DNA of 40,645 nucleotides. Origin: Bacteroidales bacterium (GTDB lineage: Bacteria; Bacteroidota; Bacteroidia; Bacteroidales; UBA7960). The position numbers were made by a program, and so were the translations under genes. Where the stretch lies: NCBI GenBank assembly GCA_007120085.1, contig SKOK01000030.1, forward strand, positions 1 through 40,645, given 5' to 3'. Below, one piece after another: positions 1-40,645 of this stretch. The notes beneath the pieces are model-generated. The model made no database searches. It was not told the DNA's origin and was given only the letters and a program-made list of their open reading frames with translations. Position 1 is the first letter of the stretch. The number at the start of each line of letters is the position of its first letter.

Positions 1-254
1 AAAAACCAGTCAGCTGCAATGGTTTTTTTTGAGAAGCGTTTGAGCAGTTCGTTCACCTCCAGGCTGCGGGCGATTTGATACATGTCTTTGAAAGGATGTT
101 CCAACTGGTCGGCCTCTGTTTGCTGAAGGGAGGCAAGCAGGCCATGCACGCTATTGAACCCGGGGTGTTCATTTTTTTGAAAACACACGACGATGGTGTT
201 TCCCAGGTGGGGAACGTTTCTTATGGCGGCTGCTATGGATTGGATGTCGGGCAT
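1..254 (-). CDS. 5' part of an unrecognised protein (truncated by window edge)
   Basis: The ORF track misses this gene because it runs off the left edge. On the minus strand the frame from the ATG at 254 is open to base 3 and gives 84 residues starting MPDIQSIAAAIRNVPHLGN, with mixed, protein-like composition. An in-frame TAA lies four codons upstream, so this ATG is the first possible start. No signal peptide or membrane segment is visible, so the product is probably cytoplasmic. I do not recognise the family. The plus-strand ORF 75-356 listed over the same bases ends inside a tandem repeat (NCLIVNCLIV) and is its shadow. The gene is transcribed away from the insertion sequence next to it. 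Confidence 0.6.
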   Translation of the reverse strand, partial: MPDIQSIAAAIRNVPHLGNTIVVCFQKNEHPGFNSVHGLLASLQQTEADQLEHPFKDMYQIARSLEVNELLKRFSKKTIAADWF

Positions 255-320
255 GTGGGGGCCGGTTTAATATGGTGGTATTTGTGTAGGTTTTTTGTTT
301 GTCTGTGGCTTGTGTTTATG

Positions 321-389
321 TTTAATTGTTTAATTGTTAATTGTTTAATTGTTTAATTGTTAATTGTTTAATTGTTTAATTGTTTAATT
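321..389 (+). repeat. Left AATTGTTT tandem array
   Basis: Eight-base units TTTAATTG are mixed with seven-base units TTAATTG, about nine units in all, and end directly at the IS terminus. Read outward from the IS the units are CAATTAAA, the same as the outward reading of the array on the other side. The two arrays are therefore inverted relative to each other and are not the two halves of one interrupted array. Confidence 0.9.
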
Positions 390-493
390 GTTGAGCCCAC
401 TCCTAAAAGTCGAGCCCGTTATTTTTACTAAATTTGATTAATTATATATTTTGCACTAATTTCATTTTAATCATTAAATATTTATAAGATATA

Positions 494-525
494 TTTGTAT
501 ATTTCAAATTAAGTTATTATATTTG
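494..525 (+). promoter_or_regulatory. Transposase promoter (Bacteroidetes type)
   Basis: TTTG at 494-497 is followed after 20 bp by TATATTTG at 518-525, matching the Bacteroidetes -33/-7 consensus (TTTG, TAnnTTTG). A second TATATTTG at 490-497 overlaps the -33 element. The predicted start falls about 20 bases before the transposase ATG at 551. Confidence 0.6.
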
Positions 526-550
526 TACTGTTAATCAAACAGTTGAAGTC

Positions 551-2221
551 ATGTTCAAAAAAACTATTCCCGATAAGCAGACTGATCTTTTCAGCAGTGT
601 TGCCACCAATCTGGCAGGGAAAGCCAAAAAGCTTTATGATGATCAGAAAGCCTGGCACAACCTGTTTCGTACGCAAATTCTGCAACGGATTGACGAAACA
701 CCTTACCAGGTTTTGTACAGCAACAGAATGGGTGCGCCCAATGCATCGGTTTCATTGCTTATTAGTATGATGGTCATCAAAGAGGCTTATGGCTGGAGCG
801 ATGAGCAACTCTTTGAGCAGTGCCGGTTCAATTTATTGGTTCGCAGTGCATTAGGCTTGGTAAACATGACTGATGAGGTGCCGGGTGAATCCACTTATTA
901 TCTGTTAAGAAAGCGCGTTCAGGAACACTTCAGGCGCACCGGACAGGATCTTATCCACGAGACCTTTTCTACGGTTACCAGTGGGCAAATCAAAGACTTC
1001 ATGGTCAATGGTCAGAGTATTCGCATGGACAGTAAGCTGATCGGCAGCAACATCGCCTGGTATTCACGTTATGAGATTGTGCATAGCAGCCTTTGCCTGT
1101 TTTACAAAACCCTAGACAAGAAAGCACTTTCCTTGTTTAACCGCCGGGCAAGACTTCAACTGGAAGAACTTTGTAAGGAAGAAGCTGAAAAAACCGTTTA
1201 TCGATCAAACAGGACTGAAATAAAATCACGTCTGCTACGCATGGGCGAACTGATTGTCAGAATGTTGAAACACCTGAAAAAGCGACAGGATACAGAAGAA
1301 TACAAGTTATTGCAACGTGTATTTGACGAAAACTTTGTTGTTGTTGACAAACTGGAAATCGAGATGCTTGAAAGCCAGCAGATTACCTCAGGAAGTGTCC
1401 AGTCGCCTCATGATCCTGATGCAGCCTACCGCAACAAAGGTGACCAAAAGATCAAAGGCTACAGCGTCAATGTCACCGAAACCAATTCTGAAGACTCCCT
1501 TAACCTGATTACCAATGCCAATGTTGATAAAGCCAATGTATCCGATGTTTCTTTTGTCAAGCCAGCCATTGAAGCCACCAGGGTGGTTACCGGGCAGGCA
1601 GTTGAAAAGGTTTATGCCGATGGTGCCTATCAAAGCCCGGATAATGATGCGTTTTGCGATGGAATTGACATGGTGTATACCGGCATGCAGGGTCCACCTT
1701 CTCGCTACGAATTGGACATGACAGATCAGGGGCTGATGGTAACAGACATTGATACGGGCGAAACAGTACTTGCCTCCAAGGCAAAAAGAACCAAAAGAAG
1801 CAAAGAAGACCGTTATTATATACGCAATTCGCAGGGCAAATTGGTATACTTTGGTCAGGCAGCGATCAGGGCATCCCGCCTAAGACAAGAGATGCGACAA
1901 CGACCGCAGGAGGAACTCCGCAAGCGAAACAATGTGGAGGCAACCATTTTCCATCTTGCCTTCCCATTAAGAAACAACAAAACCAAATACCGGGGCCTGT
2001 TCAAACAACAAGCATGGGCAAATTGCAGGTGCTTGTGGATAAACCTGGTCAGAATTATGAAGTTCGTGCAAAAAATATGTCAAAGAGCGTTTCAATCACT
2101 GCTTAAACCAGCCAATTTGAGCGTGTCTGTTGCATATCATATGCTTGTAAAGCTCATATGTCTCAAAAAACAACCGGTTTTCGCAAGTATAATTTTTTTG
2201 TTCGTTTTAATCAATGTATAA
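551..2221 (+). CDS. IS1182-family-like DDE transposase
   Basis: The product is 556 residues, the usual length for the family, and catalyses cut-and-paste movement of the surrounding IS. The N-terminal third resembles the DUF772-type domain of IS1182/IS5-group transposases. The likely DDE residues are D160 (in RMDSKLIGSN), D357 (in YADGAYQSPDN) and E463 (in RNNVEATIF). The segment SPHDPDAAYRNKGDQKIKGY before the second Asp is typical of the group. The C-terminal tail is basic and then hydrophobic. There is no frameshift or internal stop. The gene lies between matching terminal repeats and has its own promoter. Family is inferred from motif layout, not from a search. Confidence 0.88.
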   Translation: MFKKTIPDKQTDLFSSVATNLAGKAKKLYDDQKAWHNLFRTQILQRIDETPYQVLYSNRMGAPNASVSLLISMMVIKEAYGWSDEQLFEQCRFNLLVRSALGLVNMTDEVPGESTYYLLRKRVQEHFRRTGQDLIHETFSTVTSGQIKDFMVNGQSIRMDSKLIGSNIAWYSRYEIVHSSLCLFYKTLDKKALSLFNRRARLQLEELCKEEAEKTVYRSNRTEIKSRLLRMGELIVRMLKHLKKRQDTEEYKLLQRVFDENFVVVDKLEIEMLESQQITSGSVQSPHDPDAAYRNKGDQKIKGYSVNVTETNSEDSLNLITNANVDKANVSDVSFVKPAIEATRVVTGQAVEKVYADGAYQSPDNDAFCDGIDMVYTGMQGPPSRYELDMTDQGLMVTDIDTGETVLASKAKRTKRSKEDRYYIRNSQGKLVYFGQAAIRASRLRQEMRQRPQEELRKRNNVEATIFHLAFPLRNNKTKYRGLFKQQAWANCRCLWINLVRIMKFVQKICQRAFQSLLKPANLSVSVAYHMLVKLICLKKQPVFASIIFLFVLINV

Positions 2222-2258
2222 CCGTTAATCAAATTCCACTTTTTGGAGTGGGCTCAAC

Positions 2259-2377
2259 AATTAAACAATTAAACAATTCAACAATTCAACAATTAAACAA
2301 TTAAACAATTAAACAATTAAACAATTCAACAATTAAACGATTCAACAATTAAACAATTAAACAATTCAACAATTACA
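2259..2377 (-). repeat. Right AAACAATT tandem array
   Basis: About fourteen units of CAATTAAA and CAATTCAA run from the IS right end to within about 12 bp of the alanine racemase stop codon. The first 20 bases outward from the IS are identical to the outward reading of the left array. After that the right array mixes in CAATTCAA units that the left lacks, and is nearly twice as long, so the two arms have evolved separately. Confidence 0.9.
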
Positions 2378-2388
2378 ACAATATTAAC

Positions 2389-3540
2389 TCATTGAACGAT
2401 AACCCTCGGAATATCCTGTGGTAATCGCGTGAGCAGTTGATAATTAAGCTGCTCGCTCATCTCACAGAAAGAGGAAATGCTAATACTCAGGCGTTTTTGC
2501 TTGCCAATGATCACCACTTCGTCGCCGCGTTCAACATTGGGGATGTCAGTGACATTCACCGTCATGGTGTTCATGGTCACCGTGCCGATCACGGAAACCC
2601 TGCGGCCACGGATCAGCACCCGGCCCGTATTGCTCAACGCCCTGCTGAAGCCATTGGCATAACCCACTGGAATGATGGCGATCTTCATTCTTTTGTTGGC
2701 TAAAAACGAACTGCCATATCCAATGAAATTCCCTGGCTCGACCGTTTTAACCACCATTACCTTTGATTTCCACGACAGCAACCTTTTGAGCGGGTTCGTA
2801 TCTTTTGAGTCTTTCCGGAAACGAAACATATGTGTTTCGGGACTGGGCCAGAAACCATACTGTGAAATGCCAAAGCGCACCATGTCCATAATGGTGTTAG
2901 GGTAGGTGAGGGCTGCCGCTGAACAGGCTGTATGGCGAAGCGCGGGCTGCAGATCGTGCCGGGTAAAATACCGGTTAAACTGCCTGAACTTGCTGATCTG
3001 GTTTTTGATGCGCAGGTAATTTGCAAGACTTTCTGCACCAGCATAATGCGTACATAAACCCTGGAAAATATAATGCTCCTGTTCCTGTTTTAAGTAATCT
3101 ATCAGATCCCTGATATTTTCATAATCAAAACCGGTACGGTTGAAACCAGTCTCTGCTTCAATATGTATCCGGGCTTTCTTTCCCATTAATTTTGCAGTTG
3201 CGACTGCCTGCTCCAGGCGGCACCAGTCAAAAACAAAAAACTCTATGTCGTTTTCTATGGCCCATTCCATCTCCTCATCATCCAGCAAGCCCATGATCAT
3301 GATCCGGCTTCCGTTTTTGATCACCTTATGTGCATCCAGGGCTTCCTTAGCCGAAAACACCGAAAAGTGCCTGATTCCGCTTTCCTCAGCCATCGGGATG
3401 ATGTTCTCAACACCATGGCCGTAGGCATTGCCCTTGATCACGGATGAAAAAATGGCATCCTTCCCAATGATCTTTTTTAGATACCGGATGTTGTTTTTAT
3501 AGGCTTTTTTACTTATTTCAATATAGGATGTATGAAACAT
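2389..3540 (-). CDS. alr: Alanine racemase (PLP-dependent)
   Basis: The enzyme interconverts L- and D-alanine, supplying D-Ala for peptidoglycan. At 383 residues it has the normal two-domain length. The PLP lysine is K36 in SSVIKGNAYGHG, the barrel has the arginine of TGFNRTGF (R135), R222 follows in DMVRFGISQYG, and the catalytic tyrosine from the other subunit is Y275 in IGYGSSF. Two positions differ from the usual pattern: HTACSAA where HxANSAA is common, and TMNTM where CMDQ-like Asp is expected (N324). The start is ATG at 3540, two bases after the M20 hydrolase stop, so it is the second gene of that operon. The IS lies just downstream. An uncommon racemase specificity is possible, but alanine is the default. 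Confidence 0.9.
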   Translation of the reverse strand: MFHTSYIEISKKAYKNNIRYLKKIIGKDAIFSSVIKGNAYGHGVENIIPMAEESGIRHFSVFSAKEALDAHKVIKNGSRIMIMGLLDDEEMEWAIENDIEFFVFDWCRLEQAVATAKLMGKKARIHIEAETGFNRTGFDYENIRDLIDYLKQEQEHYIFQGLCTHYAGAESLANYLRIKNQISKFRQFNRYFTRHDLQPALRHTACSAAALTYPNTIMDMVRFGISQYGFWPSPETHMFRFRKDSKDTNPLKRLLSWKSKVMVVKTVEPGNFIGYGSSFLANKRMKIAIIPVGYANGFSRALSNTGRVLIRGRRVSVIGTVTMNTMTVNVTDIPNVERGDEVVIIGKQKRLSISISSFCEMSEQLNYQLLTRLPQDIPRVIVQ

Positions 3541-3542
3541 TA

Positions 3543-4703
3543 TTATTTGTATTTAACCAGTTGGTCGGTTATATGATAAAACATGTTAATGCCGGTTTCA
3601 ATGATTTCATCAGGGAAATCATAATCGTGATTATGCAGGCTTGGTTGGTCAGTGCCTGATCCGATGCCAAACAACGCTCCTGGTGTGGCCGAAAGGAAGT
3701 GCCCGAAATCTTCTGACCACCTGAAAGCCTCATTGATCATTAGCTTTTTAGCCTTCGATTTACGAATGGCCTCTTCCACCCATTCTGTTACCCCGGAATG
3801 ATTAATGGTTGCTGGAAACTCTTCAACATAGTTTATTGTGCATTGGATATCCAGCTCTTTTTCTAGCTTCCTGACTAACCTCTCCGATTTCTCTTTTAAA
3901 ACGAGCATGTCATCATCAAGGTAAGTGCGCAGGGTGGCCATTACAACGGCTTTTCCTGGGGTTGTCCCAAATGCAACTTCCCCTAAACGGGCGTGGATGA
4001 TGGTCAATAATACAAAGCTTTCAAAATCGCTTCTGTTTTTGGGAAGACTCATCAGGCCACCCATGGTTTGTGTCATCATGTTTACCGGGCTATTTCCCTG
4101 TTCGGGATGAGCGGCATGCGATGATCTTCCCTGCATGCGGATGATCATACCTGTTGAGGCCGATGCAAATGATCCCTCTTTGAAAATAATTGCTTTCTTT
4201 TCATAACCCGGCAGATTATGCAAGGCAAAAGCGTAATCAGGCTTTATTTTTTTGAATTTTGGATCAGCTATCACTTTGGCAGCGCCCTGACCTGTTTCTT
4301 CTTCTGGCTGAAACAGCAGAATGACACGCCCGGCTGAGGGTCTGTGCTTTTTAAGTAATGATGACATCCCTGCCAGGATGGCCATGTGCCCGTCGTGCCC
4401 ACATTTGTGTGATACTCCCTGATGCTGGCTGCGATGGGCAAATCCATTCACCTCTTCAATGGGCAATGCATCCAGATCAGCACGCAAGAGTACCGATGGA
4501 CCTGCTTGCCCTGAATCATAAACAGCAGCCAAACCATAGCCACCAAGCCCTTCGATAATGCTATCAGGTTTATTATCAGTCAAAAATGCCTTGATTCGGC
4601 GTGAGGTCTGTTCCTCATTACCCGATAACTCAGGATGGGCATGGAGTATTTTTCTTAATTTGATGACTTCTTGCAGATGGCTTTTCTCAATAACAGAAAG
4701 CAT
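3543..4703 (-). CDS. M20-family amidohydrolase (N-acyl amino acid / hippurate hydrolase-like)
   Basis: This metal-dependent hydrolase of the M20D group removes acyl groups from N-acyl amino acids or related amides; the exact substrate is unknown. Visible motifs are LLRADLDALPIEE (residues 72-84), the metal-binding KCGHDGH (C101, H103) and FQPEEETGQGA (E134/E135 as base and ligand), then a dimerisation domain and a C-terminal SLHNHDYDFPDE with the last metal histidine. There is no signal peptide, so it is cytoplasmic. The track start at 4721 is a TTG that lies inside the -7 box TAACTTTG. The ATG at 4703 (MLSVIEKSHL, 386 residues) is preferred. It is the first gene of an operon with alanine racemase. 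Confidence 0.88.
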   Translation of the reverse strand: MLSVIEKSHLQEVIKLRKILHAHPELSGNEEQTSRRIKAFLTDNKPDSIIEGLGGYGLAAVYDSGQAGPSVLLRADLDALPIEEVNGFAHRSQHQGVSHKCGHDGHMAILAGMSSLLKKHRPSAGRVILLFQPEEETGQGAAKVIADPKFKKIKPDYAFALHNLPGYEKKAIIFKEGSFASASTGMIIRMQGRSSHAAHPEQGNSPVNMMTQTMGGLMSLPKNRSDFESFVLLTIIHARLGEVAFGTTPGKAVVMATLRTYLDDDMLVLKEKSERLVRKLEKELDIQCTINYVEEFPATINHSGVTEWVEEAIRKSKAKKLMINEAFRWSEDFGHFLSATPGALFGIGSGTDQPSLHNHDYDFPDEIIETGINMFYHITDQLVKYK

Positions 4704-4718
4704 ATGGCATTTTTTTGC

Positions 4719-4726
4719 CAAAGTTA
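4719..4726 (-). promoter_or_regulatory. -7 promoter box of the M20 hydrolase-alr operon
   Basis: TAACTTTG on the minus strand matches TAnnTTTG, 15 bases before the chosen ATG at 4703. No clear -33 TTG is seen at the normal spacing. The transcript would have a very short leader. Confidence 0.5.
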
Positions 4727-4754
4727 GAAATTTTTGACATTATCAGGAAGATAG

Positions 4755-5525
4755 TTATTGCCTATCTGTGATACGCAGGATCAACGATTCAGTGATGTCA
4801 AGAGCAGTTGTAATGGTGCTGAGGTTCTTGTAAAGACTTCCATTTTGACCTGCCCAGTGGCTGTGCCCAATGGCTTTCAGCTCATATTCTGTTTGCTCAC
4901 TGTCAAGGTCAACAATCGCTTCATACACCAATGCAGGCTGGCTGGATGACATATAATGCATATCTCCCGAAAATCTGTCGTTTGTCCAGTATTCGTTCCA
5001 GTCCCAGCTTTGGTTTATTTCGAATAACACCTTGAAGTGACGCATTTCTCTTCCAGGTACTTGTGCTGAAACAATAAAATCAGCTTTGGGTGTAGGGCCA
5101 GTTACCCCATCAGGCATTGGCGTATCCTGTGTGGGGATGTAGTAGCCATCTTTGGCCTTTACACCGCGCTGGTGACCCCAGTAGGGCAGGGCTGCCGGAC
5201 GGCGCACCGGACCGGGCATCCAGCGACCCTCTGATGGATCACCATGCCTGAAAACACCCTTGCCAATCGACTCCGCCACAAAAACCGTTTGTACATAATT
5301 GCCATCCATATCTTCAATCCAGATGGCCATCAACGGGTTATTGTGTGACCTGCCCTTGGTAAAGATGAATTCAAACCCGGCACCCATCGCCTCATATTGT
5401 GCTTGAATGGTATCAGTTGGAATCATTTCCGGCGTGGCCTTGCGAAAAAGACGTGTTTGCGCATCAGACTTATGGCAAATACCCAGGAACAATAGGCCAA
5501 TAATGAGAAAAGCTAAATGTTTCAT
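4755..5525 (-). CDS. Secreted DUF2271-like protein
   Basis: The product is 256 residues with an N-terminal signal peptide (MKHLAFLIIGLLFLGICHKSDAQ), so it is exported, most likely to the periplasm. The stretch NPLMAIWIEDMDGNYVQTV followed by a WxxG-rich central part (YWGHQRGVKAKDGYY) resembles DUF2271 proteins, a beta-rich periplasmic family of unknown function that often sits with redox or flavin-transfer genes. The C-terminal part is also beta-rich. It lies 75 bp downstream of a TonB-dependent receptor on the same strand and may be co-transcribed. The family call is from memory of the motif and is moderate; no enzymatic role is claimed. Confidence 0.6.
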   Translation of the reverse strand: MKHLAFLIIGLLFLGICHKSDAQTRLFRKATPEMIPTDTIQAQYEAMGAGFEFIFTKGRSHNNPLMAIWIEDMDGNYVQTVFVAESIGKGVFRHGDPSEGRWMPGPVRRPAALPYWGHQRGVKAKDGYYIPTQDTPMPDGVTGPTPKADFIVSAQVPGREMRHFKVLFEINQSWDWNEYWTNDRFSGDMHYMSSSQPALVYEAIVDLDSEQTEYELKAIGHSHWAGQNGSLYKNLSTITTALDITESLILRITDRQ

Positions 5526-5600
5526 GAGAAAAAAATTATGTGTGGATTATGGATTATGAATTATGGATGTTAGATGTTGGATATGTAATGATTGGTTTTA
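5526..5600. repeat. Short ATTATGGATT-type intergenic repeat
   Basis: The spacer between the TonB receptor and the DUF2271-like gene is built from degenerate copies of GGATTATG, GAATTATG and GGATGTTAG. It is low-complexity intergenic DNA, and no promoter of exact consensus was found. Confidence 0.45.
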
Positions 5601-8033
5601 TTACAGAATAAATATGATGCCGATACTGGGTAGGATATTGCCAATGTTGTTCTTCAGTTCTTTTAATTCATAACGTTCGATGCCATTGTCATCTGTAAAG
5701 ATAACAGGATTTCCTGATTCGTCGGTTTCCCTTACCAGTATAGGCGCTTGTCGTGCTTGAAAATTATACACATTTTGGACATCCAGGTATAGCATCAGTG
5801 AAAAATTCTGCAGGTAGAATTGTTTGTCGATGCGAACATCCAGGTTGTGAAAAGCGGGAACACGACTGCTGTTGAAGTTTGCAAAATCAAGATATGCCAT
5901 GCCTTGTGCATCCCAGGCGTCTCTTATTCCGGAAAGTTGCATGTCATAAGGCGTGAAAGGTGCTCCGCCGCTATACCGCCATTTGAAACCAAACTCCCAG
6001 TTGCGGGGTAGCTTGCGCAAACCGGTAAGGTTTAATATGTGGCGGTTGTCCCAGGCAGAAGGAATAAAGCTCGCCGATTGCTGGTTGATGCTGGTTCTTA
6101 AATCCTTGAATTCGCTTCTGACATAGGTATAAGAAAGGATTACATTCCATTTAAAGAAATCCTGGTTCCTGTAAAACAACTCTGCGCCATAAGCCCGGCC
6201 CTCGGAGATGGGCAATACTTCTTCTCCACCCACAACGCCAAAGTCGGCTGAGCGGCTGCCAATCGCTACAGAATCCCTGACAGAAAAAGGATAATTGTTG
6301 TAATGTTTGTAAAATCCCTCGAGTGTGAGCCTGTTGTTGACAGATGGCTGAAATTCTAAGCCCCCGACGACGTGGTTGACGGAAATATATGTCAGGCCGT
6401 TATCCCGGTTAACCAAATCTCCTTCGTTATTCCTAAAGCCCATCGTGGTATAGGCAGGTAGTTGGTAATACCTGCCCGTGTTAAAGTTCAGGAAAAAGTC
6501 ATCCCTGAGTTCATAGGAAGCAGAAAACCGGGGTGATAGCTGGTCAAAAACGTTTGACATTTCAGAGGAGTAGTTGTTGGCATCTGTTCGCAGGCCAAAG
6601 GATAATGCAAGGCGTTCATTGTAAAATCGGCGACTAACCTGGCCAAACAAGCTCCACTTAAACATATCAAAGGCAGTCTCATATTTTAGGGTTTCGAGGT
6701 TATTGTCTCGAAAAACCAGCTGAAAGGTATTGTTGTTATATTTAGCATATTCACCGCCACTCCCAAAATTCAAACGGTAATCGCCGAGCGACAATGAGCG
6801 CTCATAACGGATCTTGTTTTCAATTTCATCACTGCTGTAATCCAGAATCCTCGGTAGTGTCTCGTTATTGCCCGGATATTTGAAAGCAACATTTCTCAAC
6901 ATGTTTCGGCTTAGCACCCAGGTTTCAGTTCCATTCTTCCTGAATTGCCGGTAAACACCGCCGAGGGCATAGTTCCACTGGTCATTTTCTGGTAAATAGT
7001 CAAGAATATAACGTTGTTCTTCAGTTTCATTGGCATCGAGGTTTAGCCGGTTGTTGTCAATTGCGCCTATTCCAATGAGGCTTAGGGTGGCGTTGTCGCT
7101 TACCCTGGTATTTGTTTTAAACTGAAAACCATTATAGGTAGGAAGGAAAGGCAGGCCAACAACCCCAAATAAAAACTGCAGGTATGATCTCCTGGCAGAG
7201 ACGATAAAGGTTGTATTGTCGGTGATCGGGCCGTCGGCAGTCAGTGCGAGGTCACTGGCACCCAATGTAGCCTGCAGGTTCACACGATCGGTGTTGCCAT
7301 TGATTTGCCTGAATTCAAATACGGAACTCATGGCATTGCCCCTGTTGGCAGGGAAAGCCCCGGAATACATCTCTACTTCCCGGATGAAGTCGGTATTAAG
7401 GATTCCTACAGGACCGCCACTGGCTCCCTGGGTGGCAAAGTGGTTGATGTTTGGTATTTCCACGCCATCTAAAAAGAAGCTGTTTTCTGCTGGTCCGCCA
7501 CCACGAACGATCACATCATTCCGAAAGGCCGGTGTGGATGCAACGCCCGGAAGGCCCTGTATCACACGGCTGATGTCGCGGTTGCTACCCGGACTGCGCT
7601 CAATTTCCTGTATGCCAAGTCGCCGGAGAGAAACAGGACTTTCATCCCTGCGCTCAAACTGGGATACCCTCACCTCAACAGCGTCAAGCTCAACAGTGCG
7701 CTCCTGAAGCCCAATGTCGATGTTCGCCGTACGGTTGGGATTTACCATGATCTCGGGACTTAAGCGCATTTCATAACCAACGCTCGATACACGCAATCTC
7801 ACAAATCCCGGTTCAACACCTGTGAACAGGAAATTCCCGTCAAAATCCGTTGTACTCCCAATGGTCGTACCTTCAATGATAAGATTGACAAAAGGCAAGC
7901 CTTCATTGGTTGCTTCATCATAAACACGTCCCCGGATCGTACCCTGCTGTGCCGAAATTATACCCGCATGTAGTAACATGAATAATGTTAAGCTTGCACC
8001 AAGGTACCGATGTCTAATGTTAATCAGGCTCAT
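5601..8033 (-). CDS. TonB-dependent outer-membrane receptor with CarboxypepD_reg-like domain
   Basis: This outer-membrane active transporter is energised by TonB; its substrate is not evident. The signal peptide is residues 1-28 (ends ISAQQ). A carboxypeptidase-regulatory-like domain follows (about 30-110, GTIRGRVYDEATNEGLPFVN), then the plug (about 120-230, with VIVRGGGPAENSFFLDGVEI), then a beta-barrel with the C-terminal strand SIGIIFIL. The 810-residue length is normal. The track start (8039) is TTG; the ATG at 8033 (MSLINIRHR) leaves a standard signal peptide. No SusD-like partner is adjacent, so it is not a SusCD polysaccharide system. The neighbour downstream is the DUF2271-like protein, possibly co-transcribed. 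Confidence 0.9.
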   Translation of the reverse strand: MSLINIRHRYLGASLTLFMLLHAGIISAQQGTIRGRVYDEATNEGLPFVNLIIEGTTIGSTTDFDGNFLFTGVEPGFVRLRVSSVGYEMRLSPEIMVNPNRTANIDIGLQERTVELDAVEVRVSQFERRDESPVSLRRLGIQEIERSPGSNRDISRVIQGLPGVASTPAFRNDVIVRGGGPAENSFFLDGVEIPNINHFATQGASGGPVGILNTDFIREVEMYSGAFPANRGNAMSSVFEFRQINGNTDRVNLQATLGASDLALTADGPITDNTTFIVSARRSYLQFLFGVVGLPFLPTYNGFQFKTNTRVSDNATLSLIGIGAIDNNRLNLDANETEEQRYILDYLPENDQWNYALGGVYRQFRKNGTETWVLSRNMLRNVAFKYPGNNETLPRILDYSSDEIENKIRYERSLSLGDYRLNFGSGGEYAKYNNNTFQLVFRDNNLETLKYETAFDMFKWSLFGQVSRRFYNERLALSFGLRTDANNYSSEMSNVFDQLSPRFSASYELRDDFFLNFNTGRYYQLPAYTTMGFRNNEGDLVNRDNGLTYISVNHVVGGLEFQPSVNNRLTLEGFYKHYNNYPFSVRDSVAIGSRSADFGVVGGEEVLPISEGRAYGAELFYRNQDFFKWNVILSYTYVRSEFKDLRTSINQQSASFIPSAWDNRHILNLTGLRKLPRNWEFGFKWRYSGGAPFTPYDMQLSGIRDAWDAQGMAYLDFANFNSSRVPAFHNLDVRIDKQFYLQNFSLMLYLDVQNVYNFQARQAPILVRETDESGNPVIFTDDNGIERYELKELKNNIGNILPSIGIIFIL

Positions 8034-8168
8034 TATCAAAATAGTTTTTTAATTTATGGTTTTAAACAAGCAATTAAGCCATTTAAATTGCATTTAATCT
8101 TAAACAACAATACCCTAAATATGTTTGACATATTCGCATTAAAAACTTAATGAAATAAAATAAAAGTT

Positions 8169-8176
8169 TATTTTTG
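8169..8176 (+). promoter_or_regulatory. -7 promoter box before the LiaF-like gene
   Basis: TATTTTTG matches TAnnTTTG, 30 bp before the ATG at 8206. Its last G is the first base of the GTG that the ORF track uses as a start, which argues against that start. No convincing -33 TTG is present. Confidence 0.45.
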
Positions 8177-8205
8177 TGAATTGCAAAAACCAAACTTCCT
8201 TTGCC

Positions 8206-8919
8206 ATGAAAAACCCCAACTCATCAAGAACCTTATTAGGCCTGTTGTTTATACTGGCAGGCGCACTTTTTTTGTTGAATCTAATTGATTTCAACCTTCC
8301 TTTTAATCTGCCTGGCTTTCTTTTTACCTGGCCAATGATCCTTGTTGTTCTCGGCTTGTTTTTCTTTTTTTCGCGCGAGAACAGAACCACAGGCTTGATA
8401 CTTTTCACCATTGGAACGGTTTTCTTGCTTAAGTTCGAGCTTAACGTAAGTATGTCTGTAATTTTGCAATATGCTGTTCCAAGCATACTGGTGGTTGCCG
8501 GGATAGCTTTGCTGTTTCCGCGCACTTACCGAAAAAAAAAACGGATATTTGACCCGGGTGTAAAAGAAACCGGAAATAACGTTGAAGCAGTTCACATACT
8601 CAGCGGGGGTAGCAGGATCATTAAATCTGAAAACTTCCAGGGAGGGGAAGTGGTGTGCATACTGGCCGGAGCTGAAATATATTTTAAAGAAACCATCCTT
8701 TCTCAAGGTGTTAACATCCTGAATGTGACTTGTATTTTTGGAGGTTGTGAAATTTTTGTTCCTGACGAATGGACCATCCACACGGACATAACCACAATAC
8801 TGGCTGGTATTGAAGACAAAAGACATAAAGCATATCCACCTGTTCAGGCTGATCCCGACAAGGTTTTGATCATAAAAGGCACCTTGCTGTTTTCCGGACT
8901 GGAAATAAAAAGGATCTAA
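8206..8919 (+). CDS. LiaF-like membrane protein
   Basis: The product is 237 residues from the ATG at 8206 (MKNPNSSRTLLGLLFILAG). Four hydrophobic segments lie in the first ~105 residues: about 7-27, 35-50, 57-73 and 83-105. A short basic stretch (RTYRKKKR) follows, then a C-terminal beta-helical domain with VHILSGGSR, VVCILAGAEIYF, VTCIFGGCEIFVP and TTILAGIED. This is the arrangement of LiaF/DUF5668 proteins, whose Firmicutes members modulate cell-envelope stress signalling. In Bacteroidota they are common and of unknown role. No LiaRS-type two-component system is next to it, so a link to stress signalling is only inference. The track's GTG start at 8176 lies in a promoter box and is rejected. 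Confidence 0.72.
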   Translation: MKNPNSSRTLLGLLFILAGALFLLNLIDFNLPFNLPGFLFTWPMILVVLGLFFFFSRENRTTGLILFTIGTVFLLKFELNVSMSVILQYAVPSILVVAGIALLFPRTYRKKKRIFDPGVKETGNNVEAVHILSGGSRIIKSENFQGGEVVCILAGAEIYFKETILSQGVNILNVTCIFGGCEIFVPDEWTIHTDITTILAGIEDKRHKAYPPVQADPDKVLIIKGTLLFSGLEIKRI

Positions 8920-8967
8920 GCCATTATCTTTATGATTTTTTGCAAACGAAGTAAAGCAATAAATGCT

Positions 8968-8975
8968 TATCTTTG
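8968..8975 (+). promoter_or_regulatory. -7 promoter box of the bamD-rpoZ-coaBC operon
   Basis: TATCTTTG matches TAnnTTTG, 54 bp before the bamD ATG. A TTG at 8940-8942 lies 25 bp upstream, slightly too far for a standard -33 element. Confidence 0.5.
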
Positions 8976-9029
8976 CCGACTAATTTGGCATAATATGTGC
9001 CGTGATTGCACATAAAACGAAATATTTTG

Positions 9030-9842
9030 ATGTCTCTGAAAAAAAATATAGGAAGCATAGCCTCATTCATCCTGTTATTGGTGCTTTTTAGTTCTTGCAG
9101 CCAATACCAGCGTTTATTAAAAAGTGATGACTTTGAGCTTAAGTATGCAACGGCTATCGAATATTACTATGAGGGCAACTACGGAAGATCCATTGCCCTG
9201 TTTTCCGATGTGATACCTGTTTACAGGGGTACGGCCGAAGCAGAGCAGATAAACTTTTATTTTGCAATGGCTCACTTTAAAATGGGCGATTATACCCTGG
9301 CAAGCCACTACTTCAAATCATTTGCCACTGCATTTCCGAGAAGCGAACATGCAGAAGAGTTTCTGTACCTTAGTGCATATTGCCAATACCTTGAATCACC
9401 CCGTTATTCGCTTGACCAGACAAACACATTGCAGGCCATACGTGAATTACAGCAGTTCATAAACAGATATCCATACAGTGACAGGGTAGAGGATGCAAAT
9501 GAACTGATTGACGAATTGCGATTTAAACTGGAAAAAAAACGTTACAGTACTGCAATGATGTACTTGGATATCAGTGACTACCAGGCTGCTGCAACCACTT
9601 TTGAAACTTTTATCAGGGATTATCCCGACACACAATTCAGGGAGGAAGCAACTTTTCTGATCATTAAGGCTTATTTTGAGTTTGCAGTCAACAGCATACC
9701 ACAACGCCAGCAAGAGCGTTTTCAAAAAGCGCTGGAAGCATACCACAATTTTAGCAGAAGATATCCTGACAGTGAATTCATGCGCGAAGCCACCAGGATG
9801 CAGAATCATGCAAAGCAATCCATGGCTGCATTGCAGAATTAA
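9030..9842 (+). CDS. bamD: Outer-membrane assembly lipoprotein BamD
   Basis: BamD is part of the BAM complex that inserts beta-barrel proteins into the outer membrane, acting at the periplasmic face. The 270-residue product has a lipoprotein signal with lipobox LFSSC (C23), then tandem TPR-like units: YATAIEYYYEGNYGRSIALF, INFYFAMAHFKMGDYTLASHYF, a repeat around LDISDYQAAATTFETFI and a last one near FQKALEAYHNFSRRYPDSEF. The track start at 9006 is TTG. The ATG at 9030 gives a proper lipoprotein signal. Next comes rpoZ after 27 bp, an order (bamD-rpoZ-coaBC-DUF4835-recN) that I recall as conserved in Bacteroidota, which supports the call. Confidence 0.9.
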   Translation: MSLKKNIGSIASFILLLVLFSSCSQYQRLLKSDDFELKYATAIEYYYEGNYGRSIALFSDVIPVYRGTAEAEQINFYFAMAHFKMGDYTLASHYFKSFATAFPRSEHAEEFLYLSAYCQYLESPRYSLDQTNTLQAIRELQQFINRYPYSDRVEDANELIDELRFKLEKKRYSTAMMYLDISDYQAAATTFETFIRDYPDTQFREEATFLIIKAYFEFAVNSIPQRQQERFQKALEAYHNFSRRYPDSEFMREATRMQNHAKQSMAALQN

Positions 9843-9869
9843 AAAAACCATAACAATAGCAACTGAAAA

Positions 9870-10196
9870 ATGGAATACAAAAAAATCAGATCAGAGTCAA
9901 CAACGGTAACCAGGGACCTTAGGAAATTTGATAAGGATACCGGCAATATTTACCAGTCGGTAGTGATCATTTCGAAGCGCGCCAACCAAATAGGCCAGGA
10001 GATGAAGGAAGAGCTTAACTCCAAGCTTGAAGAGTTTAGCAGCTCCACCGACAACCTGGAGGAAGTCTTTGAAAACCGTGAGCAGATTGAAATTGCCAGG
10101 CATTATGAGCAATTGCCCAAGCCCAGCCTGCTCTCCATAAATTCTTTTCTGACCAACCAGGTTTACTACAGGGTTCCTGAAACAGAGGTTAAGTGA
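9870..10196 (+). CDS. rpoZ: RNA polymerase omega subunit (Rpb6-like, Bacteroidetes type)
   Basis: This small subunit helps fold and stabilise the beta' subunit of RNA polymerase. At 108 residues it carries the phylum's hallmark pattern TGNIYQSVVIISKRANQIGQEMKEEL, with the ISKRANQI core that binds beta'. The C-terminal extension (PSLLSINSFLTNQVYYRVPE) is also typical and not found in proteobacterial omega. It is in an operon between bamD (27 bp upstream) and coaBC (40 bp downstream). Confidence 0.9.
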   Translation: MEYKKIRSESTTVTRDLRKFDKDTGNIYQSVVIISKRANQIGQEMKEELNSKLEEFSSSTDNLEEVFENREQIEIARHYEQLPKPSLLSINSFLTNQVYYRVPETEVK

Positions 10197-10236
10197 TCCG
10201 AAAGGCCTCTAATTTGGCATAAGCCATGCATTTATC

Positions 10237-11445
10237 ATGCTTAAAGGGAAAAAGATCATATTGGGTATCTCCGGCGGCATAGCTGCATACAAAGCAGCTA
10301 TCCTCATTCGCCTTTTCAAAAAAGCAGGAGCTGAAGTCAAAGTGGTCGTAACATCCAATGCCCTTGAATTCATCACCCGAGTAACCCTTGAATCTTTATC
10401 AGAAAATAAAGTTTATGATAAAGTTTTTGGTGAGCAAAACGACTATACCACTGAACATGTAGCCCTTACTGACTGGGGTGATGCATTCGTGGTGGCTCCG
10501 GCCACCGCCAATATCATCGGGAAGCTTGCCAGCGGCATTGCTGATGATGCCTTATCCACCTCCTTGCTGGCCTTTAACAAAAAGGTTTTTATTGCCCCTG
10601 CCATGAACTGCAAGATGTGGGAGCATTTTGCCGTACAAAAAAATGTGGACCACCTCACTGCCAATGGCATTCACATCATTGAACCAACCGAGGGCTTTCT
10701 GGCCTGCGGATATGAAGGGCGTGGAAGGATGGAGGAACCGGAAAGGATATTTAATGCCGTCAAAGAATCTTTTCATTCAAAACAGTCAACCCTTAAAGGA
10801 AAGAATGTATTGATAACAGCCGGACCAACCCGCGAAGCCATTGACCCTGTCAGATATATTGGTAACCACTCTTCAGGAAAAATGGGTTATGCACTTGCCG
10901 AAGAACTGGCAGACAGGGGCGCCAGGGTGCATCTGGTTTCTGGTCCGGTTAACCTGACTGTTGTGCATAAAAACATAGCACTTACTAAAGTCACCAGTGC
11001 CGACGAAATGCTTGAGGCGTGCAAGAAGCATTTTGATGATTGTGATGCTGCAATAATGGCGGCTGCAGTGGCCGATTATCGCCCTGATGCCTTCGCAACG
11101 AAAAAAATCAAAAAAGGTGGATCAGCCAAAGACCTGAAATTACATTTGGTTCCAACACCTGACATACTGGCTCATCTTGGCAAGCAGAAAGAAAACCGCG
11201 TCCTCGTGGGTTTTGCCCTTGAAACTGACAATGAAACAGACAATGCCATCAAAAAGTTAACATCCAAAAACCTTGATTTCATTGTGCTGAATTCATTGAG
11301 CGAACAAGGTGCAGGCTTCGGGCACAACACGAACAAAATCACCATCATAAACAATAAACAGGAAGTTTCGCGTTATCATCTTAAAGACAAAAGGGAAGTA
11401 GCAGCAGACATTGCTGACACCCTTGAAAAATATTTGAACCGATGA
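10237..11445 (+). CDS. coaBC: Bifunctional phosphopantothenoylcysteine decarboxylase / phosphopantothenate-cysteine ligase
   Basis: The enzyme carries out two consecutive steps of coenzyme A synthesis in the cytoplasm. The N-terminal flavin domain (about 1-180) has GISGGIAAYKAA, catalytic H74 in TEHVALTDWGD, the APAMNCKMW substrate motif (N124) and active-site C157 in FLACGYEGRGRM. The C-terminal ligase (about 185-402) has VLITAGPTREAIDPVRYI, the NHSSGKMGYALA loop, AAAVADYRP and the lysine-rich KKIKKGG. The 402-residue length is standard. Its stop overlaps the next start (ATGA at 11442), so DUF4835 is translationally coupled. Confidence 0.95.
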   Translation: MLKGKKIILGISGGIAAYKAAILIRLFKKAGAEVKVVVTSNALEFITRVTLESLSENKVYDKVFGEQNDYTTEHVALTDWGDAFVVAPATANIIGKLASGIADDALSTSLLAFNKKVFIAPAMNCKMWEHFAVQKNVDHLTANGIHIIEPTEGFLACGYEGRGRMEEPERIFNAVKESFHSKQSTLKGKNVLITAGPTREAIDPVRYIGNHSSGKMGYALAEELADRGARVHLVSGPVNLTVVHKNIALTKVTSADEMLEACKKHFDDCDAAIMAAAVADYRPDAFATKKIKKGGSAKDLKLHLVPTPDILAHLGKQKENRVLVGFALETDNETDNAIKKLTSKNLDFIVLNSLSEQGAGFGHNTNKITIINNKQEVSRYHLKDKREVAADIADTLEKYLNR

Positions 11446-12347
11446 TAAAAAAATCATTCTATTTTATCTTTGCAGCCCTTCTCTTATCCACTTCTGTTAA
11501 TGCCCAGGAGCTGAACTTCCAGGTATCGATCTCTACACCCGGAATGTCAGAAACAGAAAGGCAAATCATGCAGACCCTTCGTGGTGATCTGAGAGAATTC
11601 ATCAACCAGACCAACTGGACGAATTACCAGTTTGAAACCCGCGAAAGGATTGAAGCCTCCATTCAAATTACCATTGAGGAACGCATGGGGGGCGACGAAT
11701 ACCGTGCCAATATCCAGGTGCAGTCCAGGAGACCAATTTTCAACACCTCTTACCACAGCCCGCTCTTTAACCACCGCGACCGCGACGTTCAATTCAGGTA
11801 CCGAGAACATGATCCGCTCGAGTTTTCCGAAAATGCTTTCTTGTCGAACTTAACTTCACTGATTGCATATTATGTATATATTGTCATCGGTTTTGATTTT
11901 GACACATTTGCTCCACTGGGAGGAACGCCATACTTTGAAAAAGCGCAGCAAATCGTAAACCAGGCACAGAATGCGCCCGAAGTTGGCTGGAAATCATTTG
12001 AAAGCCAGCGAAACCGTTACTGGCTGATTGAAAACATCATGAATACGCGCTACCGTCCAATCAGACAAGCCATGTACACTTATCACCGCCTTGGTTTTGA
12101 TACCATGACTGAAAATATCGACCTGGGCAGGTCGGAGGTGCTGAGCGCACTCGAAATGCTGCAGCGTGCGCACCGTGAACGTCCAAATACGCTGCTTATG
12201 CAGGTTGTCACAACAGCAAAAAGCGATGAACTTGTAAACCTGTTTTCCGGGGCACCGGCCATGGAGCAAAACAGGGCCATTGAGCTTCTTTCCGAAATAG
12301 ATCCTTCAAATAGCTCGAAGTACCGCCGTATAGCAGACAGCAATTGA
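11442..12347 (+). CDS. DUF4835 family protein (PorD-like)
   Basis: The product is 301 residues with a signal peptide (MIKKSFYFIFAALLLSTSVNAQ), so it is periplasmic or outer-membrane associated. Family-typical parts are QELNFQVSISTP just after the signal, DLREFINQTNWTNYQFE and the central FLSNLTSLIAYYVYIVIGFDFDTFAPLGGTPYF. This is DUF4835, found almost only in Bacteroidota next to coaBC and recN. Some annotations name it PorD and link it to type IX secretion. No type IX component or CTD-bearing cargo is visible here, so that role is unconfirmed. It overlaps coaBC by 4 bp. Confidence 0.8.
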   Translation: MIKKSFYFIFAALLLSTSVNAQELNFQVSISTPGMSETERQIMQTLRGDLREFINQTNWTNYQFETRERIEASIQITIEERMGGDEYRANIQVQSRRPIFNTSYHSPLFNHRDRDVQFRYREHDPLEFSENAFLSNLTSLIAYYVYIVIGFDFDTFAPLGGTPYFEKAQQIVNQAQNAPEVGWKSFESQRNRYWLIENIMNTRYRPIRQAMYTYHRLGFDTMTENIDLGRSEVLSALEMLQRAHRERPNTLLMQVVTTAKSDELVNLFSGAPAMEQNRAIELLSEIDPSNSSKYRRIADSN

Positions 12348-12372
12348 TGAACTGAAAGTTTTTTTATCTTTG
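12344..12372 (+). promoter_or_regulatory. recN promoter
   Basis: TTG at 12344-12346 is followed by an 18-bp spacer and TATCTTTG at 12365-12372, a good Bacteroidetes promoter. The predicted leader is about 20 bases. The promoter starts in the last codon of DUF4835, so recN and fabI can be transcribed separately from the coaBC operon. Confidence 0.65.
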
Positions 12373-12398
12373 CAGCTCATATCTTTAATCATTGTCTG

Positions 12399-14066
12399 AT
12401 GCTAACACATCTGTTGATCGAAAATTATGCGCTGATTGAAAAGCTTGACATCGATATCTCCGATGGCCTTACTGTGATTACCGGTGAAACCGGTGCCGGC
12501 AAATCCATCCTGCTTGGAGCACTATCGCTGATTCTCGGAGAACGTGCCGATACGCGTGTGCTGCGCGACAAGAACCGAAAATGCATCATTGAAGGCAGTT
12601 TTTCCATTAATGATGATCTCCTGAAAAATCTTTTTCTAACCCACGATCTCGACTTTGAGGAAAATTCAATTTTCAGAAGAGAAATAACACCCGGGGGCAA
12701 ATCGCGTGCTTTTATCAACGATACACCCGTCAACCTTAATGTAATGAAGGCAATCAGCGGAAAACTGATAGATATTCACTCGCAGCACGAAAGCCTGTTA
12801 TTGGGAACATCTGAATTTCAGTTTGATGTGATTGATAGCTATGCAGGTATTCTCAAAGAGGTGGCTGCATACAAAGCATTATACCTGGACTACCAGCTCT
12901 TTCAAAAAAAACTTTATGAAATGGAAGCAGCAGAACGTGCTGCAAGAGCTGATCTCGATTACTATAAATTCCAGTTTGAGGAATTGGAACAAGCGCAACT
13001 CAATCCTGATGAATACAATGAGATGGAGGAGGAGATCGGCATACAAAAACACGCCGAAGACATTCTCTTCAAACTCGACAAGGGAATATACCTGCTTCGC
13101 GATGCAGATGTGAATTCGCTTGATACACTTAATGAGGTCTTGTCGCTGGTGAAATCACTGACGGAATTTGGAGCAAAGTATAAAGAACTGGCCGACCGCA
13201 TTGAATCCGTCCTCATCGAAACAAAAGATATAGCCGCTGAATCCGAAAGCCTTAAAGATGGGATCGTGCACGACCCGCAACAAACAGCCCAGCTTGAAGT
13301 AAGGCTTGACCTTATCAACAAACTGATGCAGAAGCACAGTGCCGGCGACATCCATAAGCTTATGGCAATAAAGGAAGAATATTTACAAAAAATTGAACAA
13401 AGCACATCGCTGGAAAAAAACATTTCTGAACTTCGGGAAAAAGTCAAAAAGCAACAGATCTTACTTGATTCAAAGGCATCAGGAATCTCCAAAAGCAGGG
13501 CTAAGGTCATACCAGGAATTGAACTGGAGGTGCTGGAGATGCTAAAAGGCCTTGCCATGCCCAACGCACGTTTCCGGATCAGGCAGGAGAAGCTGGATGC
13601 ATTGAATCATCGTGGAGCTGATAACCTGACTTTTCTTTTCAGCGCAAACCCGGGAAGTGAACTGCAGGAGGTGTCAAAAGTAGCCAGTGGCGGTGAGATG
13701 TCACGATTTATGCTCAGCATCAAAAACATCATATCGTCCAGGAATCTGCTGCCAACGATTATCTTCGATGAAATAGACACTGGCATCTCCGGCGAAACCA
13801 GCACCCGGGTGGCAATGATACTCGAAGCAATGGCAAAAAAAATGCAGGTGCTAACCATCACGCATTTGCCACAGATCGCTTCAAAAGGCCATTCGCATCT
13901 GCTGGTATTTAAGGCTATAGCCAAGAATAAAACCAATACCCACATCAAAAAACTTGCTGGAGAAGAAAGAATTGTGGAGGTTGCCAAAATGCTGGGAGGA
14001 GAAAAACCCACAAAAATTATGCTTGAAACCGCAAAAGAGCTTATCTTTAACCTTCGAAATAAATAA
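12399..14066 (+). CDS. recN: DNA repair protein RecN
   Basis: RecN is an SMC-like ATPase acting in recombinational repair of double-strand breaks. The 555-residue product has Walker A GETGAGKS (29-36) and the Q-loop region DIHSQHESLLLG. A long alpha-helical, Lys/Glu-rich middle (about 150-370) is the coiled coil. At the C-terminus are the signature VASGGEMSRFMLSIK, Walker B TIIFDEIDTGISG and the H-loop ITHLPQIAS. Its own promoter overlaps the end of the preceding gene. fabI follows after 18 bp. Confidence 0.95.
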   Translation: MLTHLLIENYALIEKLDIDISDGLTVITGETGAGKSILLGALSLILGERADTRVLRDKNRKCIIEGSFSINDDLLKNLFLTHDLDFEENSIFRREITPGGKSRAFINDTPVNLNVMKAISGKLIDIHSQHESLLLGTSEFQFDVIDSYAGILKEVAAYKALYLDYQLFQKKLYEMEAAERAARADLDYYKFQFEELEQAQLNPDEYNEMEEEIGIQKHAEDILFKLDKGIYLLRDADVNSLDTLNEVLSLVKSLTEFGAKYKELADRIESVLIETKDIAAESESLKDGIVHDPQQTAQLEVRLDLINKLMQKHSAGDIHKLMAIKEEYLQKIEQSTSLEKNISELREKVKKQQILLDSKASGISKSRAKVIPGIELEVLEMLKGLAMPNARFRIRQEKLDALNHRGADNLTFLFSANPGSELQEVSKVASGGEMSRFMLSIKNIISSRNLLPTIIFDEIDTGISGETSTRVAMILEAMAKKMQVLTITHLPQIASKGHSHLLVFKAIAKNKTNTHIKKLAGEERIVEVAKMLGGEKPTKIMLETAKELIFNLRNK

Positions 14067-14084
14067 TCTAAATCCTTACATACT

Positions 14085-14954
14085 ATGATACAAAATCTAC
14101 TCAATGGAAAAAAAGGGATCATTTTTGGAGCACTTGATGAACACTCGATAGCCTGGCAAGTTGCCCTCAAGGCACACGAACAAGGTGCATCATTTGTGCT
14201 TACGAATGCCCCCATTGCCTTAAGGAAGGGAGACATCTTTCGCCTGGGCGAACAAACAGGAAGCGAAGTGATTTCTGCCGACATTACGCAGGTCGATGAA
14301 ATAGAGAACCTGATTACCGAGAGTCGCAACATTCTTGGAGGAAATCTCGATTTTATCCTGCATTCAGTCGGTATGTCACCCAATGTGCGCAAAGGACTGC
14401 ATTACACTGACCTCGATTACAACTACCTGAACAAAACCCTGGATGTTTCGGCCATTTCACTTCACAAAGTGTTGCAGACAGCCTATAAGATGGATGCCAT
14501 CAACGAATGGGGTTCAGTAGTGGCATTGAGCTACATTGCAGCCCAACGCACATATTCAACCTACAGCGACATGGCGCAAGCCAAAGCCATGCTCGAATCC
14601 ATCGTACGCAGCTTTGGCTATCATTATGGCAAGAAACGCAAAGTCAGGATCAACAGCATCTCACAATCACCCACGATAACCACTGCCGGAACCGGCGTTG
14701 GAGGGTTTAAAAGCTTCTATGCCTACGCCCAGTGTATGTCACCACTCGGCAATGCTTCTTCTGAAGATTGTGCCAACTTTTGTGTAATGATGTTTTCAGA
14801 CCTGACAAAAAAAGTGACCATGCAAAACTTGTTCCATGATGGTGGCTATTCTACAATGGGTATCAGCGAAACACTCATACAGAGTTGTTTCACTTGCCAG
14901 GGTGAGTGCTTTGACGATATTGCGGAAAGAGAACGCGTCATGGGCAAAAAGTAA
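14085..14954 (+). CDS. fabI: Enoyl-[acyl-carrier-protein] reductase (FabI type)
   Basis: FabI performs the last reduction of each fatty-acid elongation cycle using NAD(P)H. The 289-residue SDR-fold product has the nucleotide-binding start GIIFGALDEHSIAWQVA and LHSVGMSPN. The FabI active-site spacing is Y160, M163, K167 in STYSDMAQAKAML. It is about 25 residues longer than E. coli FabI because of a C-terminal tail with a Cys pair (SCFTCQGECFDD), a form I recall in Bacteroidota. The Cys-rich tail is a feature worth noting. It lies 18 bp after recN and is probably co-transcribed with it. Confidence 0.9.
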   Translation: MIQNLLNGKKGIIFGALDEHSIAWQVALKAHEQGASFVLTNAPIALRKGDIFRLGEQTGSEVISADITQVDEIENLITESRNILGGNLDFILHSVGMSPNVRKGLHYTDLDYNYLNKTLDVSAISLHKVLQTAYKMDAINEWGSVVALSYIAAQRTYSTYSDMAQAKAMLESIVRSFGYHYGKKRKVRINSISQSPTITTAGTGVGGFKSFYAYAQCMSPLGNASSEDCANFCVMMFSDLTKKVTMQNLFHDGGYSTMGISETLIQSCFTCQGECFDDIAERERVMGKK

Positions 14955-14987
14955 GCAATCAAAGCATCTTCAGTATCCAATTATTGC

Positions 14988-14995
14988 TATATTTG
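14988..14995 (+). promoter_or_regulatory. -7 promoter box of the etf operon
   Basis: TATATTTG matches TAnnTTTG, 50 bp before the etfB ATG at 15045. No TTG is found at the -33 spacing, so the promoter may depend on an activator. Confidence 0.5.
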
Positions 14996-15044
14996 TACCC
15001 GTTTTAAAAACATGTTAAATACTTCAACATAAAACATTTCTTTT

Positions 15045-15794
15045 ATGAATATTTTAGTTTGCATAAGCAATGTTCCTGATACCACCACCAAGGTGAAGTT
15101 TGCCGACGACAACAAGAAGCTTGACATTGCCGGCATTCAATGGGTCATCAATCCATGGGATGAGTTGTCGCTTACCCGTGCCCTTGAACTTAAGGATGTT
15201 GCTTCCAGCGAAGTCGCCAAAGTATCTGTTGCCCATGTCGGCCCGGCAACCTCAGAACCTACGATCCGCAAAGCGCTTGCCATTGGTGCCGATGATGCTT
15301 ACCGTGTAAACACCGAAGCCACAGATGCCATGCAGGTAGCTGCCGAGCTTGCCGAAGTAGTTAAATCCGGTTCATTTGATATCATACTTTGTGGCATTGA
15401 ATCAAGCGATTACAATGGTGCAAACGTGGGTGGCATGCTGGCCGAGTTTCTGGATTATACTTCAGTATCAGGCATCTCCGCTTTGAATGTTTCTGGTGGT
15501 GAAATCAATGTTACCCGTGAGATAGACGGAGGCAAGGAGCAGCTGGTTGTAAAAGCTCCTTTTGTGGGCATCGTTCAAAAGGGAATTGCCAAAGAACCAC
15601 GGATTGCAGCGATGCGCGGCATCATGCTGGCCAGGAAAAAGCCCATCCAGGTCTCCGAACCCAAACAGGCTGAATCTGCAACCGCCCTGCTAGGCTTTGA
15701 AGCACCCCCACCAAGAGCAGCATGCAAATTCATCGATGCTGATAACCCAAAACAATTGATCAGCCTGCTGCAAAACGAAGCCAAGGTGATCTGA
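15045..15794 (+). CDS. etfB: Electron transfer flavoprotein, beta subunit
   Basis: EtfB is the AMP/FAD-binding small subunit of the soluble heterodimer that accepts electrons from acyl-CoA dehydrogenases. The 249-residue product starts with the family pattern MNILVCISNVPDT and contains VINPWDELSLTRALELKD, DIILCGIESSDYNGANVGGM and EPRIAAMRGIMLARKKP. It is the first gene of a five-gene run (etfB, etfA, Fe-S protein, CCG protein, acyl-CoA dehydrogenase) with short gaps. Confidence 0.93.
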   Translation: MNILVCISNVPDTTTKVKFADDNKKLDIAGIQWVINPWDELSLTRALELKDVASSEVAKVSVAHVGPATSEPTIRKALAIGADDAYRVNTEATDAMQVAAELAEVVKSGSFDIILCGIESSDYNGANVGGMLAEFLDYTSVSGISALNVSGGEINVTREIDGGKEQLVVKAPFVGIVQKGIAKEPRIAAMRGIMLARKKPIQVSEPKQAESATALLGFEAPPPRAACKFIDADNPKQLISLLQNEAKVI

Positions 15795-15830
15795 GATATT
15801 TTAGTCGAACCATTTTAACATCAAAAATAT

Positions 15831-16802
15831 ATGTCAATAATTGTTTACACAGAAAACTGGGACGGAAAATTCAAAAAACTGTCGTTTGAGCTGTCCTCCT
15901 ACGCAGCAAAGCTCGCCGAAATGCTTAATGAAGAAACAATTGCCATTTCCATAGGCAGGGTAGAGGCGGAGGAGCTGAAAAAGCTTGCAAGCTATGGCAT
16001 AAAAAAAATCATCACGGTGACTGATGACAGGCTCCAGACTTTTGACAGCCGCACCTACACCAAGGTGATCTCGGATATTTGTGCCAAAGAATCGGCACAG
16101 GTTATCATAATGGCCAATAACAACAGTGGTAAATCGTTGGCGCCGAGACTATCTGTCAGACTGAAAGCAGCAATTTGCTCAGCTGCCCACGAGCTGCCTG
16201 AAAGCATTTCACCCTTTGTGATCAGGAAACGTGTATTTTCAGGAGGCGCCCTTGCCCGTACTGAATTGAAAACGGACATAAAGCTGATCACCCTGACCCA
16301 AAACTCCTTCGACCTTTGCGAGTCGCCCGTGGATGTTGTCATAGAAGCTTTCACTCCTGAACCCGAAGGTGCAAGCCCTGCCATCACGATCAAAGAGCAG
16401 GAAAAACAAACCGGGAAGGTACTGCTTGCAGATGCTGAAATAGTGATTTCAGGCGGCCGTGGAATGAAGACGCCTGACAACTGGGGTCCGCTGGAAGAAC
16501 TTGCCGAACTGCTGGATGGTGCCACTGCCTGCTCACGCCCCGTTTCCGACGAAGGCTGGCGTCCGCACGAAGAGCATACCGGACAAACCGGGAAGATCAT
16601 TGCCCCCAATGTATATTTTGCCATTGGAATATCTGGTGCCACACAGCACCTCGCGGGCATCAGCTCCTCAAAATATATCGTTGCCATCAATAACGACAAG
16701 GATGCGCCGATCTTTGAAGCGGCTCAGTACGGCATTGTTGGTGATGCAGCCAAAATACTGCCCCAGCTGGTAGAAGCCGTTAAAGAATCCAAAGCTTCAT
16801 AA
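15831..16802 (+). CDS. etfA: Electron transfer flavoprotein, alpha subunit
   Basis: EtfA carries the redox FAD of the Etf heterodimer. The product is 323 residues. The C-terminal FAD domain is clear: VISGGRGMKTPDNWGPLEEL, GATACSRPVSDEGW, TGKIIAPNVYFAIGISGATQH, and IVAINNDKDAPIFEAAQYGIVGD. The N-terminal domain (about 1-190) is more variable. The length and the absence of a ferredoxin insertion point to an ordinary, non-bifurcating-length protein, but bifurcation cannot be excluded by eye. It is followed within 2 bp by the membrane Fe-S protein, its likely electron acceptor. Confidence 0.93.
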   Translation: MSIIVYTENWDGKFKKLSFELSSYAAKLAEMLNEETIAISIGRVEAEELKKLASYGIKKIITVTDDRLQTFDSRTYTKVISDICAKESAQVIIMANNNSGKSLAPRLSVRLKAAICSAAHELPESISPFVIRKRVFSGGALARTELKTDIKLITLTQNSFDLCESPVDVVIEAFTPEPEGASPAITIKEQEKQTGKVLLADAEIVISGGRGMKTPDNWGPLEELAELLDGATACSRPVSDEGWRPHEEHTGQTGKIIAPNVYFAIGISGATQHLAGISSSKYIVAINNDKDAPIFEAAQYGIVGDAAKILPQLVEAVKESKAS

Positions 16803-16804
16803 AA

Positions 16805-18112
16805 ATGATCGCAAATTTTATCTTCAGCCTGCTTCTCATTGCCGCTGCGTGGTTGTTTACAAAGAACATTCAGCGCATCGCCGGCAACATTAAACTCGGC
16901 AAACCTGTCCAAATTGACGACAATAAAGGCCAGCGATGGAAAAACATGTTTCGCGTTGCCATCGGACAGTCGAAAATGACCACACGGCCCATCTCTGCCA
17001 TCATGCACCTTTTTGTATATGTTGGTTTTATTGTGATCAACATTGAAATGATAGAGATCCTGGTAGATGGCATTTTGGGCACCCACCGCATTCTCGCATT
17101 TCTGGGTAGCATTTATCCCATCCTGATTTCTGTTTTTGAAATCTTTGCTGTTCTGGTGATTCTGGCCTGTGTGGTTTTTCTTGTTCGCAGAAATGTCATC
17201 AGGCTTCGCCGCTTCTGGAACCGGGAAATGACCAGCTGGCCAAGGTCAGATGCAAACATCATCCTGATAACAGAGATCCTTCTGATGACCTCGATATTGG
17301 TGATGAATGCCGCCGATGGCTTGCTTCAGAGCCGTGGCAATGAATACTATGCAGCCATGGGCTCGTTTTTGATCAGCGATCTGATGCAACCCCTGTTTGC
17401 AGGGATGAGTGATGGGGGGCTCATAATCCTTGAACGTGCCGGATGGTGGTTTCATATCATCGGCGTATTGATCTTTCTGAACTATATTCCATACTCTAAG
17501 CACTTCCATGTCTTTCTGTCGTTTCCAAATGTTTATTATTCAAAGCTGGGGCCGCTGGGCAAGATGCCGAACATGCCGGCCATTACCAATGAGGTAAAAA
17601 TGATGCTGGACCCGGATGCTGCACTGCAACCGGAGGCCTCCGGTTCTGAGGAAGAAATTGGCCAGTTTGGTGCAAAGGATGCTACTGACCTCAACTGGAA
17701 ACAGTTAATGGATGCCTATACTTGTACCGAGTGCGGCCGCTGCACCTCAGCCTGTCCAGCCAACATCACAGGTAAAAAGCTTTCACCCAGGAAGATCGTC
17801 ATGGATGTACGAGACAGGATAGAGGAAGTAGGAAAGTACATAAGGAAGCACGGTAAGGATGCAGAAGACGGACAAACATTGTTTGACCGCATAAAGGATG
17901 AAGAGCTTTGGGCTTGCACTACCTGCAACGCCTGTGTACAGGAATGCCCTGTTAACATCGACCCTCTTGCCATCATATTGGAACTCAGGCGCTACCTGGT
18001 CATGGAAAAAGCTTCCGCCCCAGGCGAGATCAATGCAACCTTCTCAAACATAGAAAATAATGGCGCGCCCTGGCAGTTTTCTAACGAAGATCGCCTGCAA
18101 TGGGCAGGATAA
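16805..18112 (+). CDS. Membrane-bound 4Fe-4S ferredoxin protein (Etf:quinone oxidoreductase-like, HdrD/NarI-like half)
   Basis: The 435-residue product joins an N-terminal membrane domain with about five hydrophobic segments (1-18, 67-90, 98-126, 150-168, 215-230) to a cytoplasmic domain with two 4Fe-4S motifs: C307-C317 (CTECGRCTSACP) and C371-C381 (CTTCNACVQECP). Histidines in or near membrane helices (H68, H94, H217, H233, H235) are candidate b-heme ligands, as in NarI-like subunits. With the CCG protein encoded 12 bp downstream it reproduces, in two genes, the layout of the fused EtfAB:menaquinone oxidoreductase. The inferred role is transfer of electrons from reduced Etf to menaquinone. 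No FixC-type Etf dehydrogenase is encoded nearby. Confidence 0.8.
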   Translation: MIANFIFSLLLIAAAWLFTKNIQRIAGNIKLGKPVQIDDNKGQRWKNMFRVAIGQSKMTTRPISAIMHLFVYVGFIVINIEMIEILVDGILGTHRILAFLGSIYPILISVFEIFAVLVILACVVFLVRRNVIRLRRFWNREMTSWPRSDANIILITEILLMTSILVMNAADGLLQSRGNEYYAAMGSFLISDLMQPLFAGMSDGGLIILERAGWWFHIIGVLIFLNYIPYSKHFHVFLSFPNVYYSKLGPLGKMPNMPAITNEVKMMLDPDAALQPEASGSEEEIGQFGAKDATDLNWKQLMDAYTCTECGRCTSACPANITGKKLSPRKIVMDVRDRIEEVGKYIRKHGKDAEDGQTLFDRIKDEELWACTTCNACVQECPVNIDPLAIILELRRYLVMEKASAPGEINATFSNIENNGAPWQFSNEDRLQWAG

Positions 18113-18124
18113 TAATATCAATAC

Positions 18125-18919
18125 ATGTCAACAAAAGAAAAAATTAGTGTTCCCGTAATGGCAGAACTTGCCGCCAGGGGAGAAAAGCCCGAATACCTTT
18201 TCTGGGTCGGTTGTGCAGGGGCTTTCGACGACAGGTATAAAAAAGTGACAAAGGCCTTTGCCAGCATACTGAACCACCTCGGAACCAGTTATGCCGTGCT
18301 CGGAACTGAAGAAACCTGTACGGGTGATCCTGCACGACGCGCCGGAAACGAAATGCTGTTCCAGATGCAGGCCCTGCAGCTGATTGAGCTTTTCGAAGCG
18401 TATGAAATCAAAAAAATCATCACCATCTGCCCGCACTGCTACAATGTGTTCAAAAATGAATACCCTGAGCTTGGTGGCAGTTATGAAGTGATCAGCTATG
18501 TGGATTTCCTGCAATCGTCAATTGAAAGCGGTAGCTTGAAGCCCCACACGGGGCAGTTCTCCGGGGCCAGGATCACTTATCACGATCCGTGCTACCTTGG
18601 AAGAGCCAACGAAATATACGAGTCGCCACGCAAGGTCATCAAGGCTCTGAATGGACAACTCATTGAAATGGAGAGGAACAAACACCTGGCGCTGTGCTGC
18701 GGAGCAGGTGGCGGGCAAATGTTTAAAGAAGCCGAAAAAGGCGACAAGGAGGTTTTTATTGAACGCACGGAAGAGGCCATTAAGACCAACCCGGAAGTCA
18801 TCGCCACAGCCTGCCCCTTCTGCATGACAATGATGACCGATGGCATCAAATACAAAAACAGAGAGAACGATATAAAGAATTACGACATTGCTGAACTTAT
18901 TGCCCTTTCCCTGGGCTGA
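18125..18919 (+). CDS. CCG-domain Fe-S oxidoreductase (HdrB/GlpC-like)
   Basis: The 264-residue product has two cysteine-rich (CCG) domains of the heterodisulfide-reductase B type. The first contains WVGCAGAFDDRYKK and the variant EETCTGDPARRAGNE, with CPHCYNVFKNEYP. The second contains HDPCYLGRANEIY, LALCCGAGGGQMF and ACPFCMTMM. Such domains bind a non-cubane 4Fe-4S cluster. There is no membrane segment, so it should dock on the membrane ferredoxin protein encoded just upstream. In this operon it most likely forms the catalytic half of an Etf:quinone oxidoreductase. Start ATG at 18125. Confidence 0.83.
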   Translation: MSTKEKISVPVMAELAARGEKPEYLFWVGCAGAFDDRYKKVTKAFASILNHLGTSYAVLGTEETCTGDPARRAGNEMLFQMQALQLIELFEAYEIKKIITICPHCYNVFKNEYPELGGSYEVISYVDFLQSSIESGSLKPHTGQFSGARITYHDPCYLGRANEIYESPRKVIKALNGQLIEMERNKHLALCCGAGGGQMFKEAEKGDKEVFIERTEEAIKTNPEVIATACPFCMTMMTDGIKYKNRENDIKNYDIAELIALSLG

Positions 18920-18925
18920 AATTCT

Positions 18926-18949
18926 GTAATGACAGGGCTTGGCCTGTCA
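18926..18949. repeat. Palindromic intergenic repeat, copy 1
   Basis: TGACAGG and CCTGTCA (7-bp arms) enclose the loop GCTTGG, preceded by GTAA. A second copy, identical except for one loop base, lies at 36803-36826. It sits 7 bp after the CCG-protein stop and before the acyl-CoA dehydrogenase. There is no T-run, so it is not a classical terminator. Confidence 0.7.
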
Positions 18950-19025
18950 GGGATAAGCCCCGTCAAAACCTGATTCTGTGAACAATAATATAAACACCTG
19001 TCAACAATATTTTAAACAGTAAAAA

Positions 19026-20810
19026 ATGGAGAAAAAGAGATATTTAAAAAGTGGTGAGTTTCTGGTAGAAGAGATAGACGCTCAAAATGTATTTGTACCG
19101 GAGGAGTATGATGAAGAACAGCAAATGATTGCGCAGACTTGTCAAGACTTTCTTGAAACGGAGGTGCATCCTAGGCTGGACGACCTGGACAAAGGTGACC
19201 GGGAATTGATGAAGGAGATCCTTAAGAAATCGGGTGAGCTTGGTTTGATGGGCATCTCGATCCCGGAAGAATACGGTGGTTTTGGGCAATCATTTGTTAC
19301 CCAGATGCTGGCTGCCGAAACCATTGGTGCCGGGTATTCCTTTTCAGTTGCATTTATGGCGCATTGCGGGATAGGTACTTTGCCCATTATGTATTATGGC
19401 ACTGAAGAACAACGGCAGAAATATGTCACAAAGCTGGCCACCGGTGAACTGCTCGGTGCATATTGCCTTACTGAGCCCGGGGCAGGCAGCGACGCCAACT
19501 CCGGAAAATCATCTGCCACACTGTCGGAAGACGGCAAGCACTACATCCTCAATGGACAGAAAATGTGGATCACGAACGCCGGATTCTGTGACACGCAGGT
19601 GGTATTTGCCAAGATTGACAACGACCGTATCCTCAGTGCTTTCATCGTTGATTCAGACATGCCGGGCGTAGTAATCGGACCCGACGAGCATAAAATGGGC
19701 ATCAAAGGCTCATCTACGGCACAGATCTATTACAATGATGTAAAAGTACCCATCGAAAACTTGCTTGGCCAGAGGGGAGAGGGCTTCAGAATCGCGCTAA
19801 GCATATTGCACATGGGCAGGATGAAGCTGGGTGCCAATGTAATTGGCGCAGCAAAGATGGCCATCACCGACTCAGTAAGATACGCGAACGAGCGCAAGCA
19901 GTTTTGTGTGCATATCGCCACATTTGGCGCAATACAGCACAAACTGGCAGAGATGGTAATTCGCACATTCGCCCATGAATCAGCGATTTACAGGGTTAGC
20001 AAGGATATTGATGATCTGATGGAGAGATTCAAGGGCACAGAAGGATGCGACATCGGTCGCGGTGCCATTGATGCCATCAGCCATTATGCTGTAGAAGATG
20101 CCATTTTGAAAGTGTATGGCTCTGAAATGCTCGATTATGTTGCTGATGAGGCCGTTCAAATTCATGGCGGAATGGGTTATTCTGCAGAAATGAATGTGGA
20201 AAGGGGATACAGGGATTCGCGCATCAATCGCATCTTCGAAGGCACGAACGAAATAAACCGCCTGCTGGTAGTCGATACCGCCATGAAACGCTCGATGAAA
20301 GGAGATTATGACCTCTTTGGAAAAGCCAGGGAACTCTTCGGCCAACTCGAATCACTTGGTGATGACAGTCGCGATGGCGAAACATACTTCCAGGAAAAAA
20401 CCAGGGTCATTAAAAACATCAAAAAGGTAATCTTGCTGGCCATGCATGTTGCTTCCGATACTTTTGGAAGGAAGCTGGTACGTGAACAGGAAGTGATGAA
20501 CAACATTGCCGACATGATCTCTGAATTATACATTGCTGAATCACTGGCTTTGAGGGTTGAGAAAATTGAACCGCTTAAGGGCGAAGAAGCAGCTGTGTAT
20601 AAAGACATGCTGGATGTATTTGTATTTGATACGGTAAACAAAGCCAGGAAGTGGGCAATGGATGCAATTTACTCCAGTGTTCCCGCGGATGAAGCGGCTC
20701 GCATCATAGCCGCCGTGAACACGCTGACTAACGTCAAGGGCCTGAATGTGAAAGAAGCCCGCAGGCGCATCGCAGCAAAAATCATCGCGGATAACAAATA
20801 CAGGTTTTAG
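19026..20810 (+). CDS. Acyl-CoA dehydrogenase, long form
   Basis: The enzyme oxidises acyl-CoA to trans-2-enoyl-CoA, passing electrons to Etf. The 594-residue product has the usual N-terminal helical domain, YCLTEPGAGSDANSG and KMWITNAGFCD in the middle domain, and catalytic E405 in RINRIFEGTNEINRLL. About 190 residues follow the core, a C-terminal helical extension like that of VLCAD/ACAD9-type enzymes. Chain-length preference cannot be read from the sequence, though the long form suggests longer acyl chains. It lies 106 bp after the Fe-S genes, separated by a hairpin repeat, and may belong to the same transcript. Confidence 0.9.
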   Translation: MEKKRYLKSGEFLVEEIDAQNVFVPEEYDEEQQMIAQTCQDFLETEVHPRLDDLDKGDRELMKEILKKSGELGLMGISIPEEYGGFGQSFVTQMLAAETIGAGYSFSVAFMAHCGIGTLPIMYYGTEEQRQKYVTKLATGELLGAYCLTEPGAGSDANSGKSSATLSEDGKHYILNGQKMWITNAGFCDTQVVFAKIDNDRILSAFIVDSDMPGVVIGPDEHKMGIKGSSTAQIYYNDVKVPIENLLGQRGEGFRIALSILHMGRMKLGANVIGAAKMAITDSVRYANERKQFCVHIATFGAIQHKLAEMVIRTFAHESAIYRVSKDIDDLMERFKGTEGCDIGRGAIDAISHYAVEDAILKVYGSEMLDYVADEAVQIHGGMGYSAEMNVERGYRDSRINRIFEGTNEINRLLVVDTAMKRSMKGDYDLFGKARELFGQLESLGDDSRDGETYFQEKTRVIKNIKKVILLAMHVASDTFGRKLVREQEVMNNIADMISELYIAESLALRVEKIEPLKGEEAAVYKDMLDVFVFDTVNKARKWAMDAIYSSVPADEAARIIAAVNTLTNVKGLNVKEARRRIAAKIIADNKYRF

Positions 20811-20826
20811 AAACGATCCCTTCCCC

Positions 20827-20868
20827 AAAAAAAAATCCGGATATCATTAAGATGTCCGGATTTTTTTT
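20827..20868. terminator. Bidirectional rho-independent terminator
   Basis: The inverted repeat AATCCGGATATC / GATGTCCGGATT has a five-base loop and one G-U type mismatch, flanked by a run of A on one side and T on the other. It can end both the acyl-CoA dehydrogenase transcript (plus) and the clpC transcript (minus), which converge here. Confidence 0.88.
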
Positions 20869-20887
20869 GAATAGTCTAATGATTGCG

Positions 20888-23449
20888 TTATCCCTTTGAG
20901 GATGCCTTCGAGGGCTTCTTCTTTTCCACGGCTTTAATGACTTGTATGAAAATTTCACCCTCATCTTTTTTATAATCAACTTCTATTGTATCACCTTCAG
21001 AGATCTTGCTGCGAATGATCTCTTCAGCAAGCGGGTCCTCAAGATATTTCTGAATGGCACGCTTGAGCGGACGCGCTCCAAAGCTTGGGTCCCAGCCTTT
21101 TTCCGCAATGAATTCCTTGGCAGCATCGGTCAGTTTGATATGATAGCCCAGATCATCAATGCGTTTGAATAGTTTCTTGAGTTCAATGTCAATGATTTTG
21201 AAGATGTGCTCTTTCTGGAGCGAATCAAAAATCACCACATCATCGACCCTGTTCAGGAATTCAGGAGCAAAGGTCTTTTTCAGTGCATTTTCAATGACAC
21301 TTTGTGTATATTCTTTCGAAGCTGCCTGCCGTGCGGGTGTGTTAAATCCAACGCCCATACCAAAATCCTTGAGCTGGCGGGAGCCAATGTTGGAAGTCAT
21401 GATGATGATGGTGTTCTTGAAGTCTACACGACGACCGAGACTATCAGTAAGCTGCCCGTCATCAAGCATTTGCAGCAGCAAATGGAATACATCCGGATGC
21501 GCTTTTTCAATCTCGTCTAGCAGCAGCACTGAGTATGGCTTTCGACGCACTTTTTCTGTAAGCTGGCCACCCTCTTCATAACCCACATAGCCGGGAGGAG
21601 CACCCACCAGGCGGCTGACTGCAAATTTCTCCATGTACTCGCTCATATCGATTCGGATGATCGCATCATCTGAATCGAAGAGGTGATGCGATAATACCTT
21701 GGCGAGGTGCGTTTTACCAACACCAGTGGGCCCAAGGAAAATAAATGACCCTATCGGTTTGGAGGGATCTTTCAGTCCGGCCCTGTTGCGTCTGATGCTT
21801 TTAACGATCTTCATGATGGCATCATTCTGGCCAATCACGCTTTTTTCCAGGTCGTGTTCCATGCTGATGAGCCGTTCACTTTCATTCAGTGCAATTCTTT
21901 GCACAGGCACACCCGTCATCATCGAAACGACCTCAGACACATTTTGGTCGCTGACAATTTCACGATGTAGCTGGGATTCTTGTTCCCAAAGTTTTTTCTC
22001 TGTCTCAAGCTGGTCAATCAACTCACGTTCCCTGTCACGGAACTTTGCAGCCTGTTCATATTTCTGGCTTTTGATGGCTTTGGTTTTTTCATCGCGCACC
22101 CGTTCTATTTCACCTTCAATGTTGATGATGGCTTCGGGCACACGAATGTTTGTAATATGTACCCTGGAGCCCGCTTCGTCAAGGGCGTCAATTGCCTTAT
22201 CGGGCAAATACCTGTCGCTGACATAACGGTCAGTGAGGTAAACACAGGCTTTGATGGCTTCATCTGAATACCTGACCAGGTGATGATCCTCGTATTTGGA
22301 TTTGATGTTGTTGAGAATCTCTATTGTTTCTTCTGAAGATGTTGGATCAATGATGATTTTCTGGAAGCGGCGCTCCAGGGCACCATCTTTTTCAATGTGC
22401 TGCCGGTATTCATCCATTGTGGTGGCTCCAATGCATTGAATCTCACCGCGTGCAAGCGCAGGCTTAAACATATTGGAGGCATCCAGCGAGCCTGATGCGC
22501 CTCCGGCACCTACGATGGTATGCAACTCGTCAATGAATAGAATAACATTGGGATTCTTTTCCAGCTCATTGAGCAATGCTTTCATCCGTTCTTCAAACTG
22601 GCCGCGGTATTTCGTGCCGGCCACCAGCGAGGCAAGGTCAAGCGTCACAATGCGCTTATTGAACAGCGCCCGCGACACTTTACGCTGAACAATGCGCAAG
22701 GCAAGGCCCTCAGCGATGGCAGATTTCCCAACTCCGGGTTCGCCAATAAGCACGGGATTGTTCTTTTTGCGACGCGACAATATCTGGGCAATGCGCTCCA
22801 GCTCACGTTCCCTGCCAACGACAGGGTCAAGCCTGTTCTCCTCCGCAGCACGCGTGAGGTCACGGCCAAAGTTATCCAACACCGGCGTGGTTGACTTGTC
22901 AGCAGCTTTCTTCATTGATGAGCCCCCGAAACCCCCGCCGGCCGTCTTATCATCTTCCTCACTTGGCGTAAGCTCATTGCGGGTTCTGGCAGATGAAGGT
23001 TCATCCGATAATCCCCGATGTATGTTTTGAACTTGTTGCTTGATCAGGTTGTAATCAACGCCTTGCTGATGCAATAGACGCGTTGCAAGGTTTTCCTGGT
23101 CTTTTAGAATAGACAAAAGCAGGTGTTCCGCTCCAATAAGCTCGCTGTTAAAAAGCTTCGCTTCAAGGTAAGTGATCTTAAGCACTCGCTCAGCTTGCTT
23201 TACAAGCGGTATGTTTTCAATATTCCTGTTGGCTGGCATTCCTCCCTTGATCGTCTTTTCAATGCTGCTTTTCATTTGCCTGAGATCCAATCCAAGCTGC
23301 GTCAGTATCTGAACAGCCAGGTTCTCACCCTCCCGGATCAATCCCAGCAGAAAATGTTCAATACCAATATAATTGTTGCCATTTCGTAAAGCTTCCTCAC
23401 GACTATAGGTGATGACATCCTTTACAACCGGCGAAAATTTTGCTTCCAT
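20888..23449 (-). CDS. clpC: ClpC-type AAA+ unfoldase (Clp protease ATP-binding subunit)
   Basis: This hexameric unfoldase feeds substrates to ClpP in the cytoplasm. The 853-residue product has two Clp_N repeats (about 1-145, [20 protein letters not shown]). The first AAA+ domain has [13 protein letters not shown] and [19 protein letters not shown]-type middle helix pair follows ([19 protein letters not shown]). The second AAA+ domain has [15 protein letters not shown] and [13 protein letters not shown]. The MGVGFN segment supplies a VGF tripeptide for docking on ClpP. The tail is Lys-rich. The start is ATG at 23449. It stands alone on the minus strand and diverges from gyrA across ~200 bp. 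No McsAB/CtsR partners are seen, as expected outside Firmicutes. Confidence 0.95.
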
Positions 23450-23573
23450 AGTATAGTCTAAAATATTTAAAGTACAATATTACTCAAAATGAAATAACCG
23501 TCAACAAACACTTAACAATTATTAACGGCAAATGTTAGAAGTTAATATAAAAACCTTTGATTTTTCTGGTCTT

Positions 23574-23599
23574 TTGTAAGGAAAAAAAGCGTATTTTCG
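23574..23599 (+). promoter_or_regulatory. Candidate gyrA promoter
   Basis: TTG at 23574-23576 and TATTTTCG at 23592-23599 (one mismatch to TAnnTTTG) are separated by 15 bp, shorter than usual. It is the best match in the clpC-gyrA divergent spacer. No exact -7 box was found for clpC on the other strand. Confidence 0.3.
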
Positions 23600-23647
23600 T
23601 ATGTTAAATTTTTATTGATTTTTTTACCATAAACATTGATTTTCAGA

Positions 23648-26185
23648 ATGTCAGAAGAACGAATATTAAAAGTAGATATAGAAGAACAGATGAAGTCGGC
23701 ATACATTGATTATGCCATGTCTGTAATTGTTTCAAGGGCTCTGCCCGATGTGCGTGATGGTTTAAAACCTGTTCACCGAAGGGTGCTGTTTGGAATGCAC
23801 GATTTAGGTGTTTACAGTAACCGTCCCTACAAAAAGTCTGCCAGAATTGTTGGGGAAGTATTGGGTAAGTATCATCCCCACGGCGATACCTCTGTATATG
23901 ATGCAATGGTTCGTATGGCACAGGAATGGTCGTTGCGTTATCCGTTGGTTGACGGACAGGGTAATTATGGCAGCATTGATGGTGACAGTCCGGCAGCTAT
24001 GCGTTATACCGAAGCCCGAATGCAGAAGATCTCTGAAGAGATGCTTGCTGACATAGAAAAGGAGACCGTTGACTTTCAGCTTAATTTTGATGATACCCTG
24101 CAGGAGCCTAAGGTTTTGCCTGCAAAAATCCCAAACCTCCTGGTGAATGGATCCTCAGGAATTGCAGTTGGTATGGCCACAAATATGCCACCACACAACC
24201 TGAGTGAAGTTATTGACGGAGTTGTTGCCTATATCGACAATAACGACATTGAGATCGATGAGCTGATGCAGTATATCAAAGCACCCGACTTTCCTACCGG
24301 TGGTTTGATATATGGTTATGAAGGCGTGAAAGACGCCTATCATACAGGCAGGGGGCGCATTGTGATGAGGGGAGAGGCCGGCATGGAAATTCTTGATAAT
24401 GGTAAAGAAGCCATTGTGGCAACCTCCATTCCATACCAGGTAAATAAAGCCGATATGATCAAAAGAACAGCTGATCTGGTAAATGATAAAAAAATTGAAG
24501 GCATCACCGATATTCGTGATGAGTCTGACCGCAAAGGAATGCGTATCGTTTATGAGCTCCGCAAAGATGCGGTACCGAATGTGGTACTGAATCAGCTGTA
24601 TCAGCATACCGCCCTGCAGTCATCCTTTAATGTGAATAACATTGCCTTGGTGAATGGCAGACCAATGCTGCTGAACCTGAAAGACCTCATCAGGCACTAT
24701 GTTGACCATCGCCACGATGTGGTAACCAGGCGAACCCAATATGACTTGCGTGAAGCAGAAAAACGCGCACACATCCTTGAAGGACTGCTCATTGCCCTTG
24801 ACAACATCGATGCAGTGATCGCCCTGATCCGTGCATCGCAAACCCCGGATGAAGCCAAAGCCGGACTGGTTGAGAAATTCGGACTTACCGAAATCCAGGC
24901 CAAAGCCATCCTCGAAATGCGCCTGCAAAGGCTTACAGGCCTTGAAAGAGATAAGATACAGAATGAGTATAACGAACTGCTTAAAAAGATTGAATATTTA
25001 AAGTCGGTATTGGCTGATATTACACTGAGAATGAGCATTATAAAGGAGGAAATGCTCGAAATGAAAGATAAATACGGTGACAAAACACGCTCAGAGATCG
25101 AATATACGGCCAATGATTTCCGTATTGAAGATACCATTCCTACCGAAGAAGTGGTAATCACCATTTCGCATTTGGGATACATCAAGCGAACACTCTTAAC
25201 CGAATACAGAACCCAGAGCAGGGGAGGGCGGGGGAGCAAAGGCTCCGTAACCAGAAACGACGATTTTGTAGAGCATCTTTTTGTGGCAACCAATCATAAT
25301 TACTTGCTGTTTTTTACAGAACAAGGCAAATGTTACTGGATGCGCGTTTTTGAAATACCCGAAGGAACAAAGACGTCAAAGGGCCGCGCGGTTCAAAACC
25401 TAATTAACATCCCTTCAGGAGATAAAATTAAAGCATTTGTGAATGTCAGAGACCTCACTGACCAGGAGTACATAAATGAAAACTTCATCGTTATGTGCAC
25501 CAAAAAAGGAGTGATCAAAAAGACTAAACTCTCTGAATACAGCCGGCCACGCGTAAATGGTATTATCGCTATCAACGTGCGCGAAGGCGACGAGCTGCTT
25601 GAAGCATCTTTGACAAATGGCGAGAATGAAATTTTGATCGGATTGCGAAGCGGAAAAGCCATCAGGTTTGCTGAAAACATTGTCAGACCGATTGGTCGTA
25701 ACGCCTCTGGAGTCAAGGGAATTACCCTGGCAGGGCCAGATGACGAAGTTATTGGCATGGTTTGTGTTGAAGATCCCATGAGCAGCATATTGGTGGTTAG
25801 TGAAAATGGTTATGGAAAACGTTCAGTACTGGATGCTTACCGCATAACAAACAGGGGAGGAAAGGGAGTCATTACCCTGAACATCACAGATAAAACCGGA
25901 CCATTAATCGCAATGGTCGATGTTCAGGACAATGACCACCTGATGATCATTAACAAATCTGGCATAACAATCAGGGTGCCTGTGGTCGAATTAAGGGAAA
26001 TGGGACGTGCCACCCAAGGGGTGAGATTGATTTCCTTAAAAAATGATGACAAAATTGCTGCTGTTACCAAAGTTTTGGACAGAACGCTGAATGGCAACAA
26101 TGGAGAGACATCCGAAACCGAAAACAATGAAAGCCCTGATTCGCCTGAAAATAATGAAAACACTGAGCCTGGCGCAAATGGATAA
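23648..26185 (+). CDS. gyrA: DNA gyrase subunit A
   Basis: GyrA is the DNA-cleaving subunit of gyrase, which introduces negative supercoils. The chosen ATG (23648, [10 protein letters not shown]) gives 845 residues; the track start at 23636 is TTG. The active-site tyrosine is Y120 in [10 protein letters not shown]. The quinolone-pocket segment reads [12 protein letters not shown], with Thr at the position of E. coli Ser83 and the Asp at position 87 kept. A GyrA-box-like [11 protein letters not shown] begins the C-terminal beta-pinwheel, which separates it from ParC. The last ~35 residues are an Asn/Glu/Pro-rich tail ([18 protein letters not shown]) of a type seen in GyrA. No gyrB is in the window. 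Confidence 0.95.
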
Positions 26186-26222
26186 AAAAAATGACTTTTT
26201 TTAAGATATTCCTTAAGGCATA

Positions 26223-26252
26223 TTGTCTGCTATCAAATAATTCATATTTTTG
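26223..26252 (+). promoter_or_regulatory. Promoter of the TPR gene
   Basis: TTG (26223-26225), a 19-bp spacer and TATTTTTG (26245-26252) form a near-ideal Bacteroidetes promoter, about 50 bp before the ATG. The TPR gene can thus be expressed independently of gyrA. Confidence 0.65.
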
Positions 26253-26305
26253 TCAACAAAACAAACACGAATATTTCACTTAATTTTAACCAAAAATTTT
26301 AACCT

Positions 26306-27523
26306 ATGAAACGCATAGTATTTGTTTTATTATTCACAATGATATCCACTGCAGTTGTTCATGCGCAGGGAAGGGAGCTGCGGCGTGCCGACAGGCAACT
26401 GAACCGGGGTAATCTTGCAGAAGCCATGGAAAATCTTCAAGAAGCCAAGCAGCATGAGTCGGTTTTTGAAGATCCGGAGTTCTGGATGATCAAGGCCAGA
26501 TTGCATCTTGAAATTGCCGCAACTGAGGAAGAAGAATACAAACAACTGGCAGAAAATCCTGTTATTGTGGCAGATGAGGCCATGCAAAAAGTGATTGAGC
26601 TCGACAAGGATAATGACTATATTCTGCAAATACAACCCATCATGTTGTATTTGTCAGAGCTTACATTTAACCTCGGAGCCATGGCATACGAAAGAGAAGC
26701 CTGGAACGAGTCAAGTGACCATTTTCTCAGGGCTTATGAAATAGGACTGACTTTTGATGCAATTGATACAACAACTTATTATTATGCAGGTCTAACTGCT
26801 GAAATAGGACGCAACTTTCCGCGGGCATACAAAATATATTCAGATCTCGAAGAGATGAACTATGATGAACCCATCCTGTATTCGTCTTTGTCGAATGTTG
26901 CCATGGCGCTGGGTGATACCGCAAAAAGTGCTGAATTTGCACTCAGAGGTCGTGAACTTTATCCAGAAAACCTTGACCTTATATTCGCCGAAGCAAATAT
27001 TCATATTTTCACCGGTGATATAGACAGGGCAAGGGATGTACTAAACCTTGCAATAGACAAAGATCCCGAAAACCCAAACCTTTATTTCGCTTTTGGGGCC
27101 AACTATGACAAAATGGCCCAGGATACCACTTATACCGAAGAAGAAAGAGAATTTGCCTTCCAGGAAGCCACAAAAGCTTACTCCAAGGCAATAGAACTTA
27201 ACCCTGATTATTTTGATGCCGTTTACAACCTTGGCGTTTTATATTTTAACAGGGGAATCAAATTTTATGAAGAGGCAGACGAAAGGCTGAGAGAAACCCA
27301 CAACTTTGCGCAATACGAGAAAGATGAACAACAGTTCAGGGAGATCTGGCTACAGGCACAACCTTATCTTGAACGTGCAAAAGAGATGATTGATGAAAGC
27401 GATCCCAATTTCCAGGTTGTAATCTTATCGCTGGTGGAGCTATATGCCAGAACAAATCAGCCTGAGAAGATGGAGGAAATCCAGGATTCGTACAGGAAAT
27501 ATTTTGGTGAACCCGAAGAGTAA
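26306..27523 (+). CDS. Periplasmic tetratricopeptide-repeat protein
   Basis: The 405-residue product has a signal peptide (MKRIVFVLLFTMISTAVVHAQ), so it is exported. TPR units are visible along the whole chain: ELRRADRQLNRGNLAEAMEN, the region LGAMAYEREAWNESSDHFLRA, AEANIHIFTGDIDRARDVLN, AFQEATKAYSKAIELNPDYFDA and further helices to the end. Its function is unknown; such proteins commonly act as scaffolds. A TPR gene after gyrA is a frequent arrangement in Bacteroidota, but no functional link to gyrase is implied because the protein is exported. It has its own promoter and terminator. Confidence 0.8.
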   Translation: MKRIVFVLLFTMISTAVVHAQGRELRRADRQLNRGNLAEAMENLQEAKQHESVFEDPEFWMIKARLHLEIAATEEEEYKQLAENPVIVADEAMQKVIELDKDNDYILQIQPIMLYLSELTFNLGAMAYEREAWNESSDHFLRAYEIGLTFDAIDTTTYYYAGLTAEIGRNFPRAYKIYSDLEEMNYDEPILYSSLSNVAMALGDTAKSAEFALRGRELYPENLDLIFAEANIHIFTGDIDRARDVLNLAIDKDPENPNLYFAFGANYDKMAQDTTYTEEEREFAFQEATKAYSKAIELNPDYFDAVYNLGVLYFNRGIKFYEEADERLRETHNFAQYEKDEQQFREIWLQAQPYLERAKEMIDESDPNFQVVILSLVELYARTNQPEKMEEIQDSYRKYFGEPEE

Positions 27524-27553
27524 ATCAAATACTGTTTTACACTTCATAACCTG

Positions 27554-27585
27554 AAAAAGGGGAGCCCGGTAAAGCTCCCCTTTTT
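27554..27585. terminator. Bidirectional rho-independent terminator
   Basis: AAAAAGGGGAGC and GCTCCCCTTTTT form a 12-bp perfect stem with an 8-base loop. It lies 30 bp after the TPR gene and also reads correctly for the converging minus-strand operon, although 92 bp beyond its last stop codon. Confidence 0.92.
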
Positions 27586-27659
27586 ACAATATTTGCTATT
27601 TAACATAATATTAATTATATGACATATGATACAGTCACTAAATGCCACTGTGTGGTCGC

Positions 27660-27678
27660 GCAGATTCTGACAATCTGC
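27660..27678. other. Small perfect hairpin at the end of the GIN gene
   Basis: GCAGATT and AATCTGC enclose CTGAC, touching the stop codon of the GIN-domain gene. There is no T-run, so it is not a standard terminator. It could act as a 3' stability hairpin. Confidence 0.4.
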
Positions 27679-28442
27679 TAATCCCTTGTTTCGCTGTAGG
27701 AAATGATAACCCCGCCGCCCCTGATTGATTCGGCTTTCTGGACCGGGTTGCCGGTATATCTGATAATGCCACCACTTGAAGACTGTGCAGTAAGCTGGCC
27801 AGTTACAAATACATTGCTTTGGCTGCCACTTTTGCTGGTGACAAAACAATTCACGGATTTTAGGTTTTTTGCATCAAGTGTTGAACCAGTTGTGCCATTA
27901 GCAATGAGCATATCAACCGTGCCGTTTAGTATGGCTGTTGAACCGGTTTTTACGTCGATATCAATTTTTTCATAAAATAAACTCAATTTACCTTCAGCCC
28001 CTGAGCGCAGTTCAAGTGACAGCTCCTTGCCATGAATTGCTTCTTCGGCATATATTTTTGAACCTGCAGCAGCATCAATGGTTTCAAGTTCGCTGAGTTC
28101 AATGATAATCCTGGGGCTTTCATTTCCCCTGAATCTCTTATCAGCACTAATTATCAGGTTATCACGGTTGATATCAGTGCGTATGTGCTCCAACAGGTTA
28201 TCATCTGCATAAACAGTGATTGAATGATGATTGCCCTGGCTAATATGGACACTGAAGTTACCACTCACTTCAATACCGCTAAAAGAATCTGTGTCACGCG
28301 ACTCACTGATTATGATACCACTACCCTCAATGGCATCTTTTGATAGTTCAATGCGAATAGTGAGCATAATCGCAAATATGGCGAGAACTACAACACCAAA
28401 AGCGATGAGTAAAATTTTATTTGCTATTTTCATTGTTGTCAT
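27678..28442 (-). CDS. GIN-domain (DUF2807) membrane-anchored protein
   Basis: The product is 254 residues from the ATG at 28442 (MTTMKIANKILL; the ATG at 28433 is also possible). An N-terminal membrane anchor (about 5-27) is followed by a beta-helical head-GIN domain: TDSFSGIEVSGNFSVHISQG, IIIELSELETIDAAAGSKIY, and many ~20-residue repeats rich in S/G/T. GIN proteins are abundant in Bacteroidota, described as possible adhesin heads, with unknown biochemical role. The track start at 28532 would overlap the end of the GntR gene and put an unlikely 30 residues before the anchor. It is last in a four-gene operon with an ABC transporter and its regulator, separated by 61 bp. Confidence 0.8.
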   Translation of the reverse strand: MTTMKIANKILLIAFGVVVLAIFAIMLTIRIELSKDAIEGSGIIISESRDTDSFSGIEVSGNFSVHISQGNHHSITVYADDNLLEHIRTDINRDNLIISADKRFRGNESPRIIIELSELETIDAAAGSKIYAEEAIHGKELSLELRSGAEGKLSLFYEKIDIDVKTGSTAILNGTVDMLIANGTTGSTLDAKNLKSVNCFVTSKSGSQSNVFVTGQLTAQSSSGGIIRYTGNPVQKAESIRGGGVIISYSETRD

Positions 28443-28503
28443 TTTTATTTTTTGAACAAATGATGTATTATTTTTAAACAGTGTGACGATTATATACAGG
28501 TAT

Positions 28504-28872
28504 TCAGGCTGTTTTCTTTTTGTATATATCATAATGCCTTTCCAGGTCGTGCGTACCCATCTTCAGCATATCCATGGTTTGAAAAACTTTTGGCAATTCT
28601 TCATGCACAAAGGACTCTTTTTTAAATGCCATTGTTTTCTGGAATCCATCGTCGCTGACAAAATATCCAATTCCCCTTTTGTTAAAGATAATGCCTTTAT
28701 CTTGCAAAAAGTTATAGGTTCTGAATACCGTATTTGGGTTGACTTCCAGTTGTACGGCGGTGTCGCGGATCGACGGGATCTTCTCCCCTTCTGCCCATTG
28801 CTTTTTCAGGATGCGTTCGCAAAAATAATCAGCTATTTGCAGATAAATTGCTTGCTTATCAGTGAAGTCCAT
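28504..28872 (-). CDS. GntR-family transcriptional regulator, YtrA subfamily
   Basis: The 122-residue product has an N-terminal winged helix (IYLQIADYFCERILKKQWAEGEKIPSIRDTAV with the wing KGIIFNKRGIGYFVS) and only a short C-terminal helix pair in place of a large effector domain. This is the size and form of YtrA-type repressors, which control ABC-transporter operons. It lies third in such an operon, 1 bp after the permease. A candidate YtrA-type operator overlaps the operon promoter at 30499-30522, which suggests autoregulation. The inducer is unknown; for characterised relatives cell-wall antibiotics induce the operon. Confidence 0.88.
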   Translation of the reverse strand: MDFTDKQAIYLQIADYFCERILKKQWAEGEKIPSIRDTAVQLEVNPNTVFRTYNFLQDKGIIFNKRGIGYFVSDDGFQKTMAFKKESFVHEELPKVFQTMDMLKMGTHDLERHYDIYKKKTA

Positions 28873-28873
28873 A

Positions 28874-29641
28874 TTACACCTGCCTTTCTTTTAAAGTAAA
28901 CCAGCTGACTACCAGGAAGAAAGGTACGCTGAGATAATAATAAAGTACACGGGCTACATTGGGTATCCTTTCAAGAAATAAAGATTCCAGCTGCACAGTC
29001 ATGCTATCCCCTTCTATTGTAACACCACCTCCTTCAGAAAGTGATGACAAGAACAGATATCCAAAAGTACTTATGAGGGCCATCACCACCATTGAAAAGA
29101 CAAAGATCGCGAGCACGGTTTTTAGGAAATTGTTTTTCCTGAAATACACTGCTCCAAGAAGAAATATTGACTGCGTGATTAGGTAAGACCTGAAAACTGA
29201 AAAACCGCCATTAAAAAATACTTGCTGGAAGGGTTCAAAATTCAGTGTCAGATTCATTAACAGATTCGCGATCAAAATGATAAGCGTGATCAGCAACATC
29301 GACAGTGCAGGAAACACAATGGCTGTAAGCAACCATGCAGAGAACAAGCGCTCTGTGGTTGATACAGGTACGGTAAGGTAATGGGTCGCCTTGCGGGTGT
29401 CGTGCAGTTCGCTAAATATGTTGCTGGTAAAAATATACCCGCCAATGAACATTATGGTAATGTATGTGGGGGCAAGATTGGACAGGTTTTCCGGATTGAA
29501 ATATGCGGTCAGTAGTGAAATGACAAGCAAAGCACCGGAAACGGCACCAAATGCAATGAGCCATCCTTTGGTATTCGAAAGGATGTGCCTGCGTGTGAGT
29601 AAATAAAGTCTGTTGATGTTCAAATATTTATTTTTTTCCAT
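28874..29641 (-). CDS. ABC-2-type transporter permease
   Basis: The 255-residue product has about six hydrophobic segments (roughly 28-48, 60-76, 103-128, 150-166, 174-195, 230-248) and no ATPase motifs. The segment FSELHDTRKATHYLTVPVSTTERLF between the second and third helices is typical of ABC-2 permeases of the YtrC/NatB kind found beside GntR regulators. It pairs with the ATPase encoded 9 bp upstream. Substrate is unknown; lantibiotic or peptide extrusion or bacitracin-type stress is a guess from the YtrA-class regulator. Confidence 0.8.
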   Translation of the reverse strand: MEKNKYLNINRLYLLTRRHILSNTKGWLIAFGAVSGALLVISLLTAYFNPENLSNLAPTYITIMFIGGYIFTSNIFSELHDTRKATHYLTVPVSTTERLFSAWLLTAIVFPALSMLLITLIILIANLLMNLTLNFEPFQQVFFNGGFSVFRSYLITQSIFLLGAVYFRKNNFLKTVLAIFVFSMVVMALISTFGYLFLSSLSEGGGVTIEGDSMTVQLESLFLERIPNVARVLYYYLSVPFFLVVSWFTLKERQV

Positions 29642-29650
29642 GGCACATCA

Positions 29651-30484
29651 TTATTTAAATTCGTTGTTAATTCCTTTGTTATTGGCAATCACCCCATTAA
29701 ACAGCAGCTCAATGTCAATCCGGCTGTCTTTGGACTGGACATTGGGTGTGATGGCAGCATAACCGGCAAGCCCTTCCTCATAATACAGAGGTTGTTGATT
29801 TTCTTTAATTTCCGGGAGGGTTTCAAAAAATAAGGCAGAAGAGATATCTTCAAGGCTCTGCTGGAAGATGATCCTGCCCTCGTCAATGATAATGATCGGG
29901 TCAATGAGGTTCTCCAGGTCACGCACCTGGTGAGTAGAGATGACCACACATTGCTCCTCATTAACAGAGGCTGCGATCACTTTGCGAAACTGGCTTTTTG
30001 ACGGAATGTCAAGCCCGTTGGTAGGTTCATCCATCAGCAATAAACGGGCTGATGTTGATAATCCAAACGCCAGCAAGAACTTCTTCTTCTGGCCATAAGA
30101 CAGCTGGTGCAGCCTGTTTTGCGGGTTAAGCTGAAACTCCCTGAGCAACCAGCCAAGTTTTTCGTAATCAAAACGCTTGTAAAACGGCGCATTGATGCTT
30201 ACATAGCTTTCAATCTTTACCGAGGGCAAATGATACTCTTCCGGAATGAAGCAAATGTCTTCAAGGCAAGCCGGCATTCGCTCGCTTGCATCATAACCAG
30301 CCACCCTGCAACTCCCTTCACCGGGAAATACAAGACCTGTCATCACTTTGAGCAAAGTTGTTTTGCCCGCACCGTTCCTTCCCAGCAAGCCATAAATGTT
30401 GCCTGGCTGCAGTTGCAACCTCAACTGGTCAAACAAAGTTTGCTTCTTTGTGTAACCAAAACTTAAGTTTTCAATTTTTACCAT
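29651..30484 (-). CDS. ABC transporter ATP-binding protein
   Basis: This is the energy-coupling subunit of the exporter encoded with the next gene. The product is 277 residues, with Walker A GLLGRNGAGKTTLLKV, signature LSYGQKKKFLLAFGL, Walker B LLLMDEPTNGLDIPS and H-loop VISTHQVRD. The C-terminal ~70 residues after the ATPase core (SALFFETLPEIKENQQPL onward) form a variable domain as in drug and peptide exporters. The signature has Y in place of the usual second residue (LSYGQ for LSGGQ), a change common in YtrB-like ATPases. It is the first gene of the operon, with a good promoter and operator upstream. Confidence 0.9.
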   Translation of the reverse strand: MVKIENLSFGYTKKQTLFDQLRLQLQPGNIYGLLGRNGAGKTTLLKVMTGLVFPGEGSCRVAGYDASERMPACLEDICFIPEEYHLPSVKIESYVSINAPFYKRFDYEKLGWLLREFQLNPQNRLHQLSYGQKKKFLLAFGLSTSARLLLMDEPTNGLDIPSKSQFRKVIAASVNEEQCVVISTHQVRDLENLIDPIIIIDEGRIIFQQSLEDISSALFFETLPEIKENQQPLYYEEGLAGYAAITPNVQSKDSRIDIELLFNGVIANNKGINNEFK

Positions 30485-30498
30485 TGTTTTATGTGTTT

Positions 30499-30522
30499 AG
30501 TGTACTACAATACTATAACACT
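30499..30522. promoter_or_regulatory. Candidate YtrA-type operator
   Basis: AGTGTA-N12-AACACT is an imperfect inverted repeat lying just downstream of the -7 box (30524-30531, minus strand), over the predicted transcription start. The operator I recall for Bacillus YtrA is AGTGTA-N13-TACACT; this site has 11 of 12 half-site bases and a spacer one base shorter. The operon encodes a YtrA-type GntR protein as its third gene. Confidence 0.6.
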
Positions 30523-30523
30523 G

Positions 30524-30555
30524 CAAATGTAAAACACTTTTTTGATATATTCCAA
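30524..30555 (-). promoter_or_regulatory. Promoter of the ABC-permease-GntR-GIN operon
   Basis: On the minus strand TTG (30555-30553) is followed after 21 bp by TACATTTG (30531-30524), matching the Bacteroidetes consensus. The leader to the ATG at 30484 is about 35 bases and contains the operator. Confidence 0.65.
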
Positions 30556-30837
30556 ATATTTTTGATATTTTTTTTAAATATTTTTCAATAATTTTCTTAT
30601 ATAGTTGATTTTGTGATATTTAACCTTAGGCATTTTCAGACAGAAATGAGCTGATTAAAAGCTTTTATTTTGCTTGTCTTCAAATTATTTGCTCCAGGGT
30701 TCCATTTTACGTTTACTGAAAAACCAGTAAATACATAACCTACATTATTTACAAAAGCAAACAATTTGAGTTTTTACAAGCATTCGCCCTTTAACATTTT
30801 TTAATTAAGAAATTAATCTATAAGTCTTCAAATATTT

Positions 30838-30845
30838 TATTTTTG
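30838..30845 (+). promoter_or_regulatory. -7 promoter box of the Bat operon
   Basis: TATTTTTG matches TAnnTTTG, 41 bp before the MoxR ATG. No TTG lies at the -33 spacing. Confidence 0.45.
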
Positions 30846-30885
30846 CATAAGTTTTTTTGTGAATATTAAATAATACACTCTGAAT

Positions 30886-31869
30886 ATGGACATACGAGAG
30901 CTGAATGAGCGTATTCAACAGGAAAGCACCTTTGTTAAGGTATTAAATGATGAGATGCGCAAGGTAATCATAGGGCAGCAGGACATGGTGGACAGACTGC
31001 TTGTTGGTTTGCTGGCCAACGGTCATATTTTGCTCGAGGGGGTTCCCGGGCTGGCAAAAACCCTGGCCATCAAATCCCTGGCCAACACCATCAAAGCCCG
31101 CTTCAGCCGGATTCAATTTACACCTGACCTGTTGCCTGCCGATCTCATCGGAACAATGATCTACAGCCAGAAAACGGAAGAGTTCCTGGTTCGAAAAGGT
31201 CCGGTGTTCGCCAACTTCATCCTTGCAGATGAGATCAACAGGGCACCAGCAAAGGTGCAGAGTGCCTTGCTTGAAGCCATGCAGGAACGCCAGGTTACCA
31301 TTGGTGATAACAGTTTCAAGCTTGACGAACCATTTCTCGTGCTTGCCACGGAGAACCCCCTGGAACAAGAAGGCACCTATCCCCTCCCCGAGGCACAGGT
31401 TGACCGTTTCATGATGAAAGTGGTGATCGGCTATCCAACACGTGAAGAAGAAAAGCTGATACTCAGGCAGAATATGCTGCAGCAGTTTCCTGCTACCACA
31501 CCGGTAATGGAACCAGCTCACATAATCAAGGCAAGAGACGTAGTCAGAGATGTTTATCTTGATGAAAAAATTGAAACTTATATCACTGACATCGTGTTTG
31601 CTACACGATACCCTGATCAGTATAAGCTGCAAAAGCTCGTTCCCCTGATAAGCTATGGCGGATCACCAAGGGCAAGCATCAACCTCGCATTGGCATCTAA
31701 AGCCTACGCCTTTATCCGTCAAAGAGGTTATGTGATCCCTGAGGACATCAGGGCCGTTTGCCATGATGTCCTCAGGCATCGCGTTGGACTCACCTACGAA
31801 GCTGAGGCGGAAAACATTACCAGCGAGGACATCATTAATGACATCCTGAATAATGTGGAGGTGCCGTAA
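30886..31869 (+). CDS. MoxR-family AAA+ ATPase
   Basis: The 327-residue cytoplasmic AAA+ protein is thought to act as a chaperone for the von Willebrand (VWA) proteins encoded with it. Walker A is LLEGVPGLAKTLAI, Walker B is NFILADEINRAPAKVQSALLEAMQERQVT, sensor 1 is LVLATENPLEQEGTYPLPEAQVDRF, and a sensor 2 region lies near SYGGSPRASINL. It opens the Bat operon, followed by DUF58, as in many bacteria (MoxR-DUF58-VWA). The spacer to DUF58 is 122 bp. Confidence 0.93.
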   Translation: MDIRELNERIQQESTFVKVLNDEMRKVIIGQQDMVDRLLVGLLANGHILLEGVPGLAKTLAIKSLANTIKARFSRIQFTPDLLPADLIGTMIYSQKTEEFLVRKGPVFANFILADEINRAPAKVQSALLEAMQERQVTIGDNSFKLDEPFLVLATENPLEQEGTYPLPEAQVDRFMMKVVIGYPTREEEKLILRQNMLQQFPATTPVMEPAHIIKARDVVRDVYLDEKIETYITDIVFATRYPDQYKLQKLVPLISYGGSPRASINLALASKAYAFIRQRGYVIPEDIRAVCHDVLRHRVGLTYEAEAENITSEDIINDILNNVEVP

Positions 31870-31991
31870 TACATTGTTAAAATGTATAATTGTGCAGATG
31901 TGAAAAATCACGGGCTTTTTTCGACAATAAAAAGGGCCTTGACCTGTGTACTGAAAATAATATCTGTGTGCCGAATAAAACGCCGTAATTA
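31870..31991. other. Spacer between MoxR and DUF58 genes
   Basis: No gene is present. It contains a small inverted repeat TACATT-N5-AATGTA (31870-31886) and AGGGCCTTGACCTGT (31933-31947), which resembles the right half of the hairpin repeat at 18926 and 36803 with one extra base and may be a decayed copy. Confidence 0.35.
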
Positions 31992-32861
31992 ATGGAAACG
32001 ACGGAGCTTTTAAAGAAGGTAAGAAAGATTGAGATCAAAACCCGGGGAATATCCAGTCAGCTGTTCTCCGGGCAATATCACAGTGCTTTTAAGGGACGTG
32101 GAATGGCCTTTACCGAGGTCAGAGAGTATTACTATGGTGATGACATCAGAAGCATCGACTGGAACGTGACAGCCCGTTTCAATCATCCTTATGTTAAGGT
32201 CTTTGAAGAAGAGCGGGAAATGACGGTGATGCTGCTGATTGATGTTAGCGGATCCAATGAATTTGGCGCCACAGGTCGCATAAAGGAACAAGTGGTTACA
32301 GAAATTGCAGCCGTTTTGGCTTTTTCAGCCATCAGCAATAATGATAAAGTGGGAGTCATCTTCTTTAGTGATCAGATTGAGAAATTCATCCCGCCCAAAA
32401 AAGGAACATCACACATTTTGCGCATTATCAGGGAACTCATTGATTTTAAGCCTCAAAACAAAGGCACCGACATAGGTTTTGCCCTCAGGTACTTGCGTAA
32501 CGCAATCAAGAAAAGGTCAATAGCCTTTCTGATATCCGATTTTCAGGATACAAATTATGCAGAAGCATTAAGTATTGTTTCCAGGAAGCATGACCTGGTG
32601 TGTTTGCGAATATTTGATGAAAGAGAACTTAGTATTCCTCCCCTGGGTATTTTGAAGCTTCGTGATGCTGAATCCGGAAGGGCGTATTGGATAGACACAT
32701 CAAACAAAGGAATTCAAAAGCATATAAATGAGTTTAACAAAAAGGCACAGTCTTACATGAACCACGCATTTGCACGCGCTGGCGTGGATAGTGTAAGCAT
32801 TTCAACAAATAAAGACTATGTGCCACCACTGATGAAGCTTTTTAAGAGAAGAAGCAATTAA
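31992..32861 (+). CDS. DUF58 domain protein (VWA-like)
   Basis: The 289-residue cytoplasmic protein has a DUF58 core: FKGRGMAFTEVREYYYGDDI and SIDWNVTARFNHPYVKVFEEE, followed by a VWA-like fold whose metal site is DVSGS in VMLLIDVSGSNEFG. A second conserved strand is RSIAFLISDFQD. DUF58 proteins almost always sit next to MoxR ATPases and are thought to be their partners. No membrane segment is seen. Next comes the BatD-tail-like protein after 79 bp. Confidence 0.9.
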   Translation: METTELLKKVRKIEIKTRGISSQLFSGQYHSAFKGRGMAFTEVREYYYGDDIRSIDWNVTARFNHPYVKVFEEEREMTVMLLIDVSGSNEFGATGRIKEQVVTEIAAVLAFSAISNNDKVGVIFFSDQIEKFIPPKKGTSHILRIIRELIDFKPQNKGTDIGFALRYLRNAIKKRSIAFLISDFQDTNYAEALSIVSRKHDLVCLRIFDERELSIPPLGILKLRDAESGRAYWIDTSNKGIQKHINEFNKKAQSYMNHAFARAGVDSVSISTNKDYVPPLMKLFKRRSN

Positions 32862-32940
32862 AAAGTCATTGATTAATGCATGACTGCAGGATAATGTTCT
32901 TGCGCTTATGCGGGCAATGGGAATTTGAAAGATACAGATA

Positions 32941-33873
32941 ATGAGTAGGAAAGTATTCATCATTTTATTGTCATGGTTCTGTTTTTGGCCGTTAGCAGCT
33001 TTTTCGCAGCAGGCAACGCTGAGCATTGATCCGCAGGAGATCCTGATAGGGTCTCCTGCACAGATGATGATTGAAGTTGAGGTGCCGGCCGGGGGGATCA
33101 CAATATGGCCTGATGTTGAAGAAGCCACAGACAACAATATCGAAGTCCTCCGGTTTGGAGTGCCCGATACCATCACAAAAGGGGAACATACGCTTTCCCT
33201 CCGTCAAATCCACAGCATCACTGCCTGGAAGGATGATTTCATTCCCATTCCTCCACTCCGGTTTTTACATATTGCAAATGGTGATACCATTGCATTTGCA
33301 ACCGAGGCACAACTGTTTCAAGTAAAAGGCATTGAAGTAGATATGGAAGGGCTTTACAAGGACATAAAGCCATTGTTCAGCATCCCTTACACATTCAGGG
33401 AGCTTTACCCTTACCTGTTGATATTGCTGGCATTGGCCATAATCACATTTCTTATTATACGTTACTTTAAGAAGGCGAAAACACCAGAAGAGACGCCTGC
33501 CATGACGGAAAAGCCAGGAGTGCCTGCACACATTGCTGCAATTTCCGGCCTGGAGACCTTAAAAAGAAAACAGTTATGGCAAAAGGGTGAAATTAAACCG
33601 TATCATAGCGAGTTAACAGACATTCTGCGGAAGTATGTATCCAGACGTTTTCATGTTGATGCGATTGAGATGACAACCAGCGAAGTGATGCATTTTTTGC
33701 CTCATAGGCTAACCGATGAAGACGCTCTTGGTTTGATCAGATCCATATTAGAGATGGCTGACCTGGTGAAATTTGCCAGGTTTAAGCCACTGCCCGATGA
33801 GCATGCCCTGATGATGGATAGGGCACTTGAATTTGTAAAAAGCACGATACCTGAAGAATCTGAAAAAGAATGA
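32941..33873 (+). CDS. Bat-operon membrane protein with BatD-like cytoplasmic tail
   Basis: The 310-residue product has a signal peptide (1-22, ends AAFSQQ), a periplasmic beta-sandwich-like domain (about 25-135), one membrane helix (about 155-177, YLLILLALAIITFLIIRYF) and a cytoplasmic helical domain (about 195-300). The tail, YHSELTDILRKYVSRRFHVD followed further on by LVKFARFKP, parallels the BatD tail FHDEIFRALWGYVSDRLNIP and CEFARFSP. The topology resembles DUF4381-type proteins of other MoxR operons. Function is unknown. Its stop overlaps the batA start (ATGA at 33870), so the two are probably translated together. Confidence 0.75.
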   Translation: MSRKVFIILLSWFCFWPLAAFSQQATLSIDPQEILIGSPAQMMIEVEVPAGGITIWPDVEEATDNNIEVLRFGVPDTITKGEHTLSLRQIHSITAWKDDFIPIPPLRFLHIANGDTIAFATEAQLFQVKGIEVDMEGLYKDIKPLFSIPYTFRELYPYLLILLALAIITFLIIRYFKKAKTPEETPAMTEKPGVPAHIAAISGLETLKRKQLWQKGEIKPYHSELTDILRKYVSRRFHVDAIEMTTSEVMHFLPHRLTDEDALGLIRSILEMADLVKFARFKPLPDEHALMMDRALEFVKSTIPEESEKE

Positions 33874-34871
33874 ATTGGTTTGAAGACATACTATTTGCCT
33901 GGCCGGCTTTTTTGTATTTGCTGCTGCTCGTTCCGATGCTCACAGCACACTACATTTTCAAGCACCGCAGCAGTGCGCCTGACATAAAGTATGTGCATTC
34001 AGCCTTCATAAAGAATGCCAGGAAAAGCTTTCGGTTGCATTTGATGCATCTGCCATTCATAATGCGCATGCTGGCAATCATCTTGCTGATACTTGTGCTG
34101 GCACGCCCACAGAGTACATCAGGAAGCCGAGACGTAAGCATTGAGGGTATAGACATAATGATTGCCTTTGATATTTCCGGGTCAATGCTTGCCGAAGACT
34201 TCAGGCCCAATCGCATGGAGGCGGCCAAGGAAACAGCCATAGAATTCATTGGGATGCGACCAAATGACCGCATTGGGATGACGGTTTTCAGTGGTCAAAG
34301 CTTTACGCTCGTGCCCCTTACAACCGATCACGCCATGTTAAAGGATTTGGCCGGCAGGGTCACAACAGGTATGGTTGAAGATGGTACAGCTATTGGTGAC
34401 GGGCTGGCAACTGCGATTAACCGCTTGCGCGATAGTGACGCCATTAGCCGTGTGATAATCCTGCTTACTGACGGAATAAACAATGCTGGCGTAATTGACC
34501 CCCTGACAGCAGCAGAAATGGCGGCATTGTTTGATATTCGTGTTTACACGATCGGTGTGGGCAGCAGTGGGCCCGTCCCCTACCCTTTCCGGGGTCCTTT
34601 TGGCATACAATATCGTGATGTGGAAATTCCTGTTGATGAAGCTTTGCTACAGGAAATAGCAAATATGACGGGTGGGAACTACTACTGGGCTGATAATCAA
34701 GATGCCCTGCAAAATGTGTATCATGAGATTGACAGGCTCGAACGGACAAAGATAGATGTAACAGAGTTTACGCATCATCACGATGAGTTTTTACCATTGC
34801 TTCTGCTGGCCATGGCTTTCATTGGCCTAGAAGTTTTATTGAAATACACCTGGTTACGAACAATACCATAG
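33870..34871 (+). CDS. batA: BatA, von Willebrand factor A membrane protein
   Basis: The 333-residue product has membrane helices near residues 8-27 and 59-78, a VWA domain and a C-terminal helix (about 303-320). The MIDAS metal site is intact: DISGSMLAEDFRPNRMEAA, then T at VPLTTDHAML and D in ILLTDGINNAG. BatA was first described in Bacteroides fragilis as part of an aerotolerance locus; its molecular role is still unclear, probably within an inner-membrane complex with BatB-E. It overlaps the preceding gene by 4 bp and is followed by batB after 8 bp. Confidence 0.92.
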   Translation: MNWFEDILFAWPAFLYLLLLVPMLTAHYIFKHRSSAPDIKYVHSAFIKNARKSFRLHLMHLPFIMRMLAIILLILVLARPQSTSGSRDVSIEGIDIMIAFDISGSMLAEDFRPNRMEAAKETAIEFIGMRPNDRIGMTVFSGQSFTLVPLTTDHAMLKDLAGRVTTGMVEDGTAIGDGLATAINRLRDSDAISRVIILLTDGINNAGVIDPLTAAEMAALFDIRVYTIGVGSSGPVPYPFRGPFGIQYRDVEIPVDEALLQEIANMTGGNYYWADNQDALQNVYHEIDRLERTKIDVTEFTHHHDEFLPLLLLAMAFIGLEVLLKYTWLRTIP

Positions 34872-34879
34872 ATTAAATA

Positions 34880-35908
34880 ATGATACGTCTTGAGAATCCG
34901 GAAATGTTCTACCTTTTTTTGCTGGTGCCCTTGATGGTGCTGGGGTTTTTGGTATATCGACTGGTACGCCGGCGTGTTGTCCGTAAATTTGGCATGGAGA
35001 ACCTGGTGGCGCAAATGACACCTTCCGCATCCAGTACCCGGGTTTGGCTCAAATTCATCCTGATCATCCTGGCCGTTTCTTCAATGACCATGGCCGCTGT
35101 GAATCCTAAAACCGGCAGCCGCCTGGCAGAAGGCAAACTGGAGGGCTTTGACATCGTTGTGGCTCTCGACGTCAGTCGCAGCATGATGGCACAGGATGTC
35201 CGCCCCAGCCGCATGGAACGGGCAAGGCTGGCTGTTAACAGGCTCATTGACCAGCTGGAAAAGGATAGGATAGGTATAGTGGTGTTTGCCGGAGTAGCGC
35301 ATACACAGGTGCCCCTGACTTCTGATCACAATGCAGCCAAGATGATCCTTTCCACTGTTAACACAAACTCTGTGTCGATCCAGGGAACAGCCATTGAAAG
35401 TGCCATAGACCGGGCCTTGTTGGCTTTTCCTGATGATGAATCAAACAACAAAAGCATCATTCTTGTTAGTGATGGCGAGAGCCACGAAGACGATCCCCTT
35501 GCGGCTGCAAGGCGCGCTGAATCAAGAGGTGTAGTGATACACACTGTGGGAATCGGAAGTCGCGAGGGCGCCCCGATACCAATTATTGAAAACAACCAGA
35601 TAACTGGCTTTTTTCGTGATGATGAGGGCAATACTGTCATCAGCAGGTATGATGAGCAAACACTCAGGGCCATTGCCCAGGCCACAGGCGGTATTTTCAG
35701 GCACGGTACGGGTGCAAACATGGGGCTCGACGAAATATTGCAGGAAATACGCTCGTTAGACAAAGAGACATATGATGCCGTTGTATTTGCCGATTATGAA
35801 AGCCGCTATCATTATTTTGCGGCCTTGGCCCTGCTGCTGCTGATTGCTGAAATGCTCATAATGAGCCGAAAGAATAAATATTTAAGCAAGATCAGGATAT
35901 TTGATTAA
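34880..35908 (+). CDS. batB: BatB, von Willebrand factor A membrane protein
   Basis: This 342-residue paralogue of BatA has the same layout: helices near 9-27 and 54-72, a VWA domain with MIDAS residues DVSRSMMAQDVRPSRME, VPLTSDHNAAK and ILVSDGESHED, and a C-terminal membrane helix (about 312-330). BatB has DxSRS where BatA has DxSGS. It is expected to form a heteromeric inner-membrane complex with BatA. The gap to batC is 44 bp. Confidence 0.92.
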   Translation: MIRLENPEMFYLFLLVPLMVLGFLVYRLVRRRVVRKFGMENLVAQMTPSASSTRVWLKFILIILAVSSMTMAAVNPKTGSRLAEGKLEGFDIVVALDVSRSMMAQDVRPSRMERARLAVNRLIDQLEKDRIGIVVFAGVAHTQVPLTSDHNAAKMILSTVNTNSVSIQGTAIESAIDRALLAFPDDESNNKSIILVSDGESHEDDPLAAARRAESRGVVIHTVGIGSREGAPIPIIENNQITGFFRDDEGNTVISRYDEQTLRAIAQATGGIFRHGTGANMGLDEILQEIRSLDKETYDAVVFADYESRYHYFAALALLLLIAEMLIMSRKNKYLSKIRIFD

Positions 35909-35952
35909 GCAAGTTTTATGGGTATTGCTAAAAGAGTAAAAAATTGTTTGCG

Positions 35953-36693
35953 ATGAAGCTGAATCTGATCATCATACTGGTGACAATTATTGTATTACCA
36001 TCTACTTTGGCGGGTGGTAATGATTTGCAGCTATTGCGGCAAGGCAATAGGCTTTTTGAAGAAGGCAATTACCTGGAGGCAGAAGCGAAATACAGGGCAG
36101 CCCTGGAACTGGATGAAACCAACTACAGGGCCTGGCACAACCTGGGCAATGCCCTGTATCACCAGGGTCGCCTCGAAGAAGCTGCTGATATTTATAACCG
36201 CCTCCTTGGTAAGGCCCCTTCAGACGAGGCGCGTGCCGCAGGATGGCACAACCTTGGCAATTCCCTACTGGGCAATGGCCAGGTGGCAGAAAGCATAGAA
36301 GCCTACAAACAGGCACTTCGTATAATGCCCGATGATGAGGATACCCGCTACAACCTTGCGTATGCCCTGAACTTACTGGAGGAAATGCCTCCGGATGCCT
36401 CCAGCGAAGGCACAGATGAAGGCGATGGAGATGGGGATGGGGATGGAGAAGAACAGCAGCAGGATCAGCAGCAAGAAGATGGTGACGATGAGAGCGAACA
36501 GGGCGCGGATGGTAATCAGGACCAGGCTGAACAGAACCAGCAAGACCAGATGGCCGAACGCCAGGAAAAAATGTCACCGCAAGATGCTGAAAGGATATTG
36601 GATGCACTAAGGCAGCAGGAACAGAAAGTGCAGGAAGAAATCAAGAGGGAGTCAGAGACTTCGCAACCTGCCAGACCCCGCCGGCAGTGGTAA
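35953..36693 (+). CDS. batC: BatC, periplasmic TPR protein
   Basis: The 246-residue product begins at ATG 35953 (the track start 35944 is TTG). It has a signal peptide (MKLNLIIILVTIIVLPSTLAG) and three TPR units: GNRLFEEGNYLEAEAKYRAAL, NLGNALYHQGRLEEAADIYN and NLGNSLLGNGQVAESIEAYKQAL. A long Asp/Glu/Gln-rich linker follows (DGDGDGDGEEQQQDQQQEDG), then a charged helix (AERQEKMSPQDAERILDALR). The TPRs probably bind another Bat protein. The acidic linker contains a coding minisatellite. A reading frame antisense to it (36002-36607) is a composition artefact. Confidence 0.88.
   Translation: MKLNLIIILVTIIVLPSTLAGGNDLQLLRQGNRLFEEGNYLEAEAKYRAALELDETNYRAWHNLGNALYHQGRLEEAADIYNRLLGKAPSDEARAAGWHNLGNSLLGNGQVAESIEAYKQALRIMPDDEDTRYNLAYALNLLEEMPPDASSEGTDEGDGDGDGDGEEQQQDQQQEDGDDESEQGADGNQDQAEQNQQDQMAERQEKMSPQDAERILDALRQQEQKVQEEIKRESETSQPARPRRQW
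36424..36447 (+). repeat. In-frame hexamer repeat in batC
   Basis: Four tandem copies of GATGG(A/G) encode Asp-Gly dipeptides in the acidic linker. Slippage here would change linker length by two residues per unit without breaking the frame. Confidence 0.75.
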
Positions 36694-36724
36694 ACGAAAA
36701 TGCTGACATGAAACGCCCATGTTG

Positions 36725-36757
36725 AAAATCCCGACCATTCGGGAATAGGATTTTTGA
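36725..36757. other. Hairpin between batC and batD
   Basis: CCCGA and TCGGG pair across the loop CCAT, and outer AAAATCC / GGATTTTT sequences can extend the stem with a bulge. It has a modest T-run and could be a weak terminator or attenuator inside the operon. Confidence 0.4.
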
Positions 36758-36802
36758 CTCACAGGGGAATGATTATGGGAGTTCGGAGTTGAATGGAGTT
36801 GC

Positions 36803-36826
36803 GTAATGACAGGGCTTGACCTGTCA
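36803..36826. repeat. Palindromic intergenic repeat, copy 2
   Basis: This is the same element as at 18926-18949: GTAA, TGACAGG, loop GCTTGA, CCTGTCA. The two copies differ by a single base in the loop. It lies 17 bp before the batD ATG. Confidence 0.7.
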
Positions 36827-36843
36827 AACCGAAATATAAATAC

Positions 36844-38694
36844 ATGAAAAAGGGAATCATTCATATCGCTATGCTTTTATTGGCCGCTTTGTCCGGTGCT
36901 TTTGCCAGTGAGGTGGTTCTGTCTGCTTCAGCACCGTCCGAAGTGGCTTTAGGCGAACGTTTCAGGTTGGTTTTGTCTGTGAATGCCCGTCCCCAGCAGT
37001 TCATACCACCTGCCTTCGACAGCTTCCGTGTGCTTTCAGGACCAAGCCAGTCGTCAAGCACTTCCACACAAATCATCAATAACCAGGTAACGACCTCCAT
37101 CAATGTGAGCTATACCTATGTGCTTGAAGCGAGTGAAGAGGGTGAGTTTGCAATAGCCAATGCTGCCGTAAATGTGGATGGGCAAACGTATCGCGCAGAT
37201 CCAATTCAAATTAAAGTATTGCCGCAGGGTTCCGCACCCCGGCCTGCAACCCCATCCCGGCCCCAGCAAGACAGTCGCGACGCTGATTTACCCGGCCGCG
37301 ATGATATTTTCATCAGGGCGCAGGCAAGCAATACAAATCCCTACCAGGGTGAGCAGGTGATCATTACCTATAAGCTGTACACCAGGATAGACATTACCAA
37401 TTACAGCATCGGTGCGCTGCCATCCTTCCAGGGTTTTTGGTCAGAAAACCTTAGTAGCGGGCAGGCATCCGTAAGCACTGAAGTGATCAATGGCATCAAC
37501 TACAGGGTTGCAGAGATCAGGAGGCTTGCCGTGTTTCCTCAAAGATCAGGCGAATTAAAGATTGACCCAATGACTGTTGACATGACTGTCAGGGCCAGGC
37601 GGCCACAGCAACAAAGACGTGGAAGCATTATTGATGAATTCTTTGGAAGCAGCCCATTTGACAGGTTTCAAAACATACAGCACAGTGTCAGATCAGATGC
37701 CATCACGATGCAGGTCAAGCCCTTGCCAGTGCAAAACCGGCCGGCCGGCTTCAGTGGCGTGGTAGGCAGCTACGAAATTGACGCAAGGCTCCGGCCTGAC
37801 GAGCTGGAGGTTAATGATGCCAGTAACCTGGTATTAACAATCCAGGGAAGAGGAAACATCCGGATGCTCGAACCACCGAAAATTCAATTTCCCAGGTACC
37901 TGGATGTTTTTGACCCAAAGATTGAAGACAATGTGAGTGCAGGAAGTAACGGCATCAGTGGCAGCAGGGCATTTGACTACCTGTTGATACCGCGTTCCGC
38001 AGGCCTGGTTGAGATACCAGCCATAAGTTTTAGTTTTTTTGAGCCGGTAAGAAGTGAATACATAACCCGTACAATCCCATCATTTAGTCTGAACGTCAAA
38101 GGAGACGCAGCATTATCCCAGGGCTCTCAGCAACAAGGGGAAGCAGCATTTCTGGCAGAAGACATTCGCTTTATCAATACGGGTGCTGTAAGCTGGCGTC
38201 CAATGGAAATGCTTTTTTTCAAAAGCCAGGGATTTTACGTTCTTTTTGTAAGTCCGCTTGTCCTGCTGATTATCTTCCTGATAATCTACAGAAAACAACT
38301 AAAAGAAAGCCAGGATGCAGCAGGGATGCGAACAAGGAAAGCACAGAAGCTGGCGCGTAAAAGGTTAAAACTGGCTCAAAAGTATCTTAACGAAGAAAAA
38401 AGAACTGAATTTCACGATGAGATATTCAGGGCGCTATGGGGTTATGTATCTGACAGGCTTAACATACCGGTTTCCAGGCTTAACAAAGAGAATGTTGCAA
38501 CGGCATTCGGTAAGAAAAACATACCGGGTGAACTGGCTGACAAATTTCTGGAAGGCCTTGCAGAGTGTGAATTTGCCCGTTTTTCGCCGGCTGGAAATGA
38601 TAATCCATTGCAGGAGAGTTACCAAACCGCCCTGGAAACAATTGTTACGCTTGAAAAAGAACTGCGAAAAAAACCATTTGTAAGAAAGAAATGA
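36844..38694 (+). CDS. batD: BatD
   Basis: The 616-residue product has a signal peptide (MKKGIIHIAMLLLAALSGAFA), large periplasmic Ig-like beta domains (about 25-440: SEVALGERFRLVLSVNA, PYQGEQVIITYKLYTR, LDVFDPKIEDNVSAG), one membrane helix (about 462-478, VLFVSPLVLLIIFLIIY) and a cytoplasmic tail of ~135 residues rich in Lys and Arg. The tail contains FHDEIFRALWGYVSDRLNIP and CEFARFSP, which parallel the 310-residue protein near the operon start. This is the standard BatD layout. It is separated from batC by 150 bp containing two hairpins and overlaps batE by 4 bp. Confidence 0.9.
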   Translation: MKKGIIHIAMLLLAALSGAFASEVVLSASAPSEVALGERFRLVLSVNARPQQFIPPAFDSFRVLSGPSQSSSTSTQIINNQVTTSINVSYTYVLEASEEGEFAIANAAVNVDGQTYRADPIQIKVLPQGSAPRPATPSRPQQDSRDADLPGRDDIFIRAQASNTNPYQGEQVIITYKLYTRIDITNYSIGALPSFQGFWSENLSSGQASVSTEVINGINYRVAEIRRLAVFPQRSGELKIDPMTVDMTVRARRPQQQRRGSIIDEFFGSSPFDRFQNIQHSVRSDAITMQVKPLPVQNRPAGFSGVVGSYEIDARLRPDELEVNDASNLVLTIQGRGNIRMLEPPKIQFPRYLDVFDPKIEDNVSAGSNGISGSRAFDYLLIPRSAGLVEIPAISFSFFEPVRSEYITRTIPSFSLNVKGDAALSQGSQQQGEAAFLAEDIRFINTGAVSWRPMEMLFFKSQGFYVLFVSPLVLLIIFLIIYRKQLKESQDAAGMRTRKAQKLARKRLKLAQKYLNEEKRTEFHDEIFRALWGYVSDRLNIPVSRLNKENVATAFGKKNIPGELADKFLEGLAECEFARFSPAGNDNPLQESYQTALETIVTLEKELRKKPFVRKK

Positions 38695-39455
38695 AACTGG
38701 TAGTGAAACATATTGTCTTGATAATGCTGTTATTGGTGGTTTCTCATGCAAATGCAGAAAATCATAACGAGCTTATGCAACAGGCCAACGAGGCCTATAT
38801 CAACGAGAACTACCATCAGGCCATTGAGATATACGAGCAGATCAGGCAGATGCAATGGGAGTCACATATTCTTTATTATAACCTTGGCAATACTTATTAC
38901 CAGACGGGCCAGCGAGGGAAGGCCATTTTGAATTATGAAAGGGCCCTGCGCCTCAACCCCAATGATGAAGCCACCAGGCACAACCTCCGCATTGCACGTG
39001 CTGCATTACCGGAAAGATATGAACAGCTGCCCCAGCTTTTTTTTCTGGACTGGCGTGATGGCTTTGTTCGTTTGCTGCCAGTTGACGGCTGGGCAACTGT
39101 CCTTGTCGTGCTGGTTATGGCAATATCACTTTGCACAGGGCTATTCTTCGTAATCAGGAACAGGGTATTGAAAAAGACAGTATTCATGCTTGGCCTTGTT
39201 TTATTGATCTCTTTATTCTTAAGCATTTATGCAGCCAACCGGCAATATCATTTTCACCACGTGCGCCAGGAGGCGGTTGTGATGAGTCCGCGCGTTACGG
39301 CCAAAAGTGCACCAGGCGAGCGGGGCATTGATGTTTTTGTGATCCATGAAGGGGTCAAGGTTGTAATTCAGTCGGAGCTGATGGACTGGTATGAGGTGAG
39401 ATTGCCAAATGGCAACGTCGGCTGGATTAACAGTGAGACCTTGGAAATTATATGA
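38691..39455 (+). CDS. batE: BatE, TPR and SH3-domain membrane protein
   Basis: The 254-residue product has a signal peptide (to about residue 23, SHANAEN), TPR units (NEAYINENYHQAIEIYEQI, NLGNTYYQTGQRGKAILNYERALRLNP), two membrane helices (about 128-150 and 160-180) and a C-terminal SH3-like domain (about 195-254: KSAPGERGIDVFVIHEGVKV, YEVRLPNGNVGWINSETLEII). TPR plus SH3b is the BatE signature. The start overlaps the batD stop. Its stop lies only 3 bp from the stop of the converging Spy-like gene. Confidence 0.9.
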   Translation: MKLVVKHIVLIMLLLVVSHANAENHNELMQQANEAYINENYHQAIEIYEQIRQMQWESHILYYNLGNTYYQTGQRGKAILNYERALRLNPNDEATRHNLRIARAALPERYEQLPQLFFLDWRDGFVRLLPVDGWATVLVVLVMAISLCTGLFFVIRNRVLKKTVFMLGLVLLISLFLSIYAANRQYHFHHVRQEAVVMSPRVTAKSAPGERGIDVFVIHEGVKVVIQSELMDWYEVRLPNGNVGWINSETLEII

Positions 39456-39458
39456 TGC

Positions 39459-39968
39459 TCAGAAGGCTCCTCCCCTGCTATCAGGCCTGTGCCGACGCTG
39501 GGCTTCCCTAAAGAGCATCCGGTTAAAGCTTTTTTCCGCTTCAAAGAGCCTGGCTACTTTCTGAACAGATATTACCCTTAGCATTTTTTCCGTATATTCC
39601 CTGCGCAAGGCTGCTGCAGCTTCAAAACGTTCCAGGTCTTCATTGACAAATTTTGCAGCTTCTTCTTCGCTCATTTCAGAAACATCGGGAAGCTGTTCAC
39701 GCTGTTCCCGAAAAGTGTTTGACAGCTCCTCTACCTTTTCAGTGTATTCATTATAGATGGGCCAGAATGCGCGTGCCTCCTCAGAAGACAATGACAGCTG
39801 TTTGGTAATGTAGGCAATTTTTCTTGCTTCAATGGCCTCGCGTCTTTCATCGTGATGCATACCATCCGGGCGACCCTGGCGCTGTGGCTGGGCGGCCAGG
39901 TTAGCAGCAATGATGATGGCTATAATAAGAACTCCAGGTTTTCGCATGATCTCAGTTTTATTATTCAT
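39459..39968 (-). CDS. Spy/CpxP-like periplasmic protein
   Basis: The 169-residue product has a signal peptide; the downstream ATG at 39947 (MRKPGVLIIAIIIAANLAAQ) gives the more classical one, so the start is uncertain. The mature part is almost all helix and highly charged: EARKIAYITKQLSLSSEEARAFWPIYNEYTEKVEEL resembles the Spy/LTxxQ or periplasmic metal-sensor pattern. These small chaperone-like proteins often lie in ECF sigma operons in Bacteroidota. It comes 15 bp after the anti-sigma-like gene. It converges on batE with a 3-bp gap. Confidence 0.75.
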   Translation of the reverse strand: MNNKTEIMRKPGVLIIAIIIAANLAAQPQRQGRPDGMHHDERREAIEARKIAYITKQLSLSSEEARAFWPIYNEYTEKVEELSNTFREQREQLPDVSEMSEEEAAKFVNEDLERFEAAAALRREYTEKMLRVISVQKVARLFEAEKSFNRMLFREAQRRHRPDSRGGAF

Positions 39969-39983
39969 TCGATTTTCAAATAA

Positions 39984-40505
39984 TTAATCAAAGTATGACA
40001 AAAGCATGCCGCCCTCCATACCAAAATAGCGGGCGTTTTCAAATATCTCTTCAAGGATGTCGTCATCCGCATCATCAAAGATAGTACTTTCTGTGTTGAA
40101 AAGAATGTCATCGGCAGACAGGTTTGACTCGAGGATCACTTCATACATGATATCGCGATCGAAGGTTGGCCTGTAGGCAAGGTACTCGTATTCAGCGATC
40201 CCTTCTTCCTCTGCCATATATCCGTTCAGGTCATTGCGTTCGTAGAAAAACAGACTAAATGTGAGCCCCAGCAATAAAAGAACACCCGCAAAAACAGGGA
40301 TCAGCCTTTTGTAGATTGCGGTTGACAAGCCATATGCTGGCTGGCTGGCTGGCTGACCGATTCTTTCCTGGATTTTTCCGGGGAGCTGTTCAAAATAGTT
40401 GGCAGGCACTTCGAAGCCAGCGGATTTGTCACGCTTCTCAAGGCTGCTGCCAAGGTCTTGCAACTCACGGTTGATTCCTTCTCCGGGGTTTTTATGTGTT
40501 TTCAT
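39984..40505 (-). CDS. Anti-sigma-like single-pass membrane protein of an ECF operon
   Basis: The 173-residue product has a cytoplasmic N-terminal part with FEVPANYFEQLPGKIQERI, a pattern common in small membrane proteins encoded after ECF sigma factors in Bacteroidota. One membrane helix follows (about 70-88, IPVFAGVLLLLGLTFSLFF), then a periplasmic part rich in Asp/Glu (NTESTIFDDADDDILEEIFE). It has no HxxxCxxC zinc anti-sigma motif, so the regulatory role is inferred from position. It starts 86 bp after the end of the sigma factor gene and is followed by the Spy-like gene. Confidence 0.7.
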   Translation of the reverse strand: MKTHKNPGEGINRELQDLGSSLEKRDKSAGFEVPANYFEQLPGKIQERIGQPASQPAYGLSTAIYKRLIPVFAGVLLLLGLTFSLFFYERNDLNGYMAEEEGIAEYEYLAYRPTFDRDIMYEVILESNLSADDILFNTESTIFDDADDDILEEIFENARYFGMEGGMLLSYFD

Positions 40506-40566
40506 GGTATTTCTGTTTGACAGATCAATATAACGGGTGACAGTGGCAGTGACAGTTATTAATTAG

Positions 40567-40581
40567 ATGATTGCCAATCAT
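40567..40581. other. Short perfect palindrome after the sigma factor gene
   Basis: ATGATTG-C-CAATCAT has 7-bp arms around one base, 10 bp beyond the sigma factor stop. It is too tight a loop for a terminator hairpin and could be a protein-binding site. Confidence 0.3.
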
Positions 40582-40591
40582 TATGGTTTAA

Positions 40592-40645
40592 TCAGGTGTT
40601 GATATATTTTTCTATTTTCTTGACGGCGTGGTGGTAGGATGCCTT
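40592..40645 (-). CDS. C-terminus of an ECF RNA polymerase sigma factor (truncated by window edge)
   Basis: Only 17 codons and the stop are present, too short for the ORF track. On the minus strand they read KASYHHAVKKIEKYINT. This matches the end of region 4 in Bacteroidota ECF sigma factors, where a TVKASxHHAVKKIEKxL-like helix binds the -35 element. The two genes downstream (membrane protein and Spy-like) fit the usual order of such operons, which supports the call. Confidence 0.75.
   Translation of the reverse strand, partial: KASYHHAVKKIEKYINT

Follow-up and report, generated by a model that had tools for sequence, protein, structure and literature searches.

How does an insertion sequence (IS) come to lie exactly between two arrays of an 8-bp unit that run in opposite directions? 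The question is raised by the left end of the window analysed here, which is an entire contig of 40,645 bp from a Bacteroidales MAG. A left tandem array (319..392, minus strand) consists of 9.5 copies, as counted by TRF, of the unit AATTGTTT, which reads CAATTAAA on the minus strand. Some of its units are 7 bp long and it carries a 23-bp higher-order repeat. A right tandem array (2256..2382, plus strand) holds 15.8 copies (TRF) of the unit AACAATTA/C (AACAATTM). The two arrays abut both ends of the IS in opposite orientation, far beyond what chance would produce, as the initial annotation of this locus had described. The 20 inner bases that it gave as identical on both sides extend to a perfect inversion over the innermost 23 flank bases, and the arms, put there at 69 and about 119 bp, measure 74 and 127 bp. 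We suggest that the left and right flanks stem from two array loci that were joined at the element, either by recombination in the IS or the arrays or by a mis-join, a reading to which we give a probability of roughly 0.55. Elsewhere in the window, two other short tandem repeats occur at 18976-19018 (22-bp unit, two copies) and 30554-30603 (A/T-rich unit of 11/23 bp, two to three copies), and no IS was noted near either of them.

The element itself has an unremarkable build. It spans 1,863 bp (393..2255, plus strand), and its ends were set by the target duplications of related copies. The left terminal inverted repeat (393..413, plus strand) is GAGCCCACTCCTAAAAGTCGA and matches the right one (2235..2255, read on the minus strand as GAGCCCACTCCAAAAAGTGGA) at 19 of 21 positions. 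A single open reading frame (551..2221, plus strand) encodes an intact transposase of 556 aa with a Pfam DUF772 domain (E-value 8.6e-12, 45.3 bits against a cut-off of 23.1). Among NCBIfam models, the transposase matches that of the IS1182 family best (3.7e-37), in a nearly full-length alignment and at 128 bits against a curated cut-off of 270. The family layout of about 1.8-2 kb, terminal inverted repeats and one transposase frame is present. We take the element for an ordinary IS1182-like IS of the DDE type, and the sequence comparisons suggest either a divergent member of this family or a sister group.

The exact ends matter for how the insertion is read. The tips are GAGCCCACTCC...GGAGTGGGCTC, i.e. 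GAG...CTC, because the 6-7-bp duplications of 22 relatives abut exactly there. The tip GTTGAG proposed previously placed the boundary 3 bp too far outward, and the single AATT then taken for a target duplication is not real, since the IS ends at GAG...CTC. With these ends the window copy has no target duplication and is flanked by ATTGTT on the left and AACAAT on the right. Excision of the IS in silico yields ...TTAATTGTT/AACAATTAA... at the junction. The proposed resemblance between the IS tip and a repeat unit holds for two bases (GA) beyond the flank and goes no further.

Related copies show how such elements usually insert. IS and MITE copies were gathered from Bacteroidota genomes by end motif and transposase, their flanks were read, and 39 were well paired. 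An exact direct duplication of 6-7 bp abuts GAG/CTC in 22 of these 39, against 4.5% expected when flanks of the two sides are mispaired. The pattern A-A-n-n-T-T, or a close variant of it (AATTTT, AATATT, AAGATT, AAAGTT, AACTTT), describes most of the 6-bp duplications. MITEs with GAG(T/C)CCACTCCGAAAAGT ends and lengths of about 65-290 bp (L053-L081, L141-L181) are widespread in Bacteroidota, carry similar AAnnTT-like duplications of 6-7 bp and are apparently non-autonomous relatives of the window IS. Three copies lie inside tandem arrays, namely in an GGAATGAT array (L128, AATGAT duplication), a TTCAAAG array (L056, AAAGTT duplication) and an CGAGCGTT array (L148, AGCGTT duplication). The array direction is unchanged across the insertion in all three cases, unlike at the window locus, where no array continues in the same direction. 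The closest IS relatives, 84-88% identical to the window copy, sit in unique DNA on their readable sides (AACATAT in L033; ATTCTTCATT to the right of the copy in the related MAG G1147), and many other family copies are in unique DNA as well. We found no IS copies in viral contigs. Searches of plasmids returned distant IS1182-type matches only, and none from Bacteroidota among the matches listed.

Arrays of the window unit also exist apart from the element. About 17 other loci in the same genome (L035-L051) carry CAATTNAA octamer arrays without the IS. These are intergenic, range from 2 to 27 units and often lie beside short-unit arrays of the AACCAGT, AAATTAG and GGTTGGA types. No rule was found for the orientation of arrays relative to genes, and both orientations occur between co-directional genes. 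These observations bear on the proposal of the initial annotation that array units extend outward from the ends of the IS and the element would make minisatellites. The arrays do begin exactly at the IS ends, which speaks for this proposal. However, arrays are not found only or mainly at element ends, where a minisatellite-generating element would be expected to have them, and they also occur in same-genus genomes that lack this IS, such as the roughly 12 units of AACAAATC in a related species (G404). Other family copies lie within arrays whose units are quite different. The annotation had itself held that IS copies in unique DNA without arrays would rule out growth from the ends, and both the relatives in unique DNA and the IS-free arrays now speak against it. 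As a general mechanism, array growth from the IS ends is refuted by the occurrence of IS without arrays and of arrays without IS, and we consider it highly improbable for the window.

The gene order changes at the element as well. The names alr and ltaE used here rest on sequence motifs and background knowledge rather than on a family search, and we take these genes to encode an alanine racemase-like protein and an L-threonine aldolase, respectively. All 18 same-genus loci extending beyond the 3' end of alr have ltaE as the directly following gene. In the window, alr (2389..3540, minus strand) is succeeded by the IS between its two arrays and then by an unrelated gene fragment, and the break in gene order coincides exactly with the element. 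The fragment, gene X (3..254, minus strand), comprises the N-terminal 84 aa of a protein cut off by the contig start. In 3 of 20 same-genus genomes, ORFs of about 1000 aa share 33-36% identity with it at their N-terminus, and these distant relatives do not lie beside alr in the loci that were read. Relatives have no IS at the spot between alr and ltaE, and their spacer differs; in the G404 locus (L083) the AACAAATC array occupies this same spot with its different unit. The ltaE gene was not found in the window's MAG, which is 88% complete, by the query that readily finds it in all 18 relatives, and the absence may mean only a missing contig, as the MAG is fragmented. With the nearest species at about 84% identity in alr, the altered gene order could also be ancient and have nothing to do with the IS.

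A joining of two array loci would bring these features together. The IS would insert at short A/T-rich sites of the form A-A-n-n-T-T, 6 or sometimes 7 bp long, and would duplicate them. Intergenic short-unit arrays are rich in such sites, and the CAATTNAA array would offer AACAATT or, on the other strand, AATTGTT. With one site per unit on either strand, the IS could enter an array in either orientation and always in the same unit phase. Two parent insertions, each presumably flanked by an AACAATT duplication, could then have been joined by recombination between the two IS copies, through a deletion or an inversion that possibly removed ltaE. Alternatively, an assembler might have merged halves of the two copies. 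Either way, the joining of two loci would account for the inverted arrays, the symmetric junction phase, the missing duplication and the broken gene order together. The assembly contains a single copy of the IS and the bin has no further contig that ends in or carries an IS end, which makes the second copy hypothetical.

If the junction were an assembly error only, two IS copies in two arrays would have been collapsed and the wrong flanks joined. This is a sub-case of the joined-loci reading, and we regard it as unlikely to be the full explanation. The window is a complete contig in which the left array is preceded by only 318 bp of other sequence, contigs of the MAG stop within or close to octamer arrays in several cases (e.g. 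C75, C95 and C268), and in G1147 contigs break off within copies of this IS, all of which would suit an error at this place. Against it, the missing IS end on any other contig of the bin has to be set, as well as the tendency of assemblers to break at collapsed repeats rather than to bridge them.

A different account would have the IS insert at the centre of two converging, cruciform-capable arrays, without a duplication and with a possible loss of bases. The initial annotation had formulated it as insertion at the tip of a pre-existing palindrome, and the underlying mechanism is already published for the IS1182 family. The staphylococcal members IS1272 and TnSha1 insert into inverted repeats without a duplication, partially delete the hairpin and occur in both orientations (PMC5678879, PMC4923244). 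Both resemble the window copy in being IS1182-type elements with terminal inverted repeats, inverted flanks and no target duplication. The flanks of Bacteroidota copies without a duplication (n = 11) are slightly more symmetric than those of mispaired controls (6.5 against 5.2 of 12 positions, p ~0.008). One good parallel is a 56-bp MITE (L065:1022-1077), which has no target duplication and exactly occupies the loop of a 10-bp stem whose two strands, TAGTTTTTAG and CTAAAAACTA, flank it symmetrically. Another MITE is located 17 bp further on at this locus. The perfect inversion of the window flanks over 23 bases would likewise suit a palindromic target.

Bacteria do not stably maintain long near-perfect palindromes, which counts against such a target. 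Ordinary duplications prevail in the relatives, and the broken gene order would require a separate cause. Two pattern searches for an empty palindromic array of the window unit, run over 21 same-genus genomes, found none. Among 219 retrieved loci, no palindromic or converging array of the unit was detected, and none of the 17 other array loci of the genome is a close inverted pair. A loose search allowing two mismatches matched one single-direction array on contig C194 of the same genome, and the remaining matches look like short chance matches. The arms had been described as inverted copies, and this is correct for their orientation. If they were halves of one palindrome, however, the variants from unit to unit should mirror each other, and they do not. 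Aligned from the tip, the arms score 63 in register and also 63 when slipped by four units. Arrays on contigs C202 and C75 give 67 with the right arm, above its 63 with the left arm. Mirror-copied palindrome arms are rejected by these slipped and cross-array alignments. As no empty array was found in the 21 genomes, the arms do not mirror each other and the gene order is interrupted at the element, two joined loci are likelier than a palindromic target, which we nevertheless regard as a serious if less probable alternative given the published precedent and the L065 parallel.

Both processes might also operate in the same lineage. The Bacteroidota branch of the IS1182 family would then have two outcomes, namely insertion with an AAnnTT duplication of 6-7 bp and duplication-free insertion in the middle of inverted repeats, long converging octamer arrays among them. 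We put this forward tentatively and hold it to be somewhat doubtful. If true, the insertion would stabilise long converging octamer arrays. The comparison with IS1272 has two further sides. IS1272 targets short hairpins, with target structures of 21-38 bp (PMC5678879, PMC4923244), whereas the window flanks are two arrays of 8-bp units with lengths of 74 and 127 bp. Most Bacteroidota relatives of the window IS make direct duplications of 6-7 bp, and IS1272 makes none.

The symmetric picture of an IS within arrays can thus arise from a site preference and the joining of two loci, with no need for a new mechanism of making repeats. A perhaps more useful by-product is the AAnnTT target rule of 6-7 bp for IS1182-like elements and MITEs of Bacteroidota. 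This duplication rule may be unreported for the group, judging from a literature search that was not exhaustive. The duplication-free minority makes the published idea of hairpin targeting testable outside staphylococci.

The arrays also have counterparts among known repeats. Intergenic direct repeats of heptamers such as TAACTGA are found in Beggiatoaceae, Cyanobacteria and some Bacteroidetes (PMC4679880). The window genome is similar in having many intergenic, head-to-tail arrays of short units across one genome, but its CAATTNAA units are 8 bp long with variants and are not tied to the IS. BrickBuilt of Porphyromonas gingivalis is a minisatellite within a MITE, with a 23-bp repeat that is part of the element (PMC4596501). 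It shares with the window the association of tandem repeats with a mobile element in Bacteroidales. Unlike the internal repeat of BrickBuilt, the window arrays lie outside the IS ends and are present without the IS. The octamer array is not confined to the chromosome of this lineage, and 19 IMG/VR viral contigs (L201-L219) carry a CAATTMAA array of at least three units.
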